Below, piece after piece: positions 1 to 64,000 of a stretch of DNA of 64,000 nt. The DNA is taken from the NCBI RefSeq assembly GCF_900111075.1, contig NZ_FOFZ01000001.1, positions 310,001 through 374,000 on the forward strand, in the 5' to 3' direction. Below the pieces are notes generated by a model. That model was given only the letters and a program-made list of their open reading frames with translations, made no database searches and was not told the origin of the DNA. How positions within the stretch are numbered: position 1 is the stretch's first letter; each line of letters starts with the position of its first letter. This DNA comes from Flavobacterium frigoris. Lineage in GTDB: Bacteria; Bacteroidota; Bacteroidia; Flavobacteriales; Flavobacteriaceae. Made by a program: the position numbers and the translations under genes.

Positions 1-1574
1 CGCAGCATGATAATTTGATTGATTTTTGGAATATCAATCCCTTCATTGAAAATATCAACTGTAAAAATGTAATCAAGCTTTTCATGTAAATTATCCGATT
101 CTAATCTTTCAATCGCTTTAGCTCTTTCTTCTTCAGAACTATCTCCTGTTAAGGCAATGGTTCTAAATCCTTTTAGATTTAATAAAGCGGAAAGTTCAAT
201 TGCTTCATTCTTTCGTGAACAAAAAATCAGACCTTTAGTTATGCCGTTATCGCTTCCGTAAAATTTTGCTTGTTCAATGATTCTGTTTACTCGTTCGTTA
301 GAAACTAGTAAGTTAAAAGTCGATTTGTTATCAATCTCATTATTGTTAATTAGTAAATCAGTGACTCCATAGTAGTGAAATGGACTAAGCATTTCTTCTT
401 CCATCGCTCTATTCAATCTGATTTCGTATGCAATATTGTGATCAAATAATCGAAATATATCATTGCCATCAGTTCTTTCAGGAGTTGCAGTCATTCCTAA
501 AAGAAACTGCGGTTCAAAATAGTCGATTAATTTTAAATAAGAGTCCGCACCAGATCGGTGAGTTTCGTCAATAATTATGTAATCAAAGTGATCTTTTGAG
601 AAGTTCTCAAGGTGTGTGGATTTTGAAATAGTTTGTATTGTTGAAAACACAAAATCACATTCTAATTCTCTTTTTTCACCAGAATATAATCCCATTGTTT
701 TATCCTTCCCGAAAACTCTTCGAAATGTTTTTAATGAATCTTTGGCAATGGTTAACCGATGAACTACAAATAATAATTTTTGTGGGTTAAAAGCTTTTGC
801 ATCGAAAGCCGATAAATAGGTTTTTCCTGTTCCGGTAGCAGAAATTATTAATGCTTTATTCTTTTTATCGTTTCTTAAGTTCTTTAAATTTCCCAATGCT
901 TCTATTTGCATTGCATTGGGAGTTATAGTAGTTTGGGATTCAATTAACGACTCTAATTTGTTGTTTTTATTTAGAAGAAATTGCTTTTGATATATTTCTT
1001 CATAAAGCAAAATATATTCTTCTGTTACAGGAGTTGCTTTTTCAAAATCGGATTTAAATTCATTGATTACTTTTTCAACAAGACCACTTTCATCTAACGC
1101 AGAGACTTTAATATTCCATTCTTTGTTAGTTGACAAGGCTTGAGCAGTTAAATTACTGCTACCAACAATTAGATTGTAATGCTCTTTATTTTTAAAGATG
1201 TATCCTTTTGCATGTGCATTTCCTGTTGTTGCAATTCTTAGGTCTATATTTTTGAATTGAGATAATCTTTTAAGCGCTTCAGGTTGCGTGAAGTTTAGAT
1301 ATTGAGAAACTAGAACTTTTCCTTTTATTTCACGTTTTTCTAGTTCTTGTAGTTTATTAATTATTGTAGCAACCCCACTTGTGGTAACAAATGCAACTGA
1401 GATGTAAAACTGGTTGCAATTTTCAAGTTCATGAAGTATTGATGACAGAACTTTTTTTGGTGGATTTTTTTGATTGACGAGCAACTCAGGTTGATACGCT
1501 ATGTTAGATAAAATATTTTTATCTACATAACCTGTTTGTAAACTTGAATTGAAAATTGCAGCTAACTTATCCAT
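1..1574 (-). CDS. PLD-domain SF2 (DEAD/DEAH) helicase, partial at window edge
   Basis: The frame is open from an ATG at 1574 down to base 3 with no stop, so the C-terminus lies outside the window. The N-terminal ~170 residues form a phospholipase D-like domain with the HAKGYIF...GSSNLT signature, an HxK active-site half. An SF2 helicase core follows: Walker A SATGTGKT, DEAH-like box IIDETHR, motif III GMTATPERTDG and motif VI region VDIFNEGIDIPKINQII. This order (PLD, then helicase, then usually a DUF3427 tail) is found in standalone restriction-like helicases. The start overlaps the end of the upstream NUDIX gene by 8 bp, so the two are probably co-translated. A nucleic-acid cleaving or remodelling role, possibly in defence, is inferred. 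The family is clear but the biological substrate is not. Confidence 0.85.
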   Translation of the reverse strand, partial: MDKLAAIFNSSLQTGYVDKNILSNIAYQPELLVNQKNPPKKVLSSILHELENCNQFYISVAFVTTSGVATIINKLQELEKREIKGKVLVSQYLNFTQPEALKRLSQFKNIDLRIATTGNAHAKGYIFKNKEHYNLIVGSSNLTAQALSTNKEWNIKVSALDESGLVEKVINEFKSDFEKATPVTEEYILLYEEIYQKQFLLNKNNKLESLIESQTTITPNAMQIEALGNLKNLRNDKKNKALIISATGTGKTYLSAFDAKAFNPQKLLFVVHRLTIAKDSLKTFRRVFGKDKTMGLYSGEKRELECDFVFSTIQTISKSTHLENFSKDHFDYIIIDETHRSGADSYLKLIDYFEPQFLLGMTATPERTDGNDIFRLFDHNIAYEIRLNRAMEEEMLSPFHYYGVTDLLINNNEIDNKSTFNLLVSNERVNRIIEQAKFYGSDNGITKGLIFCSRKNEAIELSALLNLKGFRTIALTGDSSEEERAKAIERLESDNLHEKLDYIFTVDIFNEGIDIPKINQIIML

Positions 1575-1962
1575 TCATTATTAATTTATTTACTATCGGA
1601 ATATCAGCCGCCGCCCAATCAAGTTTTTTAAGTTCTGATAGAGTTAACCATTCTTGTGCTATATGTTCATTAAGTGTGAGTTCTTTTGTTTGAACTTCAC
1701 AAATATAACTGTGCATCGTCAATTCAAAATCAGGATATTCATGCGCAACAGTTAGAAATAATTCCTGGATGTCTGTTGTGATATTTAACTCTTCAAATAA
1801 TTCTCGTTTTAAAGCATCTTTTTGTGTTTCGCCTTGTTCAATTTTCCCACCTGGAAATTCAAACTTCTCAGAGATATATGAGAGTTTGTTTTTAGGTCTT
1901 TGAACACATAAAATTTTATTATCAAAATATATTATTGCAGCTACTACCTCAATTTTTTTCAT
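1567..1962 (-). CDS. NUDIX hydrolase, MutT/(d)NTP pyrophosphohydrolase type
   Basis: 131-residue single-domain NUDIX protein, predicted to hydrolyse nucleoside diphosphate-linked substrates, probably (d)NTPs. The Nudix box spans about residues 39-61: G39, E45, then R53-E54-L-F-E57-E58. The usual glycine near its end is N60. The preceding FEFPGGKIE segment is typical of MutT/NudG-like pyrophosphohydrolases. Its stop codon overlaps the ATG of the PLD-helicase gene, so the two form a tight operon. A house-cleaning role and a role in the helicase system (for example modified-nucleotide handling) are both possible, and the sequence cannot separate them. Confidence 0.85.
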   Translation of the reverse strand: MKKIEVVAAIIYFDNKILCVQRPKNKLSYISEKFEFPGGKIEQGETQKDALKRELFEELNITTDIQELFLTVAHEYPDFELTMHSYICEVQTKELTLNEHIAQEWLTLSELKKLDWAAADIPIVNKLIMNG

Positions 1963-2340
1963 TCTTAACCTCTGTTTTACTCTGAATAATTACCCTTTAG
2001 TATTTTTACAATGTTTCGTCTACTTTTTACTGTTAAATTGCGTTTTCAGGTTTCCTCAAATATAACTAAACGGAAAAGTAAAAAAGTCCAATATATTGAA
2101 CAATTTATCAACAAATTAAGTTGTTTTTATTAAATACATGTGATATAGTTCTCATGAACTCAAATCCCCTAGCCCTGACCGCAGTGGAACTCCTTATGCA
2201 AGGGCCTTGTATTTTTTTCTTTGGGCAAAAGAGCGACCGGAGGAAGCTCCTTTTTGGCCGTAGAAAAAAACAAGGGCATCAATAAGAGTGGAGCGTAGGG
2301 CAGGATAAAGCTCCTTGATATAAAATAGGCTTTGGATTAA
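1963..2340. repeat. Gene-free stretch with a flavobacterial palindromic intergenic repeat (about 2166-2330)
   Basis: No plausible coding frame. From about 2166 to 2330 there is an imperfect inverted element. Its left side reads CTAGCCCTGACCGCAGTGG followed by CCTTGTATTTTTTTC. Its right side reads GAAAAAAACAAGGGC followed by AGAGTGGAGCGTAGGGCAGG. The paired CCTTG-T-run and A-run-CAAGG arms and the outer AGCCCT/AGGGC edges resemble the dispersed palindromic intergenic elements of Flavobacterium genomes. It is probably a non-coding repeat. The rest of the stretch is plain AT-rich spacer. Confidence 0.5.
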
Positions 2341-2374
2341 AAATGAAAAAGACCATCGTTACCGACGGTCTCTT
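2341..2374 (-). terminator. Intrinsic terminator of the ~255-nt RNA
   Basis: Hairpin with stem GACCATCG/CGACGGTC (one mismatch) and loop TTAC at 2351-2370. On the minus strand it is followed by a U-run (plus-strand A-run 2346-2350). Its loop and loop-proximal stem match those of the terminator at 2704-2736. Confidence 0.65.
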
Positions 2375-2599
2375 TCTTCAGGATAGCTGTTTAACCAAAA
2401 CCAATTTGAACAGCAGCTACCCTAAAGGGGGCAAAAGCGTTTGAGATAAACTTTGGCGGGAAACTTCGCTGGCTTCATAAACAGCTGTTGCAGTCAAGAA
2501 CAGCGTTGCCCAGGAATTCAGTATTGAAACTTCCCTTAACGAACACACTTTTTCGAGGTGCTGTTTCCAAAGTTTTATTTTTATGGCTGTAATTTAAGT
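2345..2599 (-). ncRNA. Candidate structured small RNA, about 255 nt
   Basis: No coding frame. Read on the minus strand, the segment starts about 7 nt after a TAGGTTTG (-7) box at 2606-2613 and ends in a hairpin plus U-run at 2341-2374. Complementary segments are visible: AAACTTTGG near the 5' end pairs with CCAAAGTTT about 140 nt later, and TAGCTGCTGTT pairs with AACAGCTA (3-nt bulge) just before the terminator. It does not look like RNase P RNA, tmRNA or SRP RNA. A 6S-type or flavobacterial regulatory RNA is possible. Promoter, structure and terminator together support a transcript, but the family is not recognised. Confidence 0.45.
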
Positions 2600-2605
2600 G
2601 CTAAG

Positions 2606-2649
2606 CAAACCTATCACTCTTTATTTGTTTTTGCTTACGGGTTTCCGTA
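2606..2649 (-). promoter_or_regulatory. Dyad-controlled promoter of the ~255-nt RNA
   Basis: The minus strand carries TAGGTTTG (2606-2613), a match to the Bacteroidota -7 consensus TAnnTTTG. There is no TTG at the expected -33 position. Instead a perfect dyad TACGG-GTTT-CCGTA occupies 2636-2649, leaving 22 nt to the -7 box. Placement at about -37 to -50 fits a class II activator site. The N4-spaced 5-bp half-sites suggest a NarL/LuxR-type dimer, which is inference. Confidence 0.5.
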
Positions 2650-2703
2650 CTGGGAAGTTATTTTTTGGCAATTGGGTTTCAAAAAGGAACGAAACGACGG
2701 TAA

Positions 2704-2736
2704 CAAAAAAGGCTATCGTTACCGATAGCCCTTTTT
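2704..2736 (-). terminator. Intrinsic terminator of the ~100-nt RNA
   Basis: Perfect 8-bp stem GGCTATCG/CGATAGCC with loop TTAC at 2711-2730, flanked by an A-run (2705-2710) and a T-run (2732-2737). It can therefore end transcription on either strand. The nearest identifiable transcript is on the minus strand. Confidence 0.7.
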
Positions 2737-2804
2737 TCGCTTTACATATAAATCCAAAAAACCTACAAGAATAATGAACGCTGTAAAGCAATACCCTTTG
2801 TTAT
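2704..2804 (-). ncRNA. Candidate small RNA, about 100 nt
   Basis: Predicted minus-strand transcript from just downstream of a TATGTTTG box (2811-2818) to the strong terminator at 2704-2736. It has no convincing coding frame. A TTTACAG...CTTTAC-like complementarity is visible inside. It sits immediately upstream of the ~255-nt RNA on the same strand, with the same promoter layout and a related terminator, so the two look like paralogous or co-regulated RNAs. Boundaries are approximate. Confidence 0.4.
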
Positions 2805-2810
2805 TCATGA

Positions 2811-2854
2811 CAAACATACGAGACGTTATTGAGCTTTCCTTACGGTTTCCCGTA
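2811..2854 (-). promoter_or_regulatory. Dyad-controlled promoter of the ~100-nt RNA
   Basis: The minus-strand -7 box TATGTTTG lies at 2811-2818. The dyad TTACGG-TTTC-CCGTAA is at 2840-2855, with its TACGG-N4-CCGTA core at 2841-2854. The gap between box and core is 22 nt, identical to the neighbouring promoter at 2606-2649. There is no -33 TTG element. Confidence 0.5.
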
Positions 2855-3157
2855 AAAGGGTGTTTTTTTTAAAAATATATATATATTGGATTACTTAAAT
2901 CTACAATAGTACGTATCTGAATTGTAAAGTAACGGCTATTAATTAAGCTGTACAATACCCACTTTTAGTGATATTTTGGATACGAGGTATTTTTATAAAT
3001 CATCTGAAACAAAAAGGAGTGGAATAGTTTTCTGGAAAACTTAAGTTAAAGGCTGTGGTGTAATGCTCGTCCTTTTTAGGCTTGTTATAAAAGATTTCGA
3101 GATTAATAACGGTAATAAAGTAGCGGCCGGTTCTAACGGATATTAACTCGAGTTGCG

Positions 3158-3682
3158 TTAATAGGTGACGAACCATTTGTAATTGATCATCGCCCAACCT
3201 TCATAATTTTCCTCCTTATTTACGATTGGATATTCATGTTTCCAGCCGTCAACGAGTAAGCTTCCATCTTTTTCGATTGTATAGGATTGAATAGGTTTCT
3301 CTACGGTATCATTTTGAAGAAATTGAATATTTTCTTTTGTCAAATTACATCGTGAACAATCAATAATGCTTCCATCATTAAAATAGGCACGCAAACCTCC
3401 ATTTGAGTAGTACAAATAGCGTAGTTTTCTGTTTTTAGATTTGTCGGAGTTTTTTGTGACTGCTGCTGTGATTGGAGTAGCGTTATCAGTGGCTTGTTGA
3501 CCTAAACCAACTGGAGTGGTATCGGCTTTCTCTGTAGCGAGTCTCTTTTCTCTTAACTCTATCTCTTTTTCTTTCAGTTGTAATTCCTTAGTCTTAAGTA
3601 TTAATTCTTGTTGTTTTTCTTTATTATTATTGCAGCCAAGAAGGGTTACAGCCAGCACGAAAGTTAGTATTGATTTTGTCAT
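3158..3682 (-). CDS. Hypothetical lipoprotein with charged coiled coil
   Basis: 174 residues. The N-terminus is a lipoprotein signal with lipobox LLGC (C17). A highly charged K/E-rich segment at about residues 20-52 is probably a coiled coil. A Ser/Thr/Ala-rich linker and a C-terminal domain of about 80 residues follow, with a CSRC pair and alternating hydrophobic/polar strands. Likely anchored in the periplasm or on the outer membrane. No family was recognised. The gene stands alone next to the small-RNA region and about 490 bp from the next gene. Confidence 0.75.
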   Translation of the reverse strand: MTKSILTFVLAVTLLGCNNNKEKQQELILKTKELQLKEKEIELREKRLATEKADTTPVGLGQQATDNATPITAAVTKNSDKSKNRKLRYLYYSNGGLRAYFNDGSIIDCSRCNLTKENIQFLQNDTVEKPIQSYTIEKDGSLLVDGWKHEYPIVNKEENYEGWAMINYKWFVTY

Positions 3683-4171
3683 TATTTTGATCTAAAAGTT
3701 CTTAATATTATTTCAATTGTTTTACATCGACCATAAAGCGGCTCTGATTGATCCAAGAGTTAGTGTTGTGCGGGAATTAACGAGGTAGTTTTATATCTAG
3801 CAAGGTATTGATTATTTAATCAACAATAGTAGCTGCTTTGGCTGCAGGGTATTTGCTGTTAAAAAATTATAGTACCTGTTTTTGTAACAGTAATTTTTTT
3901 GGCCACGAATTTCACGCGAATACATTATCAGTTTGAACAAAATTAGGGATCACTTTTTTTTAATTTTTTCTGGAAAGTTAAAAGCGAATGCGATGCTTTA
4001 GCTGTTTTTTCAGCATTTCATGTACTTCAGCATTTTCTTTTTTTAAATAAATTAATTTGCTAAAAGGGAATCAATTGTTTTTGTTTAACTTTGCACCGTA
4101 ATTGTTAAACAATAAATTTCTTGTAAATAAATTAGTGGATTCACTTGAAAATAAATTTAAAAAGTAAAAGC
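3683..4171. other. Intergenic spacer of about 490 bp
   Basis: No gene is supported. Around 3900-3925 a short GGCCACGAATTTCACGCGAA segment resembles the flavobacterial dispersed repeat family of the form CCACGAATTTCACGAATT. It is a single degenerate copy. A promoter box for the following gene lies at 4086-4093. The remainder is AT-rich without visible structure. Confidence 0.4.
4086..4093 (+). promoter_or_regulatory. -7 promoter box TAACTTTG
   Basis: Matches TAnnTTTG about 80 bp before the ATG at 4172. No well-spaced TTG at -33 is obvious, so confidence is moderate. Confidence 0.4.
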
Positions 4172-4570
4172 ATGAAAAGTAAAAGACCCGATAATGTTGT
4201 GTATTCAGATGATGAAGGATTTAATGCAAATATATTGCCTTATGCTACAAATGTAGGTGCGCCAGTAATTAGAATGGACGATGTTGTTTCTTGGAAAAGT
4301 AGAGGCATTAGTAATGTAAACAAAGAGTTTGAAAATAAGTTTAACGAACTAAGAACGCAATATCAAAATCTAATGGAAGAATACGAATGGAACGAATTAG
4401 TTTATAATTCTAAATTTTCATTTGAGCCCGTTATTGGCGAAATCTATCATTTATATCGAGATGCGGCAGGGGTAAATTTTCTTTCGCTGATAGGACCGCA
4501 AGAGTGGAATAAGGAGCACATTGGTACTTTTAAACTAAACAGTGATAAAAAGTGGATATTACTTAATTAA
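4172..4570 (+). CDS. DUF2452 family protein
   Basis: Small soluble protein of 132 residues from the ATG at 4172. The longer frame from a TTG at 4145 adds nine Lys-rich residues and is less likely. The sequence begins MKSKRPDNVVY, contains YATNVGAPVI and continues to FSFEPVIGEIYHLY and FLSLIGPQEWNKEHIGTFKL. This is the pattern of DUF2452 proteins, whose function is unknown. A short helical, charged middle (about residues 45-75) links the two conserved parts. The gene is alone and convergent with the tRNA-Asn gene. Confidence 0.85.
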   Translation: MKSKRPDNVVYSDDEGFNANILPYATNVGAPVIRMDDVVSWKSRGISNVNKEFENKFNELRTQYQNLMEEYEWNELVYNSKFSFEPVIGEIYHLYRDAAGVNFLSLIGPQEWNKEHIGTFKLNSDKKWILLN

Positions 4571-4672
4571 AAAGGCATCGTTAAACGGGGTATTTTTAAT
4601 TGTCTAGAGGTTTTCGACTTGATCCGGTTTTCGTTATGATCTGAGCTAGGATTGATCTCCATTTACTTTAAT

Positions 4673-4706
4673 ACAAAAAAAAGCCTTTACATTGCTGTAA
4701 AGGCTT
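4673..4706 (-). terminator. Terminator between DUF2452 gene and tRNA-Asn
   Basis: 11-bp stem AAGCCTTTACA/TGTAAAGGCTT with a 4-nt loop at 4681-4706 and an A-run at 4673-4680. On the minus strand it terminates the tRNA transcript. It may also stop the convergent DUF2452 transcript. Confidence 0.8.
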
Positions 4707-4717
4707 TCTGCTTTTCG

Positions 4718-4791
4718 CTCCCTCTCTTGGGCTCGAACCAAGGACCCTCTGATTAACAGTCAGATGCTCTAACCAACTGAGCTAAGAAGGA
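4718..4791 (-). tRNA. tRNA-Asn (anticodon GTT)
   Basis: The minus strand folds into a complete cloverleaf. The 7-bp acceptor stem is TCCTTCT/AGAGGGA with a G discriminator. The D arm contains AGCTCAGTTGGTTAGAGC. The anticodon arm is TCTGA-CTGTTAA-TCAGA, giving anticodon GTT. The T arm is CTTGG-TTCGAGC-CCAAG. CCA is not encoded. The terminator hairpin follows 12 nt later. Confidence 0.95.
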
Positions 4792-4894
4792 AACTGAGCG
4801 ATAAAACGTAACGTGTGTTACAGTTGTAAAGCGGTGCAAAGATAGGCTATCATTTGATTTGTGCAAACAAAAATTAAACTTTTTTTATTTTTTT

Positions 4895-6238
4895 TTACTT
4901 CCCTACAATTGCTTTGTAAATATCGTTTCCGTTAGCAAATAACAACAGCGTTATAAGTAATACAAAACCAACCATTTGTGCGTTTTCAAGGAACTTGTCA
5001 CTTGGTTTTTTACCGCTAACAATTTCATATAATAAAAACATTACATGACCTCCATCGAGTGCCGGAATAGGCAATAAGTTCATTACACCTAGCATAATTG
5101 ATAACAAAGCAGTAATAGTCCAGAACGTTTCCCAGCTCCAAGTGCTTGGAAAAATATCAAAAATAGCTTTAAAACCACCCACTTGTTTGTAGGCTCCTGT
5201 GCTTGGACTGAAAATCATTTTTAATTGTTTTCCATATCCTACCACTTGGTTTTTTCCTTTTATGATTCCTACAGGAATCGATTCTAAGAAACCGAATTCT
5301 TGTTTACTTACTTTGTAGTAGCCTAATTTTTCCATGGAAGCAATACTTAATCCGGCAAGGTTAACTCCTAACATTCCGTCGTTGTTTACCGTAACTTGTA
5401 TTTGTTCTTCTTTTTGATCGCGCAATACCGTTGCAGGAATTGTTTTTCCTTTGTTGTTTTCTAATATGGTTTTTGCCTGGTCCATGTATTTTGCAGCTTG
5501 ACCATTAAGGGTAACTACAACATCTTTGGCTTGTAATTCTTTATTGGTAGATTCGTCATTAATGGAACCAATGACAAACGGCCTTCTGATGTCCAGTAAG
5601 GTTCCTTTTTCAAATTTTGACAATTGATCAATAAAATCAATAGGCATTTTTATGGTTTGTTGGATTCCGTTTCTTTCGATAAGAATTTCTTTTCCTAAAA
5701 CAACTTTCATGTTGATATCATTGTCGAACTTCATGATTTTTGTGCCGTCAACCGAAATGATTTTATCACCCGTTTTGAAACCGGCGTTGATCATGGCTTG
5801 ATTTTCAATCAACAGACCGTCTTTCATATCTGCATTGGCAATATAAGTATCGCCATAAGCAAAGGCCATCCCAATATAGATGATGAAGGCCAAAATGAAG
5901 TTAACAGTTACTCCACCTAGCATGATAATCAAACGTTGGTAAGCTGGCTTAGAACGAAATTCCCAAGGTTGTGGTGGCAATGCCATTTGTTCCTTGTCCA
6001 TACTCTCGTCAATCATCCCCGAGATTTTCACATATCCACCTAGCGGTAACCAACCAATACCGTATTCAGTTTCTCCAATTTTCTTTTTTATAAGGGAGTA
6101 TTTAACGTCAAAAAACAAATAGAATTTTTCGACTCTGGTTTTAAACAATTTAGCAGGAATGAAATGTCCTAATTCGTGTAGTATTATTAATAATGACAAA
6201 CTCATTAAAAATTGCGAAAGCTTGATAAATATATCCAT
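4895..6238 (-). CDS. rseP: RIP metalloprotease RseP (site-2 protease)
   Basis: 447-residue inner-membrane zinc protease that cleaves transmembrane substrates such as anti-sigma factors after a first cut. The HELGH zinc motif is at residues 21-25 in the first membrane helix. A GGVTVNF membrane loop follows near residue 108, then two PDZ-like regions (about 125-200 and 205-290). The third zinc ligand lies in the LDG motif at 394-396, and the protein ends in a last membrane helix. Length and order match family M50B. It is transcribed alone toward the tRNA gene. Function is assigned by family and substrates in this organism are unknown. Confidence 0.95.
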   Translation of the reverse strand: MDIFIKLSQFLMSLSLLIILHELGHFIPAKLFKTRVEKFYLFFDVKYSLIKKKIGETEYGIGWLPLGGYVKISGMIDESMDKEQMALPPQPWEFRSKPAYQRLIIMLGGVTVNFILAFIIYIGMAFAYGDTYIANADMKDGLLIENQAMINAGFKTGDKIISVDGTKIMKFDNDINMKVVLGKEILIERNGIQQTIKMPIDFIDQLSKFEKGTLLDIRRPFVIGSINDESTNKELQAKDVVVTLNGQAAKYMDQAKTILENNKGKTIPATVLRDQKEEQIQVTVNNDGMLGVNLAGLSIASMEKLGYYKVSKQEFGFLESIPVGIIKGKNQVVGYGKQLKMIFSPSTGAYKQVGGFKAIFDIFPSTWSWETFWTITALLSIMLGVMNLLPIPALDGGHVMFLLYEIVSGKKPSDKFLENAQMVGFVLLITLLLFANGNDIYKAIVGK

Positions 6239-6440
6239 TTTTTATTTTAGGTTCTTAATTGAATTGTACAAAAGTAGGGTTTTCTATTTTATTTTGAAAG
6301 CCTTATAATTAGGCTAGAATACAATTGCTCAGTCAACAATTATGCCATATGATTTTTTACTTTGGCGGATGTCATGTAACTTTACAATATCATAAATTAA
6401 GTGATTAAATTAGTAACTTTCATTTTATAAAATCAACCTT

Positions 6441-7511
6441 ATGTCACCACTATTATATACTCCTTTAGAAATAAAAAGCCTTACGCTTAAAAATAGAATT
6501 GCTATTTCGCCGATGTGTCAATATTCTGCCGTTGATGGCTTTGCCAATGATTGGCATTTGGTGCATTTGGGCAGTCGTGCTTCTGGCGGTGCAGGTTTAA
6601 TCATTCAGGAAGCTACCGCTGTTTCTCCAGAAGGAAGAATTTCTCCCGAAGATATGGGGATTTGGAAAGACGAACACATCGAGAAATTAGCAGCGATCAA
6701 TCGTTTTATCATCAGCCAGAATGCAGTTCCGGGAGTTCAATTGGCGCATGCCGGAAGGAAAGCAAGTAGTTCTTCTCCTTGGAATGGTCATAAAAAACTC
6801 GATGCTGCACAAGGCGGATGGGAGACCGTGGCGCCAAGTGCAATTCGGTATTCAGATACAGACACGCTGCCTGTCGCTTTAGACAACGCGGGTATCCAAA
6901 AGGTACTTGCAGATTTTAAGGCAGCCACGGTAAGATCTGTGAAAGCCGGTTTTCAAGTCATGGAAATTCATGCTGCTCATGGCTACTTATTGCATTCGTT
7001 TCTTTCGCCTTTATCGAATGAGCGAACGGATGAATATGGTGGAAGCTTCGACAACCGCATCCGATTGACTCTCGAAGTTGTGGATGCCGTACAATCAGAA
7101 TGGCCAAAAGACCTGCCGTTATTCGTAAGGATTTCAGCAAGTGACTGGGCTGAGGGTGGATGGGATATCGCCGAATCTGTTTTGCTTTCGAAAGTGCTAA
7201 AAGAAAAAGGAGTCGACTTGATCGACGTCTCTTCGGGAGCCTTAGTACCGTATCAAAAAATTCCGGTAGAACAAGGCTACCAAGTCCCTTTTGCCGAAAG
7301 GATAAAAGAAGAAAGCGGTATCATGACTGGAGCAGTGGGATTAATTACTGATGCCACTCAAGCGGAAGAAATTTTAGTGATGGGAAAAGCCGACTTAATT
7401 TTGTTTGGTCGGGAATCATTGAGAAACCCGAACTTGGGATTGACTTTTGCCTCAGAATTAGGTGTGGAGGTGCAATGGCCAAAACAGTACGAACGGGCGA
7501 AGCTAAAATAA
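6441..7511 (+). CDS. Old yellow enzyme, YqjM/NamA-like NADH:flavin oxidoreductase
   Basis: 356-residue FMN TIM-barrel ene-reductase that reduces activated C=C bonds with NAD(P)H. C26 in SPMCQYSA is the redox-tuning cysteine of the YqjM class. LAHAGRKAS, the substrate-binding histidines H177 and H180 in IHAAHGYLLHSFLSP, and the FMN-phosphate GRESLRNPNL near the C-terminus are all present. Length is normal. It is a single-gene unit. A decayed copy of part of this gene lies 2.3 kb downstream (9829-9962). Confidence 0.93.
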   Translation: MSPLLYTPLEIKSLTLKNRIAISPMCQYSAVDGFANDWHLVHLGSRASGGAGLIIQEATAVSPEGRISPEDMGIWKDEHIEKLAAINRFIISQNAVPGVQLAHAGRKASSSSPWNGHKKLDAAQGGWETVAPSAIRYSDTDTLPVALDNAGIQKVLADFKAATVRSVKAGFQVMEIHAAHGYLLHSFLSPLSNERTDEYGGSFDNRIRLTLEVVDAVQSEWPKDLPLFVRISASDWAEGGWDIAESVLLSKVLKEKGVDLIDVSSGALVPYQKIPVEQGYQVPFAERIKEESGIMTGAVGLITDATQAEEILVMGKADLILFGRESLRNPNLGLTFASELGVEVQWPKQYERAKLK

Positions 7512-7580
7512 TCCTCTTTTGGAGTGCGTTTGACTCCAAAAGGCATTATTTTAGAAAAGCAATAAACGCATTACCTGCGA

Positions 7581-9515
7581 CTATTTTTTGATGAATTTCT
7601 TATAGTAAGTTCCCTCAGAGGTTTCAATTTGGGCAAAGTGAACGCCGCTTGATAGGCTGGAAACGGTAAAATCAAGGGCTTTGCTTCCCAGTACTTTCTG
7701 TCCTAAATCATTTAAAATTGTAATTTTTAGAACGGTTATATCGGAAGGCATTTGGATGTGCAGTTCGTTTGAAACAGGATTTGGATAGATTTCGATCGCC
7801 TTCGCCAATTCAAAAGTGTCAGTCCCGAGTGTTGAGGTATTGTTTTTGGAAATGATGTTTTTGTTTGGGTCAAACAGCACGCCAGTTACTGAAAATGGGA
7901 CAGATACGATAAATTCCTGTCCATTGGTGGTGTTATCTAAAAGCGCGTCAAACGTTTGTCCATTTGAACCCATAAGTTGTACAGGAACTGGCATCTCAAA
8001 ATAGCTGACCGAAGGGTCAGACTGTGTTTGATTGATTGTAATTTTTGCCTGTCCAGCACCCCAATTTTGAGCCATGACGGTGTAGGTAGGATAGCCCTGA
8101 TTGTAAACCCAATCATTAAAGAATTCGGTAAAACTTAGGCCAGAGACTGCTTCGAGATGGGCTTGGAACTGAGGTGTTATTGCATATCCATATGCCAATG
8201 CAGGGTCATTCAAATAATTTTTTAAGGCTTGGAAGAAATTGGTGTCACCCATTTTTAAACGAATCATATTGGTAACCATAGCGCCTTTATTGTAGGTCAA
8301 TCGGCTGCTGAAAATACGGTTTACATCAGTAGACTGAGCGTCAGTTAAATATAAGTTCCCGTTCGCTTGTGAAGTCACACTGTTGATTTTTGAGGATTTC
8401 CAAGAGGTGAAACTGGGATTGCCGTCAAATTTTTCTACTACCATTCCAGACATATACTCGGTAATCCCTTCATTAAGCCAGATGTCTTTCCAAGTACCAC
8501 AAGTGATTTTATCACCAAACCATTGGTGTGCCATTTCGTGCGCAATTAAGCTTCTTCCAAAACCTACCATAAAAGAAACCGTTGTATGTTCCATTCCTCC
8601 ACCCCAACCAAATTGGGCATGGCCGTATTTTTCATTTCTAAAAGGGTATGGTCCTACCAAAGTTTCGTACAGATTCAGTATCTGCGGTGTTTCTGCTAAT
8701 TGCGTTTGTAATGTAGTATTATAATTTTCGGGATAAATATAATTTATAATGGGGTAGTACGGACTAGCTGCAGTGTTTAATCCTGCTTGCTGGTTATAGA
8801 CCGTATAATCGGTTACTGCCATGCAAATAAGATAAGCTGGAATAGGGTAGCCATGGTGAAAGTGGGTCGTTTTATTGGCGCCATTAATTACCGGAGAGGC
8901 AGGTTCGATACCATTTGAAACACTTATGTATTGAGAAGGGGCGGTGATATAAACGTCAATACTGTTTACCTTGTCATTCAAATCTTGCTTGCAGGGCCAC
9001 CAGTCTCTTGCGCCAAAAGGTTCCGAAAGAGTGTAAAGCGTCTTGCTACCATTGCCGCGGGTCTGTATTGTAAAGGCATTAAATCCATTTACGGGTGGTG
9101 CTCCTGAGTACATTATTTCCAGTGTATTTGATGTTCCTGTAGTTTGTGTGCTTGGTAGTGTAATTATTAATTCGTTATTTGTATTACGGATAAAGCTAAG
9201 GGAAACACCATTTTTTTTAACGGAGCTTACTAGTAATTCATTGGCTAAATCGAAGGTTATTGTATTTATATTTGCCAAAGCAGTATACGTTGTTGTTACT
9301 TTTCCGGTTATAAAATAGACCGCTGGATCTACGGTAAATTCTAATTTATGATAGGTGATATCGTAATTTAAAGTGTTTGGGTTTACAGCCAAGTTTATCA
9401 AAGCAGAGGCCGATTTCATTTCAGCATGAGCGATGTTTTTGGTTTCCATTTCTGAACTTTGAGCCAAAATTCCAGAGACATAAGACAATAAAAGCAGAAT
9501 GTAGAAGTTTTTCAT
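7581..9515 (-). CDS. M1 family aminopeptidase with T9SS C-terminal sorting domain
   Basis: 644 residues from the ATG at 9515. The open frame reaches 9566, but the signal peptide MKNFYILLLLSYVSGILAQ starts at 9515. Secreted zinc aminopeptidase with a GGGMEH exopeptidase motif (about residues 305-310). The zinc site is HEMAHQWFGD, with H326, H330 and the third ligand E349 in WLNEGITEY. The last ~75 residues (IYPNPVSNELHIQ...FIKK) form a type A sorting domain for type IX secretion, so the enzyme is probably exported to the surface or medium. It is convergent with the old yellow enzyme gene and stands alone. Confidence 0.93.
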   Translation of the reverse strand: MKNFYILLLLSYVSGILAQSSEMETKNIAHAEMKSASALINLAVNPNTLNYDITYHKLEFTVDPAVYFITGKVTTTYTALANINTITFDLANELLVSSVKKNGVSLSFIRNTNNELIITLPSTQTTGTSNTLEIMYSGAPPVNGFNAFTIQTRGNGSKTLYTLSEPFGARDWWPCKQDLNDKVNSIDVYITAPSQYISVSNGIEPASPVINGANKTTHFHHGYPIPAYLICMAVTDYTVYNQQAGLNTAASPYYPIINYIYPENYNTTLQTQLAETPQILNLYETLVGPYPFRNEKYGHAQFGWGGGMEHTTVSFMVGFGRSLIAHEMAHQWFGDKITCGTWKDIWLNEGITEYMSGMVVEKFDGNPSFTSWKSSKINSVTSQANGNLYLTDAQSTDVNRIFSSRLTYNKGAMVTNMIRLKMGDTNFFQALKNYLNDPALAYGYAITPQFQAHLEAVSGLSFTEFFNDWVYNQGYPTYTVMAQNWGAGQAKITINQTQSDPSVSYFEMPVPVQLMGSNGQTFDALLDNTTNGQEFIVSVPFSVTGVLFDPNKNIISKNNTSTLGTDTFELAKAIEIYPNPVSNELHIQMPSDITVLKITILNDLGQKVLGSKALDFTVSSLSSGVHFAQIETSEGTYYKKFIKK

Positions 9516-9828
9516 AGTATAAGTATAGTAGTACGAAATTAATGAATTTTTGGTTAATAAAAACAATGAGACTAATTATTCTTGGAGATTGATTTTCGAT
9601 TTGTGTTGTCGTTAGTTATTGTTTTAATTTTACTTGCTTTAATAATTTTCAGTAATTTTAAAACTTGTAATAATTTGAAATGGTCGATTGATGCTAAGAT
9701 AGATTTCTCGATACTACAGTTTTCAAAGTATTTTTATTTCCCGTGACTATTATAAGCGGGCAAATGTTCCATTTAGTGACGGTACTTTTGGAGGAAGTTA
9801 AAATCTTGGACTATACAATCAGTAGGAT
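9516..9828. other. Spacer upstream of the M1 aminopeptidase
   Basis: AT-rich, with no supported gene or clear promoter. It precedes the old yellow enzyme remnant. Confidence 0.3.
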
Positions 9829-9962
9829 TCACCTTTATCGAATGAGCGAACGGATGACTATCGCAGAAGTTTTGCCAACCGCATCTGCTTGATTTTTTTA
9901 CAGCAGAATTGGGAGTGGATGTTCAATTGTCAAAACAGTACAAACGAGCTAAAAGAAAATAA
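9829..9962 (+). pseudogene. Decayed fragment of an old yellow enzyme gene
   Basis: Two blocks match the intact gene at 6441-7511. The first (9829-9885) corresponds to residues ~188-206, the SPLSNERTDEYGGSFDNRI region, read here as SPLSNERTDDYRRSFANRI. The second (9905-9962) corresponds to the last ~19 residues and stop: ELGVDVQLSKQYKRAKRK against ELGVEVQWPKQYERAKLK. The N-terminal half and about 380 bp between the blocks are missing and the frame is broken. This is a remnant of a duplicated or formerly second old yellow enzyme gene. Confidence 0.85.
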
Positions 9963-10150
9963 ATGGATAAATTCATCACTTTGTTTTTTTTGAACCATTA
10001 AAGAATTTATGAAAATTTAGAATAATGTCTCTATGTGTTTAAGAAAACGAAATTCATTCAAACTTGACTTTATAAAGTATCAATAGATTTAAAAAAAAAC
10101 TTAGATGACTTATATGTTTAAAAAATCTATATCTCAATAAAATAATAATT
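9963..10150. repeat. Flavobacterial interspersed repeat fragments
   Basis: GAACCATTAAAGAATTTATG near 10000 and TGTCTCTATGTGTTT at 10026-10040 are degenerate copies of two intergenic repeat motifs seen elsewhere in this window. The first recurs at about 32580 and 34094. The second recurs as the inverted ends of the element at 60836-60966. Confidence 0.5.
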
Positions 10151-11191
10151 ATGCAAAAAATAAAAACTGCCTTACTGTCCTACGGAATGTCCGGAAAAGT
10201 ATTCCATGCACCATTTTTGGAATTTCACTCGGGATTTGAGCTGCTTGGCTCTTGGGAGCGAAGTAAAAAGTTGATTCAAAAGGATTACCCCAACGTAAAG
10301 AGTTATGCTACTTTGGAGGACGTTTTGGTATCTGATACTCAGTTAATCATCGTGAATACACCAGTGGAAACCCATTTCGAATATGCTAAAAAAGCACTTT
10401 TGGCCGGCAAACACGTGGTAGTTGAAAAAGCCTTTACCACTACAGCGGCCGAAGCGAAGGAATTGGATGTCTTAGCTACGGAAAAAGGAGTGAAATTGGC
10501 CGTTTTTCAAAATAGGAGATGGGACAGCGATTTAAGAACCGTAAAACAAGTTCTTTTGGATGGCTTGTTGGGCGACATCATCGAAGCCGAATTTCATTTT
10601 GATCGTTACAACCCGCTTTTGAGTCCGAAGCAACACAAAGAAACGGCTAATTCTGGCGCAGGAATTCTAAAAGATTTGGGGCCACACTTAATAGATCAAA
10701 CCGTTTATTTGTTTGGATTTCCGCAAGCTGTTTATGCTGATATCCGCAAGACACGCGAAGATTCTTTGGTTGATGATTGGTTTGATATTTTATTATATTA
10801 TCCTGAATTCAGAGTACGTTTAAAAGCTAGTTTTTTTGTCCGAGAAGCTAATCCGGCTTATACCATTCACGGTAAAAAAGGGTCTTTCCTGAAACCGCGA
10901 GGCGATGTGCAAGAAGACGATTTGAAATTAGGAAAAAAACCAAATCTAGATACTTGGGGAACGGAACCTTTAGAAAAAGAAGGGCTCTTGCATACCGAAA
11001 TTGACGGTAAAATGGTACGACGAAAAATCCCAACACTTCAAGGGAATTATTATGTTTTTTTTGATGAGGTATATCAGTCGATTACAAACGACAAAGAAGA
11101 ACCCGTTAGTGGACAAGATGGACTGAGGGTCATGAAAATTATTGAAGCGGCGATTCAAAGCAGTGCTCAGAAAAAAGTGATTAATTTATAG
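10151..11191 (+). CDS. Gfo/Idh/MocA family oxidoreductase
   Basis: 346-residue NAD(P)-dependent dehydrogenase. The N-terminal Rossmann fold begins KTALLSYGMSGKVFHAPFL, in which GMSGKVFH is the nucleotide-binding turn of the YdgJ/YvaA-like subgroup. VVEKAFTTTAAEA replaces the usual EKP motif with EKA. The C-terminal alpha/beta domain has the GILKDLGPHLIDQTVYLFG helix containing the catalytic His/Asp region. Probable substrates are sugars or inositol-like polyols, which cannot be narrowed. Single gene followed by a terminator at 11250-11274. Confidence 0.9.
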   Translation: MQKIKTALLSYGMSGKVFHAPFLEFHSGFELLGSWERSKKLIQKDYPNVKSYATLEDVLVSDTQLIIVNTPVETHFEYAKKALLAGKHVVVEKAFTTTAAEAKELDVLATEKGVKLAVFQNRRWDSDLRTVKQVLLDGLLGDIIEAEFHFDRYNPLLSPKQHKETANSGAGILKDLGPHLIDQTVYLFGFPQAVYADIRKTREDSLVDDWFDILLYYPEFRVRLKASFFVREANPAYTIHGKKGSFLKPRGDVQEDDLKLGKKPNLDTWGTEPLEKEGLLHTEIDGKMVRRKIPTLQGNYYVFFDEVYQSITNDKEEPVSGQDGLRVMKIIEAAIQSSAQKKVINL

Positions 11192-11249
11192 TTTTAGTAG
11201 ACTAAGTATTAAAGTCTTAATTAAAAAGTTGCATTTGTAGCTTGAATCT

Positions 11250-11275
11250 AGCTGGTTTAAAAGCCAGCTTTTTTC
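11250..11275 (+). terminator. Intrinsic terminator after the Gfo/Idh/MocA gene
   Basis: Stem AGCTGG/CCAGCT with an 8-nt A/T-rich loop followed by TTTTTT, about 58 bp after the stop codon. Confidence 0.7.
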
Positions 11276-11704
11276 TGTTCTCCAGAAAAAGCCCCCCTTC
11301 TCTTTTTTTTACAGCTAATAATTGTCTATGGTAAAAAGAATTTATTTATTAGGAACTAAGTATTAAACCGAGTTTTGATAAAAAAATAATAAATAAATTA
11401 ACATTTTAATACATTATTTTATTAAAAATTAACAATGGTATTAAATTTTAATTACATTTATAACGTGAAAAAAAGAATATAACTATTCTCTCGGTTTCTA
11501 AATACCACTTTTAGAACCACTTTCAAATTAGTCCTGTTTGGTTTTAAACCAAATTTTCCAAAAAACACTTTTCTTTTATCGCCGATGCCCAATCCTGTTT
11601 TGGATTTTCTTTGTGCTCGGAAATAAAGCCAATTCTATTTAAAATTAAAAGTTCCCAAATCGCTTGGCGGACCAATTGTAGTTATATGAAAAACAAAGGG
11701 ATTT
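11276..11704. other. Long leader region before the TonB receptor
   Basis: No gene is supported. It has a very AT-rich part (11340-11480). An inverted repeat GGTTTCTAAA...TTTAGAACC follows at about 11493-11518, with arms pairing over 9 bp and one bulge, some 190 bp before the receptor start. It could be a leader hairpin or an operator. No known riboswitch was recognised. Confidence 0.35.
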
Positions 11705-14542
11705 ATGAAAAAAGCTTGGCTTACACTTTTCGTTATTTTACAAATGGGATTTACTTTCGCACAAAATAAAACGGGAATTTCGGGGATAGTATTGGATGCC
11801 AAAACTCAGCTACCTTTAGCCTATGTGGTCGTTTCGATTCAAAATACAAATGCAATGCAGCTTACCGCGGCCGACGGAAAGTTCGTTTTTGATGATTTAA
11901 TTGTGGGAGATCAATTGGTACTTTTCCACAGCCAAGGCTACAAAGATGGGCTGTTTCCGGTAACAATCCATGCTGGGCAACTACTGGATTTAGGTACAAT
12001 TCTGCTGGAGGAAGATGAAATTTCAGACCAGCAAAGGAGCTTAATCCGACTTTTCGAAAATGATTTAACCGATGACAATAGTGGTTCAGAGAGCACCTCG
12101 GGATTGCTGCAGTCTTCCAAAGATGCTTTTCAGCAAGCCGCCGCTTTCAATTGGGGGCAGGCACGTTTTCGGATTCGGGGATTGGACAGTGAAAATGCGA
12201 CCACCATGATCAATGGCGTTTCCATGAATAAGTCGTATGACGGCAGGCCACAGTGGGGCGATTGGGGAGGACTCAATGATGCAACGCGAAATCAGGAATT
12301 CACCGTCGGCACCGCTCCGTCCGATTATACTTTTGGAGGGATTTTAGGAACTCAGGAAATCAATACTCGCGCTTCCATTTACAGAACAGGAACCAGAATC
12401 ACCGTTTCAGGTACTAATACGAATTACAGGGGACGCATGATGGGAACCTTTGCTTCAGGAATGAGTAATAGCGGTTGGGCCTTCGTGGTTTCGGCAGGAA
12501 AACGTTATGCAGAGGAAGGCTATTTTGAAGGAACCACCTACGATGGAAATTCTCTTTTCTTGAGTGTCGAGAAGAAATTAAGCGACAGGCACTCCCTGAA
12601 TTTCACCGGATTTTACACCCCGAACAGCCGAGGGAAGAATTCGCCAAATACCGCTGAAGTAACGGATTTAACCAGCGGAACCTACAATTCCTATTGGGGT
12701 TACCAAAATGGAAAGAAGAGAAATGCCAGGGTAAAAACTATCGAAGAACCCATCTTGATACTCAATCACTATTTTAAGATCAATGACCACAGCAATCTTA
12801 ACTCTAGCGTAATGGTTCAGTTTGGAAAAATAGGTAATAGCAATCTCGATTATCAAAATGCCAATAGCCCAGATCCTACTTATTTTAGAAAATTGCCTAG
12901 TTATTACAGTTCGCTGTATGGCAAAGACGAGGGAGAATATTCAGGTGCTTTTACACCTGATAATGAAAATGCCGAGAAGAGCCGAATCCAGTTTTTGGCA
13001 AACCCTCAAATTGATTGGGATGCCCTGTATCAGGCCAACCAAAACCCAATAATAGACTCTAATGGAAATACCATGGGCTATGAAGCAGGAAAAAGTCATT
13101 ATGTTTTATATGAAGACCGCATGGATGATCAAACGGTAGTCGCTTCTTCTAATTTCAATACGCAACTAAATGAAAACTTGATTTTTAATGCAGGGGGGTC
13201 ATTCCGGAAATTAGAATCGCATAATTACCAGCATCTTCTAGATCTGTTGGGCGGTGCCTTTTTTGAGGATATTGATGGCTTTTATAGCGGTAATCAAGCA
13301 CAATCTGATTTGAATAACCCAAACAGGCAGGTCGTTGTAGGAGATGCTTATGGATATAATTATAAATATGCGGCGACTATTTTTGATGCTTTTAGCCAAT
13401 TTAAATTTTCTTATAACAACATCGATTTCTATTTGGCACAATCTTTCTCTTCTTCGAATTATCAGCGGGAAGGTTTGTATAAAAATGGGATTTATGAAAC
13501 GATTTCCTTTGGTAAAAGCGAAAAAGTATCCTTTGAGAATTTTGGATTTAAAGGCGGTGCCGTATTTAAAATTTCAGGGAAGCAATCACTGAATTTCAAC
13601 GGAGCCCATTTGTCTAAAGCACCCACAATCCGAAATACATTTCCTAACGCCCGCTTGAATAATTCCGTTGTGGACGGATTGCAAAGTGAAATGATAAACA
13701 GCCTCGATGCGACCTATGTTTTCCGTTCGCCAAAGCTGAAGACGCGATTGACCGCGTATTATTCGACAATAAAAAACGCGGCTAAAACTTCCTTCTTTTA
13801 TGCGGAAGGTATTTTTGACAATGGCGCTGGGTATACGAACACGAATGCTTTTGTAAGTCAAACGTTAACCCATCTGGATCGAAAGAATATAGGTGGAGAA
13901 TTTAGTTTTGAATACCAACTCACGAGTACTATAAAAGGAAGTTTTTCCGCAGGATACGGTCAGTTTACCTATGACAGTAATCCTAATGTGAGTATTAATA
14001 ATGATGCAATGGCTACCGTAGAAAACACAAAGCCTTCATTTGATTTTGGAACGGCGCTTTTAAAAAATTATAGACAAGCTGGAATGCCGCAACAAGCATA
14101 TGGTTTGGGGATTGAATACCGTGATCCCAAATACTGGTGGATAGGAACTAATATTAATTATTTGGCAGATAGCTATATTGATGTTTCGCCAATAGCAAGG
14201 ACGGATGGTTTTTATACCAATCCCACCAGCGGTTTTCCTTTTCCAGAAGCGACAGAAGATAGAGCGAGGGAATTATTGAAGCAAGAAAAATTCGAGCCTA
14301 TTTTGTTACTCAATTTTACAGGAGGGAAGTCGTGGCGCATCAAAGGAAAAAACTTGGGGCTTTTTGCGAGTGTCAATAATGTACTAGACACAAACTATAA
14401 AACGGGCGGTTATGAGCAAGCTAGGAATGCTAATTTTAGACAATTAAATCAAGATTTTTCCAGTGGAACTCCGTCTTTTGGCAATAAATATTTTTACGGT
14501 TACGGAAGAACGTATTTCGTTAATCTCTATTTCAATTTTTAA
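11705..14542 (+). CDS. TonB-dependent outer-membrane receptor
   Basis: 945 residues with signal peptide MKKAWLTLFVILQMGFTFAQ. A carboxypeptidase-regulatory-like (CarboxypepD_reg) domain occupies about residues 24-100. A plug domain with FRIRGLDSENATTMINGV lies near 150-250, and the rest is a beta-barrel ending in aromatic-rich YGYGRTYFVNLYFNF. It imports a ligand across the outer membrane using TonB energy. The DUF5689 lipoprotein gene starts 17 bp downstream, so the pair resembles a SusC/SusD-type unit without a canonical SusD. The ligand is unknown and no degradative enzyme is in the operon. Confidence 0.92.
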   Translation: MKKAWLTLFVILQMGFTFAQNKTGISGIVLDAKTQLPLAYVVVSIQNTNAMQLTAADGKFVFDDLIVGDQLVLFHSQGYKDGLFPVTIHAGQLLDLGTILLEEDEISDQQRSLIRLFENDLTDDNSGSESTSGLLQSSKDAFQQAAAFNWGQARFRIRGLDSENATTMINGVSMNKSYDGRPQWGDWGGLNDATRNQEFTVGTAPSDYTFGGILGTQEINTRASIYRTGTRITVSGTNTNYRGRMMGTFASGMSNSGWAFVVSAGKRYAEEGYFEGTTYDGNSLFLSVEKKLSDRHSLNFTGFYTPNSRGKNSPNTAEVTDLTSGTYNSYWGYQNGKKRNARVKTIEEPILILNHYFKINDHSNLNSSVMVQFGKIGNSNLDYQNANSPDPTYFRKLPSYYSSLYGKDEGEYSGAFTPDNENAEKSRIQFLANPQIDWDALYQANQNPIIDSNGNTMGYEAGKSHYVLYEDRMDDQTVVASSNFNTQLNENLIFNAGGSFRKLESHNYQHLLDLLGGAFFEDIDGFYSGNQAQSDLNNPNRQVVVGDAYGYNYKYAATIFDAFSQFKFSYNNIDFYLAQSFSSSNYQREGLYKNGIYETISFGKSEKVSFENFGFKGGAVFKISGKQSLNFNGAHLSKAPTIRNTFPNARLNNSVVDGLQSEMINSLDATYVFRSPKLKTRLTAYYSTIKNAAKTSFFYAEGIFDNGAGYTNTNAFVSQTLTHLDRKNIGGEFSFEYQLTSTIKGSFSAGYGQFTYDSNPNVSINNDAMATVENTKPSFDFGTALLKNYRQAGMPQQAYGLGIEYRDPKYWWIGTNINYLADSYIDVSPIARTDGFYTNPTSGFPFPEATEDRARELLKQEKFEPILLLNFTGGKSWRIKGKNLGLFASVNNVLDTNYKTGGYEQARNANFRQLNQDFSSGTPSFGNKYFYGYGRTYFVNLYFNF

Positions 14543-14559
14543 ATTAAAAAAATCGCCTT

Positions 14560-15912
14560 ATGAAATCTACTTTCTATAGTTTCCTTTTTTTGACGGTACT
14601 TGTCACTGTTTTTTCAGGTTGTGCAAACGATGCAGTGGAAATACCAAAACTGAGCTGTACCCAACCAGATTTGTCCACAAATAAAACGGTGGCTGAAGTT
14701 CACACTAATGCAGGTGCCATCGTTACGCAATATACCTATGATGACATCATTGAAGCCTACGTGGTTTCTAGTGATGAAAATGGTAATTTTTTCAAAGCCA
14801 TTTCGTTGCAGACTTTAGCAACTACGACGTCTTCATCCGTAGGGTTTAGCGTTCCTGTCGATGCAAGCAATACCTATGTTGATTTTAGAGTGGGAAATAA
14901 AGTCTATGTAAAATTAAAAAATCAGTACACTGATATTAATTATGGAAGCCTTCGAATCGGTGGGATTTATGTTAATAGTTATAATGAAGGTGCGGTGGGG
15001 AGACTGTCACAAAACGATTATAAAAACGTATTGCATGCTTCTTGTACTACCGTGGGAGAAGATCTATTGGTTCGACCCCTTGTGATTCCAGATTTAGTTT
15101 CTGATGCTAATTTAAACACTTTGGTAGAGCTGTCAGAGGTTCAGTTCACCGAGGCAGCGCTTGGACGTCACTATTTTGAAGAGACAAATAATGTAGGTGG
15201 TGCAACCAATTGGAGTTTAATCGATAAATTTGGGAATCAAGTTCTTTTTAGGACAAGCAGTTATGCTGATTTTGCCCAAAAAATGGTTCCCAGCGGAAAT
15301 GGAAAGGTGAGAGGAGTGCTAACTAAATTCGGTTCCGATTATCAATTGCTGGCTCGTTCCGAAAAAGATGTGACGATGACTGCGCCAAGAACCGCTCCTT
15401 TTTTCTCCCAAGATTTTCAAACAGTAGTGGATAAAACTAATTTGAGTCTTCCCGGTTGGGCAAATATCGTTCAGAGTGGCACTATCTTCTGGAAAGGCAC
15501 TATGTATTCTGGCAATGGGTATGCCGAGTTTAATACCACAGGAGCCAAAGTGGTGTCTAATATCGCATGGTTGATTTCACCCAAAATTGATATGGACACA
15601 CATACTAATGAAATACTGACTTTTAGAACTGCGCAACATCATCTTGATGTGGATTCTCCTTTGAATTCACTGCAAGTACTTGTGTCGACTAATTTTGACG
15701 GCGTGAATGTTACTAAGGCAACTTGGACTCCACTCAAGGTGATTATGCCCACTCAAGTCACGCCTTGGTATCAGTTTGTGGGTTCCGGCGGAGTGGATTT
15801 GTCGTCTTATTCAGGGAAAATTAATATCGCTTTCAAGTACACGGGTTCCGGAAAAAATCTGACTTTAGACGGAGCTTTTCAGGTAGATGATGTGCAGGTT
15901 TTTGGGAAGTAA
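14560..15912 (+). CDS. DUF5689 lipoprotein with choice-of-anchor J-like domain
   Basis: 450 residues. Lipoprotein signal with lipobox FSGC at about residue 20. An N-terminal DUF5689 region (about 45-270) is OB-fold-like, with DDIIEAYVVSSDENGNFFKAI. A C-terminal jelly-roll of the choice-of-anchor J/DUF5017 type (about 280-450) begins PFFSQDFQTV and ends DGAFQVDDVQVFGK. It is probably surface-exposed and co-operates with the TonB receptor immediately upstream. Such pairs are common in Flavobacteriia. Ligand unknown. Confidence 0.85.
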   Translation: MKSTFYSFLFLTVLVTVFSGCANDAVEIPKLSCTQPDLSTNKTVAEVHTNAGAIVTQYTYDDIIEAYVVSSDENGNFFKAISLQTLATTTSSSVGFSVPVDASNTYVDFRVGNKVYVKLKNQYTDINYGSLRIGGIYVNSYNEGAVGRLSQNDYKNVLHASCTTVGEDLLVRPLVIPDLVSDANLNTLVELSEVQFTEAALGRHYFEETNNVGGATNWSLIDKFGNQVLFRTSSYADFAQKMVPSGNGKVRGVLTKFGSDYQLLARSEKDVTMTAPRTAPFFSQDFQTVVDKTNLSLPGWANIVQSGTIFWKGTMYSGNGYAEFNTTGAKVVSNIAWLISPKIDMDTHTNEILTFRTAQHHLDVDSPLNSLQVLVSTNFDGVNVTKATWTPLKVIMPTQVTPWYQFVGSGGVDLSSYSGKINIAFKYTGSGKNLTLDGAFQVDDVQVFGK

Positions 15913-16096
15913 GGGGTTTTGAAAAATAAGAATCCTTTTGTTATGCGATAGTTTTTTGCCGGAAATTTGTAAGTTTTAATGTAAAAAGAGGAAACAGTTA
16001 TAATGATAAATTACGTTTTAGGAGTTGCAATACATAAATGAAAAAATAATTCCCATATCGGGAACTTTTTATTAACTTTCTCTAAATTTAAAACAC
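15913..16096. promoter_or_regulatory. Spacer with TTCCC-N5-GGGAA dyad upstream of the higB remnant
   Basis: The dyad TTCCC-ATATC-GGGAA at 16050-16064 lies about 35 bp before the HigB-like remnant. Such dyads are typical autoregulatory operators of HigBA toxin-antitoxin operons, so this may be a leftover operator. Nothing else was seen in the stretch. Confidence 0.4.
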
Positions 16097-16255
16097 TTAA
16101 GAATAGTTGCTAAAAAAACACTGCGGGAATTTTGGGAAGCTCATGCTGATTGTGAGCAGCAATTAAAATCGTGGTTTCAGGAATCAAGTAGGACGGAATG
16201 GAAAAATCCTCCTGAAATAAAACAGGAATATCCAAGTGCAAGTATTATTATTTAA
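16097..16255 (+). pseudogene. Truncated HigB-family (RelE-like) toxin gene
   Basis: The frame reads RIVAKKTLREFWEAHADCEQ and continues to EYPSASIII before TAA. It matches the N-terminal half of HigB mRNA-interferase toxins (about 97 residues, usually starting MRVIAKKTLREFW). The start codon position holds TTA instead of ATG. The C-terminal half with the NRVVFNIKG and RLIVKINY strands is missing, and no HigA antitoxin follows. It is a dead toxin-antitoxin locus. Confidence 0.85.
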
Positions 16256-16388
16256 GCACTTCGTACTTTATAATTGCTCCGTTAACATTTTTAATTTTAT
16301 TTGTAATAAGTGATAAGTGGCTTATATAATATCATTATAGCATGTTATAAAGTCTTTTAATTTCACATCGCTTGGACATGTAATTTTA

Positions 16389-16396
16389 TATATTTG
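16389..16396 (+). promoter_or_regulatory. -7 promoter box TATATTTG for the FKBP gene
   Basis: Exact TAnnTTTG match 24 bp before the ATG at 16421. It supports that start over the in-frame TTG at 16394, which lies inside the box. Confidence 0.5.
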
Positions 16397-16420
16397 CAAC
16401 TCTATAAATCAAATCAAATT

Positions 16421-16885
16421 ATGAAATCTATTTTATTATCACTTGTTTCTTTATTATTTGTCTCTTGCTTATCGGAAACAGAAAAACCAACAACTGCGGT
16501 TGATTATACAGCTCAAAATGAAACTGAAATTACGGCATATATTGCCAAAAATAATTTGACTGCTCAAAAAAGTGATACTGGTTTGTATTATGTGATTAGT
16601 GAATCCGGCACAGGGCTTCAACCAACTCAAACATCAACAGTTACGGTAGCTTACAAAGGATATTATACTAATGGAACAGTGTTTGACCAAAGTAAAGACG
16701 CCGGAATTACATTTGGTTTACAACAAGTTATCAAAGGATGGACTGAAGGAATTCCCCATTTTAAAGTAGGAGGTAGCGGTATTCTTTTGATACCGGCTCG
16801 CTTAGGGTATGGTAGTCGTGATAGCAATGGTATTCCAGGTGGTTCCGTACTTATTTTTGATGTTAAGTTAATTGCTGTAAAGTAA
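16421..16885 (+). CDS. FKBP-type peptidyl-prolyl cis-trans isomerase, lipoprotein
   Basis: 154 residues from the ATG at 16421. Lipobox FVSC (C16) indicates an acylated periplasmic or outer-membrane protein. An N-terminal spacer of about 45 residues precedes one FKBP domain: VTVAYKGYYTNGTVFDQSKD, then FGLQQVIKGWTEGI, GSGILLIPARLGYG and the terminal VLIFDVKLIAV. It catalyses X-Pro isomerisation during folding of exported proteins. Normal length for flavobacterial FKBP lipoproteins, which include gliding-motility GldI-like proteins. It stands alone here, so a motility link is not supported. Confidence 0.92.
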   Translation: MKSILLSLVSLLFVSCLSETEKPTTAVDYTAQNETEITAYIAKNNLTAQKSDTGLYYVISESGTGLQPTQTSTVTVAYKGYYTNGTVFDQSKDAGITFGLQQVIKGWTEGIPHFKVGGSGILLIPARLGYGSRDSNGIPGGSVLIFDVKLIAVK

Positions 16886-16920
16886 ATTAAACGTTTCTAT
16901 TTACAGTAACGCCTAATTAA

Positions 16921-16960
16921 AAAAGGCTGTCTAAAATTCTAGACAGCCTTCTCTATTTTT
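16921..16960. terminator. Bidirectional terminator between FKBP and GH97 genes
   Basis: 9-bp stem GGCTGTCTA/TAGACAGCC with a 6-nt loop at 16925-16948, flanked by A- and T-rich runs, between convergent genes. Confidence 0.75.
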
Positions 16961-16972
16961 ATAAAGTAATTA

Positions 16973-19090
<2,118 letters not shown>

Positions 19091-19311
19091 TTAGAATAAA
19101 TTAAGGATTACTATTTTTTGGGTCGTACTATATTTTTTGTTATTCATAAGGAACTATGATATAGTAAATATATGCCCTTTATGCCTTGAATGTTTTTGTG
19201 ATTTTTAAAAAGTAGATTGTATGTTGTTTTTTGAAGTGTAAGTTACTGAAAATTAATAATTTAATTCTATTTTTCAATTAAAAAAAGTAGAGTGTTCTTA
19301 ATCTAAAAAAA

Positions 19312-19324
19312 AGTCAAATTGACT
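19312..19324. promoter_or_regulatory. Perfect AGTCAA-A-TTGACT palindrome
   Basis: A 13-bp perfect palindrome between the regulator gene and the GH97 gene. It could be an operator or only a weak hairpin. No promoter box is clearly associated. Confidence 0.25.
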
Positions 19325-19360
19325 GTTCTTACGAGTGAATGTACTTATAAAGGGTACTAG

Positions 19361-21010
19361 TCATAGCTTCGTTTTTGTTCCTATTTGCATGACATTAGCC
19401 TCAAATTCTTCACGGGGGCCCGCTGCTTTGTTTTTGATTTGGGAGCGATAATTGTAAATTGTAGATACAGAATAGCGAAGGAAAACCGCTATTTTAGCAC
19501 TGTCCTTAATACCCAAACGGATAAGCGCGACTATTCTTAATTCGGTGTTCAAAAGGTCGCCGTCTTTCAGTTGGGTTAATTCAGAGTCAACAAGCAACGC
19601 TTCAAATTCATTGATAAAGTCAGGAAAGAGCAGTAAAAAGGTTTTGTCAAAATTCGAGTAAAACTCTTTTAGTTCAGTTTCGATAAACTGTTTTGACTTG
19701 ATGGCGCTGATGAGGTTGTTCATTTTGCCTGCGGTTGCCATCATATTCAATTTCCGGCGATAGGCTTCTAATTTTCCAATATAATCCGAGCATTGGTCCA
19801 TGTATTTGCCTATGTAGATTTCTTTTACAAGATTGGCTTCCGTTAGCGTACTGTTCGTTTCCTTTAGTCGTAAATTAATGGCATGTAAGGCAACATTTAG
19901 TTCTGACAATTGAGTATTTGCCACATTCAAATCTTTTTGGGCAATCTTTAATTTTTTCATTTGCTTGAAAAGCAGAATTAGCACAATCAATAAAATCACA
20001 GTCAATAAGCTGACACTTACCAGAAATAACCAGAGTTGTTGTTGGTTCTTTTGATTCTGATGTTCATAAGCTTCACTGATAATGGGCATCATTTTAGAGA
20101 TCTCATAGGTTCTTAAACGGGCGTTACAAAAGAGCGCGTCTTCTAGTGAGCGTTGAATGTATTTGTAGGCTCGGTCGATGTCGCCTTCCTCGTATAGTAA
20201 AAAGGCCAGATTTCGAAGCGAAATATTTTCCTTTTTGGCCAACTTCAAATCAGAGATAGCGGAAATAGCCAACCATTTTTTCTCTGCTTCTCTGTCTTTT
20301 TTTTGATGGTAAGCATGAGAAATGATGTAGGCAAAAATAGCCCGATCAGGATCAGAAAGAGAAATAGTGGGGAAAACGCTAAGAAGCTGATGCAATGATT
20401 CGTCCTCTTGCCCATCTTTAATTAATTGCTCAGTTTGAATAATTAGGTGTTGTCGAGACTGTTTTGGGAAATGCTGCAGCGAGGAATCACGGTGTTTTTG
20501 TGTTAATGTAGCGTATTTTTCTTTCTCATACGCAGAGGTCGCATAATCGTACATATAGCCATAAAGCACCCGATTAACAACAAAATATGCTCCTTTCAAT
20601 TCCGGAGAATGATTCCCAGGATTTTTTGCGAGAATGTCGGTAGCCTCTTTGTACATTCCTAAAGTGCCCATTATCGAGGCGAGATTAAGTGCGGCTTGAT
20701 CACTTCTTTTTGGATCCTTCAGGCGAGTCGCGATTTGCACGCTTTTTCGAGCAAAAACCAAAGCAGAATCGGATTTATATACTCGGTATTCTTCGTATAA
20801 TTGATCGTAAACTTCCTGTTTCTGAAGATCACTCAAAGCAGGTTTTAGAAGCAGTTTTAGGGAATCAATGGCATGCTCTTTTTGGTTCGAATACAACTGA
20901 TGATTCTCGATTGTTTGATCCAATTCCCGCAGTAAAGAAGTTGAATTCTCTTGAGCCAAAAGCAATGTTGGAAAAAGGAAAACAAATAAGAATGGCAAAA
21001 ATCGATTCAT
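19361..21010 (-). CDS. DUF6377-like membrane TPR/HTH transcriptional regulator
   Basis: 549 residues from the ATG at 21010 (MNRFLPFLFVFLFPTLLLAQ signal sequence). The frame upstream to 21052 adds 14 unlikely residues. The order is a periplasmic TPR-like helical region (about 25-320), one membrane helix (LWLFLVSVSLLTVILLIVLILLF), a coiled coil, and a cytoplasmic part. The last part has a LuxR-like helix-turn-helix, ELRIVALIRLGIKDSAKIA, then LRYSVSTIYNYRSQIKNK. This layout fits DUF6377 and SusR-type sensors that detect sugars across the inner membrane. The adjacent GH97 gene on the same strand makes control of alpha-glucan use plausible. Confidence 0.82.
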   Translation of the reverse strand: MNRFLPFLFVFLFPTLLLAQENSTSLLRELDQTIENHQLYSNQKEHAIDSLKLLLKPALSDLQKQEVYDQLYEEYRVYKSDSALVFARKSVQIATRLKDPKRSDQAALNLASIMGTLGMYKEATDILAKNPGNHSPELKGAYFVVNRVLYGYMYDYATSAYEKEKYATLTQKHRDSSLQHFPKQSRQHLIIQTEQLIKDGQEDESLHQLLSVFPTISLSDPDRAIFAYIISHAYHQKKDREAEKKWLAISAISDLKLAKKENISLRNLAFLLYEEGDIDRAYKYIQRSLEDALFCNARLRTYEISKMMPIISEAYEHQNQKNQQQLWLFLVSVSLLTVILLIVLILLFKQMKKLKIAQKDLNVANTQLSELNVALHAINLRLKETNSTLTEANLVKEIYIGKYMDQCSDYIGKLEAYRRKLNMMATAGKMNNLISAIKSKQFIETELKEFYSNFDKTFLLLFPDFINEFEALLVDSELTQLKDGDLLNTELRIVALIRLGIKDSAKIAVFLRYSVSTIYNYRSQIKNKAAGPREEFEANVMQIGTKTKL

Positions 21011-21204
21011 TAAAAGGGAATTAAGGTCGGGTAAAAATAGCCAAAAATTCAAAGGAATTGGCGATTCCTGTTGGTAAATAAATAGAGGTATTCTTTTAAG
21101 AGCAGTTCACTTCGAATAGTACAAAAATTTAGATTTAATAGTTATAAGGATAGGGTTTTTGTTTGGTTTTTGTATTTTGCAGACCAAATCTTTATTAAAA
21201 CTAC

Positions 21205-22071
21205 ATGAAAACCTACTTTATGGCACTGCTTATGGCAGTTTTACCTTGCTGTATGCCAGCACAAGCACAAGAAAATTCCGTGAGATTGAAGCAAATTAAC
21301 GTTGTTAAAACAAATTTTAGAAATTTAAAAGATGGCGAAACCGTAAACAAAACAATCACATTCAAAGAAGGAAAAATTCATTCGATTAAAACGTCTGATA
21401 TCATCCAAGTTTATTTTTATAATCCAAACGGATTACTTGATATGACTGTAAAAGAGCGCGAAGGTAGCAACTGGAAAGAGGTGATAAATTACACGTATGA
21501 CAAAGCGAATAATCTAATAAAATTTAGTAAAAAATACGATGAAAATGGCGAGAACGTTACTAAAACAGTTACTTTTAAATATGACGGTGCACGAGTAAGA
21601 GCCATCACTAAAAAAAGCACTACCCATCAAAATTTTGTTGAAGATAATGAATACATCGTTCAAGAAGGTATAATAGTAAGACGTTCCTCTCGCGACAGAA
21701 ACGAGCAAATTATCAGTAAAAAAGAGTATGGGTATTACAAAGATAATTTGTCAAGAGATAAAGGACTTGTAGGTGATAAAACAATAATTTATTATACCTA
21801 TGATGATAAAAACTCGGTTAAATTACTAATGGCCAAAAGTACCTTTGGTGAAAATTATAAAGTAATTCTTCCGTTAATTTCTTTCTATGAGGATGAATTT
21901 GATTTTCAAGCAATATCTAGTAATAATGAGCTTGATTCTAAAGCTACATCAACAAATTATGTAGGCAAATCAGCCACGTTTAAATACAACAGCAGTAATT
22001 ATCCCATTTCGCAAGACCTTGTGGAAGAAAACGGAATTGTAAAAACAAAAACGACTTACTTATACGAGTAA
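21205..22071 (+). CDS. Hypothetical exported protein with YD-repeat-like strands
   Basis: 288 residues. The signal peptide MKTYFMALLMAVLPCCMPAQAQ could be a type I signal; the CC and the AQA end do not form a clean lipobox. The rest is beta-rich with alternating segments such as YTYDKANNLIKFSKKYDENG and VTFKYDG that resemble Rhs/YD repeats. It is much too short for a polymorphic toxin and has no toxin tail. No enzyme motif was recognised. Monocistronic. Confidence 0.7.
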   Translation: MKTYFMALLMAVLPCCMPAQAQENSVRLKQINVVKTNFRNLKDGETVNKTITFKEGKIHSIKTSDIIQVYFYNPNGLLDMTVKEREGSNWKEVINYTYDKANNLIKFSKKYDENGENVTKTVTFKYDGARVRAITKKSTTHQNFVEDNEYIVQEGIIVRRSSRDRNEQIISKKEYGYYKDNLSRDKGLVGDKTIIYYTYDDKNSVKLLMAKSTFGENYKVILPLISFYEDEFDFQAISSNNELDSKATSTNYVGKSATFKYNSSNYPISQDLVEENGIVKTKTTYLYE

Positions 22072-22171
22072 TTATACTATGTTTAGGTTGCCCCTATTAC
22101 TAAAAAGGCTAATGTTTCTTTATAATTATTTAAAAAGCATTTGGAATTACAGTTAATAGTGCACAAATCAT

Positions 22172-22179
22172 TAAATTTG
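22172..22179 (+). promoter_or_regulatory. -7 promoter box TAAATTTG for hflX
   Basis: Exact TAnnTTTG match 16 bp before the hflX ATG. A TTG at 22141 is too far for a classic -33 element. Confidence 0.45.
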
Positions 22180-22195
22180 TAGCTTATACAAAGAT

Positions 22196-23446
22196 ATGTT
22201 AGAAAAAGAAGTATTAAATTTCGAAAAAACAGCCATTGTTGGGATTGTGACTCAAAATCAAAGTGAAGAGAAGCTTAGAGAATATCTTGACGAATTAGAG
22301 TTTCTAACCTTTACGGCAGGTGGGCAAGTGGTCAAACGTTTTTCACAAAAAATGGAACGACCAAATCCTAAAACATTTGTAGGAACGGGAAAAATAGAAG
22401 AAATTCATCAGTATGTAAAAGAGAACGAAATTTCAACATTGATCTTTGATGATGAATTGACTCCCTCCCAACAAAAAAATATTTCTAAAGTAATCGTGGA
22501 ATGCAAAATTCTTGACAGGACTCACCTTATCCTGGATATATTTGCGCAAAGAGCAGAGACTTCCTATGCTAGAACCCAAGTAGAATTGGCACAATGCCAA
22601 TATCTTTTACCTCGACTTTCTGGAATGTGGACTCACTTAGAACGCCAAAAAGGGGGAATTGGAATGCGCGGACCTGGAGAAACAGAAATTGAAACAGACA
22701 GACGTATTGTACGTGATAGAATTGCTTTATTGAAAGATAAAATCAAAGCGATTGACAAACAAATGGGCACACAGCGCGGTAATCGTGGAGCTATGGTTCG
22801 TGTCGCTTTAGTGGGTTACACCAATGTTGGAAAATCAACTTTGATGAATGCGATTGGAAAAAGTGATGTTTTTGTCGAAAACAAACTCTTCGCCACATTA
22901 GATACCACGGTTCGAAAAGTCGTGATTAAAAATCTGCCATTCCTGCTTTCTGATACGGTAGGTTTCATTCGAAAATTACCTACACAATTAGTAGATTCTT
23001 TTAAAAGTACCTTAGACGAGGTTCGTGAGGCGGATTTACTGTTGCACGTAGTTGATATTTCACATCCTGAATTTGAAGACCATATTGCTTCAGTGAATCA
23101 AACGTTAATGGACATCAAAGCAAGTGACAAGCCAGTAATTATGGTTTTTAATAAGATTGATGCCTACACCCATTTGACGATTGATGACGATGATCTGATG
23201 ACCGAGAAAACGCCGAGACATAATACACTAGAAGAGTGGAAATCCACATGGATGAGTCGAGTAGGAGAGGAAAATGCTTTGTTCATTTCGGCAACAAACA
23301 AAGAAAATTTTGAAGAATTAAGAGAACGTCTTTATGAAACGGTAAGACAGATTCACATTACCCGTTTTCCTTACAATAAGTTTTTATATCCTGATTATAA
23401 AGATGCGGTAGAGAAAGAAGTAGATGAAGACAACGAGGACGAATAA
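22196..23446 (+). CDS. hflX: GTPase HflX
   Basis: 416-residue ribosome-associated GTPase that splits stalled or hibernating 70S ribosomes under stress. The N-terminal HflX domain contains RPNPKTFVGTGKIEEI, and the LSGMWTHLERQKGGIGMRGPGETEIE linker region is present. The G domain follows with G1 GYTNVGKST, G3 DTVGFI and G4 NKID. A short C-terminal domain ends in an acidic tail. Length is normal. Single gene with a terminator directly downstream. Confidence 0.95.
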   Translation: MLEKEVLNFEKTAIVGIVTQNQSEEKLREYLDELEFLTFTAGGQVVKRFSQKMERPNPKTFVGTGKIEEIHQYVKENEISTLIFDDELTPSQQKNISKVIVECKILDRTHLILDIFAQRAETSYARTQVELAQCQYLLPRLSGMWTHLERQKGGIGMRGPGETEIETDRRIVRDRIALLKDKIKAIDKQMGTQRGNRGAMVRVALVGYTNVGKSTLMNAIGKSDVFVENKLFATLDTTVRKVVIKNLPFLLSDTVGFIRKLPTQLVDSFKSTLDEVREADLLLHVVDISHPEFEDHIASVNQTLMDIKASDKPVIMVFNKIDAYTHLTIDDDDLMTEKTPRHNTLEEWKSTWMSRVGEENALFISATNKENFEELRERLYETVRQIHITRFPYNKFLYPDYKDAVEKEVDEDNEDE

Positions 23447-23471
23447 TTAAATCCTGTCATTATAAAAAACC

Positions 23472-23508
23472 AAATCCCTTTTGATATTTTCAAGAGGGAT
23501 TTTTTTTG
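23472..23508 (+). terminator. Intrinsic terminator of hflX
   Basis: Stem AAATCCC-TTTTGA/TCAAGA-GGGATTT with a T-run of eight, starting 25 bp after the hflX stop. Confidence 0.75.
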
Positions 23509-23785
23509 GGCATGCCCCAGCTTCCACTCCGTTACAGCAGCGTCGCGCTGTACGTTGCAATCTTTTATTTCGCTACGCTGCATAAAAGGATTTCCACTTC
23601 CATCCCTCATGCGAGACTGTTGTAATAATTACGATTGTTTTTTAGAATATTTGAAAAAAAAAGAACTATGCAATTGAAGGCTTAATGAGGTGAAACCTGG
23701 GCTTAAACGGAGGTTTTGCCGCAGTAGAGTTTAATACATGCATCTTTTTAATCTTGTTTTGATTTAGCCCAAAACATTTCAATCC
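23509..23785. repeat. Flavobacterial GC-richer intergenic repeat (about 23509-23630)
   Basis: The segment opens GGGCATGCCCC and contains several small inverted repeats (CGTCGCGCTGTACG, TTTCGCTACGCTGCATAAAA). It ends ATCCCTCATGCGAGACTGTT. It is clearly more GC-rich than its surroundings and resembles dispersed repeat elements of Flavobacterium genomes. The frames through it are not convincing genes. The following ~150 bp hold nothing recognised. Confidence 0.45.
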
Positions 23786-23823
23786 AAAAAAAATCCCTTT
23801 AGAATAATTTTCAAAAGGGATTT
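23786..23823 (-). terminator. Terminator of the sufS-to-DUF3078 operon
   Basis: Inverted repeat AAATCCCTTT...AAAAGGGATTT with, on the minus strand, a following U-run. It lies 20 bp after the DUF3078 stop codon. Confidence 0.7.
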
Positions 23824-23842
23824 CCTGTATACTATGGTTTAA

Positions 23843-24691
23843 TTAAAAACCGTAATTCACTCCTATTCCAAAGACTTCTTTGACTTGTACTGCTTGTACA
23901 GAGTTGTCATCATATATGGTTTGTAAAGCAACATTTGCGGACAAGTATTTGTTGATTTTCATCACCACATTCATTTGGTAATCAATATCCACATTTTGCG
24001 GATTGTCCAAATAATTAGAATATAAATTCAGACGATTCTCTATAGAAACGTTCGCCATTATAACAAATTTGTAGTAGGCTGTAATGCTGGCTCCAAATTC
24101 AAATCGAGAGTTGTCTCCTTGTAAAACACCAAATGATGGGCCAAATTCTGTATAGTGATTGTGTACCAAGATCAGTTTTGAGGTAGCGGGAGAAAAATTC
24201 ACACTCAGGTTATTACTTTTTTTCCAAAGCATACCGGGACCCAATTGGAAATAAGCGGGAGAGAAAAAATGAGAAATATTCACATCATTCTTATCGTAAC
24301 CCGTGTCCATTTGCGTTTTAAAATTGAAAAACATCGAATAGTACCAGTCGCCTTTTGCTTTTTTACCCCAAATTGAATTCAGTTCTAAACGGTCATCTGT
24401 TTTGGCAGTTTTATTATTGCCTTTAATTTTACTTAAACCATAAGCAAGGATAAATTTATTGTCCCAAACAACGGCGTCTTTTTTATAATTAAAGTCATAG
24501 TTAACGCCAAAATTCCCTGCTATGTTTGATGTTCCGCCACCAAGCCACTGTCTGTTGTAAGCAGATTGGTTAAAAAGTAAAGAAAGATTTCCTTCTTTTG
24601 TCCAAAGTTTAGTGGTGTCTTTTGGAATTTCTTGAGCACTTCCAACAAGTACCGTGAGAATAAAAACAATGGAAATTAGTGATTTTTTCAT
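23843..24691 (-). CDS. DUF3078 outer-membrane-like protein
   Basis: 282 residues with signal peptide MKKSLISIVFILTVLVGSAQ. Typical DUF3078 features are LWTKEGNLSLLFNQSAYNR, WLGGGTSNIAGN, an amphipathic beta-strand pattern throughout and a terminal IGVNYGF suited to a beta-barrel. Function unknown; probable outer-membrane location. It is the last gene of the Fe-S cluster operon, 22 bp after the DUF2480 gene. Other Bacteroidota also carry DUF3078 near suf genes, but a direct role in Fe-S assembly is not implied by the sequence. Confidence 0.85.
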   Translation of the reverse strand: MKKSLISIVFILTVLVGSAQEIPKDTTKLWTKEGNLSLLFNQSAYNRQWLGGGTSNIAGNFGVNYDFNYKKDAVVWDNKFILAYGLSKIKGNNKTAKTDDRLELNSIWGKKAKGDWYYSMFFNFKTQMDTGYDKNDVNISHFFSPAYFQLGPGMLWKKSNNLSVNFSPATSKLILVHNHYTEFGPSFGVLQGDNSRFEFGASITAYYKFVIMANVSIENRLNLYSNYLDNPQNVDIDYQMNVVMKINKYLSANVALQTIYDDNSVQAVQVKEVFGIGVNYGF

Positions 24692-24713
24692 GTTTCGGTG
24701 TTTTTAATTGATC

Positions 24714-25220
24714 CTATTTTTTTGCTTTATATAAGGGAACGGCAGAGCAAGCTTCTCCGTACATAATGCTGCGGGCGAAGGGTTGCAAGTTTTGTGCGGC
24801 CAAAACATAGGCACGCATGGGTACCGGTTTTTGTGAACAGCCTTTTATAATAATTGATTTATTACCATACACTGAATAATCAATTTTAGCTAGTAGTTCT
24901 TCATACAAAGCGGCATTTAAATCATCAATATTTCCATTTACGATTTTCTTGGCAAAAGGAGCAAGTTGGATAGTAACTAAGATGGAAGCCCATGCTGGAA
25001 CAATAGCATCCGTACTGCAATTTATAGCCACAAACTGATCCTGATACTGTGTCCAATCGTGATTTTTAAGGTGTTCTCTAAACTCTTTTTCTTTCAATAG
25101 AAAACCTTCCAGAAGCCATTGCGAAATGTCAACCTGGGATCGAATACCTTTTGGATAATAATCTTCTAAATCGAATACTTCCAGTGCACTATTTGCCACT
25201 TTATTAATTATCTCTTCCAT
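24714..25220 (-). CDS. DUF2480 family protein
   Basis: 168 residues from the ATG at 25220 (MEEIINKVANSALEVFDLEDYYP). The longer frame uses a TTG at 25235. Soluble, with conserved motifs typical of DUF2480: FDLEDYYPKG, DISQWLLEGFLLKE and VPAWASILV. The C-terminal part has IIIKGCSQKPVPMRAYV with a conserved Cys. Function unknown. Its position downstream of sufE and the DUF59 gene suggests an accessory role in Fe-S metabolism, which is inference from context. Confidence 0.85.
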   Translation of the reverse strand: MEEIINKVANSALEVFDLEDYYPKGIRSQVDISQWLLEGFLLKEKEFREHLKNHDWTQYQDQFVAINCSTDAIVPAWASILVTIQLAPFAKKIVNGNIDDLNAALYEELLAKIDYSVYGNKSIIIKGCSQKPVPMRAYVLAAQNLQPFARSIMYGEACSAVPLYKAKK

Positions 25221-25225
25221 TTTGT

Positions 25226-25302
25226 TAGTGTTCAATAATCAGTGTTCAGTTTTTTAGCGCTCAGCTAATAACTGAATACTAAAAAACTGACTACTGAATA
25301 CT
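25226..25302. repeat. Intergenic CAGTGTTCAGT-type repeat with inverted arms
   Basis: A low-complexity segment built from AGTGTTCAGT/ACTGAATACT words with an 11-bp inverted pair CAGTTTTTTAG (25247-25257) and CTAAAAAACTG (25279-25289). The same word family recurs at about 50663-50690 and 63917-63995. It separates the DUF2480 and DUF59 genes. Confidence 0.6.
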
Positions 25303-25306
25303 ATCT

Positions 25307-25630
25307 TTAAAGCATTCCTAATTCTAATTTTGCTTCTTCGCTCATTAAGTCCTTGCTCCAAGGTGGGTCAAAAGTGATTTCTACTTCGGCGTCTTTTACA
25401 TGCTCGATTGATTTTACTTTTTCTTCTACTTCTCTTGGCAAACTTTCCGCAACGGGGCAGTTAGGCGAGGTTAGTGTCATCAGGATTTTTACTTCGTAAT
25501 CGGTATTTACCATTACATCATAAATTAATCCTAATTCATAAATATCTACAGGGATTTCAGGGTCGTAAATTGTCTTTAATTTTTTTACGATCGCTTCTCC
25601 TAATTCGTTAGTGTCTATATTTTGTTCCAT
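25307..25630 (-). CDS. SUF system Fe-S assembly protein, DUF59/MIP18 family
   Basis: 107 residues, a single DUF59 domain: LKTIYDPEIPVDIYELGLIY, then VKILMTLTSPNCPVAESLPREV and EVEITFDPPWSKDLMSEEAKLELGML. The invariant DPEIPVDIYELGLIY and the Cys in SPNCP match SufT-/PaaD-like maturation factors. It helps to load or transfer Fe-S clusters to client proteins. It lies in the suf operon downstream of sufE. Confidence 0.93.
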   Translation of the reverse strand: MEQNIDTNELGEAIVKKLKTIYDPEIPVDIYELGLIYDVMVNTDYEVKILMTLTSPNCPVAESLPREVEEKVKSIEHVKDAEVEITFDPPWSKDLMSEEAKLELGML

Positions 25631-25732
25631 TTTATTTTAATTTTTCAATCTGTTTTAGTGTTTGTTATTTTTCGAACCATATAAGTAAAATTAGTTTTTT
25701 AATCAAGTTCGCATATGACTTATATGTTGAAA

Positions 25733-26152
25733 TTAGTTTTGTGCATTGAATGCCAAAGCATACATTTTTATATTCTTAATCATGGACACTAAACCGTTAG
25801 CACGTGTAGGGGATAAATGTTCTTTCAGTCCTATTTCGTCAATAAAATCCATATCAGATTCGAGAATGTCTGCGGCAGTTTGATTTGAAAAAGTACGGAT
25901 CAAAATGGCGATAATTCCTTTTGTCAAAATCGCATCGCTGTCTGCAGTGAAAACCACCTTGTCATCATTTTTCTCTCCTTGCAACCACACTTTCGACTGG
26001 CAGCCTTTTATCAAATTATTTTCTGTCTTGAATTCTTCTTTTATTAACGGAAGTTTTTTTCCTAATTCGATGATGTATTCGTATCGCTCCATCCAATCAT
26101 CAAACATGGAAAATTCGTCTACTATCTCGTCTTGTATTTCTTTAATTTTCAT
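25733..26152 (-). CDS. sufE: SufE, cysteine desulfurase activator
   Basis: 139 residues from the ATG at 26152 (MKIKEIQDEIVDEFSMFDDW). The frame extension to 26167 starts at TTG. It accepts persulfide sulfur from SufS. The catalytic cysteine is C51 in NLIKGCQSKVWL, the same residue number as in E. coli SufE. The first 11 bp overlap the end of the upstream lipoprotein gene, so translation is probably coupled. Confidence 0.95.
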   Translation of the reverse strand: MKIKEIQDEIVDEFSMFDDWMERYEYIIELGKKLPLIKEEFKTENNLIKGCQSKVWLQGEKNDDKVVFTADSDAILTKGIIAILIRTFSNQTAADILESDMDFIDEIGLKEHLSPTRANGLVSMIKNIKMYALAFNAQN

Positions 26153-26585
26153 CGTTTTGTTTTGCAATTGAATTTATTTTATCTACGAATTTTTTAATCT
26201 CTTTTGGCGGAAAACCATGATCAAAACTCGTTGTTTCATAGGTTTTGTCTTTAAACGTAATTTTAAAATTAGCAATTGGCGCACCGTCATAAAAACGTTT
26301 CTCTGTAGGTGCTTTCAGTTTTGGCAAGCTGTCCAATTCCATTTTATTGAAATAGTCTACTAATTCTTCCCAGTCCTTGGCTGCTATTTTTGTAGGAACG
26401 ACTTTCTCTTGTCCGCTTCTATCTTTAGAAATGATGACCATTTGATTTTGAACTGTTATTTTTTGATAAAACCCTCTTGTATTTGCGGTGTATTCAATAA
26501 CAGCAGATTCTAGATCTTGTTTGCTTTGGCCTTCACAGCTTTTTCCAAGAAAAATAGTCAGTAATAATAAAGATAGTATTCTCAT
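26142..26585 (-). CDS. Small lipoprotein inside the suf operon
   Basis: 147 residues. A short signal with a probable lipobox GKSC (C17) precedes a compact domain with VIEYTANTRGFYQKITVQNQ, a basic middle and KITFKDKTYETTSFDHGFPP, ending in a helix. The overall pattern is a small alpha/beta domain without catalytic motifs. It lies between sufS (11 bp upstream) and sufE (11-bp overlap), so it is co-transcribed with them. The presence of an exported lipoprotein between two cytoplasmic sulfur-transfer genes is odd. No family was recognised. Confidence 0.75.
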   Translation of the reverse strand: MRILSLLLLTIFLGKSCEGQSKQDLESAVIEYTANTRGFYQKITVQNQMVIISKDRSGQEKVVPTKIAAKDWEELVDYFNKMELDSLPKLKAPTEKRFYDGAPIANFKITFKDKTYETTSFDHGFPPKEIKKFVDKINSIAKQNDEN

Positions 26586-26596
26586 TGTTTAAAAAG

Positions 26597-27811
26597 TTAA
26601 GATAACATTAGTGTTGCTTTTTTTACCGCTTCAACCATAACATCGATTTCTTCTTTCGTATTGTAAAAAGAGAATGAAGCTCGTATGGTGCCCGGAATAT
26701 TGAAATAAGTCATAATCGGTTGCGCGCAATGATGCCCAGTTCTAACCGCTATTCCTAATTTGTCAATTATGGTGCCAATATCGTAAGGATGAATGCCGTC
26801 AATATTAAACGAAATTACGGAAGTTTTTTCTTTTGAGGTACCAAAAATTTTCAAACCTTCAATTTCTAATAGACGTTTAGTTCCGTATTCCAACAATTCC
26901 AGTTCTTGTTTTTGAATGTTTTCAAAACCAACGGCATTCATATAATCAATAGCAGTTCCTAAAACGATTCCACCAGCAATATTTGGCGTTCCTGCTTCAA
27001 ATTTATGAGGTAGTTCAGCATAAGTCGTTTTTTCGAAAGATACTTCTTTAATCATTTCGCCACCACCTTGATAAGGAGGTAGTTTATTTAGCCAAGCTTC
27101 TTTACCGTACAATATCCCAATTCCGGTTGGTCCGCATATTTTATGTCCTGAAAAAACATAAAAATCACAATCTAGTTCTTGAACGTCTGGCTTTAAATGT
27201 GGTACCGCTTGCGCACCATCAATTAATATGGCAGCACCAACAGCATGTGCTTTATCAATCATATACTTGATTGGGTTGATCGTCCCCAGTGCATTTGATA
27301 TATGATTAGTTGTAACAATCTTTGTTTTTTCGGATAGTAATTTATCGTATTCGGCCATGATCAATTCCCCTTTTTCATTCATAGGAATGACTTTTAGGAC
27401 GGCACCTGTTTTCTCACACAACATTTGCCAAGGCACAATATTACTGTGGTGTTCTAATGCCGAAACTAACACTTCGTCACCCGGTTTTAAAATAGCGGCA
27501 AATCCGTTTGCAACTAAATTGATTCCAAAAGTAGTTCCAGAAGTAAATAGCACTTCATGGGAAAATTTGGCGTTGATGTGATTTTGAATTTTACCACGTG
27601 AAATTTCATAAGCATCAGTAGCCAATTGGCTCAAAGTATGTACGCCGCGATGAATATTGGCATTAATTTCCTGATAGTATTTTGAAATGGCATCAATCAC
27701 AATTTGTGGTTTCTGCGATGTGGCTCCGTTGTCGAGATAAACTAAAGGTTTTCCGTTCACTTTTTGCGAAAGTATCGGAAAATCGGCTCTTATTTTTTGA
27801 ATGTCTAGCAT
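26597..27811 (-). CDS. sufS: SufS cysteine desulfurase
   Basis: 404-residue PLP enzyme that takes sulfur from L-cysteine for Fe-S cluster assembly. The PLP lysine is K224 in FSGHKICGPTG. The catalytic cysteine is C362 in RTGHHCAQP, in the group II (SufS/CsdA) context. DNGATSQKP and ALEHHSNIVPW are conserved. It is the first gene of the second suf segment, followed by the lipoprotein gene and sufE. It has a probable promoter of its own at 27836-27843. Confidence 0.96.
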   Translation of the reverse strand: MLDIQKIRADFPILSQKVNGKPLVYLDNGATSQKPQIVIDAISKYYQEINANIHRGVHTLSQLATDAYEISRGKIQNHINAKFSHEVLFTSGTTFGINLVANGFAAILKPGDEVLVSALEHHSNIVPWQMLCEKTGAVLKVIPMNEKGELIMAEYDKLLSEKTKIVTTNHISNALGTINPIKYMIDKAHAVGAAILIDGAQAVPHLKPDVQELDCDFYVFSGHKICGPTGIGILYGKEAWLNKLPPYQGGGEMIKEVSFEKTTYAELPHKFEAGTPNIAGGIVLGTAIDYMNAVGFENIQKQELELLEYGTKRLLEIEGLKIFGTSKEKTSVISFNIDGIHPYDIGTIIDKLGIAVRTGHHCAQPIMTYFNIPGTIRASFSFYNTKEEIDVMVEAVKKATLMLS

Positions 27812-27835
27812 AATTATTTAGAAAAGTTCTAAATA

Positions 27836-27843
27836 CAAAAGTA
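27836..27843 (-). promoter_or_regulatory. -7 promoter box TACTTTTG for sufS
   Basis: Exact TAnnTTTG match on the minus strand, 25 bp before the sufS ATG. It suggests that the sufS segment no longer depends on transcription from the sufB segment. No clear -33 TTG. Confidence 0.4.
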
Positions 27844-27968
27844 CTAAAATCCAATTTGTTTTCGCTGCTAATTCACTGTTTTTTATGTTTGTTTCTTATG
27901 CTTTCATAGAAATATCCTATTGAATTAATGACGGGAAATTTTACTAAATTGCAGTAAAATAGTATCAA

Positions 27969-29315
27969 ATGAAAAAATTCTTCAAACTTGTTGGTTTTGT
28001 CTCTTTTATTGGGATTCTTTATTATGGATTTATAACCTATCCCAAATTGGATTTGATTTCTGGCTTTTCAGCCAAAAGCATTGCTTCGGGACATTTTATA
28101 GACCAGCGTTCCATGGAAATGATTGAAAAGGGAGACAACGATATAAAGATGATTGATTTGGCTACAAACACAATTGATGAAAACGGACAATTTGCGACGG
28201 CATCTGTTTATGGATTGAAAGAACGAAAAGCAATTTACCGCGAAGGTTTGGGAGTTACTTTGGTAGATGCTGATTTTGATATCAACAAGCCGTATGATAT
28301 TCCAAAACGAAATAAAACAACAAACAATCTAACTTTTCCTTACGGAGATATAGAGCAAAAGGATACGGTTTTTAGCAATGTGGATTATGCTAAATTGAAT
28401 GCGGCTGTAGCCAATGCGTTCGACGAAAAAGGGATAGTGAATAAAAGAACCCGATCTTTATTAGTAATTTATAAAGACAAAATAATAGCAGAGAAATACG
28501 ATACGGGTTTCAATAAAGACAGTAAAATTCTCGGCTGGTCGATGACTAAAAGTATAACGGCAACACTGTTTGGAATCCTTCAAAAACAAGGGAAGTACGA
28601 TATTAATAAACCAGCTCCAATTGTAGAATGGAAAAATGATAATCGTAGAATAATTACGACGAATGATTTGCTACATATGAATTCTGGGTTGGCTTGGGAG
28701 GAAAGTTACAGTACGATTTGTGACGCCACAACGATGTTATTTCAATCAGAAAATATGGGGAGGATACAATTAGAAAAACCATCTGCCTTCACACCCAATA
28801 CCCATTGGAACTATTCCTCCGGAACAACTAATTTACTGTCTTATATTTTAAGAGCGCAATTCAAGACGCATCAGGAATATTTAGATTTTTGGTATTCGGC
28901 TTTGATTGATAAAATAGGAATGAAATCGATGGTTTTAGAAACGGATATGGCGGGTAATTATGTGGGTTCTTCGTATGGATGGGCAACAACGCGCGATTGG
29001 TCAAAATTTGGTTTGTTGTATTTGAACAAGGGAAATTGGAATGGGGAACAGATTCTGGACGAAAGTTGGGTAAAATATGTGGCAACTCCGACCGCTACTT
29101 CAAACGGTGGGTATGGAGCGCAATTTTGGTTAAATGCCGGCGGGAAATTCCCTGATGTACCGCGCGATATGTTTTATTGTAGCGGTTTTCAAGGGCAGAT
29201 GGTAGCGATTATTCCATCTATGGATTTGGTTATCGTACGCATGGGCTTAAAAGAAGATCCAGAGTTTGATTTTAACGGGTTTTTGAAAGGAGTCATTGGG
29301 AGTTTGAAGAAGTAA
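27969..29315 (+). CDS. Serine hydrolase, class C beta-lactamase/penicillin-binding fold
   Basis: 448 residues. An N-terminal membrane anchor or signal (FFKLVGFVSFIGILYYGFI) is followed by a short N-terminal region and the hydrolase domain. The nucleophile motif is S191-M-T-K194 and the second motif is Y283-S-S285. A C-terminal segment with GGYGAQFWLNAGGKFPDVP and FYCSGFQGQMVAIIPSMDLVIVRMG takes the place of the KTG-type motif region. Probably a periplasmic esterase, amidase or peptidase; substrate not predictable. It is on the opposite strand between sufD and sufS, interrupting that locus. Confidence 0.9.
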   Translation: MKKFFKLVGFVSFIGILYYGFITYPKLDLISGFSAKSIASGHFIDQRSMEMIEKGDNDIKMIDLATNTIDENGQFATASVYGLKERKAIYREGLGVTLVDADFDINKPYDIPKRNKTTNNLTFPYGDIEQKDTVFSNVDYAKLNAAVANAFDEKGIVNKRTRSLLVIYKDKIIAEKYDTGFNKDSKILGWSMTKSITATLFGILQKQGKYDINKPAPIVEWKNDNRRIITTNDLLHMNSGLAWEESYSTICDATTMLFQSENMGRIQLEKPSAFTPNTHWNYSSGTTNLLSYILRAQFKTHQEYLDFWYSALIDKIGMKSMVLETDMAGNYVGSSYGWATTRDWSKFGLLYLNKGNWNGEQILDESWVKYVATPTATSNGGYGAQFWLNAGGKFPDVPRDMFYCSGFQGQMVAIIPSMDLVIVRMGLKEDPEFDFNGFLKGVIGSLKK

Positions 29316-29370
29316 AGGTTTTAATCGTGAAAGTCATGAGGTTTCGTTTGAAAGGATTGTACTATTTCTG

Positions 29371-29434
29371 AGCTTTACCAAAAAGTAGGTACAGCAAATA
29401 CGCGAGCTTCGCTAAGAGGTTTGGTAAAGCTTTG
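29371..29434. repeat. Palindromic element with AGCTTTACCAAA arms
   Basis: 12-bp perfect inverted arms AGCTTTACCAAA and TTTGGTAAAGCT enclose about 38 nt that contain a smaller GCGAGCTTCGC dyad. It could form a stem-loop after the serine hydrolase gene. The architecture is repeat-like rather than a simple terminator, since no T-run follows. Confidence 0.45.
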
Positions 29435-29518
29435 CTATCCTTTTAGTAAAAGTTTTTGTCGGAAATGTTATTTTTACTATTTGAAAGATTTTTTTTAATA
29501 ATTAATGTTAAATTTTAA

Positions 29519-29526
29519 TATATTTG
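29519..29526 (+). promoter_or_regulatory. -7 promoter box TATATTTG for the 29547 lipoprotein
   Basis: Exact TAnnTTTG match 20 bp before the ATG at 29547. It indicates separate transcription from the serine hydrolase gene. Confidence 0.45.
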
Positions 29527-29546
29527 CTTAAAAAATAACTCTAATT

Positions 29547-30233
29547 ATGAAAAAAAATTATTTCGTAGCAGTTTTGCTAATTGCTTTTTTGTCTTTTACG
29601 TCATGTTCTAGTGATGATTCTTCTTCCAATGGTACAGCAGAGGTTTCTAGTGAAAGTTACTGGCCATTGGCTGTAAACAATCAATGGGTGTATAATGAAA
29701 ACGGTTCTCTAGCAGCACCCGTTAAAATCACTGGTACGGAAAAATTTGATGGAGTGGTTTATTATAAGACTTCGGAGAAAAATGAATATAATTTGCAATC
29801 CTGGGTAGCAAAAAAAGACCGCACTTATTATCTTAAAATTGGTGCTTTAGATATTACTGAAAGTGGCATTAATATTAAAATGAATAGTTATGAGTTGCCA
29901 GTTTTCAAGGACAATTTAGCTATTAATGAGCAATGGAGTGGAACTACTGCTGTAAAAGTAACTTATATAGTAAGTGGTCAAAGTGTTTCAGCAAATATGG
30001 AAATAAAATATGTGGGCACTATTTTAGATAAGAATGCAAGCCTTACAATTAATGATAAGGTGTATACAAATATTATTAAATCGAGATATAGACAAGATGT
30101 TATTATTCAAGGGCAAAGTACAGTTACAGAGACTCTTTATTGGTATGCCAAAGGTATCGGCCCGATAAAAGTTGTCCACACTGCTGATGGTCAAGTAACA
30201 GAACAAATTATAATTGATTACGTCATTAATTAA
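29547..30233 (+). CDS. Hypothetical lipoprotein
   Basis: 228 residues. Lipobox SFTSC (C20) is followed by a Ser/Asp-rich linker (SSDDSSSNG). A beta-rich domain then begins YWPLAVNNQWVYNENGS and contains KITGTEKFDGVVYYKTSE and TLYWYAKGIGPIKVVHT. This pattern, with the WPL...NQWVY opening and GIGPIK near the end, is seen in a broad group of Bacteroidota lipoproteins of unknown function. Convergent with sufD. Confidence 0.78.
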   Translation: MKKNYFVAVLLIAFLSFTSCSSDDSSSNGTAEVSSESYWPLAVNNQWVYNENGSLAAPVKITGTEKFDGVVYYKTSEKNEYNLQSWVAKKDRTYYLKIGALDITESGINIKMNSYELPVFKDNLAINEQWSGTTAVKVTYIVSGQSVSANMEIKYVGTILDKNASLTINDKVYTNIIKSRYRQDVIIQGQSTVTETLYWYAKGIGPIKVVHTADGQVTEQIIIDYVIN

Positions 30234-30353
30234 AAATTGTTTTTGTAGCTCCGTTAATAGCGGCATCTTTTTATAGTCTTGTTTTTTAGAGACTATATAA
30301 AACATAGCAAATGAATGGATTAGTTTCTGAGCATGAGATATATTATAAAGAAT

Positions 30354-30389
30354 AAAGGGCGCAAAGTTTTACTAAACTTTGCGCCCTTT
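30354..30389. terminator. Perfect 16-bp hairpin between the 29547 lipoprotein and sufD
   Basis: AAAGGGCGCAAAGTTT, loop TACT, then AAACTTTGCGCCCTTT. It can stop both convergent transcripts. The GCGCAAAG...CTTTGCGCC words followed by TTTACCTTTGCGGTTAAAA also resemble a dispersed flavobacterial repeat. Confidence 0.7.
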
Positions 30390-30421
30390 GCATATTCCTT
30401 ATTTACCTTTGCGGTTAAAAA

Positions 30422-31738
30422 CTATAAATCAAATCCAATTTTAACGCCTAATTTGTTGGCGATAATTTTAGTGATTCTTTGTTTTAATTCTGGTATTTTT
30501 ATGCTTTCGATAACGGCATTCGAGAATGCGTACATCAATAAAGCTTTGGCTTCTTTTTGTGGAATTCCACGTTGTTGCATGTAGAACATAGCGGTTTCAT
30601 CTAACTGTCCGATGGTACAACCGTGTGAACATTTTACATCATCAGCAAAAATCTCTAATTGTGGTTTAGCGTTTATAGTCGCTTTATCACTCAATAGAAT
30701 GTTGTTGCTTTTTTGGAATGCGTTGGTTTTCTGCGCTTCTTTTTCTACGAAAATCTTCCCATTGAAAACACCGGTGGAACGGTCAGAAAAGATTCCTTTG
30801 TAATCTTGGTGGCTTTCACAATTAGGAGTGGCATGTTGTACCAAAGTATAATGGTCTACGTGCTGTTTTTCTCCAATAATCGTAATTCCGTTTAAGTAAC
30901 TTACGATTCTTTCTCCAAAATGGTAGAAGTTCAAGTTGTTTCTAGTTAGGTTTCCTCCAAAAGAAAAAGTATTAACTGCTACACTACTTTCTTGTTTTTG
31001 AGACACATAAGTGTTGTCAATCAAGTTAGCGGTTAGCTTGTCATTTTGAATTTTGTAGAAGTCCACTATGGCACGTTTTTGAGCAAAAATCTCAGTAACT
31101 GAATTGGTCAATACTGGGTTTTCAGTCAAACTTTGGTGACGCTCAATAATTTGAACATGTGAATTTTCACCTACAATCACTAAGTTTCTTGGTTGCACCA
31201 TTAGCGCAGACTCATTTCCTGTTGAGAAAAACATGATCTCAATAGGTTTGTCTGCGACTTTGCTTTTGGGAATGTTGATATAAGCTCCTTCAGTGGCAAA
31301 AGCCGTATTCAATGAAGTTAAACTTTCCTCTTTGTTGGCAATTTGATTATAGTAATTGTCAATAATCATCTTGTATTTTGGTTTGTTCAATGCCGAAGAC
31401 ATTAAGCAAACATCGATTCCTTCGTGAGTCGTAGACGATAAGTACGAACTGAAAATACCATCAATAAATACTACTTTGTAAGTGTCTACTTCGTGTAAAA
31501 AATATTTTTTTACATCAGAATATTGAATACTGTTTTCTTTTTTAGGGAAAACGGTAAAGTCGTTTTTTAAGAGAGCGTTTAGCGAAGTATATTTCCAAGC
31601 TTCATCTTTCTTAGTTGGGAACCCTTTATTTTCAAAGTTTTTTATAGCCGAAGTTCGTACATCATGAAGTTCAGAGTGAACATCAAGGCGCTCTTCAAAA
31701 GCCATAAAAGACGAGATTAATTTTTCTTTCAAATCCAT
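30422..31738 (-). CDS. sufD: SufD, Fe-S cluster scaffold subunit
   Basis: 438 residues. Subunit of the SufBCD scaffold that assembles [4Fe-4S] clusters with SufC energy. Motifs include the C-terminal core SHGCTIGQLDETAMFYMQQRGI with the conserved Cys/His, PREARNLV-like positions (VQPRNLVIVGENS), and FNGKIFVEKEAQKTNAFQKS. Length is typical for Bacteroidota SufD. It follows sufC by 72 bp and ends the sufABCD segment. Confidence 0.95.
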   Translation of the reverse strand: MDLKEKLISSFMAFEERLDVHSELHDVRTSAIKNFENKGFPTKKDEAWKYTSLNALLKNDFTVFPKKENSIQYSDVKKYFLHEVDTYKVVFIDGIFSSYLSSTTHEGIDVCLMSSALNKPKYKMIIDNYYNQIANKEESLTSLNTAFATEGAYINIPKSKVADKPIEIMFFSTGNESALMVQPRNLVIVGENSHVQIIERHQSLTENPVLTNSVTEIFAQKRAIVDFYKIQNDKLTANLIDNTYVSQKQESSVAVNTFSFGGNLTRNNLNFYHFGERIVSYLNGITIIGEKQHVDHYTLVQHATPNCESHQDYKGIFSDRSTGVFNGKIFVEKEAQKTNAFQKSNNILLSDKATINAKPQLEIFADDVKCSHGCTIGQLDETAMFYMQQRGIPQKEAKALLMYAFSNAVIESIKIPELKQRITKIIANKLGVKIGFDL

Positions 31739-31741
31739 TTT

Positions 31742-31806
31742 GTTTAGTTATGAGTTGTGAGTTATGAGTTATAAGTTTTGAAAACTGCTAACTGAAAACT
31801 GTTAAC
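31742..31806. repeat. AGTTATGAGTTGTGAGT-type tandem words before sufD
   Basis: Imperfect tandem copies of GAGTTATGAGTT, then AACTGCTAACTGAAAACTG words. It is another example of the low-complexity intergenic repeats of this genome, located between sufC and sufD without disrupting the operon. Confidence 0.5.
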
Positions 31807-31810
31807 TAAT

Positions 31811-32563
31811 TTATGCTTCTTGTTCTTGTTTGATCCAGTCGTATCCTTTTTCTTCTAGTTCTAAAGCCAAAGAAGCGTCTCCAGATTTTACAATTTTACC
31901 GTTAAGTAAAACATGAACGAAATCAGGAACGATATAATCTAATAAACGTTGGTAATGCGTGATTACTACGATTGCGTTTTTGTCGCTTTTTAATTTATTA
32001 ACTCCGTTAGCTACGATACGCAAGGCATCGATATCTAATCCAGAATCAGTTTCGTCAAGGATAGCTAATTTTGGCTCTAACATTGCCATTTGAAAAATCT
32101 CATTACGTTTTTTCTCTCCACCTGAAAATCCTTCGTTAAGAGAACGAGAAAGAAATTTACGGTCAATTTCTAATAATTCTGATTTTTCACGAATCACTTT
32201 TAGCATTTCGTTAGCATGCATTTCTTCCTGTCCGTTTGCTTTACGAGTTTCGTTGATTGCTGTTCTGATGAAGTTCGTTACCGATACTCCTGGAATTTCA
32301 ACAGGGTATTGAAAAGAAAGGAATACTCCTTTATGCGCTCTTTCTTCTGGAGCTAATTCACTTAGATCTTCTCCGTCTAAAGAGATTGCACCTTCGGTTA
32401 CTTCGTAGTTTTCATTTCCTGCAATGATGGACGCAAGCGTACTTTTTCCTGCACCGTTTGGTCCCATTATCGCATGAATTTCTCCTGCTTTTACTTCAAG
32501 ATTAATTCCTTTTAATATTTCTTTATCTCCAATGGAGGCGTGTAAATTTTTTATGCTTAACAT
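31811..32563 (-). CDS. sufC: SufC, Fe-S assembly ATPase
   Basis: 250-residue ABC-type ATPase of the SufBCD complex, cytoplasmic. Walker [10 protein letters not shown] is at residues 34-42. The Q-loop is FLSFQYP, the signature [13 protein letters not shown], Walker [13 protein letters not shown] and the switch His [12 protein letters not shown]. Length is standard. It lies between sufB and sufD in an operon. Confidence 0.97.
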
Positions 32564-32628
32564 TAGTTTTTTATTTTAAACCATTAAGGTATTAAGATTC
32601 ATTTAGTTCTCTTTTTGCAATAGGAAAA

Positions 32629-34077
32629 TTATCCTACAGATCCTTCAAGAGATATTTCCAATAATTTCTGTGCTTCCACAGCAAACTCCATCGGTAACTT
32701 GTTCAGTACATCTTTACTGAAACCATTCACGATTAAAGCAATTGCCTTTTCAGTTGGAATTCCACGTTGGTTACAATAGAAAACTTGGTCTTCACCAATT
32801 TTACTAGTTGTTGCCTCATGTTCAATTTTTGCTGATGGATTTTTGCTTTCGATATAAGGAAAAGTATGCGCTCCACAGTTGTTACCCATTAATAAGGAAT
32901 CACATTGTGAAAAGTTTCTTGCGTTATCGGCATTAGGCGAAATACGAACTAAACCTCTATAACTATTTTGTGATTGTCCAGCTGAAATACCTTTAGAAAT
33001 AATAGTCGATTTAGTGTTTTTTCCTAAATGGATCATTTTAGTTCCAGTATCAGCCTGTTGAAAGTTATTGGTAACAGCAATCGAGTAAAACTCCCCTACT
33101 GAATTGTCTCCTTTTAATATAACAGATGGATATTTCCAAGTTACGGCAGAACCCGTTTCTACTTGTGTCCAAGAAATTTTTGCGTTTTTCTCGCAGATTC
33201 CTCTTTTGGTCACAAAATTGAAAACTCCACCTTTACCTTCTTTGTTTCCAGGATACCAGTTTTGTACGGTAGAATATTTAATTTCGGCATTGTCCAAGGC
33301 GATTAATTCAACAACAGCTGCGTGCAATTGATTTTCATCACGACTTGGTGCAGTACAACCTTCAAGGTAACTTACATAACTTCCTTCATCGGCAATTAGT
33401 AATGTTCTTTCAAATTGACCTGTTCCTGCTTGATTTATTCTAAAGTATGTCGAAAGTTCCATTGGGCAACGAACTCCTTTTGGAATATAACAGAATGAAC
33501 CGTCAGAGAAAACAGCTGAATTCAATGCAGCATAAAAATTATCTTTCTGTGGTACAACAGTTCCTAAATATTTACGAACTAATTCTGGATGCTCTTTAAT
33601 GGCTTCAGAAATACTCATAAAGATGATTCCTTTTTCGCCTAATGTTTTCTTGAATGTTGTAGCAACTGAAACGGAATCAACTACGATATCCATAGCTACA
33701 TTATTCATCATCTTTTGTTCATCGACAGAGATACCTAACTTTTTATACATTTCTAAAAGTTCTGGATCTACATCGTCTAATGTTTTATTAGGATCTACCG
33801 CTTTTGGCGCAGAATAATAAGAAATAGCTTGAAAATCTGGTTTAGTATAATGTACGTTTGCCCATTCTGGTTCGATCATTTCTTGCCAAGCACGAAAAGC
33901 GTCAATGCGCCAGTCTGTCATCCATTGTGGTTCTTCTTTTCTAAGCGAAATAGCGCGAACGATATCTTCATTTAAGCCAATAGGAAATGTATCCGATTCT
34001 AATTCGGTGTAAAATCCGTACTCGTATTCTTTAGTTTCGAGTTCGATTTTTAAATCGTCTTCTGTGTATTTTGACAT
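32629..34077 (-). CDS. sufB: SufB, Fe-S cluster scaffold subunit
   Basis: 482 residues from the ATG at 34077 ([24 protein letters not shown]), the usual SufB start. A second ATG at 34098 would add seven residues and cannot be excluded. The cluster-site region includes FTVEGCTAP-like [20 protein letters not shown], and the C-terminal core is [21 protein letters not shown]. It forms the scaffold with SufD and SufC. It is preceded by the SufA-like gene (about 110 bp) and followed by sufC (65 bp). Confidence 0.96.
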
Positions 34078-34188
34078 TTTTTTTCTAATTAGAACCATTT
34101 AGGAATTAAGTTTCATTTGGGCGTTGTAAGCGCTTCATTTTCTTAATTTCTATATAGTGTGAAATTTATGTTTTTAATCGATGTGTAA

Positions 34189-34518
34189 TTAAAGTGAGAA
34201 ACTTTCCCCACATCCACATGTTCTATTTGCATTAGGATTGTTGAAAATGAATCCTTTTCCGTTTATTCCGCCAGAGAACTCTAATATTGTTCCGGCTAAA
34301 TATAGGAAAGATTTTTTTTCCACTGCAATTGTTATTTCGTTGTCTATGAATATTTTATCGTCTTCGCTTTTGGCTTTGTCAAATTTTAAATCATAAGACA
34401 AACCGGAACATCCGCCACTTTTTACACCTACTCTAACGTAGTCTGTAGCAGCGTCAAAACCGTCCTCTTTCATCAAATCGATGATTTTCTTTTTGGCAGT
34501 ATCTGAAACCTGTATCAT
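34189..34518 (-). CDS. HesB/IscA/SufA-like A-type Fe-S carrier
   Basis: 109 residues from the ATG at 34518. The frame continues upstream to 34647, but a -7 box at 34548-34555 and the normal family length mark 34518 as the start. The three cluster ligands are C37 (SGGCSGLSYD), C101 and C103 (TCGCGESFSL). It delivers or stores Fe-S clusters and is the first gene of the suf locus. Confidence 0.95.
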   Translation of the reverse strand: MIQVSDTAKKKIIDLMKEDGFDAATDYVRVGVKSGGCSGLSYDLKFDKAKSEDDKIFIDNEITIAVEKKSFLYLAGTILEFSGGINGKGFIFNNPNANRTCGCGESFSL

Positions 34519-34547
34519 TGTTATATTGATTTTGTCTAAATTAACGA

Positions 34548-34555
34548 CAAAGATA
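34548..34555 (-). promoter_or_regulatory. -7 promoter box TATCTTTG of the suf operon
   Basis: Exact TAnnTTTG match on the minus strand, 30 bp before the SufA-like start, in a place that would be coding if the longer frame were real. The -33 TTG is not clear. Confidence 0.5.
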
Positions 34556-34777
34556 CTATATAAAAACCTTTTTCCATAACTGATAACATTTTTATAACTA
34601 ATGACAAAATAGAAAAAGACTATGCAATTGCATTTAATGCAGATCAATTTTCATAAATTGCAATCTAATTATGGAAAAGACGAAGATTTAAAGGAAAGTC
34701 TCTTATTTGTTAATGGATAGGACGATCTAATTAGAATCTTTTAATTCTTCAATTTTTTAATCTTTCAATTCAAAAAA

Positions 34778-35635
34778 ATGAAACTATATCCTATCGAGAC
34801 CGGAAATTTTAAATTAGATGGTGGCGCAATGTTTGGTGTTGTACCAAAAACCATTTGGAGCCGTACCAATCCAGCCGATGCTAATAATTTAATCGATATC
34901 GCAGCAAGATGCCTGCTTATTGAAGATGGTAACCGATTAATTTTAATCGATACCGGAATGGGAGACAAGCAATCAGAGAAATTCTTTGGCTACTATTCGC
35001 TTTGGGGTTCTCATTCTATGGATAAATCATTGGCAAAATATGGTTTTAGCCGTGATGATATTACCGATGTTTTTATGACGCATTTGCATTTTGACCATTG
35101 TGGAGGAAGTGTGCAATGGAACAAGGAAAAAACAGGCTACGATCCCGCTTTTAAAAACGCTAAGTTTTGGTCTAACGAAAATCATTGGGAATGGGCCACA
35201 AAACCCAATCCGAGAGAAAAGGCTTCTTTTTTGTCGGAAAATATTTTACCAATGCAAGAAAGTGGGCAGTTGAATTTTATCAAAAGACCCGAAGGTGATT
35301 TTCTGGAACAATCAGAATTAGGTTTTGGCATTTTCTTTGCTGATGGTCATACCGAGAAGCAAATGATTCCGCACATTCAATACAAAGACAAAACAATTAT
35401 TTTTTGTGCTGATTTATTGGCGACAGCTGGACACATTCCGGTTGCTTATGTAATGGGATACGATACCAGACCCTTGTTAACGATGCCGGAGAAAACGAAG
35501 TTCCTGAATGCAGCTGCCGATAATGATTACTACTTATTCCTGGAACACGATGCGCACAACGAGATTATTACCGTACAACATACCGAAAAAGGAGTGCGAT
35601 TGAAAGAGGTTTATAAGGCGGATGAAATTCTTTAA
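34778..35635 (+). CDS. MBL-fold metallo-hydrolase (lactonase-like)
   Basis: 285 residues, cytoplasmic. The di-metal motif is H102-L-H104-F-D106-H107 in FMTHLHFDHCGG. Further ligands are probably the His in FFADGHTEKQMIP, the Asp in IIFCADLLATAGHIP and a late His in LEHDAHNE. The pattern resembles the N-acyl homoserine lactonase/methyl parathion hydrolase-like branch, but the substrate is unknown. It is divergent from the suf operon and monocistronic. Confidence 0.9.
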   Translation: MKLYPIETGNFKLDGGAMFGVVPKTIWSRTNPADANNLIDIAARCLLIEDGNRLILIDTGMGDKQSEKFFGYYSLWGSHSMDKSLAKYGFSRDDITDVFMTHLHFDHCGGSVQWNKEKTGYDPAFKNAKFWSNENHWEWATKPNPREKASFLSENILPMQESGQLNFIKRPEGDFLEQSELGFGIFFADGHTEKQMIPHIQYKDKTIIFCADLLATAGHIPVAYVMGYDTRPLLTMPEKTKFLNAAADNDYYLFLEHDAHNEIITVQHTEKGVRLKEVYKADEIL

Positions 35636-35652
35636 ATTTCGAAATCACCGAT

Positions 35653-35695
35653 AAAAAAATCCCGTTTTCATTAATTTGAAAATGGGATTTTTTTG
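35653..35695. terminator. Bidirectional terminator between MBL and LRR genes
   Basis: Stem CCCGTTTTCA/TGAAAATGGG (one G-T pair) with A-run before and T-run after, between convergent genes. Confidence 0.75.
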
Positions 35696-35710
35696 TTTAA
35701 ATAATTGTAA

Positions 35711-37705
35711 TTATTCTAGGATTATTTTTTTTACTGAAGCAGTAGTTTCATTTATCAAGTACATATAGTAAATTCCTTTTGGCAAGCCAGACAAATCGAT
35801 TTTGTGATTTATGTTAGCTGAATCATTAAGGATAGATTTCATCATTTGTCCTACTGAATTGTATACTGTTATTTTTTCTAAGCTGATGTTATTAATGTTA
35901 ACCTCGCCTTTTGTAGGGTTTGGATATACTGTGACTTTATCAAAAACAGCATCTTCAAGACCAAGTACGCATGTAGACGAATATGTCGCTGTGTTATCTT
36001 TTATACCAGACCAATTAGTGCTAGCATAATCAACATCATCGACCTGTATGCAGGTTAGGTTAGGGTTGTTTATAAAATTAGAAAAGGTGAGATCTAAAAT
36101 TGTATTTGCGCCATTTTTTAGATTTAGATATCTTAATTTGTTATTCTCACAAGCTAATTCTGTTACTTTTGGGTTATTGGATATGTCAAGAGAAACAAGT
36201 TGATTGTCAAGACAGTCAAACATTTCTAGCTTGGAGTTTTTAGAGACATCAATTTCAGATAATTTGTTGAAATGACACATAAAGCCAACTAAATTGACGT
36301 TAGTTGTAATGTTTAATGCTGTTATCGAATTATAATGGCAGTAAAAATTTATTAAGGCAGTGTTTTTTGAAGTGTTTAAACTTGTTAGATTATTATTTCC
36401 ACAATTTAACATTGTTAAAAGTAAATTATCATAAATATCTAAACTTGAAATTTCATTGCTTCCGCAATTTATTACCGTCAGATTTAAGTTTTTTGAAACA
36501 TCTAAACTCGTTAATTGATTGTTATTTGTATATAATTTATCTAACTGCAAATTTTGAGAAATATTCAAAGTTGTTAATAGATTTTTAGAGCAGTACAGTG
36601 AAGTTAAAGCTGTATTTTTAGTTACGTCTAAAGTTAACAATTGATTTGAATCACAATAAAATTGGATCAAAGCAGTATTACTATTTACTTCTAAAGTTGA
36701 TAATTGATTTGATGAAAGTATAAGATGCGTTAATTTTTTGTTCAAACTAACATTGATGCTTTGGAGGTTAATCCCGGTACAGTTTAAGTACTCAAGCTCC
36801 AAATTGTGCGAAATGTCAAAAGTTGCTATATTATTTAGATTTGTATATCTACCATACGTTGTTCCTCCCAAGTTTAAAACAGCTAATTTGATATTATGTG
36901 TAACATCAATAGTTGTTAATTTATTAGCAAAACAATTTAAACCAAACAAAGAAATATTTTTTGAAACATCAAGAACGGTTAATGAATTCTTAGAACAATC
37001 TAAATTTGACAAAGCCACAAAATCCTGAATTCCTGTTAAATCTGAAATGGTACTATTAGAAACGTCTAAGGAAGCTACGGTGTTAATTTTAGAAGTCAAC
37101 ACTTTTCCATCAGCTATGCCAGAATCAATACCCAATGCGATTAATTTAGCTTCGAATTTGGCATCAGGAATTAGCGTGTATTGCACAGGAACATCGGCTA
37201 CATCAACCACAGAAACATTATCTACTAAAATCTCTGAATTTTCCGTTCCCGTTGTCCATACATCTACTTCGATATTTTCACTAACAGTTGCAGTGTATTC
37301 AAATTCTATTTTGCGCCATTCGCTGCTAGAAAATGTGGCATCTGTTTTTTTGATGATTTCAGATTTAAATGTACCTGGTTTGTGGTACAAACTTAAATCG
37401 ATAGCAGAAAAAGTTCCAGAAACTAATTTATGATAAAGTGTGATTCTGTATGTTTTGTTAATTGTGACAGGAAAAAATTCACTATTCATAAAATTAAGTG
37501 TACCAGTAGCGATTTTCATATTTGTACTAGAACTCCCATTTTGAGCTATAGAGCTTTGTGAAAGAATACCGCTAAAATAACCATACCAACTATCAGGCTG
37601 AGAGGAAGAAGACCAATTTTCAAAATTCCCATTGGGTACTAGATTGGTTTGTGAAAATGCATTGAGCGACAGCAATGCGCATAATAAAAGTAGAGCTTTT
37701 CTCAT
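35711..37705 (-). CDS. Secreted leucine-rich-repeat protein with T9SS sorting domain
   Basis: 664 residues with signal peptide MRKALLLLCALLSLNAFSQ. A jelly-roll carbohydrate-binding-like domain spans about residues 20-170 (LVPNGNFENWSS opening, ILVDNVSVVDV end). At least fifteen LRRs of about 21 residues follow (LDVSKNxxLxxLxCxxNxLTx) at about 190-560, and a type A sorting tail (VYPNPTKGEVNI...KKIILE) closes it. Such proteins sit on the cell surface or are secreted, and bind proteins or polysaccharides. Partner unknown. The repeats are internally similar at DNA level, so copy number may vary between strains. Confidence 0.9.
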   Translation of the reverse strand: MRKALLLLCALLSLNAFSQTNLVPNGNFENWSSSSQPDSWYGYFSGILSQSSIAQNGSSSTNMKIATGTLNFMNSEFFPVTINKTYRITLYHKLVSGTFSAIDLSLYHKPGTFKSEIIKKTDATFSSSEWRKIEFEYTATVSENIEVDVWTTGTENSEILVDNVSVVDVADVPVQYTLIPDAKFEAKLIALGIDSGIADGKVLTSKINTVASLDVSNSTISDLTGIQDFVALSNLDCSKNSLTVLDVSKNISLFGLNCFANKLTTIDVTHNIKLAVLNLGGTTYGRYTNLNNIATFDISHNLELEYLNCTGINLQSINVSLNKKLTHLILSSNQLSTLEVNSNTALIQFYCDSNQLLTLDVTKNTALTSLYCSKNLLTTLNISQNLQLDKLYTNNNQLTSLDVSKNLNLTVINCGSNEISSLDIYDNLLLTMLNCGNNNLTSLNTSKNTALINFYCHYNSITALNITTNVNLVGFMCHFNKLSEIDVSKNSKLEMFDCLDNQLVSLDISNNPKVTELACENNKLRYLNLKNGANTILDLTFSNFINNPNLTCIQVDDVDYASTNWSGIKDNTATYSSTCVLGLEDAVFDKVTVYPNPTKGEVNINNISLEKITVYNSVGQMMKSILNDSANINHKIDLSGLPKGIYYMYLINETTASVKKIILE

Positions 37706-38063
37706 AGTTTATATTTTTTGCGCGAAACTACTGATTTTGCGGGGTTTAAAAAAAGATTTCCCTTGTTTTTTTAACAAGAAAATAATGATTGTGCTGTTTT
37801 TGATGTTGACTCTTCAAATTCAATATTTTTAATGACGGAAATAGTTCCGTTTAAAGTTTTTTTCGATAAAAAAAGCAAAGAAATAAAGTGTTAAGTGGAC
37901 CTAATTATTTAAAGTTTTAAATTGTAAATCAGGCTGTTTTTTGTTTTTGTTGAGTAGGGTAAGCAGGTGACAAAATCACTAAATTCATGTTAACATAGTC
38001 CGTAATTCAGAGAAATATTTTATTTTAGACCAATATTTCAAATTCAAATAAATAATTAGATAG
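37706..38063. other. Spacer between divergent LRR and subtilase genes
   Basis: About 360 bp without a gene. It contains a perfect dyad ACGGAA-ATAG-TTCCGT at 37835-37850, a possible regulator site. No clear TAnnTTTG box was found at a fitting distance. Confidence 0.35.
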
Positions 38064-39689
38064 ATGAATAGTATTAAACCGATTTGCCTTTCTGCCTTTG
38101 CCGTGTTGGTTTTGGCTGGATGTGGAGCTCAAAAACAAGTTTCAAGTTTTAGTTCTTTAACGGCAATTACTGCCCCTTTAAATGTTAAAAAGAACGCCGC
38201 TTTAAAAGAAAATGAATTAAAACGTTGGAGTCATTTAGACATCGTAAATGATACAATTCCGGGAATGAGTGTGGACAGGGCTTATGCGGAACTTCTAAAA
38301 GATAAAAAGGGAGTAAAAGTTATTGTTGGAATTGTAGATTCAGGTGTTGATATTGAACATGAAGATCTAAAATCAGTAATTTGGACCAACTCAAAAGAAA
38401 TTGCGGGTAACGGAATTGATGATGACAATAACGGTTATGTAGATGATATTCATGGTTGGAATTTTCTTGGAGACATCACTAAAGAAAATCTAGAATACGA
38501 AAGAATCATCAAGGACAAAAACTTGGTAGATGAAGTAACGTATCAAGAAGCGAAGAAAATCAATGATGAAAAAATAGCCAAAGCACAAGCAGGGAAGACG
38601 CGTTTAGAGGGACTGCTAACTACTACAGCAAGTGCTGATGCTGTTATCGAAAAGCATTTAGCGAAGCGTGTTTATACTATTGACGAAGTAAATGCAATTG
38701 ATTCGAAAGACACTTCAGTATTAGAAAGTAAAGTAACAATGCAAAGAATGCTTTCTTATGGAATGAGTATAGTTGATCTAGAAAAAGCAATTCAAGGTGA
38801 TATTGATGAAATGTCTGCCCTTCTTAATGGAGATAATCTAAAACAAAATTACAGAGACATTGTTGGTGATAACCCAAACGATTTATCGGACACAAAATAC
38901 GGGAATAATAACGTAATGGGACCAGACAAGGAAAAAATCCTTCACGGAACTCACGTTGCAGGAATCGTTGCTCAAGTTAGAAATAACACTATTGGGGGTG
39001 ACGGAATTGCAAATAATGTTGAAATTTTGACAGTTCGTGCTGTGCCAGACGGAGACGAATATGATAAAGATATCGCACTTGGAATTCGTTACGCAGTTGA
39101 TAACGGAGCGAAAGTAATCAACGGAAGTTTCGGAAAAAGTTTTTCTCCTCACAAACAATGGGTCTATGATGCCATTAAATATGCTGAAAAGAAAGACGTT
39201 CTAATTGTACACGCTGCTGGGAATGACGCAAAAGATATTGACAGTAATGATAATTTTCCTAATGATTCTGATGATAAAAAAACAGAATTTGCGGACAATA
39301 TGATTACCATCGGTGCTTTGAATTTTGAGTATGGTGATAAAGTGGTGGCGCGTTTCTCTAACATTGGGAAAGTGAATGTTGATGTTTTTGCACCAGGTGT
39401 AAAAATATATGCTACAACGCCAAACGACACTTACAAATACTTGCAAGGAACATCAATGGCATCGCCAAACGTTGCTGGGGTTGCTGCTATAATTCGTTCT
39501 TATTATCCAAGCTTAACGGCATCGCAAGTAAAACACATTTTGATGGATTCAGGTGTAGCGATTACTGAAGAGGTTGTTGTAGGAGGAAATCCAAAAGACA
39601 GCCGTTCTTTTACTACTTTGTCTAAATCAGGAAAAATAGTAAATGCATACAACGCCTTGTTAATGGCGGATAAAATGTCAAAAAAATAA
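38064..39689 (+). CDS. S8 family serine peptidase, lipoprotein
   Basis: 541 residues. Lipobox LAGC (C20) indicates an acylated, exported subtilase. The catalytic residues are D92 (GIVDSGVDIEHED), H294 (HGTHVAGIVAQ) and S464 (GTSMASPNVAG). N387 in HAAGND is the oxyanion residue. The distance of about 200 residues between Asp and His is much larger than in subtilisin and is filled by a helical, charged insert (about 135-285). This insertion occurs in a Bacteroidota subgroup. It is followed 61 bp later by an M1 peptidase gene on the same strand, perhaps an operon. Confidence 0.93.
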   Translation: MNSIKPICLSAFAVLVLAGCGAQKQVSSFSSLTAITAPLNVKKNAALKENELKRWSHLDIVNDTIPGMSVDRAYAELLKDKKGVKVIVGIVDSGVDIEHEDLKSVIWTNSKEIAGNGIDDDNNGYVDDIHGWNFLGDITKENLEYERIIKDKNLVDEVTYQEAKKINDEKIAKAQAGKTRLEGLLTTTASADAVIEKHLAKRVYTIDEVNAIDSKDTSVLESKVTMQRMLSYGMSIVDLEKAIQGDIDEMSALLNGDNLKQNYRDIVGDNPNDLSDTKYGNNNVMGPDKEKILHGTHVAGIVAQVRNNTIGGDGIANNVEILTVRAVPDGDEYDKDIALGIRYAVDNGAKVINGSFGKSFSPHKQWVYDAIKYAEKKDVLIVHAAGNDAKDIDSNDNFPNDSDDKKTEFADNMITIGALNFEYGDKVVARFSNIGKVNVDVFAPGVKIYATTPNDTYKYLQGTSMASPNVAGVAAIIRSYYPSLTASQVKHILMDSGVAITEEVVVGGNPKDSRSFTTLSKSGKIVNAYNALLMADKMSKK

Positions 39690-39750
39690 ATAGAATAGTT
39701 ACAAATCCAATGGAAGGACAATTGTCCTTCCATTTTTTTATTTAAATACC

Positions 39751-41622
39751 ATGAAAAAACTACTTTTAATTTCTTTTATTACTTTCAATTTAGGAGCCGT
39801 CTCTGCGCAAAGCACGGTTTATTGGCAACAACATGTTGACTACAAGATGGACGTTGCGATGGACGTTAAAAACTATCAATACAAAGGGAAGCAAGAATTA
39901 GTTTACACTAATAATTCGCCAGACACTTTGAGAAAAGTGTATTATCATTTATTCAATAATGCTTTTCAACCAGGAAGCGAGATGGATGCACGATTACATA
40001 GCATCAAAGATCCTGATGGGAGAATGGTAAACAAAGTAAAAGTAGATGGTAAAGAGGTTAAAGTAAGTCGTATCGAAGGGTTAAAGCCAGATGAAATTGG
40101 GTATTTAAAAATTTCTAATTTTAAGCAAGATGGTGTTGCCGCTGAAACAAAAACAGTAAGTACTATTCTTGAAGTTACTTTGGCTAAGCCAATTCTGCCA
40201 AATAGCAAAACTACTTTTACCTTAGATTTTGACGGACAGGTTCCTGTACAAATTCGTCGTTCTGGTAGAAATAATTCAGAAGGAGTTGAGTTATCAATGG
40301 CACAATGGTATCCAAAAATGGCCGAATTTGATTTTGAAGGTTGGCATGCTGATCCTTATATCGCTAGAGAATTTCACGGTGTTTGGGGAGATTTTGATGT
40401 TAATATTACAATTGACAAAGACTATACTTTGGGAGGTTCAGGGTATTTACAAAACCAAAACGAAATTGGACACGGATACGAAGACGCGGGTGTTAACGTA
40501 AACTATCCTAAGAAACTAAAAATGTTGACTTGGCATTTTGTAGCGCCAATGGTTCATGATTTTGCTTGGGCTGCTGACAAAAACTACATGCACGACATCG
40601 TAAAAGGACCAAATGATGTTGACTTACACTTCCTTTATAAAAACTATCCAAAGACTATTGAAAATTGGAAAAAATTGCAGCCTATGATGGTCAATGTAAT
40701 GGATTTTTTCAATAAAAATATTGGGAACTATCCGTACAAACAATATTCATTTATCCAAGGTGGTGATGGCGGAATGGAATATGCGATGTGTACTTTGATG
40801 CTAGGAAATGGAACTCTTGAAGGGGTTTTTGGAACGGCTACGCATGAAATGGGACATTCTTGGTTCCAACACGTTTTGGCTTCAAATGAGTCTAAGCATC
40901 CATGGATGGACGAAGGGTTTACAACCTATGTTTCAGATTTAGCGGAAAATGAATTCTCTGATAAAAAAGTGGAAAACCCTTTTGAAGGAAATTACAAGGC
41001 TTATTATAGTTTAGTGAATTCAGGGAAAGAGCAACCACAAACGACTCATGGAGATCGTTATGATGAAAACAGACCCTATAGTATTTCTTCTTATGTAAAA
41101 GGAAGTATCTTTTTGTCACAATTAAATTATGTGATTGGAAAAGATAAATTAGCAGAAACCATCAAAAGGTATTTTCATGATTTTAAATTCAAACATCCTA
41201 CACCTAATGATATCAAAAGAACTGCTGAACGTGTTTCAGGCGCTAATTTAGATTGGTATTTACTAGACTGGACACAAACGTTGAACACGATTGATTATGG
41301 TATCAAAGCGGTAACGGATAACGGCGACAAAACTACAGTTAGTTTAGAAAGAATTGGTAGAATGCCAATGCCAATCGACTTATTAGTAGAGTATACTGAT
41401 GGAACTACTGAAAGTTTTTATGTTCCTTTACGTTTGATGAGTTTCGAGAAAGAAAATCCAAATCCTGCAGTAAAAAGAACGGTATTGAACGACTGGACTT
41501 GGGCAGCATCTAATTACGATTTTACTATTGATAAAGCAAAAAGTACGGTAAAGAAAATCACTATCGATCCGAGTGGATTAATGGCTGATGTGAAACAAGA
41601 AAATAACGTTTTCAAACAATAA
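39751..41622 (+). CDS. M1 family metallopeptidase
   Basis: 623 residues with signal peptide MKKLLLISFITFNLGAVSAQ. The zinc site is H365-E366-x-x-H369 (THEMGHSWFQH) with E388 in WMDEGFTTYVSD. GGDGGMEYAMCTLM is the GxMEN-like substrate loop. No T9SS tail is present, so it is probably periplasmic or outer-membrane associated, unlike the T9SS M1 enzyme at 7581-9515. It cleaves N-terminal residues from peptides, possibly downstream of the adjacent subtilase. A decayed copy of its 3' end lies at 44155-44277. Confidence 0.92.
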   Translation: MKKLLLISFITFNLGAVSAQSTVYWQQHVDYKMDVAMDVKNYQYKGKQELVYTNNSPDTLRKVYYHLFNNAFQPGSEMDARLHSIKDPDGRMVNKVKVDGKEVKVSRIEGLKPDEIGYLKISNFKQDGVAAETKTVSTILEVTLAKPILPNSKTTFTLDFDGQVPVQIRRSGRNNSEGVELSMAQWYPKMAEFDFEGWHADPYIAREFHGVWGDFDVNITIDKDYTLGGSGYLQNQNEIGHGYEDAGVNVNYPKKLKMLTWHFVAPMVHDFAWAADKNYMHDIVKGPNDVDLHFLYKNYPKTIENWKKLQPMMVNVMDFFNKNIGNYPYKQYSFIQGGDGGMEYAMCTLMLGNGTLEGVFGTATHEMGHSWFQHVLASNESKHPWMDEGFTTYVSDLAENEFSDKKVENPFEGNYKAYYSLVNSGKEQPQTTHGDRYDENRPYSISSYVKGSIFLSQLNYVIGKDKLAETIKRYFHDFKFKHPTPNDIKRTAERVSGANLDWYLLDWTQTLNTIDYGIKAVTDNGDKTTVSLERIGRMPMPIDLLVEYTDGTTESFYVPLRLMSFEKENPNPAVKRTVLNDWTWAASNYDFTIDKAKSTVKKITIDPSGLMADVKQENNVFKQ

Positions 41623-41651
41623 ATAGTAGTACTGAATTTAAGTAGTGGTTC

Positions 41652-42047
41652 ATGAATATTAACTATAACGAATCTAATAAATCCATCGAGATTAAGGACG
41701 GACTTAAAAACTATGTCTTCTTACTTAACTTTCTGATGGTTTTAAATCTACTGAATGCGATTCTAAATTTATCAGATATTAAAGCAAGCTTTGGTTTCAT
41801 GAAAATAATATGGTTGGTATTAGGAGTTGTTTCAATTGTGATACTTTATAATTCTATTTTTAAAAAATCAACAAGAGAAAAAATACCTATCGATCAAATA
41901 AAAGGATTGAATCAGCGGATTTTTTTAGGAAGAAAAAAATATTTTATAGAATTAAAGAACGGAAAAACCCGTGATTTATTAGAAGTAAAATCAGAATCAG
42001 AATTTACCAAATTGCGCACGATGTTTACAAAAAACAGAATTCTATAG
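41652..42047 (+). CDS. Small membrane protein, PH-like
   Basis: 131 residues. Two membrane helices (YVFLLNFLMVLNLLNAILNL and MKIIWLVLGVVSIVILYNSIF) are followed by a short soluble domain with IPIDQIKGLNQRIFLGRKKYFIELKNGKTRDLLEV. This beta pattern resembles bacterial PH-like domains found in small membrane proteins. Function unknown. It begins 29 bp after the M1 peptidase gene and may share its transcript. A terminator follows. Confidence 0.72.
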   Translation: MNINYNESNKSIEIKDGLKNYVFLLNFLMVLNLLNAILNLSDIKASFGFMKIIWLVLGVVSIVILYNSIFKKSTREKIPIDQIKGLNQRIFLGRKKYFIELKNGKTRDLLEVKSESEFTKLRTMFTKNRIL

Positions 42048-42058
42048 TAAAAGCAAAA

Positions 42059-42091
42059 GGTCGCAAAATATATATTTTGCGGCCTTTTTTA
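42059..42091 (+). terminator. Intrinsic terminator after the small membrane protein gene
   Basis: Stem GGTCGCAAAATAT/ATATTTTGCGGCC (one mismatch) followed by TTTTTT. Confidence 0.75.
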
Positions 42092-42111
42092 TGTTTAGGA
42101 AAAAGAGAGTA

Positions 42112-42142
42112 TTGTGTTCGACAAAAGGAAACACTAAATTTG
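42112..42142 (+). promoter_or_regulatory. Promoter of the FAD oxidoreductase gene
   Basis: A TTG (42112-42114) and TAAATTTG (42135-42142) separated by 20 nt match the Bacteroidota -33/-7 consensus. The ATG is 25 bp further on. Confidence 0.6.
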
Positions 42143-42167
42143 TAACAAACGATTTTATAAATAAGAT

Positions 42168-43421
42168 ATGAATCCAACTATAACAATTATTGGCGCAGGA
42201 ATTTCGGGGCTTTCAGCAGGATTGCACTTGCATCGTCAAGGTTTTTCTGTAAAAATTATAGAAGCTAGTGATAGGGCAGGCGGGAGAATAAAGACAGATA
42301 GTATCGATGGATTTAAGCTTGATCGCGGTTTTCAGGTTTTGCTTACTTCCTATCCAGAAGCGAAAATGCTATTGGATTATGAGGCATTACAACTAAAAAT
42401 ATTTTTGCCAGGAGCAACTGTACTTTATGATGGTGGTCAATTTGAAATCGCTGATCCGTTTAGAAGGCCTTCCGCTTTGCTAGCTACTGCGTTTGCACCG
42501 GTTGGATCCTTGAAAGATAAATTCAATACTTTTTTATTGAAGCAAAAATTAATCAATAAATCAATCAAAGCGATCTTTTTGCAAGAGCAAAAGTCAAGCT
42601 TAGAGCAATTGAAAAATTACGGATTCAGTTCTAAAATGATTAACCGTTTTTTTAAACCTTTTTTTTCAGGAATTTTTCTCGAAAACAATTTAACAACGCC
42701 TAACAGGATGTTTGATTTCGTAATGAAAATGTTTTCCGAGGGTGACGCTGCCGTTCCCGCATTAGGTATGGAAGAAATTCCAAAGCAACTAGCAAGTCAA
42801 TTGCCTCTCGATTCTTTTTTGTATAATACAAAAGTCACTGACATTCGTGAAAATACCATTTTTACCAGCTCAGGTACTGAAATAAAATCGGATATTATTA
42901 TAGTTGCGACCGAGGCGAATGATCTTATTTCGAAATTAAAAAAAAATGTTGAGACCCAACATCATTCTGTTACTAATGTGTACTTTCAAGCTACTATTGC
43001 ACCTTCAAACAAAGCAGTTGTCATTCTAAACGCCTCGAAAAATAAAAAAGTGGTAAACAACTTGACGGTAATGACAAACGTCAGTAAAGCTTATGCACCC
43101 GCAGGGAAAGTTTTAATTTCGGTGTCTTGCAATGGTATTTTAGATTTGGACGAACAGGAATTAGCTGAAAAAATCAAAGAGGAACTAGAGCCTTGGTTTG
43201 GAAAAAAAGTAGAAGATTGGTCACACTTGAAGACTTATAAAGTTAAATATGCATTACCAAATCTCAAAGTTCTTAAAGATGATTTGACAATTGATGACAT
43301 GAAAATCAAAGACAATTTATATTGCTGTGGCGACCATTTGTTAAACGGCTCTATAAACGCAGCTATGAAATCGGGGCGCTTGGTAGCCGACTTGATAATT
43401 TCAGAGCACCAAAAAAACTAA
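42168..43421 (+). CDS. FAD-dependent amine oxidase-like oxidoreductase
   Basis: 417 residues, flavin-containing amine oxidase/protoporphyrinogen oxidase-like fold. The N-terminal dinucleotide site is IIGAGISGLSAGLHLHRQGF, then EASDRAGGRIKTD. The C-terminal FAD motif NLYCCGDHLLNGSINAAMKSGR lies at the end. The central substrate domain is not diagnostic. Similar proteins act on amines, carotenoids or porphyrins, and the actual substrate is unknown. Single gene with its own promoter. Confidence 0.88.
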   Translation: MNPTITIIGAGISGLSAGLHLHRQGFSVKIIEASDRAGGRIKTDSIDGFKLDRGFQVLLTSYPEAKMLLDYEALQLKIFLPGATVLYDGGQFEIADPFRRPSALLATAFAPVGSLKDKFNTFLLKQKLINKSIKAIFLQEQKSSLEQLKNYGFSSKMINRFFKPFFSGIFLENNLTTPNRMFDFVMKMFSEGDAAVPALGMEEIPKQLASQLPLDSFLYNTKVTDIRENTIFTSSGTEIKSDIIIVATEANDLISKLKKNVETQHHSVTNVYFQATIAPSNKAVVILNASKNKKVVNNLTVMTNVSKAYAPAGKVLISVSCNGILDLDEQELAEKIKEELEPWFGKKVEDWSHLKTYKVKYALPNLKVLKDDLTIDDMKIKDNLYCCGDHLLNGSINAAMKSGRLVADLIISEHQKN

Positions 43422-43545
43422 ATGCTCTAGCAGTAGGACAGTATTTAAAGCGCAAGAATTTCTTTTTTATTATAAGCTTATACTCGTTGCAAACAAGTAG
43501 CAGTTTGAGTTTTTCCAATTTCACAACTCGCATTATTTTCAAAGT

Positions 43546-43586
43546 AAAACCCCCCGAAGACAAAAGTATTCGAGGGGTTTTATTTT
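43546..43586. terminator. Bidirectional terminator
   Basis: AAAACCCCCCGAA...TTCGAGGGGTTTT hairpin between the FAD oxidoreductase gene and the convergent small gene, with flanking A- and T-runs. Confidence 0.7.
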
Positions 43587-43602
43587 CAATTTCTGGATTT
43601 AA

Positions 43603-43980
43603 CTATTCAAAATAATTCGCAATAAAAGTAACTAGGTTCTCATCACTCATTTTATTGGATGTACTGTCAGTTGATACAGCATTTTTATACTGAGGAGTTT
43701 CAGCTAGAAACTTAGTAAATTGTTCTTGAATCTGGCCAGTTCCTGTTAGATGAATTTCATCAACATTTGGCATCTTGCTGGCGATCTCCTTGAAAAACTT
43801 TTGCGTTAAGCCAATTTCTTGATTGTTAGCTGTTTTTTCACTTGAATTGTGCCCTGCATCTTCAGTCTCTACATGTCCCAAAACTACGAAATCCCCATTG
43901 TCAACATTTTCTCTTCCCACAATGGTTGCATGATTAGTATCCATCCATACACCAAACTGCTTTTTATTTTTTTCTGACAT
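43603..43980 (-). CDS. Small eRF1-like/translational-machinery-type protein
   Basis: 125 residues from the ATG at 43980. The frame extends to 44061 but the extra 27 residues look non-coding. The N-terminus KQFGVWMDTNHATIVGRE resembles the VWIDHREA opening of bacterial eRF1-like (baeRF/translational machinery) proteins. The C-terminal half, KMPNVDEIHLTGTGQIQEQFTKFL, resembles their alpha/beta Pelota-like domain. Those proteins are thought to bind ribosomes, and here only part of the fold is present. Identification is tentative. Confidence 0.6.
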   Translation of the reverse strand: MSEKNKKQFGVWMDTNHATIVGRENVDNGDFVVLGHVETEDAGHNSSEKTANNQEIGLTQKFFKEIASKMPNVDEIHLTGTGQIQEQFTKFLAETPQYKNAVSTDSTSNKMSDENLVTFIANYFE

Positions 43981-44154
43981 AATATTTTTCTTTAAAGATA
44001 ACCTTAATAGGCAGCTAATGTTATTTTTTGGGTTAAGATTATGATTTAGGCTTAAAAGCAAATTTTAAAAATAAGGGGCACAATAAAATCGAAGAGCAAC
44101 TGAATTTTAAATGAATTCACAGAAAAACAATTGGTTGAAAAGAGATTAATGCAT

Positions 44155-44277
44155 AATTCCGCAACACATGACTTTACCATTATTAAAGCAAAAAGTACAA
44201 TTAAGAAAATTACCATCGATCCGAGCGAATTCATGGCTGACGTAAAAGCGGCTAATAATACGTATGAAGGGAAGTAA
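44155..44277 (+). pseudogene. Decayed 3' fragment of an M1 peptidase gene
   Basis: The frame reads HDFTIIKAKSTIKKITIDPS, then EFMADVKAANNTYEGK and a stop. It matches the last ~37 residues of the M1 peptidase at 39751-41622 (YDFTIDKAKSTVKKITIDPS...). The rest of the gene is absent and there is no start. It is on the same strand, about 2.5 kb downstream of the intact gene. It is a relic of a duplication or of a former second peptidase gene. Confidence 0.88.
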
Positions 44278-44289
44278 ATAATTTATAAA

Positions 44290-44330
44290 CCTAAAAAAAG
44301 TCTAGTTCTTAAAACTAGACTTTTTTTAGG
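44290..44330. terminator. Strong bidirectional terminator
   Basis: Long perfect hairpin with arms CTAAAAAAAGTCTAGTT and AACTAGACTTTTTTTAG. It terminates the threonine dehydrogenase gene on the minus strand and the peptidase relic on the plus strand. Confidence 0.8.
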
Positions 44331-44346
44331 TTCTTATGTTTTCGGA

Positions 44347-45285
44347 CTATTTTAAATGCTCCAGCATATCCACTGTCATGGATTCCAAGTCATATTTATG
44401 TTTCCAATTCCAGTCCTTTCTGGCAAAATCATCATCAATACTCGCGGGCCAGCTATCAGCAATTTTTTGACGGAAGTCTGGTTCATAAGTAATCGTAAAT
44501 TCAGGAATGTGTTTTTTGATCTCCGCTGCGATTTCTGTTGGCGTAAAGCTCATTGCCGCTAAATTGTACGAAGAACGGATTTTAATCTGTTCTGCCGGCG
44601 CTTGCATAATCTGGATTGTTGCAGCAATAGCATCATCCATATACATCATGGGCATTTTAGTTTCTGAAGATAAAAAGCACTCGTATTTTTTATCGGTCAA
44701 TGCTTTGTGAAAAATATCCACAGCATAATCCGTCGTTCCACCACCAGGAGGAGAAGAATAGCTTATTAATCCCGGGTAACGGATGCTTCTTACATCCACA
44801 CCAAAGATATTATGGTAGTATTCACACCATCTTTCACCAGACTGCTTGCTGATTCCGTAAACCGTTGAGGGTTCCATGATGGTATATTGTGGCGTATTTT
44901 CTTTTGGCGTTGTTGGGCCAAAAACAGCAATGCTCGATGGCCAGAATATTTTTTTTATCTTTTTGGCTTTAGCCAAATTCAAAACGTGGAATAAAGAATT
45001 CATATTTAAATCCCAGGCAAAAGCAGGGTTTTTCTCAGCTGTTGCTGATAGTAATGCCGCCATCAAATAGATTTCATCGATTTTATGAACTTCCACAAGA
45101 TGCTCAATCTGATTGAAATCTAAAGCATTGATTACTTCAAATGGCCCTGAATTAACAACATCGTTATTTAGTTTTCGAATATCGGAAGCGATTACATTAT
45201 CAGTTCCATATATTTTTCTCAGAGAATGGGTTAATTCGGTACCTATTTGTCCACAAGCGCCTATAATTAATATTTTCGTACTCAT
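44347..45285 (-). CDS. L-threonine 3-dehydrogenase, epimerase-family type
   Basis: 312 residues, extended SDR fold. GACGQIGTELTHSLRKIYG is the NAD-binding turn and the catalytic YxxxK is in PSTVYGISKQSGE. The protein closely fits the UDP-galactose-epimerase-like threonine dehydrogenases known from Flavobacterium frigidimaris. It oxidises L-threonine to 2-amino-3-ketobutyrate with NAD+. A general NAD-dependent epimerase is the alternative. No 2-amino-3-ketobutyrate ligase gene is next to it. Confidence 0.85.
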   Translation of the reverse strand: MSTKILIIGACGQIGTELTHSLRKIYGTDNVIASDIRKLNNDVVNSGPFEVINALDFNQIEHLVEVHKIDEIYLMAALLSATAEKNPAFAWDLNMNSLFHVLNLAKAKKIKKIFWPSSIAVFGPTTPKENTPQYTIMEPSTVYGISKQSGERWCEYYHNIFGVDVRSIRYPGLISYSSPPGGGTTDYAVDIFHKALTDKKYECFLSSETKMPMMYMDDAIAATIQIMQAPAEQIKIRSSYNLAAMSFTPTEIAAEIKKHIPEFTITYEPDFRQKIADSWPASIDDDFARKDWNWKHKYDLESMTVDMLEHLK

Positions 45286-45484
45286 TTTATCGAATTTTAA
45301 GCAGCTAAGATAACGTTTTCGTATTTATCTAAAACACTTCAAAAGGAGTTTGCTAATTGTACAAGCAAAAACTTAAAATCGTTATTTTTTGTCTGCTTTT
45401 TTGGCATTAATAATGTTAAAAACACAGTATTTTGAACTGATTTGTAATTCACATTTTGAAATCTGTATTTATAAATTTACTTTG

Positions 45485-45492
45485 TAACTTTG
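45485..45492 (+). promoter_or_regulatory. -7 promoter box TAACTTTG of the lipoprotein-mfd unit
   Basis: Exact TAnnTTTG match 18 bp before the ATG at 45511, supporting that start. A TTTG about 27 bp upstream is too far for a standard -33 element. Confidence 0.45.
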
Positions 45493-45510
45493 TGCTTTAA
45501 TGAAAACACA

Positions 45511-46122
45511 ATGAAATTCAAATTATCATACTTACTTTTCTTTTTTATTATCTTTTCTTCCTGTAAGGATGACAACAAAAAAAGGATCGCAGAAAACGAA
45601 AAAGACGCCAAAAAAAAGGAAGTTATTTTTTCGAATATAAATAAAGGCTGGGTTTTTTATGACTCACCTATAAATACTACTGCCGAAGAAAGTGTGGCTA
45701 CGTGGAATGAGCTGCGTCTGTTTTTAGCTGAACTGGCGCAAAAACCGAAAAAGACAATTGGCGCTTTTCAACAAAAAGCCACTGCCATTTCTAAAAAAGC
45801 AATGGCACTGAATGAGAACTTGCCGATTCAATTTGATAAACCACAAATTAAAAGCAGAATATCAACCTTAATTACTAAAGTGAGACTACTGGATTTGTAC
45901 ATTCATTTGGATGCTATTCCAGATAAAAAGGTGATTCATTTGATTGCTGAAATCAACAACGAGTTAGCTTCGTTACAGCGACAAATGGATAAAATTGTTG
46001 AAAAAAGTAAAATTCCCGTTGAAGAAGGGGAGTCTGAATTAAAGAAAATGATGGATGCCTCCAGAGCAATTCCAAATAGTAGTCCGACAATGATTGATCC
46101 AAATACCCCTAAAGTTGAGTAA
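45511..46122 (+). CDS. Hypothetical lipoprotein coupled to mfd
   Basis: 203 residues from the ATG at 45511. Lipobox FSSC (C18) is followed by a Lys/Asp/Glu-rich spacer and a mostly helical domain: NINKGWVFYDSPINTTAEESVATWNEL, then helices with KAMALNENLPIQFDKPQIKSRI. It has no catalytic motif. Its last codons overlap the mfd start by 8 bp, so translation is coupled. No functional link between an exported lipoprotein and Mfd is known, and the family was not recognised. Confidence 0.75.
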   Translation: MKFKLSYLLFFFIIFSSCKDDNKKRIAENEKDAKKKEVIFSNINKGWVFYDSPINTTAEESVATWNELRLFLAELAQKPKKTIGAFQQKATAISKKAMALNENLPIQFDKPQIKSRISTLITKVRLLDLYIHLDAIPDKKVIHLIAEINNELASLQRQMDKIVEKSKIPVEEGESELKKMMDASRAIPNSSPTMIDPNTPKVE

Positions 46123-49100
46123 AACTGCCCTATATAACATCTATGATAGTTCTCCTAAAGTTCAACAAATTGTTGCCCGTTTGCAGGAAAATAATCAACC
46201 AAAATTACATCTTGATGGCTTGCTGGGATCAGCTGCCTCTTTTATCATACGAGCGTTATTTAAAAAAGCAGATGCTCCGTTCCTGATTGTTTTAAACAAT
46301 AAAGAGGAAGCGGCCTATTATTTGAATGATCTCGAACAAATGATTGGTGAGCAAGATGTACTGTTTTATCCGGGCTCTTATCGCCGTCCATATCAAATAG
46401 AAGATACGGATAATGCTAATGTTTTGCTTCGTGCCGAAGTACTGAACCGAATTAATTCCCGCAAGAAACCGGCTGTTATTGTTAGCTATCCCGAAGCACT
46501 ATTTGAAAAAGTAGTAACTCGTAGAGATTTGGAAAAAAACACCTTAAAAGTGTCCGTAGGAGATAAGATTTCAATTGATTTTATCAATGAGGTTTTATTC
46601 GAATATGAATTTAAAAGAGTCGATTTTATTACAGAACCGGGAGAGTTTTCTGTTCGTGGAGGTATCGTCGATGTGTTTTCTTTTTCGAATGATAATCCGT
46701 ACCGAGTCGAGTTTTTTGGTGACGAAGTCGAGAGCATCCGTAGTTTTGATGTGGCGACGCAATTGTCAATAGAAAAACAAAAGAAAATTACGATAATCCC
46801 AAATGTAGAGAACAAGGTTTTTCAGGAAAACAGAGAAAGCTTCTTGGATTATATTTCAGAGAAAACAGTGCTGTTTATTCAAAACACCGAAGACCTTTTT
46901 TCACAATTAGACAAGCAATTTGCAAGAGCAGAAGAAGCTTTTGAAAAATTGTCAAAAGACATCAAACATGCCGCACCGGAGCAATTGTTTTTAAACCAAA
47001 AGACTTTTATAAAAAGAGCCTTAGACTTTTCGATCGTGGAATTGAGTCCTAAACCGATTTTTAAAATCGCCAATAAATTCGAATTTCACATTCAGCCACA
47101 ACCGTCATTCAACAAGCAATTTGATTTGTTGTTGAACAACCTGAGTGAAAACCAGTTTAACGGTTACAAGAATTATTTGTTTTGTTCGAATGAAGGACAA
47201 GCAAAACGATTTCATGATATTTTTGCAAGTTTAGACGAATCTAACGCCGAGAATATCCGAAAACAATACAATACGATTGTTTTGCCTTTGTACCAAGGTT
47301 TTATTGACGAGGAAAACCAAATTACCTGCTATACGGACCACCAGATTTTTGAACGCTATCATAAATTCAACATTAAGAGCAGCTATTCGAAAAAACAAAA
47401 CATCACCTTAAAAGAATTGACAACGCTGTCCGTTGGAGATTATGTAACACATATCGATCACGGAATAGGACGTTTTGGAGGTTTACAAAAAATACAAGTC
47501 GAGAACAAAACACAGGAAGCTATAAAACTGGTTTATGCTGATAATGATATTGTGTATGTGAGTATTCATTCGCTGCACAAAATCTCAAAATATACGGGTA
47601 AAGACGGGACACCGCCCAAAATTTATAAGTTGGGATCGAATGCTTGGAAAGTTCTAAAACAAAAAACCAAGGCAAGAGTCAAACACATCGCATTTAATTT
47701 GATTCAGCTGTATGCCAAAAGACGATTGGACAAAGGATTCCAGTTTGCGCCAGACAGTTATTTGCAAAATGAATTAGAAAGTTCCTTTATTTATGAGGAT
47801 ACTCCGGATCAAACCAAATCTACTCAGGAAGTAAAAGCCGATATGGAAAGTGATCGCCCTATGGATCGATTGGTCTGCGGTGATGTAGGTTTTGGTAAAA
47901 CTGAGGTGGCAATTCGCGCCGCTTTCAAGGCCGTAGACAACAGCAAGCAGGTCGCTATTCTGGTTCCAACGACTATTTTAGCGTATCAGCACTATAGAAC
48001 TTTTACGGAACGATTAAAAGACATGCCAGTTACCATTGGGTATTTAAACCGATTTAGAACTGCTAAACAAAAAGCAGAAACTTTAAAAGATTTAGCGGAA
48101 GGAAAACTAGATATCGTTATAGGAACGCATCAATTGGTGAATAAAAATGTAGTTTTTAAAGATTTAGGATTGCTGATTGTTGATGAGGAACAAAAGTTTG
48201 GGGTAAACGTAAAAGACAAATTAAAAACTATTGCGGCTAACGTAGATACACTCACATTGACCGCCACGCCAATACCGAGAACCTTGCAGTTCTCCTTGAT
48301 GGCGGCACGTGATTTATCAGTAATTACGACTCCGCCACCCAATCGATATCCTATTGAAACTAATGTTGTTGGTTTTAGCGAAGAGATGATTCGGGATGCA
48401 ATTTCGTATGAAATTCAACGCAATGGACAAGTATTTTTTATCAATAACCGAATTGAAAATATAAAAGAAGTCGCCGGAATGATTCAGCGCTTGGTACCGA
48501 ATGCCAGAGTAGGAATTGGTCACGGGCAAATGGAAGGGAAAAAACTGGAAGAATTGATGTTGGCTTTCATGAACGGAGAATTTGATGTTTTGGTAGCCAC
48601 AACAATTATCGAAAGTGGATTAGACGTTCCTAACGCCAATACGATTTTTATCAATAACGCCAATAATTTTGGTTTGTCTGATTTGCATCAGATGCGTGGA
48701 CGTGTAGGGCGAAGCAATAAAAAAGCATTTTGTTATTTTATTTGTCCGCCGTATTCAGCCATGACAGATGACGCTAGAAAGAGAATTCAGGCCTTGGAAC
48801 AATTCAGTGATCTGGGAAGCGGTTTTAATATCGCGATGAAAGATTTGGAGATTCGTGGTGCTGGAGATTTACTAGGAGGTGAACAATCTGGTTTTATAAA
48901 CGAAATAGGTTTTGATACCTATCAGAAAATCATGAATGAAGCCATCGAGGAATTAAAGGAAAATGAGTTCAAGGATTTGTATCCTACAGAGAATAATTTA
49001 GAAACGAAGGAGTACGTAAAAGACCTGCAAATCGATACCGATTTTGAGTTGTTGTTCTCCGATGAATACATCAATAACATTAGCGAGCGGTTGAGTTTAT

Positions 49101-49489
49101 ATAGTGAATTAGCGGCTGTAAAAAACGAAGAGGAATTACAAATTTTCCAAACTAAATTGATTGACCGTTTTGGTCCAATGCCGCCACGAGCAATAGCTTT
49201 AATGAATAGCATTCGTATCAAGTGGATTGCGACTCAAGTAGGAATTGAGAAACTAGTGATGAAACAAGGCAAGATGATTTGTTATTTTGTATCAGATCAA
49301 CAATCTGATTATTATCAATCACAACGTTTTAAGAATGTTATAAAGTTTGTTCAAAAGCACACTGACCTTTGTAAAATGAAAGAGAAACAAACGCCAAATG
49401 GCTTGCGCCTGCTAATCACTTTCGATAATGCAAAATCAACAAGAAAAGCTTTGGAGTTGATGGAGATGTTGGGAGGGAAAGAAGCATAA
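46115..49489 (+). CDS. mfd: Transcription-repair coupling factor Mfd
   Basis: About 1124 residues from a TTG at 46115 (LSKTALYNIYDSSPKVQQI), chosen because flavobacterial Mfd usually starts at SK-T-LY. A TTG at 46094 would add seven residues. Mfd removes RNA polymerase stalled at DNA lesions and recruits UvrA. The order is a UvrB-homology region with FYPGSYRRPYQIED, a CarD/RID-like RNAP-interacting domain with LSVGDYVTHIDHGIGRF, the helicase motifs LVCGDVGFGKTEVA and LLIVDEEQKFGV with TATPIPRTL, the TRG motif region and a C-terminal UvrA-interaction-masking domain. Normal length. Confidence 0.95.
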   Translation: MSKTALYNIYDSSPKVQQIVARLQENNQPKLHLDGLLGSAASFIIRALFKKADAPFLIVLNNKEEAAYYLNDLEQMIGEQDVLFYPGSYRRPYQIEDTDNANVLLRAEVLNRINSRKKPAVIVSYPEALFEKVVTRRDLEKNTLKVSVGDKISIDFINEVLFEYEFKRVDFITEPGEFSVRGGIVDVFSFSNDNPYRVEFFGDEVESIRSFDVATQLSIEKQKKITIIPNVENKVFQENRESFLDYISEKTVLFIQNTEDLFSQLDKQFARAEEAFEKLSKDIKHAAPEQLFLNQKTFIKRALDFSIVELSPKPIFKIANKFEFHIQPQPSFNKQFDLLLNNLSENQFNGYKNYLFCSNEGQAKRFHDIFASLDESNAENIRKQYNTIVLPLYQGFIDEENQITCYTDHQIFERYHKFNIKSSYSKKQNITLKELTTLSVGDYVTHIDHGIGRFGGLQKIQVENKTQEAIKLVYADNDIVYVSIHSLHKISKYTGKDGTPPKIYKLGSNAWKVLKQKTKARVKHIAFNLIQLYAKRRLDKGFQFAPDSYLQNELESSFIYEDTPDQTKSTQEVKADMESDRPMDRLVCGDVGFGKTEVAIRAAFKAVDNSKQVAILVPTTILAYQHYRTFTERLKDMPVTIGYLNRFRTAKQKAETLKDLAEGKLDIVIGTHQLVNKNVVFKDLGLLIVDEEQKFGVNVKDKLKTIAANVDTLTLTATPIPRTLQFSLMAARDLSVITTPPPNRYPIETNVVGFSEEMIRDAISYEIQRNGQVFFINNRIENIKEVAGMIQRLVPNARVGIGHGQMEGKKLEELMLAFMNGEFDVLVATTIIESGLDVPNANTIFINNANNFGLSDLHQMRGRVGRSNKKAFCYFICPPYSAMTDDARKRIQALEQFSDLGSGFNIAMKDLEIRGAGDLLGGEQSGFINEIGFDTYQKIMNEAIEELKENEFKDLYPTENNLETKEYVKDLQIDTDFELLFSDEYINNISERLSLYSELAAVKNEEELQIFQTKLIDRFGPMPPRAIALMNSIRIKWIATQVGIEKLVMKQGKMICYFVSDQQSDYYQSQRFKNVIKFVQKHTDLCKMKEKQTPNGLRLLITFDNAKSTRKALELMEMLGGKEA

Positions 49490-49521
49490 AAAAAGCTTCC
49501 TTCTTTTGAAAGAGGGAAGCT
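49485..49521 (-). terminator. Terminator between mfd and the ACT-like gene
   Basis: Inverted repeat AGCTTCC...GGGAAGCT with an inner TTCTTT/GAAAGA pair. On the minus strand a U-run follows, so it mainly serves the ACT-like gene. Confidence 0.65.
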
Positions 49522-49548
49522 CAGCTATATAAATCGTATTTTTTTATT

Positions 49549-50205
49549 TTAATTCTTCAAATCCTTGATTACTTTAAAAGCAACATCTACTTGTTCTTCA
49601 CTAACTAAAATCGTGAACTCATTAGAAGTCGATATAACTTCATTAATGATGATTCCTTCCCAAGCTAAACGCTGAAAGATGAAATAATAAATACCGGGAA
49701 CGACAATGTTCTCTTTTGGTAATTTAACGGTTATGGATGCCAGGTTATCTAGTTTTTGTATCAGTTTTTCATTGGTAAAATGTTTGTCAACCAAATAATT
49801 CACACTGTTGCTCACAACAAGATTGATTTCATTTACTCCTCTGGATGAGGTGTAAAACACATCGGGAAAAGCATTGATGTCTGATATTAAATCAGCTTGT
49901 TTGTTTAAAACTGTTTCAGAAACAGCGAATGTATAATCAGTCAAAGCGGAACGTACAGTTATTTCACCTATGTTTTTTATTACCTTATTGATTTTATGAT
50001 TCAATCTAAAATCCAATTCTTCCGTTAGTCTCTTTAGCGACATTACAACTGCGCCTTGTTTTACTTCTTTGCCAAACTCACTTTCTAATTCTGACATTAT
50101 ATTTCTCGATAATGAAGTCAGATTAATAATCCCGAGAGATAATGCGTTTAAAAGAAAAGGCTTTGTTTTGATGTAATTTTCGACAATTGAAGAAACGGTT
50201 TTCAT
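49549..50205 (-). CDS. ACT-domain-like protein
   Basis: 218 residues, cytoplasmic. The N-terminal ~80 residues have a helical winged-helix-like pattern (SIVENYIKTKPFLLNALSLGIINLTSLSRNI...QGAVVMSLKRL). Two ACT-like beta-alpha-beta segments follow (SALTDYTFAVSETVL and IYYFIFQRLAWEGIIINEVISTSNEFTILVS). Such proteins are sometimes labelled aspartate kinase because of the ACT repeat, but no kinase domain is present. A ligand-responsive regulatory role is possible. Alone in its transcript. Confidence 0.7.
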   Translation of the reverse strand: MKTVSSIVENYIKTKPFLLNALSLGIINLTSLSRNIMSELESEFGKEVKQGAVVMSLKRLTEELDFRLNHKINKVIKNIGEITVRSALTDYTFAVSETVLNKQADLISDINAFPDVFYTSSRGVNEINLVVSNSVNYLVDKHFTNEKLIQKLDNLASITVKLPKENIVVPGIYYFIFQRLAWEGIIINEVISTSNEFTILVSEEQVDVAFKVIKDLKN

Positions 50206-50297
50206 AATTTTAAATATTTTTCATTTTATGTGTTAAAACACGGTGCAAATATAAATAAAAAACATTTTGTTACAAATACAACATCAATAAAATTTAC

Positions 50298-50657
50298 TTA
50301 AAAATGATAAAATGCATCGATAAGGTGTTCAATAACAAAAGATTTGCCTTCTTTGTGTATCGCAATGATGTCAAAACGGACATCAATATCCAGATCTTTT
50401 TCAATAACATAGGCATCAACTGCTTTTACAAGAAGTTGAATTTTTTTGGGTTTAACAAAATCTTGGGGCAAACCAAATTCTAGAGAAGAGCGGGTTTTTA
50501 CTTCAATAATAGCGAGGATGTTGTTTTTTTTGGCAATGATATCAATTTCTGCCTTTTGAAAAGTCCAATTGGTAGTTAAAATAGTATAGCCGTCTTTCCT
50601 AAGAAACTCGACTGCCATTTCTTCTCCCAGCTTCCCTAATTCATTGTGTTCAGCCAT
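50298..50657 (-). CDS. YraN family (UPF0102) endonuclease-like protein
   Basis: 119 residues, restriction-endonuclease-like fold. Conserved LGKLGEEMAVEFLRKDGYTIL, then NWTFQKAEIDIIAKKNNILAIIEVKTRSS (the D-x(n)-ExK nuclease core). The C-terminal part is usual for UPF0102. It is encoded next to the LD-carboxypeptidase gene. Its cellular role is not established. Confidence 0.9.
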   Translation of the reverse strand: MAEHNELGKLGEEMAVEFLRKDGYTILTTNWTFQKAEIDIIAKKNNILAIIEVKTRSSLEFGLPQDFVKPKKIQLLVKAVDAYVIEKDLDIDVRFDIIAIHKEGKSFVIEHLIDAFYHF

Positions 50658-50813
50658 TTCTTTAGTTTACAGTATTCAGTGTTCAGTTTCCAGACTTCCA
50701 CAATCATTTTAGCATTTCGTGACCTTAAGCTTCAGAAAATAGATATAGTTTATCCGCAATCTACTTCCGTACAATATTCCACTCCTTCGGAGGCGGCCGG
50801 GGGGAGGATCATT
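50658..50813. repeat. CAGTATTCAGTGTTCAGT repeat and GC-rich dyad
   Basis: Starts with CAGTATTCAGTGTTCAGT (about 50669-50686), the same words as at 25226-25302 and 63917-63995. A GC-rich dyad-like segment (ACTCCTTCGGAGGCGG) follows near 50780. It contains no gene. Confidence 0.5.
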
Positions 50814-51815
50814 CTACTCAAATTGTAAAATACTCTTTTCGGCAGTAACTTCAATGTGAACAACGCTTCCCAAAACCAAAGCTCTATTGTCGCGGATATG
50901 TCCCGCTGGGAAATTATAGACCACCGGAATGCGGTATTGTTTAGTGATATCTTCAATGATTTCAATGGCGTTTTTTCCCCAGGGAATGTCGTTGTCTTTC
51001 ATTTTAGACATGGAGCCTACGATAATACCTTTTATACTTTCCAGACAACCATTGCGTTTTAAATTCATCATCATGCGATCGATATGATAAAGGTATTCAT
51101 CTAAATCTTCAATAAATAAGATTTTGTCTTTACAGTCAATAGCGGAATTAGAACCTAATAAACTATAGAGAATTGATAAATTTCCACCTACGATTTCACC
51201 TGAAGCGGTTCCGAAGCGATTCATAGGGTCGGGAGTAATCTCGTAGCGGATAGGATTGCCAAATAATGCCAGTTTCAAACTTTCAACGGCCTCGGTAGTT
51301 GCTCTCGGATAAGTAATGGGCATAATTCCATGAATGGTTTTATATCCCATTGTATTTAAATGATTGTGTAAAACGGTAATGTCGCTAAAACCAACAATCC
51401 ATTTTGGGCTTTGTTTAAATTTGGTGAAGTCCAACATATCGATAATTCGGACTGTGCCATAACCGCCTTTTACACACCAAATCGCTTTGATATTTGGGTT
51501 ATCTAATTGTTTCTGAAAATCGGATGCTCTTTGTGCATCAGTACCTGCTAATTGATTATTGTCTAATCCAATGGTGTTTCCAATAACAACTTCTAATCCC
51601 CAGCTGTGTAATAAATCGATGGCAGGTTGTAGGTTATCGTCAATATTTTTTCTGGCTGTCGCCAAAATTGCGATGGTATCTCCTTTTTGTAAAATGGGTG
51701 GTGTTGTCATTGTTGTATGGGCTTGACTGTTGAAAGAATGTAAAACTAAAAATAAAAGTATGGCTTTATAAAAATCAAAACTACTATTTGTAGACCAAAA
51801 TCGGGTAATACGCAT
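50814..51815 (-). CDS. LD-carboxypeptidase (peptidase S66)
   Basis: 333 residues from the ATG at 51815. The open frame to 51830 begins at TTG. A cytoplasmic start at the ATG at 51710 (MTTPPILQKGD) is also possible. The longer form has a hydrophobic segment AILLFLVLHSFNSQAH that could be a signal peptide. The catalytic Ser is in IVGFSDITVLHNHL, VKGGYGTVRIIDMLD is the substrate loop, and FPAGHIRDNRALVLG holds the catalytic His near the C-terminus. It removes the terminal D-alanine from tetrapeptides in peptidoglycan recycling. Confidence 0.9.
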   Translation of the reverse strand: MRITRFWSTNSSFDFYKAILLFLVLHSFNSQAHTTMTTPPILQKGDTIAILATARKNIDDNLQPAIDLLHSWGLEVVIGNTIGLDNNQLAGTDAQRASDFQKQLDNPNIKAIWCVKGGYGTVRIIDMLDFTKFKQSPKWIVGFSDITVLHNHLNTMGYKTIHGIMPITYPRATTEAVESLKLALFGNPIRYEITPDPMNRFGTASGEIVGGNLSILYSLLGSNSAIDCKDKILFIEDLDEYLYHIDRMMMNLKRNGCLESIKGIIVGSMSKMKDNDIPWGKNAIEIIEDITKQYRIPVVYNFPAGHIRDNRALVLGSVVHIEVTAEKSILQFE

Positions 51816-51982
51816 GTTTTTGTTTTTCAAGGATATTTAAAATAATAGGAGTCAACGAATTTGACTAAAAATCAAAGGTAATGAATTTCGAAAATAATTG
51901 GAACTTTGTTCTCAAAATAAAGTATTTTTACTTCAAGAGTTGCTGGTATTGCCGATTATAATTAATTTTTTACAGTTCAAAT

Positions 51983-53092
51983 ATGAGAATTTTACGAGTG
52001 ATTTTAATGTTGGTTTGTATTCTACCAGTAGTAAATGGATTTGGTCAGCAAAAAAAATATGCGATCCATACCGTTGCATTCTATAATTTTGAAAATCTTT
52101 TTGACACCATAAATGATCCCGCTACAAATGACGATGAATGGACGCCAAAAGGAGACCAACACTGGACGTCAAAAAAATACCGTCAAAAGCTGCAGAATCT
52201 TTCCCGGGTTTTACTTGAAATAGGTTCCTCTGAAAACACAAATTCACCAACATTCATTGGCTGTTCTGAAATAGAGAATAGAGGGGTTCTTGAAGACTTG
52301 ATCAAAGAGTCAAAAATAGCGGATAAAGAGTATGGAATCATCCATTTTGATTCGCCAGATAAGAGAGGAATCGACGTGGCTTTATTGTATCAAAAAAAAT
52401 ATTTCCGACCTACAACTTATACCAACATTCCGTTAATCGTCTATCGAAAAGAAGCAGTAAAAATAGTGAAGTCTAAAGTAGAAGCCGATGAAAAATTGGA
52501 TGATACCCTACAAACAAGCGCTCAAAATAATCGTGTCTTTACCCGAGATCAGCTTTTAGTAACTGGTTTTTTGGATGGGGAGGAAATTAACATTATTGTC
52601 AATCACTGGCCCTCACGCTCGGGCGGCGAGAAAAAATCAAGTCCTTTTAGAGAAGCAGCGGGGGAATTAAATAGAAATATAATTGACTCTTTGCAGCGGA
52701 TAAACCCAAATGCAAAAGTGTTGACGATGGGAGATTTAAATGACGGGCCTTACAATAGAAGTGTGAAAATTGCCCTTGGCGCTAAAGCCAATAAAGCGGA
52801 TGTACTCCCGTTGGGAATATACAATCCTTTTGAGGATATGGCCAAAAAAGGTTTGGGTACTATAGCTTTCAGAGACTCCTGGGACATTTTTGATCAAATT
52901 ATGGTTTCTCAATCGCTGATTCAAAACAATTTTATCTCTTTTAATTATTGGAAAGCAGGGATATACAACAAGTCTTTTTTGATACAAACTTCTGGTCAAT
53001 ATAAAGGATATCCTAAACGACATTCGGAGAATGAAGTCGGTTTCAGTGATCATTTTCCAGTTTATATCTATCTGATCAAAGAGGTAAAATAG
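51983..53092 (+). CDS. Secreted endonuclease/exonuclease/phosphatase family protein
   Basis: 369 residues with signal peptide MRILRVILMLVCILPVVNGFGQ. EEP-fold motifs are AFYNFENLFDT (N of the metal site), GCSEIENRGVLEDL (catalytic Glu), NHWPSRSGGE, VLTMGDLNDGPYN (Asp/Asn pair) and the terminal SDHFPVY (Asp/His). It is probably a secreted or periplasmic phosphodiesterase or nuclease for nutrient scavenging, though the substrate is unknown. It is divergent from the LD-carboxypeptidase gene. Confidence 0.9.
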   Translation: MRILRVILMLVCILPVVNGFGQQKKYAIHTVAFYNFENLFDTINDPATNDDEWTPKGDQHWTSKKYRQKLQNLSRVLLEIGSSENTNSPTFIGCSEIENRGVLEDLIKESKIADKEYGIIHFDSPDKRGIDVALLYQKKYFRPTTYTNIPLIVYRKEAVKIVKSKVEADEKLDDTLQTSAQNNRVFTRDQLLVTGFLDGEEINIIVNHWPSRSGGEKKSSPFREAAGELNRNIIDSLQRINPNAKVLTMGDLNDGPYNRSVKIALGAKANKADVLPLGIYNPFEDMAKKGLGTIAFRDSWDIFDQIMVSQSLIQNNFISFNYWKAGIYNKSFLIQTSGQYKGYPKRHSENEVGFSDHFPVYIYLIKEVK

Positions 53093-53270
53093 AAGCTTTA
53101 TTTAATGGTCGTAGTACAGATCTGACTCAAATGAAAGAAATACATTTTTGTTCCGCCTCCCAATAGCTAATGCATAACTAACCCTTAGTAATAGTTTATG
53201 ATTTTATAAACTTTACCGCTTGAGACTTTTTAGTAACTTAGCGCAACATTAATTTAACAACTCAAATAAA

Positions 53271-53810
53271 ATGGCAATTTCAAAACCTTTCAATCTTACT
53301 AAATGGATTGATGAAAACCGTCAATTGTTGAAACCACCTGTTGGAAATAAAAATTTATATAGGGATTCTGGTGATTATATTGTCATGATTGTTGCGGGAC
53401 CTAATGCTCGGAAAGATTTTCATTATAATGAAACTGAAGAGCTGTTTTATCAATTGGAGGGTTCTATAAAAGTTATTACCCAGGAGGATGGCGAGCGCAA
53501 TGTGTTAGAGCTTCATGCCGGTGACATGTACCTGCATCCTGCAAAAGTTCCACATTCTCCAGTTCGCTCTCCCGATTCAATTGGACTTGTTATTGAGCGC
53601 AAACGAGAAGGGCAAGGCTATACAGATGGCTTGTTGTGGTTTTGTGAAAGCTGCAATCATAAGTTACACGAAGTATATTTTGAGCTAAACGATATCGAAA
53701 AAGATTTCCTACCTCATTTTGAAGATTTTTACAAGTCACTAACATTGAGAACCTGTGAAAAATGTGGAACAGTTATGGAATCTGACCCTCGATTTATGAC
53801 TAAAGAGTAA
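53271..53810 (+). CDS. nbaC: 3-hydroxyanthranilate 3,4-dioxygenase
   Basis: 179-residue cupin that opens the ring of 3-hydroxyanthranilate in tryptophan (kynurenine) degradation. The catalytic iron ligands are H51, E57 and H95, with R47 nearby. A second, structural rubredoxin-like iron site has C125, C128, C162 and C165 (FCESCNH and CEKCG). These positions fit the bacterial enzyme exactly as I recall it. The next gene is an ALDH7-type dehydrogenase, but no other kynurenine genes are in the window. Confidence 0.95.
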   Translation: MAISKPFNLTKWIDENRQLLKPPVGNKNLYRDSGDYIVMIVAGPNARKDFHYNETEELFYQLEGSIKVITQEDGERNVLELHAGDMYLHPAKVPHSPVRSPDSIGLVIERKREGQGYTDGLLWFCESCNHKLHEVYFELNDIEKDFLPHFEDFYKSLTLRTCEKCGTVMESDPRFMTKE

Positions 53811-53836
53811 AATTTATAAAGGATGCTGTATTAGTT

Positions 53837-53932
53837 AGGAGCTATTTCCCGTCATCCGCTATATCTTTTATGGCCTCGTTAAAAAACGAGGCCATAAAAG
53901 GATGCCGCTACTACCGGGGCTAGGAAATTGCA
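53837..53932. repeat. Flavobacterial palindromic intergenic element
   Basis: A 15-bp perfect inverted pair TTTTATGGCCTCGTT (53866-53880) and AACGAGGCCATAAAA (53885-53899) with a 4-nt AAAA loop. The outer conserved words are AGGAGCTATTTCCCG on the left and GGATGCCGCTACTACCGGGG CTAGG on the right. I recognise this as a REP-like repeat dispersed in Flavobacterium genomes. Confidence 0.65.
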
Positions 53933-54103
53933 CACGTAAATCTGTATTTTTTTCAATCTAGAAAAAAAGCAATAAGAAAAAAGGGCTTTGGTAAGAAGCA
54001 GTCTATTTGTAAGGATATTTTATAAGATGATTTTTGTATAATACGTCTTTAAACAATATCTTTACAAAAAAATAATATAACAATTTTAACCAAAAAAGTT
54101 ACA

Positions 54104-55657
54104 ATGATAACAATAGCAAATCAATTCGGAATGAAAGAGGCTTTGGCACAATTGGGCATAAAAGATATAAATGAAGGAACTTCAACAGGATTAAATCATT
54201 TTTCAAATGGAGAGATCTTTGAAAGTTATTCGCCTGTAGATGGTCAATTGATAGCGAAAGTTAAAACTTCTACAGCGGCAGATTACGAAAAAGTAATGCA
54301 ATCTGCTACTGAAGCTTTTAAAACATTCAGATTGATGCCAGCACCGCAACGTGGTGAAATCGTGCGTCAGTTTGGAGAAAAATTACGTAAAAATAAAGAC
54401 GCTTTAGGTAAATTGGTTTCTTACGAAATGGGGAAATCATTACAAGAAGGATATGGAGAAGTTCAGGAAATGATTGATATCTGTGATTTTGCAGTAGGTC
54501 TTTCTCGTCAATTACACGGATTAACAATGCACTCTGAACGTCCGCAACATAGAATGTATGAGCAGTATCACCCATTAGGAGTGGTAGGGATTATCTCAGC
54601 GTTTAACTTTCCAGTAGCAGTTTGGGCTTGGAATACCGCTTTGGCTTGGATCGCTGGTGATGTTTGCGTTTGGAAACCATCTGAGAAAACACCTCTTTGT
54701 GGAATTGCTTGTCAAAACATAATTGCTGAGGTAATAAAAGAAAATAATCTTCCAGAAGGAATTTCTTGTTTAATCAACGGAGATTACAAAGTAGGAGAAA
54801 TGATGACTAATGACAAACGTGTACCGTTAATTTCGGCAACAGGTTCTACTCGTATGGGGAAAATCGTTGCGCAAACTGTAGCAGGTCGTTTAGGAAGATC
54901 ATTATTGGAATTAGGTGGAAACAATGCAATCATCGTTACCCCAGATGCTGATATAAAAATGACTGTTATCGGGGCTGTTTTTGGAGCTGTAGGAACTGCA
55001 GGACAAAGATGTACTTCAACACGTCGTTTAATTATTCATGAAAGTATTTACGATACAGTAAAAGATGCTGTTGTGGCTGCTTATAAGCAACTAAGCATAG
55101 GAAATCCATTAGACGAAAACAATCACGTTGGACCGCTAATCGATACGCATGCTGTCGAAATGTACAATAGAGCGTTGACTAAAGTAGTAGAACAAGGTGG
55201 TAAAATCCTCGTAGAAGGTGGTGTTCTTTCAGGAGAAGGGTATGAAAGTGGATGTTATGTGAAACCTGCAATTGCAGAAGCAGATAATTCATTTGAAATC
55301 GTACAACACGAAACTTTTGCTCCAGTATTGTATTTATTGAAATATTCAGGAACTGTAGAAAATGCGCTTGACGTTCAAAACGGAGTAGCTCAAGGATTAT
55401 CATCTGCGATTATGACAAACAACTTAAGAGAAGCAGAACACTTCTTATCTGTTGCTGGATCAGATTGTGGTATTGCCAATGTAAATATCGGAACTTCAGG
55501 TGCTGAAATCGGTGGTGCTTTTGGAGGAGAAAAAGAAACAGGTGGTGGACGTGAGTCAGGTTCAGATGCATGGAAAGTGTATATGCGTCGTCAAACTAAC
55601 ACAATCAATTACGGAACTTCTTTGCCTTTGGCACAAGGAATTAAATTTGATTTGTAA
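54104..55657 (+). CDS. Aldehyde dehydrogenase, ALDH7/aminoadipate-semialdehyde type
   Basis: 517-residue NAD(P)+-dependent dehydrogenase. GIISAFNFPVAVWAWNTAL with N168, WKPSEKTP with K191, E269 in LLELGGNNAIIV and the catalytic C303 in GTAGQRCTSTRR are all in place. The ELGGNNAIIV and FNFPVAVWAWN forms are typical of ALDH7 (alpha-aminoadipic semialdehyde/piperideine-6-carboxylate dehydrogenases, lysine catabolism). It may instead handle a kynurenine-pathway semialdehyde, given its neighbour. Its last 36 bp occur a second time at 57522-57557. Confidence 0.92.
   Translation: MITIANQFGMKEALAQLGIKDINEGTSTGLNHFSNGEIFESYSPVDGQLIAKVKTSTAADYEKVMQSATEAFKTFRLMPAPQRGEIVRQFGEKLRKNKDALGKLVSYEMGKSLQEGYGEVQEMIDICDFAVGLSRQLHGLTMHSERPQHRMYEQYHPLGVVGIISAFNFPVAVWAWNTALAWIAGDVCVWKPSEKTPLCGIACQNIIAEVIKENNLPEGISCLINGDYKVGEMMTNDKRVPLISATGSTRMGKIVAQTVAGRLGRSLLELGGNNAIIVTPDADIKMTVIGAVFGAVGTAGQRCTSTRRLIIHESIYDTVKDAVVAAYKQLSIGNPLDENNHVGPLIDTHAVEMYNRALTKVVEQGGKILVEGGVLSGEGYESGCYVKPAIAEADNSFEIVQHETFAPVLYLLKYSGTVENALDVQNGVAQGLSSAIMTNNLREAEHFLSVAGSDCGIANVNIGTSGAEIGGAFGGEKETGGGRESGSDAWKVYMRRQTNTINYGTSLPLAQGIKFDL
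55621..55656 (+). repeat. 36-bp direct repeat, left copy (end of ALDH gene)
   Basis: TTTGCCTTTGGCACAAGGAA, then 16 more bases to the TA of the stop codon, encode the last residues LPLAQGIKFDL. It is identical to 57522-57557 except for one T/C change. Confidence 0.9.
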
Positions 55658-55683
55658 AACTATCAAAAATAGATGGTTATATC

Positions 55684-55718
55684 AAACGCTTTTTCTACTT
55701 TAGATTAAGCGTTTTTTA
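55684..55718 (+). terminator. Terminator-like hairpin after ALDH
   Basis: AAACGCTT...AAGCGTTT stem with a T-run, between the ALDH gene and the kinase cassette. It isolates the cassette from the upstream transcript. Confidence 0.55.
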
Positions 55719-55736
55719 TTAAAATAAATTAATCAA

Positions 55737-56819
55737 ATGAACCAATTTGAAGCAACATTTACAGATATTTCCGATTGGCATAAAAATGTTCATTATAGCA
55801 CAGGTGGAACAAGAAGTAAGTATATTGCTTTGGAACCAGAGACAAATGATGAATATTTTTTTAAAGGATCTAAAGAAACTCCAAAGGGAGAAATTAGATA
55901 CCCAACTGAATTTTGGTCTGAAATTATATCCTCAAAAATTGGTCAATTTTTGGGTTTTCCAATGTTGGACTACGACATAGCATATGACAGTAAGCATAAA
56001 CAAGAGATTGGCTGTCTTTCAAAATCGATGGTTTTGGGGTCTAAAAATAAATTAACAGAAGGGAAGACTTATTTAACGGGATTTAATGCTCGGTACAATC
56101 CTGATATAGATAAAAAGGATTATACATTTCAGTTTATTTGTAATGCTTTAACAAGTTTTTCATTAGATTGCTATATCAAAAATATTGTCGAAATTATTAT
56201 CTTCGATAGTATTATTGGGAATTCCGATAGGCATCAAGAGAATTGGGGTATAATAACAAAGCATGAAATAATACATGAAAAAAAACTTGAAAAAGATATT
56301 GTTTCTAAAGTAGAGGAACGAAGTATTTATAGGAAAATAAGAAGATTAAGTAGAAGGTTTTTTACAGATGATAGTATCAAATCTGAACAAATATTAGAAA
56401 ACCCTAGTCTTGTCGTAAAATTCGAAGTTAAGCATAAATTAGCTCCAATTTACGATAGTGGTTGTTGTCTAGGGAGAGAGCATTTAGATGAAAAAGTTCT
56501 TAAAATGCTCAATGACTCTCAGATGATAGAGGCATATATAAAAAAAGGAGAATCCGAAATTCATTGGGAAGGGAATGAAAAAAAAAGAAAACATTTTGAA
56601 CTAGTAAAGTTGTTGTTAGAGCATTATCCAACTGAGACACAAAAATTTATAGCTAGAGTGGAAGAGAAATATAACGCAGAAACAATAAAAAATATAATTG
56701 ATAATATTGATGTTAATCTTCCTAAAGATTTAATTAAATTTAAATTGTCGGAATCGAGAAAGCAGTTGATGTTTAAATTGGTAACTTTGCGCATAGAAAA
56801 ATTAATTAAACTTTTATGA
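55737..56819 (+). CDS. HipA-like kinase catalytic subunit
   Basis: 360 residues. A HipA/CtkA-type serine/threonine kinase fold is indicated by the ATP-lysine region DEYFFKGSKE (K43) and the catalytic loop IIFDSIIGNSDRHQENWG (N162, D164, R165, H166). The metal-binding segment is LAPIYDSGCCLGREH (D240). The usual N-terminal HipA domain is absent and seems to be supplied by the next gene, with which it overlaps by 4 bp (ATGA). No HipB-like DNA-binding antitoxin is present. It may phosphorylate a translation factor or aminoacyl-tRNA synthetase by analogy with HipA. The actual target is unknown. It lies between the 36-bp repeats and is more AT-rich in feel than neighbouring genes. Confidence 0.85.
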   Translation: MNQFEATFTDISDWHKNVHYSTGGTRSKYIALEPETNDEYFFKGSKETPKGEIRYPTEFWSEIISSKIGQFLGFPMLDYDIAYDSKHKQEIGCLSKSMVLGSKNKLTEGKTYLTGFNARYNPDIDKKDYTFQFICNALTSFSLDCYIKNIVEIIIFDSIIGNSDRHQENWGIITKHEIIHEKKLEKDIVSKVEERSIYRKIRRLSRRFFTDDSIKSEQILENPSLVVKFEVKHKLAPIYDSGCCLGREHLDEKVLKMLNDSQMIEAYIKKGESEIHWEGNEKKRKHFELVKLLLEHYPTETQKFIARVEEKYNAETIKNIIDNIDVNLPKDLIKFKLSESRKQLMFKLVTLRIEKLIKLL

Positions 56820-57469
56820 AAGCATTAGGAAACATACACCTTATCTGGCGACCAGGCAAAGGCAGTAGTAGAATATCTGTTGGCACAATTAAAAAAAGTG
56901 CTTCGGAGGGAATCCGCTTTCAATATAATCAAGACGAAGTTGTTAAGGCGAAAAAATTAGGGTTTATTCATTATGAAGGTTTTCCAGACACGACTAAAGT
57001 TTATACCGAAAATGTAATTGAAATTTTTGGTCAACGACTAATGCGAAGTGAGAGACCTGACTTAAAAGAGTTTTATGATTTTTGGGGTGTTGATTTAAAG
57101 AAGAAGGAAGATAAATATTACATGTTAGCTTTTACACAAGGAATGTTGCCGACTGATAGCTTTGAGTTTTTGGCCGATTTTAACCCAGAAGATAATTTGT
57201 CATTTGTGACTGAAATAACTGGTTTATCTGAAGCTGAAATAGCTTCAGATAAAGTTTCAATAGGAGATATTTTAAATTATGAATTAGAACCTCAAAACTC
57301 TTTTGATAAAAAAGCTGTTAAGGTATTTAAAGATGATTTTTATTTAGGTCATATTAAATTGATTCATTGTAAAGTTTTTCATAAAACTCAAAAAAAATTT
57401 AAATTAGTTGTTCAAGGAATTGAGAAGAATGGAGTATTAAAAAGAATATTCGTTAATGCGAGTCTTTAG
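56816..57469 (+). CDS. HipA N-lobe-like protein with C-terminal HIRAN domain
   Basis: 217 residues. The N-terminal ~130 residues (IHLIWRPGKGSSRISVGTIKK, FQYNQDEVVKAKKLGF, LAFTQGMLPTDSFEFLADF) resemble the HipA N-terminal beta domain with its FxYxxxy and xPxDxFEFL pattern. The rest (ISVGDILNYELEP-like SIGDILNYELEPQNSFDKKAVKVF, FYLGHIKLIHCKVF) is a HIRAN domain, a DNA-end or nucleic-acid binding module. It overlaps the kinase gene by 4 bp and is its probable partner subunit or antitoxin. It may target DNA ends. These roles are inferred. Confidence 0.75.
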   Translation: MKALGNIHLIWRPGKGSSRISVGTIKKSASEGIRFQYNQDEVVKAKKLGFIHYEGFPDTTKVYTENVIEIFGQRLMRSERPDLKEFYDFWGVDLKKKEDKYYMLAFTQGMLPTDSFEFLADFNPEDNLSFVTEITGLSEAEIASDKVSIGDILNYELEPQNSFDKKAVKVFKDDFYLGHIKLIHCKVFHKTQKKFKLVVQGIEKNGVLKRIFVNASL

Positions 57470-57521
57470 GTCAGCGTGTTTAATAGTAGAAAAACAAACG
57501 AACAGTTAAATAAACTACAAA

Positions 57522-57557
57522 TTTGCCTTTGGCACAAGGAATCAAATTTGATTTGTA
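57522..57557 (+). repeat. 36-bp direct repeat, right copy (second ALDH 3' end)
   Basis: Repeats the last 36 bp of the ALDH gene with one mismatch and still encodes LPLAQGIKFDL before TAG. Upstream homology fades within about 15 bp. The ALDH-type terminator at 57578-57616 follows. This copy probably marks the original end of the ALDH gene before the kinase cassette was inserted. Confidence 0.85.
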
Positions 57558-57577
57558 GTACTTAAAATACATAAACT

Positions 57578-57616
57578 AAAAAAGGCAATTTGAAATTTTC
57601 AAATTGCCTTTTTTTA
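57578..57616. terminator. Bidirectional terminator
   Basis: Long stem GGCAATTTGAAA/TTTCAAATTGCC flanked by A- and T-runs, serving the plus-strand cassette and the minus-strand beta-barrel gene. Confidence 0.8.
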
Positions 57617-57641
57617 TTGTAAAAATGTAGTACTTGTAGTG

Positions 57642-58139
57642 CTACAAATTAAAAGATGCTCCAATATTGAAAACAAACTGATTGTTCAAATGGTCAAATC
57701 CAGTTATGTTTTTGTCGTATTTAGCGATTGGCACTCCAGCCTCACCAAATAATCCAAAACCATCGGTAAAGAAATAACGGAAACCAAGATGTGCACCAAA
57801 GTTATGCAAACCTAAATCCAAACCAGGATAAATATCCATGTTTGGCTCCATTTTCAATACATTACCTAAATTAGCGTTAAACCGTGCTTTCAAATCTACT
57901 CGTTGACCAAAATCTGGAATATTTCCCAATTCATCCTCGTTAACCGATAATAAATAGTTAGCAGTCAGTCCTAAGGACATGTTTTCGCCAATACCAAAAT
58001 CAGAAGAAATAAAAACTCCTGAACCTCCATCTTGTAGATTTAGACCTACTTGACCTTTCACATCTCCATTTCCCTTAAAGGCTTGTGCATTTGTCAGCCA
58101 AACCGACGACAGTAATAATAACGTAATTACTTTTTTCAT
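57642..58139 (-). CDS. Outer-membrane beta-barrel-like protein (DUF6646-like)
   Basis: 165 residues with signal peptide MKKVITLLLLSSVWLTNAQA. Alternating strands GQVGLNLQDGGSGVFISSDF, SLGLTANYLLSV, FGAHLGFRYFF and the terminal FVFNIGASFNL (aromatic/hydrophobic C-terminus) indicate a small eight-stranded barrel. It resembles the Bacteroidota family DUF6646, though that assignment is from memory. Function unknown. Confidence 0.72.
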   Translation of the reverse strand: MKKVITLLLLSSVWLTNAQAFKGNGDVKGQVGLNLQDGGSGVFISSDFGIGENMSLGLTANYLLSVNEDELGNIPDFGQRVDLKARFNANLGNVLKMEPNMDIYPGLDLGLHNFGAHLGFRYFFTDGFGLFGEAGVPIAKYDKNITGFDHLNNQFVFNIGASFNL

Positions 58140-58186
58140 ATTTATAGATATTTAAAACTATTCCGACAAAATTAGTTTATTAAATT

Positions 58187-58912
58187 TTAATTTCTACCCT
58201 TTTCATCAAAATACAAAGTGTTTAATGGTTCGCTTTGCCAGAATTCTTTTGTGTCCACATCCAGTATGGTTAAAGGTCCTTTAAAAGCGGCTCCGGTATC
58301 TATATTCCAGACACAAGCCATTTGGACGGGTTCAGTTTTACCGATGCGGGTCACAGGGGTGTGGCCTATATAGATTTCGTCATACAGAGTTAATCGTTTC
58401 GGATAGAGCAAATCGTTGGGTTTGATACTTCGGTCTAATGACAGGGCAGTTTCCCACAAGGTTCTGTCCCAGTAAAATAATTTTGGAAAGAATTCATAAG
58501 CAACCCCATTCATATTCGTGAATCCGGCATGAACAAAAAGCCTGCTTTTTTTATCTAAATAGTAATCTTTTAACGAAAGTAAAAAGTCAACATGCAATTG
58601 TTTTGTAACGGCATCTACTTTTTCATAAGCAAGTACAGTTGCTTCGCCACCATGCTTGTACCACATAAGATTGTCTTTGCTGTCTTTTAACCAGTGTAAT
58701 AATAATTCATCGTGATTGCCTCGGATAAAGACGCAGCTGTTTGTGGTATTCAATTCAATTAAGTAATCAAGGACCTGTGGAGATTGACTCCAGCCATCAA
58801 CGTAATCCCCTAAAAAAATCAGGGTATCTTCTGCAGTAACTTTGGCTCTTTCCATGATTTGGTGTAGTGCACGTAAGCCTCCGTGTATGTCACCTATAAC
58901 TAATGTTCTCAT
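58187..58912 (-). CDS. Metallophosphoesterase (PPP-type serine/threonine phosphatase-like)
   Basis: 241 residues from the ATG at 58912 (MRTLVIGDIHGGLRAL). The longer frame uses a TTG. Calcineurin-like motifs are GDIHG, GDYVDG and GNHDELLLHW, followed by FVHAGF and IGHTPV. These match bacterial PrpA/PPP-type phosphatases or Ap4A hydrolase-like enzymes. The substrate, phosphoprotein or dinucleotide, cannot be decided. Alone in its transcript. Confidence 0.9.
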   Translation of the reverse strand: MRTLVIGDIHGGLRALHQIMERAKVTAEDTLIFLGDYVDGWSQSPQVLDYLIELNTTNSCVFIRGNHDELLLHWLKDSKDNLMWYKHGGEATVLAYEKVDAVTKQLHVDFLLSLKDYYLDKKSRLFVHAGFTNMNGVAYEFFPKLFYWDRTLWETALSLDRSIKPNDLLYPKRLTLYDEIYIGHTPVTRIGKTEPVQMACVWNIDTGAAFKGPLTILDVDTKEFWQSEPLNTLYFDEKGRN

Positions 58913-59305
58913 TTTGTGTATTGTCAATCGGGATTACAAAAAACAGCAACAGTGTTGTTTTTCTAATCCATAAAAATAAGGAAAAGAGTTGGGAAGTGAG
59001 AATTTTTAATTAATTTTTTACCTTAAAAATTAATTGGAACGGAAAATAGTATAAGAAGTAAAAGAGCTTTGATTGTGTTTGTAGTGTTTTAGTGAAGTAT
59101 AATAGCTCACAACCGGCGCAACCCTATCGGTCGTTCCCGTGGGCAAATCGTATAGAAAACAATAAGCGGAGAAGATTAGTTTGTAAAAAAAGGCTGCCTG
59201 AAATCGGAGGTGAGTTTGATTGAATGCACGAGCGGAATATGATATCGATTTATTTTTTAAGGTGTTGATTTTGAAGTATAATGGATAATTTTGTACTACA
59301 GAAAT
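58913..59305. other. Spacer of about 390 bp
   Basis: No gene is supported. A GC-richer patch at about 59105-59165 (CACAACCGGCGCAACCCTA, GTCGTTCCCGTGGGC) looks like a decayed repeat. The rest is AT-rich. Confidence 0.3.
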
Positions 59306-59353
59306 ATCACTACTTTTAGTGATTGTTTACTCTGTTTTTTTTCGGTAATTTTA
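59306..59353 (+). promoter_or_regulatory. Dyad-associated promoter upstream of a short ORF
   Basis: Perfect dyad ATCACTA-CTTT-TAGTGAT at 59306-59323. After a 22-nt gap, TAATTTTA at 59346-59353 resembles the -7 consensus except for the last base. The gap equals that in the two small-RNA promoters at 2606-2649 and 2811-2854. A TTG at 59323-59325 may also act as -33. A degenerate copy of the dyad's right half lies at 2955-2972. Confidence 0.4.
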
Positions 59354-59374
59354 CAAAAAACAAATTTTCAAGCA

Positions 59375-59464
59375 ATGAATACACTTATCGTCTTATCGCT
59401 TTTAATTATTCGAATGATTACCAGCTTCATCAATGACCTTTTTGTTGCCGCCTGTCATTTTTAA
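59375..59464 (+). CDS. Possible 29-residue hydrophobic peptide
   Basis: ATG at 59375 opens MNTLIVLSLLIIRMITSFIN and then DLFVAACHF before TAA at 59462-59464. It starts about 15-20 nt after the predicted transcription start of the dyad-associated promoter. A single membrane helix is plausible. There is no strong ribosome-binding site, and no homologue was recognised. It could equally be a leader of a small RNA. Confidence 0.25.
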   Translation: MNTLIVLSLLIIRMITSFINDLFVAACHF

Positions 59465-59642
59465 CAGACAGCAATAGAAGGAACTTCTTTTTAAAGGAAC
59501 ATCGGTAGTATTGATGTTTTCCTATAGTTTTTGTTATGTTTTTTTCAAATTCCGACGGGCTTCGTTAGGACTCACCAATTCTGGGCGCAAGTTTTTAAGT
59601 CAAAGTATCCTTCATTGGTCCACTTATGCTGACTTAAATTTT
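59465..59642. other. Region between the short ORF and the AlbA_2 gene
   Basis: About 180 bp with no supported gene. It contains CTGTCATTTTTAACAGACAG (59452-59471), an imperfect inverted repeat that could be a hairpin at the end of the short-ORF transcript. Confidence 0.3.
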
Positions 59643-60782
59643 TTAGTGTACGTCGTATTTCATCTTTCTCAAAATCCGCATCGCTTCTTTAAAAGACAAA
59701 TAAATTTGAGGAAAAGGCTTTAAGAGGGGCTTGGCTTCCACCAGTTTTTCTTTGGCCTCATCAAATCCGTTGAGGTAACAAATCATGAATGTCGAGGGTA
59801 GGTTTTCCAAATCTTTGTGTTCACTTGCTGTTAATGTTAAGCCTTTTTTTAGTTTTGCCAGCAAAGCAAGATTGGAATTGTAAATGTGATAAAGCATTTT
59901 CCGGCTGAATTCCGGTGGTTGGAAAAGCATCTCGTTTTCTATTTTGTAATACCCATTTTCATAAAAATAGATGGTTTGTTTCTCCAAGGGATAATAACTC
60001 GTTTTATCGTTCAGGCCCAAAGAAAGATATTCAGTAATGGTAAAAGTATCCTCATCATAAGTAATGGTAACCACATCTTGATCGGAATAAAACAATTTGA
60101 TTTGCTCATTGATCAGTTCAATGTCAACGCGTGACAAAAACGTTTTGTCTCGTACTTTTTTTGGAGTTCCAGCCCAGCAAATAACAAATAACTCTTTGAA
60201 GACTTTGTACTTGGGCGCCATGTCTTTGTGGCGAAAATTCATAAAATCAAAAACGCCGTCCAAGGTATATTTGATGTTGTTTCGAGCATTATTCTCTATC
60301 CCAATTACGGTTTCCGAGTTTTGAAAATTCTTTTTAATTTTTTCTGCCGTTGGCATTGTGTTACTACCATGTCTAATAAAGACACTTTTGGCTAGAATAG
60401 TATAAATTCCTTTTTTAAAATAGGAGGTGTTGTTTTTTGGTTTAATGGTCACTAATCCAACCACTTTGTCTTTTGGTAAATTTGGGAAAGGGACATTTTC
60501 ATATTGAATTTTGGGTGGATGTTCTAAATAGGCATTCACTAAATTTTGAATGTGGCTATCATCAAAAAAATCGACACCCACGATTTCATTGTCTAGATCT
60601 TCGACTCCTACCACAATGTAAGAATTATTAGCAGGGTTGGAATTGGATAAAGCACAAATATGTTTTAAAAACTTGGCTTTTCCTTCCCGAGTATGCAAGT
60701 TCAACTGACGCTTTTTGTCATAAAAGCTACTCTCATCATTTTGCGCGAGCAGGTTTTTAATTAAAAGGCGTTTGTTAATCAT
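59643..60782 (-). CDS. AlbA_2 (Schlafen-like) domain protein
   Basis: 379 residues, cytoplasmic. The N-terminal ~150 residues form an AlbA_2/Schlafen-type domain: DESSFYDKKRQLNLHTREGKAKFLKHICALSN, then NNSYIVVGVEDLDNEIVGVDFFD, IQYENVPFPN and KSVFIRHGSNT. The C-terminal half is novel to me, with an aromatic-rich beta region and helices. AlbA_2 proteins are nucleic-acid linked, and some are regulators or defence components. No helicase or ATPase domain is attached here. Confidence 0.72.
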   Translation of the reverse strand: MINKRLLIKNLLAQNDESSFYDKKRQLNLHTREGKAKFLKHICALSNSNPANNSYIVVGVEDLDNEIVGVDFFDDSHIQNLVNAYLEHPPKIQYENVPFPNLPKDKVVGLVTIKPKNNTSYFKKGIYTILAKSVFIRHGSNTMPTAEKIKKNFQNSETVIGIENNARNNIKYTLDGVFDFMNFRHKDMAPKYKVFKELFVICWAGTPKKVRDKTFLSRVDIELINEQIKLFYSDQDVVTITYDEDTFTITEYLSLGLNDKTSYYPLEKQTIYFYENGYYKIENEMLFQPPEFSRKMLYHIYNSNLALLAKLKKGLTLTASEHKDLENLPSTFMICYLNGFDEAKEKLVEAKPLLKPFPQIYLSFKEAMRILRKMKYDVH

Positions 60783-60835
60783 CTAGAATACTTGTTGTTG
60801 CTTATTAAACCGTTGGGTGAAATATTTAAAAATTA

Positions 60836-60966
60836 AAACACATAGAAACAGATAAATAAGAAGGACTGCGCAGTTTGCAGGAGCTTTGGGCTCTATTCAC
60901 AAAGCTGTTTTTTACTTCAAAAAAAGTGAAACGTCTACAAAATCTAAACTATGTTTCTATGTGTTT
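60836..60966. repeat. 131-bp element with perfect 15-bp inverted ends
   Basis: The left end AAACACATAGAAACA (60836-60850) and right end TGTTTCTATGTGTTT (60952-60966) are perfect inverted copies. The interior contains small dyads (GGAGCTTTGGGCTC, CACAAAGCTGTTTTTTACTT). It encodes no protein. A half-end copy is at 10026-10040. It is a MITE- or REP-like flavobacterial repeat. Confidence 0.7.
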
Positions 60967-60995
60967 AAAAAACTAATTACCTTAAATGCGTAGCT

Positions 60996-61748
60996 TTAAT
61001 CTTTTTTTATAATTGTAGAAGAAGCCTGAGCGGTACTCATTACGACTAAATCGGCAATATTGACATGGTAGGGTCTGGACACCACAAAGTGAATAATGTC
61101 GGCAATATCTTCTGGCTGCAAAGGCGTGAAGCCTTGGTACACTTTTTCGGCTCTATCCGTATCTCCTTTAAAACGCACTTCGCTAAATTCAGTTTGAACC
61201 ATTCCGGGGTGAATAGCACCCACTCGTATTCCAAAAGGATTTAAATCCATGCGCATGCCTTGATTTAGGGCGTCAACCGCATGTTTTGTGGCACAATATA
61301 CATTCCCATTTGGGTACACTTCCTTTGCGGCAGTGGAACCAATATTAATGATATGACCTGATTTTCTTTCAATCATTTGGGGGATGATGGCTTTAGAAAC
61401 ATACAATAAACCCTTTACGTTGATGTCGATCATAGTGTCCCAATCGTCTAAATCTCCATTTTGAATAGGGTCTAAGCCATGGGCGTTACCCGCATTGTTA
61501 ATAAGAATATCGATGGTAGAAAAGGCTTCAGGTAAGGAAGCGATGCTTTCTGATACGGCTTTTTTATCGCGTACATCAAAAAGTAAAGTATGTACCGCTG
61601 TGAGTTTAGAAAGTTCTTTTTCAAGCTCCGCCATTCGGTCTTCGCGTCTTCCGCAAAGGATAATTTTATAATTGTTTTTTGCTAAAATTTGTGCAGTTGC
61701 TTTTCCGATTCCGCTGGTTGCACCGGTTATTAAGGCTGTTTTACTCAT
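60996..61748 (-). CDS. Short-chain dehydrogenase/reductase (YdfG-like)
   Basis: 250-residue classical SDR. TGATSGIGKATAQIL is the NADP-binding turn. NNAGNAHGLDP, the catalytic S in INIGSTAAKEVYPNG and YCATK are all present, and the C-terminal HPGMVQTEFSEVRF is typical of YdfG/serine-3-dehydrogenase-like enzymes acting on 3-hydroxy acids. The exact substrate is not determined. It lies 75 bp after an aldo-keto reductase gene on the same strand and is probably co-transcribed. Confidence 0.92.
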   Translation of the reverse strand: MSKTALITGATSGIGKATAQILAKNNYKIILCGRREDRMAELEKELSKLTAVHTLLFDVRDKKAVSESIASLPEAFSTIDILINNAGNAHGLDPIQNGDLDDWDTMIDINVKGLLYVSKAIIPQMIERKSGHIINIGSTAAKEVYPNGNVYCATKHAVDALNQGMRMDLNPFGIRVGAIHPGMVQTEFSEVRFKGDTDRAEKVYQGFTPLQPEDIADIIHFVVSRPYHVNIADLVVMSTAQASSTIIKKD

Positions 61749-61823
61749 GGTTTATTATTTCTGTCGAAATCAGTACTATTGGATTTCATTTTTAATTTTT
61801 TAAAAGGACAATCTTCATTCAAC

Positions 61824-62696
61824 TTAAGGAACATCTTGCCCCATACTTTCTGCCCAGATTGAAAACCAATCTTCTTTTTCAAGATCTAGTTCGACGGCTT
61901 TCATCAATGATTGTATTCTGGCAACATTTACTGTTCCTGCAATAGGAATCACTTTGGCTGGATGTTTTAAAACCCAAGAAAGTAAAATCGTATCAGCGCC
62001 TAAATGGTATTTTGAAACCATTGTTGCCAATATTCTTTTCAGTCGATGGGTTTGCGGAATGTCATTTCTGAAAATAAATCCTAATGGATTCCAAGACATC
62101 GGACGAATATTATGTAGCTGCATATAGTCAAAACTTCCGTCAATCATAGGCTCAAAATTTGTTGCCGAAAACTGGACCTGATTGTAACTTATTTCTGTTT
62201 TTTGACGAATCAATTCGGTTTGAGAACTGGTAAAATTAGAAAGTCCAAAGTCGACTATTTTTCCCTCTGATTTTAGTTTTTCTACAGCTTCGGCAATTTC
62301 ATCTGCTTGCATCAACGGACTAGGTCTGTGCAACAAAAATACATCTAAATAATCAGTTTGTAAATTCTTTAACGATTGTTCAACTGACCGGATAATGTGC
62401 GACTTAGAGTAGTCGTAATGTTTGATTTTAGTGTCACGATTTTCAGCTAGCATTTGGATCCCACATTTGGAAATTAGCTGCATTTTTTCTCTGGCTATTT
62501 TACTCGAAGCAAATGCTTTTCCAAAATCAGCTTCAGTGGTGTAACCACCATAAATATCGGCATGGTCAAAGGTGGTAATTTTGTTTTCTAAACAGACATG
62601 GATCATACTTTCCATTTCCTTTGAAGTTAGGTTTTTATCCCAAACTCCCCAATTCATAGTACCTGCAATAATAGGTGATAATGTCGTTTTGCTCAT
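61824..62696 (-). CDS. Aldo-keto reductase, YdhF-like
   Basis: 290-residue NADPH-dependent TIM-barrel reductase. The catalytic tetrad regions are HADIYGGYTTE (Asp, Tyr), ISKCGIQML (Lys) and FLLHRPSPLM (His). The C-terminal PIAGTVNVARIQSLMKA binds the cofactor. The DHADIYGG form and the length agree with the YdhF group. Upstream of the SDR gene. Physiological substrate unknown. Confidence 0.92.
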   Translation of the reverse strand: MSKTTLSPIIAGTMNWGVWDKNLTSKEMESMIHVCLENKITTFDHADIYGGYTTEADFGKAFASSKIAREKMQLISKCGIQMLAENRDTKIKHYDYSKSHIIRSVEQSLKNLQTDYLDVFLLHRPSPLMQADEIAEAVEKLKSEGKIVDFGLSNFTSSQTELIRQKTEISYNQVQFSATNFEPMIDGSFDYMQLHNIRPMSWNPLGFIFRNDIPQTHRLKRILATMVSKYHLGADTILLSWVLKHPAKVIPIAGTVNVARIQSLMKAVELDLEKEDWFSIWAESMGQDVP

Positions 62697-62908
62697 GGTT
62701 TTTATTTTTTACTGAAACGCGTAATTTTCTTAATTGAAAGTATATTTTTCAAAGTTCTTAAAAATATAAAAATTGTATCACAATTCGTCCTTAAAATTAG
62801 GTCTTTATTCGAAGTTTTAACCATTTTTTAACATCTTACCTCTAAAAAATAATTCAATTTGCACTCTCAAACAGAAGGCATTAAATTCAAGGTTTTAAAT
62901 ATAACGAT

Positions 62909-63913
62909 ATGGAAGAAAATACATCGACTTTAGACATTAGAGCAATCAATGAAAAAATCGAAAGAGAGAGCGCATTTATCGACCTCTTGACAATGGAAAT
63001 GAATAAAGTGATCGTGGGTCAAAAGCACATGATTGAGCGATTATTGATTGGACTTCTTGGACAAGGGCATATTTTATTGGAAGGTGTTCCGGGCTTAGCA
63101 AAAACGCTAGCTATAAATACACTTTCCCAAGCGGTACACGGATCGTTCAGCAGAATACAATTTACACCAGATTTATTGCCAGCAGATGTTGTGGGAACAA
63201 TGATTTACAACATTAAACAAAATGAGTTCTCTATCAAAAAAGGGCCTATTTTTGCCAATTTCGTTTTGGCAGATGAGATAAACCGTGCGCCGGCTAAGGT
63301 GCAATCGGCATTGTTAGAAGCCATGCAGGAAAAGCAAGTGACCATTGGTGACACTACTTTTAAACTAGACAGACCTTTCTTGGTTTTGGCAACTCAAAAC
63401 CCAATTGAACAAGAAGGAACGTACCAACTTCCGGAAGCACAAGTCGATCGTTTTATGTTGAAAACGGTTATTGATTACCCTAAAATGGATGAAGAGCGCA
63501 TGGTCGTTCGTCAAAACTTAAAAGGTAGTTATGAGAAAGTAAACCAAGTTGTTTCGGTAGAACAAATTCTACGTGCACAGGAAGCGGTTCGCGAAGTGTA
63601 TATGGATGAAAAAATCGAGAAATATATTCTTGATATTGTTTTCGCTACGCGCTATCCAGAGAAATATAAATTGGCCGACTTGAAGCCGTTAATCAGTTTT
63701 GGAGCTTCTCCGCGTGGAAGTATCAATTTAGCCAATGCGGCCAAATGTTATGCTTTTATAAAACGTCGTGGTTATGTAATTCCAGAAGATGTTCGTGCTG
63801 TTGTTCATGATGTATTGCGTCATAGAATTGGGGTTACCTATGAAGCTGAAGCGGAAAACATTACCTCTGTTGATATTATCAATAAAATTATAAATGAAGT
63901 TGAAGTACCTTAA
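62909..63913 (+). CDS. MoxR-family AAA+ ATPase
   Basis: 334 residues. Walker A LLEGVPGLAKT, Walker B FVLADEINRAPAKVQSALLEAMQE, sensor 1 LATQNPIEQEGTYQLPEAQVDRFM and the C-terminal lid are complete. MoxR ATPases act as chaperones for maturation of protein complexes and are usually followed by DUF58 and VWA-domain (BatA/BatB-type) genes. The window ends 87 bp later, so these neighbours cannot be checked. Confidence 0.93.
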   Translation: MEENTSTLDIRAINEKIERESAFIDLLTMEMNKVIVGQKHMIERLLIGLLGQGHILLEGVPGLAKTLAINTLSQAVHGSFSRIQFTPDLLPADVVGTMIYNIKQNEFSIKKGPIFANFVLADEINRAPAKVQSALLEAMQEKQVTIGDTTFKLDRPFLVLATQNPIEQEGTYQLPEAQVDRFMLKTVIDYPKMDEERMVVRQNLKGSYEKVNQVVSVEQILRAQEAVREVYMDEKIEKYILDIVFATRYPEKYKLADLKPLISFGASPRGSINLANAAKCYAFIKRRGYVIPEDVRAVVHDVLRHRIGVTYEAEAENITSVDIINKIINEVEVP

Positions 63914-63916
63914 TTT

Positions 63917-63995
63917 AGTTTGCAGTATTCAGTGTTAAGTCATCAGTTTAGACTGCTAAATGACTGAACACTGCTAATTGATCACTGACCACTGA
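63917..63995. repeat. CAGTATTCAGTGTTAAGT-type intergenic repeat
   Basis: Built from CAGTATTCAGTGTTAAGTC, GACTGAACACTG and GATCACTGACCACTG words, forming imperfect inverted pairs. It is the same family as 25226-25302 and 50669-50686. Confidence 0.6.
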
Positions 63996-64000
63996 AAAAA

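Follow-up and report, generated by a model that had tools for sequence, protein, structure and literature searches.

Several bacterial small RNAs (sRNAs) and antisense RNAs are driven by activators. OmrA and OmrB are controlled by OmpR, and RcsB activates the sRNA RprA. Antisense control of phage regulators is represented by the CII-driven anti-cro transcript of lambda and by Sar of P22. OOP RNA and CII are linked in excerpts of the literature on phage antisense control. OmrA and OmrB are described as tandem sibling sRNAs of enterobacteria in the accessible part of PMC12692685, and the Flavobacterium psychrophilum sRNA Rfp18 affects metalloprotease mRNAs, with predicted pairing through a stem-loop, according to the accessible part of PMC9723704.

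Here, we analysed a 64,000-nt stretch of the Flavobacterium frigoris genome (the window), in which an earlier sequence-only reading had proposed two tandem sRNAs on the minus strand, units A and B, switched on by one dimeric activator (Table 1). Among the matches listed by a text search, which is a weak tool for sequence and had subscription papers outside its range, the dyad and these RNAs are apparently undescribed.

Table 1. Features of the locus. RNA ends are predicted from the box and the T-run, with starts at 2806 (unit A) and 2601 (unit B).
Feature	Position	Strand	Basis or remark
Unit A dyad, TACGG-N4-CCGTA, TACGGGAAACCGTA	2841-2854	-	Probable response-regulator site, -48 to -35; genus-wide conservation
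Unit A -7 box (sigma-A type), TATGTTTG	2811-2818	-	Consensus TAnnTTTG from PMC9723704 (accessible part)
Unit A, predicted noncoding RNA of ~102 nt (D2 + D3)	2705-2806	-	Fold z -5.1; model R2 91.7 bits
Unit A D2 hairpin, GCUUUACAGC ... GUAAAGC	2736-2789	-	Fold, alignment
Unit A intrinsic terminator, loop GUAA	2705-2731	-	Fold
Unit B dyad, TACGGAAACCCGTA	2636-2649	-	-48 to -35
Unit B -7 box, TAGGTTTG	2606-2613	-	Pattern match
Unit B, predicted noncoding RNA of ~256 nt (D1 + D2 + D3)	2346-2601	-	Fold z -5.1; homologues in 5 other genomes of 398
Unit B D1, long hairpin antisense to decayed xre	2448-2575	-	Sequence comparison, fold
Unit B D2 hairpin; loop GGUUUUGGUUAA (2390-2402) invariant in six unit-B-type RNAs	2376-2427	-	Fold, alignment
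Unit B intrinsic terminator, loop GUAA	2346-2372	-	Fold
xre (HTH_3) gene relic	2448-2575	+	No frame common to relics; internal deletion as in the other five RNA-type loci
tRNA-Asn	4718-4791	-	2.1 kb from D1; same tRNA as at 4/7 xre loci
Flavo-1 RNAs (RF01705), three	2167-2311; 23537-23617; 53841-53925	+; -; -	Rfam; the first abuts unit B

Promoter type and candidate activator

Both units share the geometry that had been described for them: a TACGG-N4-CCGTA dyad is followed after exactly 22 nt by a TAnnTTTG box, and no TTG lies between dyad and box in unit A or unit B. This -7 box consensus has been placed at -12 to -5 in F. psychrophilum (PMC9723704, accessible part). With the box set at these positions the dyad occupies -48 to -35. 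This puts the dyad centre at -41.5 and not at about -43, where the activator had been put earlier. When spacings of 20-24 nt were allowed, the window's own genome contained three exact sites, all at 22 nt, and the third sits beyond histidine kinase and response regulator genes. Two other genomes also have both units, G270 (locus L025) and G019 (L026). The unit B dyad is gone in G270; in G019 half of it is left and the unit A box is degenerate (TACATTTA). Both promoters are therefore intact in one of the three two-unit genomes, the window's. The proposed co-regulation of A and B is thus not conserved. The single-unit RNAs of G224, G291 and G370 have dyad, N22 and box intact in all three cases. 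As expected of a response-regulator-activated sRNA, each noncoding unit in the window is preceded by its own predicted promoter, which includes a conserved site of the regulator type.

A genome-wide search for the dyad and box, which had been put forward as a check on whether their spacing is random, was run and gave spacing far from random. The stricter pattern TTACGG-N4-CCGTAA-N21-TAnnTTTG was found in 98 of 199 genomes of the genus and in 50 of 249 genomes of the family (48 of 235 genera), while the pattern read backwards gave 0 in both sets. A search of 61 genomes with a shorter dyad and a free gap of 12-32 nt returned 100 matches, with gaps of 22 nt (85), 21 nt (6), 23 nt (6) and 19, 28 and 31 nt (one each); its reversed control gave a single match, in G028. 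Among 77 fetched sites, no TTG started at -39 to -32 and one started at -31; the absence at -39 to -32 is mostly dictated by the dyad letters, and every position specified in the search pattern is necessarily invariant. In addition, T prevailed at -50, G at -32 and A at -30, and an A/T tract lay around -64 to -57. As far as sequence comparison goes, these results indicate that the dyad-box geometry is a promoter type of the genus and the family, beyond chance.

An ORF of at least 40 aa started within 300 nt at 71 of the 77 distinct sites (63 loci), at a median of 30 nt after the box. The six sites without such an ORF include both window units and two xre-antisense sites (L013 and L088). The regulon is therefore mainly one of proteins, and the window RNAs are noncoding exceptions. 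Proteins of about 100 aa with a common stretch like YVKEYIKHYKKSLKGN and KYPYM recur 3' of dyad promoters (L003 1590-1892, L079, L085, L094, L105, L107 and L108), often near the response regulator; the L003 protein, the only one scanned, had no Pfam match above the cut-off. Judged by eye, other genes 3' of dyad promoters (L015, L073, L089, L093, L096, L106 and L108) look restriction-, Mrr- or KTSC-like, a hint that the regulon may concern defence or mobile DNA. We also noted by eye a sub-class (L081 and L099) that combines TTACGGATTTCCGTAAT, a similar spacer and TATGTTTG, in G058, G123, G158, G171 and G193; G058 and G171 had no match to the response regulator.

The regulator gene was found in 111 of 199 genus genomes (E <= 1e-20). 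Among the 98 site-bearing genomes, 92 have it, which gives an odds ratio of 66 and a p value of 2e-29 in a statistic that ignores phylogeny; six site-bearing genomes had no regulator match (58, 68, 94, 164, 171 and 173), and 19 genomes had the regulator and no exact site. Furthermore, 27 of 30 fetched regulator loci contained the dyad. It lies no more than 500 nt 3' of the gene in 26 of these loci and at 539 nt in L133; L117, L128 and L135 had none. All six genomes with a unit-B-type RNA (RNA-type) and eight of the nine with an intact xre homologue (xre-type, see below) carry the regulator, G002 being the one without. The best full-length fold matches of its structure model (pLDDT 76, pTM 0.62) were RcsB, spr1814, VraR and EvgA, and RcsB bound to the rprA promoter (6zj2) was among the structure matches. 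The Pfam Response_reg score was 19.9 bits, under the cut-off of 30.2, and a LuxR-type (GerE) Pfam match was absent at E 0.01. By its modelled fold, the protein would have a receiver domain and a LuxR-type four-helix HTH; by sequence the assignment is weaker. The exact spacing, the centre at -41.5 and the co-occurrence and adjacency of the regulator together argue strongly, by comparison, for one dimeric activator, as had been suggested. A NarL/FixJ-like response regulator probably activates the dyad promoters, to which it would bind, and both the promoter code and its link to this regulator have good computational support.

Anatomy and xre ancestry of the RNAs

The hairpin and terminator of the two units align, and a two-type model scores them at 91.7 and 78.3 bits (both are in its alignment), which bears out the paralogy claimed before. 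Unit A is a partial paralogue that comprises only the 3' part (D2 + D3) of unit B. The related terminators are both present and fold as had been stated, but the loop given as TTAC was a plus-strand reading, and the minus-strand RNA has GUAA; each unit is thus predicted to end in a Rho-independent terminator. Likewise, the region is free of coding frames in the sense that it has no long ORF (the largest is 58 aa), but a decayed xre HTH gene occupies ~2448-2575 on the plus strand. On the RNA strand, no ATG-started ORF of ~20 codons was found in the six unit-B-type RNAs. The fold z-score of the L027 RNA was -3.5.

Stem conservation, a check proposed earlier, was seen in D2 and D3: across nine D2-D3 sequences, 92.9% of cells pair and seven pairs are changed on both sides. 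Pairing was 84% in the main D2 helix and 99% in D3, and it fell to 36-61% when the structure was slid along the alignment. D1 pairs at 92.4%, with five pairs changed on both sides, but the antisense of intact xre already pairs in 7-10 of 10 positions in P2 and 5-8 of 8 in P1. The D1 pairing is therefore largely inherited, and D1 covariation was dropped as a sign of RNA selection. The suggested Rfam comparison gave no match inside 2341-2855 at gathering thresholds.

A DNA search of 398 genomes with unit B gave close matches in G270 and G019, intermediate matches in G224, G291 and G370 and a tail of short matches, 14 genomes in total including the own one. The D1 model (R1) matched 15 of 398 genomes at E up to 1.4e-4, six of the RNA type and nine of a longer, intact xre type; this search used strict filters that lose weak matches, and four matches at E 0.0065-0.0078 lay outside the 15. 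By the same filtered count, the unit-B-type RNA is rare (6/398). The RNA pattern also matched in Flavobacterium sp. ACAM 123. The D2-D3 model (R2) found nothing better than E 0.06 in xre loci, and weak R2 matches elsewhere (L199-L204) were set aside, as they resembled unrelated terminators where the shown stretch had one.

In other genomes, the complement of D1 encodes an intact Xre/HTH_3 protein. In the alignment of the 15 D1 sequences, one gap common to the six RNA-type rows sets them apart from the nine xre rows. D1 of the single-unit RNAs measures 124-125 nt, versus 166 nt in the xre type, a difference of 41-42 nt. The common gap deletes QISRIERG, which we take to be the recognition helix of Xre, and no reading frame is shared by all six relics.

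In intact xre copies, a promoter of this type at the 3' end of the gene points in the antisense direction, with at least 12 of 16 letters in 10 of 11 close copies. Four are perfect (16/16) and lie 7-16 nt beyond the stop codon; four more, three with 14 matching letters and one with 12, lie 14-21 nt beyond the stop; two have a displaced partial site (13/16) ~106 nt away; and the remaining close copy has none. By comparison, 53 of 4000 random stretches reached at least 12/16, in a control that used 230-nt stretches of 18 fetched loci with the real sites included. Of six less close xre genes, that of G170 scored 13/16 at 8 nt beyond the gene, and G025, G168, G180, G156 (score 9) and G177 (8) were at noise level; G017, G166 and G001 were left out of this scoring.

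Two further observations were not counted. The left half of the dyad is decayed in G002, a genome that lacks the regulator, yet G299, G285 and G227 possess the regulator and show such decay too; the decay in G002 is therefore not discriminating and was dropped as support. The duplex energy of unit B with the intact xre of L035 (-126 kcal/mol, where 100 mononucleotide shuffles reached -99 at best) only restates their homology.

In the window, xre is decayed, so unit B does not lie opposite a functional gene; xre-type loci have an open xre frame, with the promoter directed against it. Sequence homology strongly supports the descent of unit B from the antisense of a mobile-element repressor gene. 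The sequence-only reading, whose paralogy and single activator stand in the comparative data, did not foresee the protein regulon, unit A as a 3' part, or the main domain of unit B as the antisense of a lost mobile-element repressor.

Genomic setting and present role

An integrase homologue precedes xre in six of the seven xre loci with long flanks, and Pfam identifies a tyrosine integrase in L182 and L185. In L182, xre is followed by AAA_24, DUF3871 and a VapE-like protein, and relatives of the AAA_24 and DUF3871 proteins occur in L181, L183, L184, L185 and L188. A tRNA-Asn lies ~2.0-2.6 kb from xre in four of the seven loci (G368, G299, G146:C22 and G285), with the integrase gene between; G007 has a tRNA-Met at its xre locus, and no tRNA was found in the fetched stretches of the G227 and G146:C20 loci. 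The xre loci thus show the integrase and replication module at a tRNA that mark an integrative element, and the window does not: its locus (L180) gave no integrase match among the listed ORFs within 6 kb.

The location is partly shared, in that the window has a neighbour 2.3 kb from D1, presumably RseP-like, as at the xre loci. This gene and tRNA-Asn stand beside the RNA in two of six RNA loci and beside xre in four of seven. In G291 both are ~4.3-4.5 kb away; in the other four of the six RNA loci neither was seen within the fetched stretches. In G370, an integrase homologue lies 8.8 kb from the RNA. The 3' end of tRNA-Asn was not found a second time in the window or in 13 scanned stretches. 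Nearly all listed ORFs from the integrase onward are co-oriented with the antisense promoter, and those reading the opposite way are xre and, in three loci, an ORF of 80-81 aa. Activation could therefore silence xre and also read into the element. By eye, similar copies of CAATACCCACTTTTAGTGATAT (window 2953-2974, plus strand) occur beside RNA- or xre-type loci in L027, L030, L041, L042, L044, L146 and L150, suggesting a second regulatory element.

The invariant D2 loop points to a possible target. Its complement, TTAACCAAAACC, occurred 25 times in the six RNA-type genomes versus 76 times for the reversed control, and is thus the rarer of the two. Six occurrences are the RNA loci themselves, seven lie 32-43 nt upstream of the starts of 316-aa M43 metalloproteases, and the remaining 12 are scattered; in G224, two of these fall within the leaders of other genes. 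The M43-leader matches were found in five of six RNA-type genomes, the exact match being absent in G270; the M43 identity comes from Pfam for one protease and from the HE[VI]GHW motif for the others. Complementarity between the D2 loop and the M43 leader extends over 12-17 nt, with 17 nt in the window's genome, by eye. Tandem M43 paralogues carry imperfect versions of TTAACCAAAACC, so common descent explains part of the match, and we regard the M43 leaders as a lead to a trans target. Loci L231-L235 contain tandem arrays of M43 genes, most of which have a common leader GTTATAnAATTG...TTAACCAAAA; TTTTATAAC is present in some of the leaders as well, and these could form a hairpin.

These observations fit a model in which units A and B would be transcribed by sigma-A polymerase from promoters without a -33 element, a dimeric NarL/FixJ-like response regulator at -41.5 replacing that element (class II activation). 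The ancestor would have been an antisense RNA across the xre gene of a tRNA-Asn-integrating element, switched on by a host two-component system; silencing of xre, and perhaps read-through into element genes, would couple the element to a host signal. In the window lineage, a deletion of ~42 nt and frame damage may have destroyed xre, and the integrase would have vanished. The antisense transcript would have been retained, closed by the D2 hairpin and D3 terminator that are not seen in xre loci, and a duplication would have given the short unit A. The retained RNAs would most likely base-pair in trans through the D2 loop GGUUUUGGUUAA, with the M43 leaders as candidate target. We consider this explanation as a whole, an antisense-derived RNA pair with sigma-A promoters, NarL/FixJ-like activation and trans action via the D2 loop, moderately probable. 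The wider proposal is tentative and open to real doubt: that a host two-component system controls integrative elements via an antisense RNA through xre, from a promoter at the 3' end of the gene, and that at least one lineage domesticated this anti-repressor RNA into a trans-acting sRNA pair with metalloprotease mRNA targets after the repressor died.

Whether the RNAs still act is the point on which the main alternative turns. The promoters may still be recognised while the RNAs are a decaying, functionless remnant of the element's antisense module, conserved since the lineage is young. This would fit the rarity of the RNA, the decay of the unit B dyad in two of the three two-unit genomes and the state of xre, itself a relic. 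It would also fit the window and its two close relatives, in which D1 (82-90% identity) and D2 (84-89%) show a weak contrast because the flanks are 56-89% identical. In the single-unit trio (L027, L028 and L030), however, D1 and D2 are 82-89% identical over the alignment length versus 48-60% in the flanks, and these three genomes all keep the exact promoter. The D2 and D3 stems also stay paired through double changes, and D2-D3 is absent from xre loci, which suggests a gain. We therefore think a mere remnant rather unlikely; comparison of the sequences makes a present function of the RNAs likely.

The identity of the activator and the nature of the locus can be weighed in the same way. The FNR layout is TTGAT-N4-ATCAA at -41.5, and TAC...GTA palindromes suit NarL/FixJ-type domains. 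It is conceivable, but improbable in our judgement, that the dyad is bound by another regulator, either one of the CRP/FNR type that recognises 5-4-5 half sites at -41.5 or a dimer resembling TetR. The dyad geometry equals the FNR layout; the two-component genes could be one conserved target locus, which would give the same adjacency of gene and site; and six site-bearing genomes lack a match to the response regulator. On the other hand, the TAC...GTA palindrome fits a NarL/FixJ-type domain, and the presence of the regulator gene tracks the sites, a co-occurrence computed for this gene only; CRP/FNR is not preferred because the response regulator is adjacent to and co-occurs with the sites. 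A small protein from the truncated xre, still encoded on the plus strand with the minus-strand promoter making its antisense RNA, is very unlikely: L027 retains an in-frame product of 44 aa and L028 a product of 56 aa that begins alike, but the six RNA-type loci share no frame and the presumed recognition helix is deleted. Hardly credible is membership of the pair in a dispersed repeat such as the adjoining Flavo-1 (2167-2311), rather than a regulated RNA gene. Flavo-1-like sequence was seen by eye beside unit B in L025 and L028 too, but the own genome has just two R2 matches below E 1e-4, both of them these units, and one D1-model match, and Rfam is silent inside the locus. One or two copies per genome disfavour a repeat, and a regulated, antisense-derived RNA pair remains the preferred reading.

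Comparison with known systems

If this reading is true, a phylum with poorly mapped gene control would gain a defined promoter code (TTACGG-N4-CCGTAA at -41.5) together with its probable regulator, and a regulon would be predicted in dozens of genomes. The reading would also offer a traceable birth of an sRNA, a cis-antisense RNA that outlived the gene it silenced, and a direct connection by which host sensing could induce mobile elements.

Flavo-1 (RF01705), although it adjoins the pair in the window, differs in sequence, strand and place, and has no match inside it. Like OmrA/OmrB, the two units are adjacent paralogues that end in intrinsic terminators and are probably controlled by the same response regulator; the phylum and the regulator family are different and there is no known sequence relation, and in the present case one paralogue, unit A, is truncated and the ancestor would be an antisense RNA. 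As with RprA, a NarL/FixJ-type response regulator would act on an sRNA promoter, but the dyad differs in sequence and geometry, and the RNAs were compared through Rfam only. Rfp18, compared by its description in the accessible part of PMC9723704, is likewise a flavobacterial sRNA connected with metalloprotease mRNAs and stem-loop pairing; it is described there as conserved outside its species, whereas the window RNA occurs in 6 of 398 genomes. In lambda and P22, too, an activator-driven antisense transcript crosses a Cro/C1-type regulator gene of an integrated element; here, by contrast, a two-component regulator of the host is the probable activator, and the target gene has been lost from the window.
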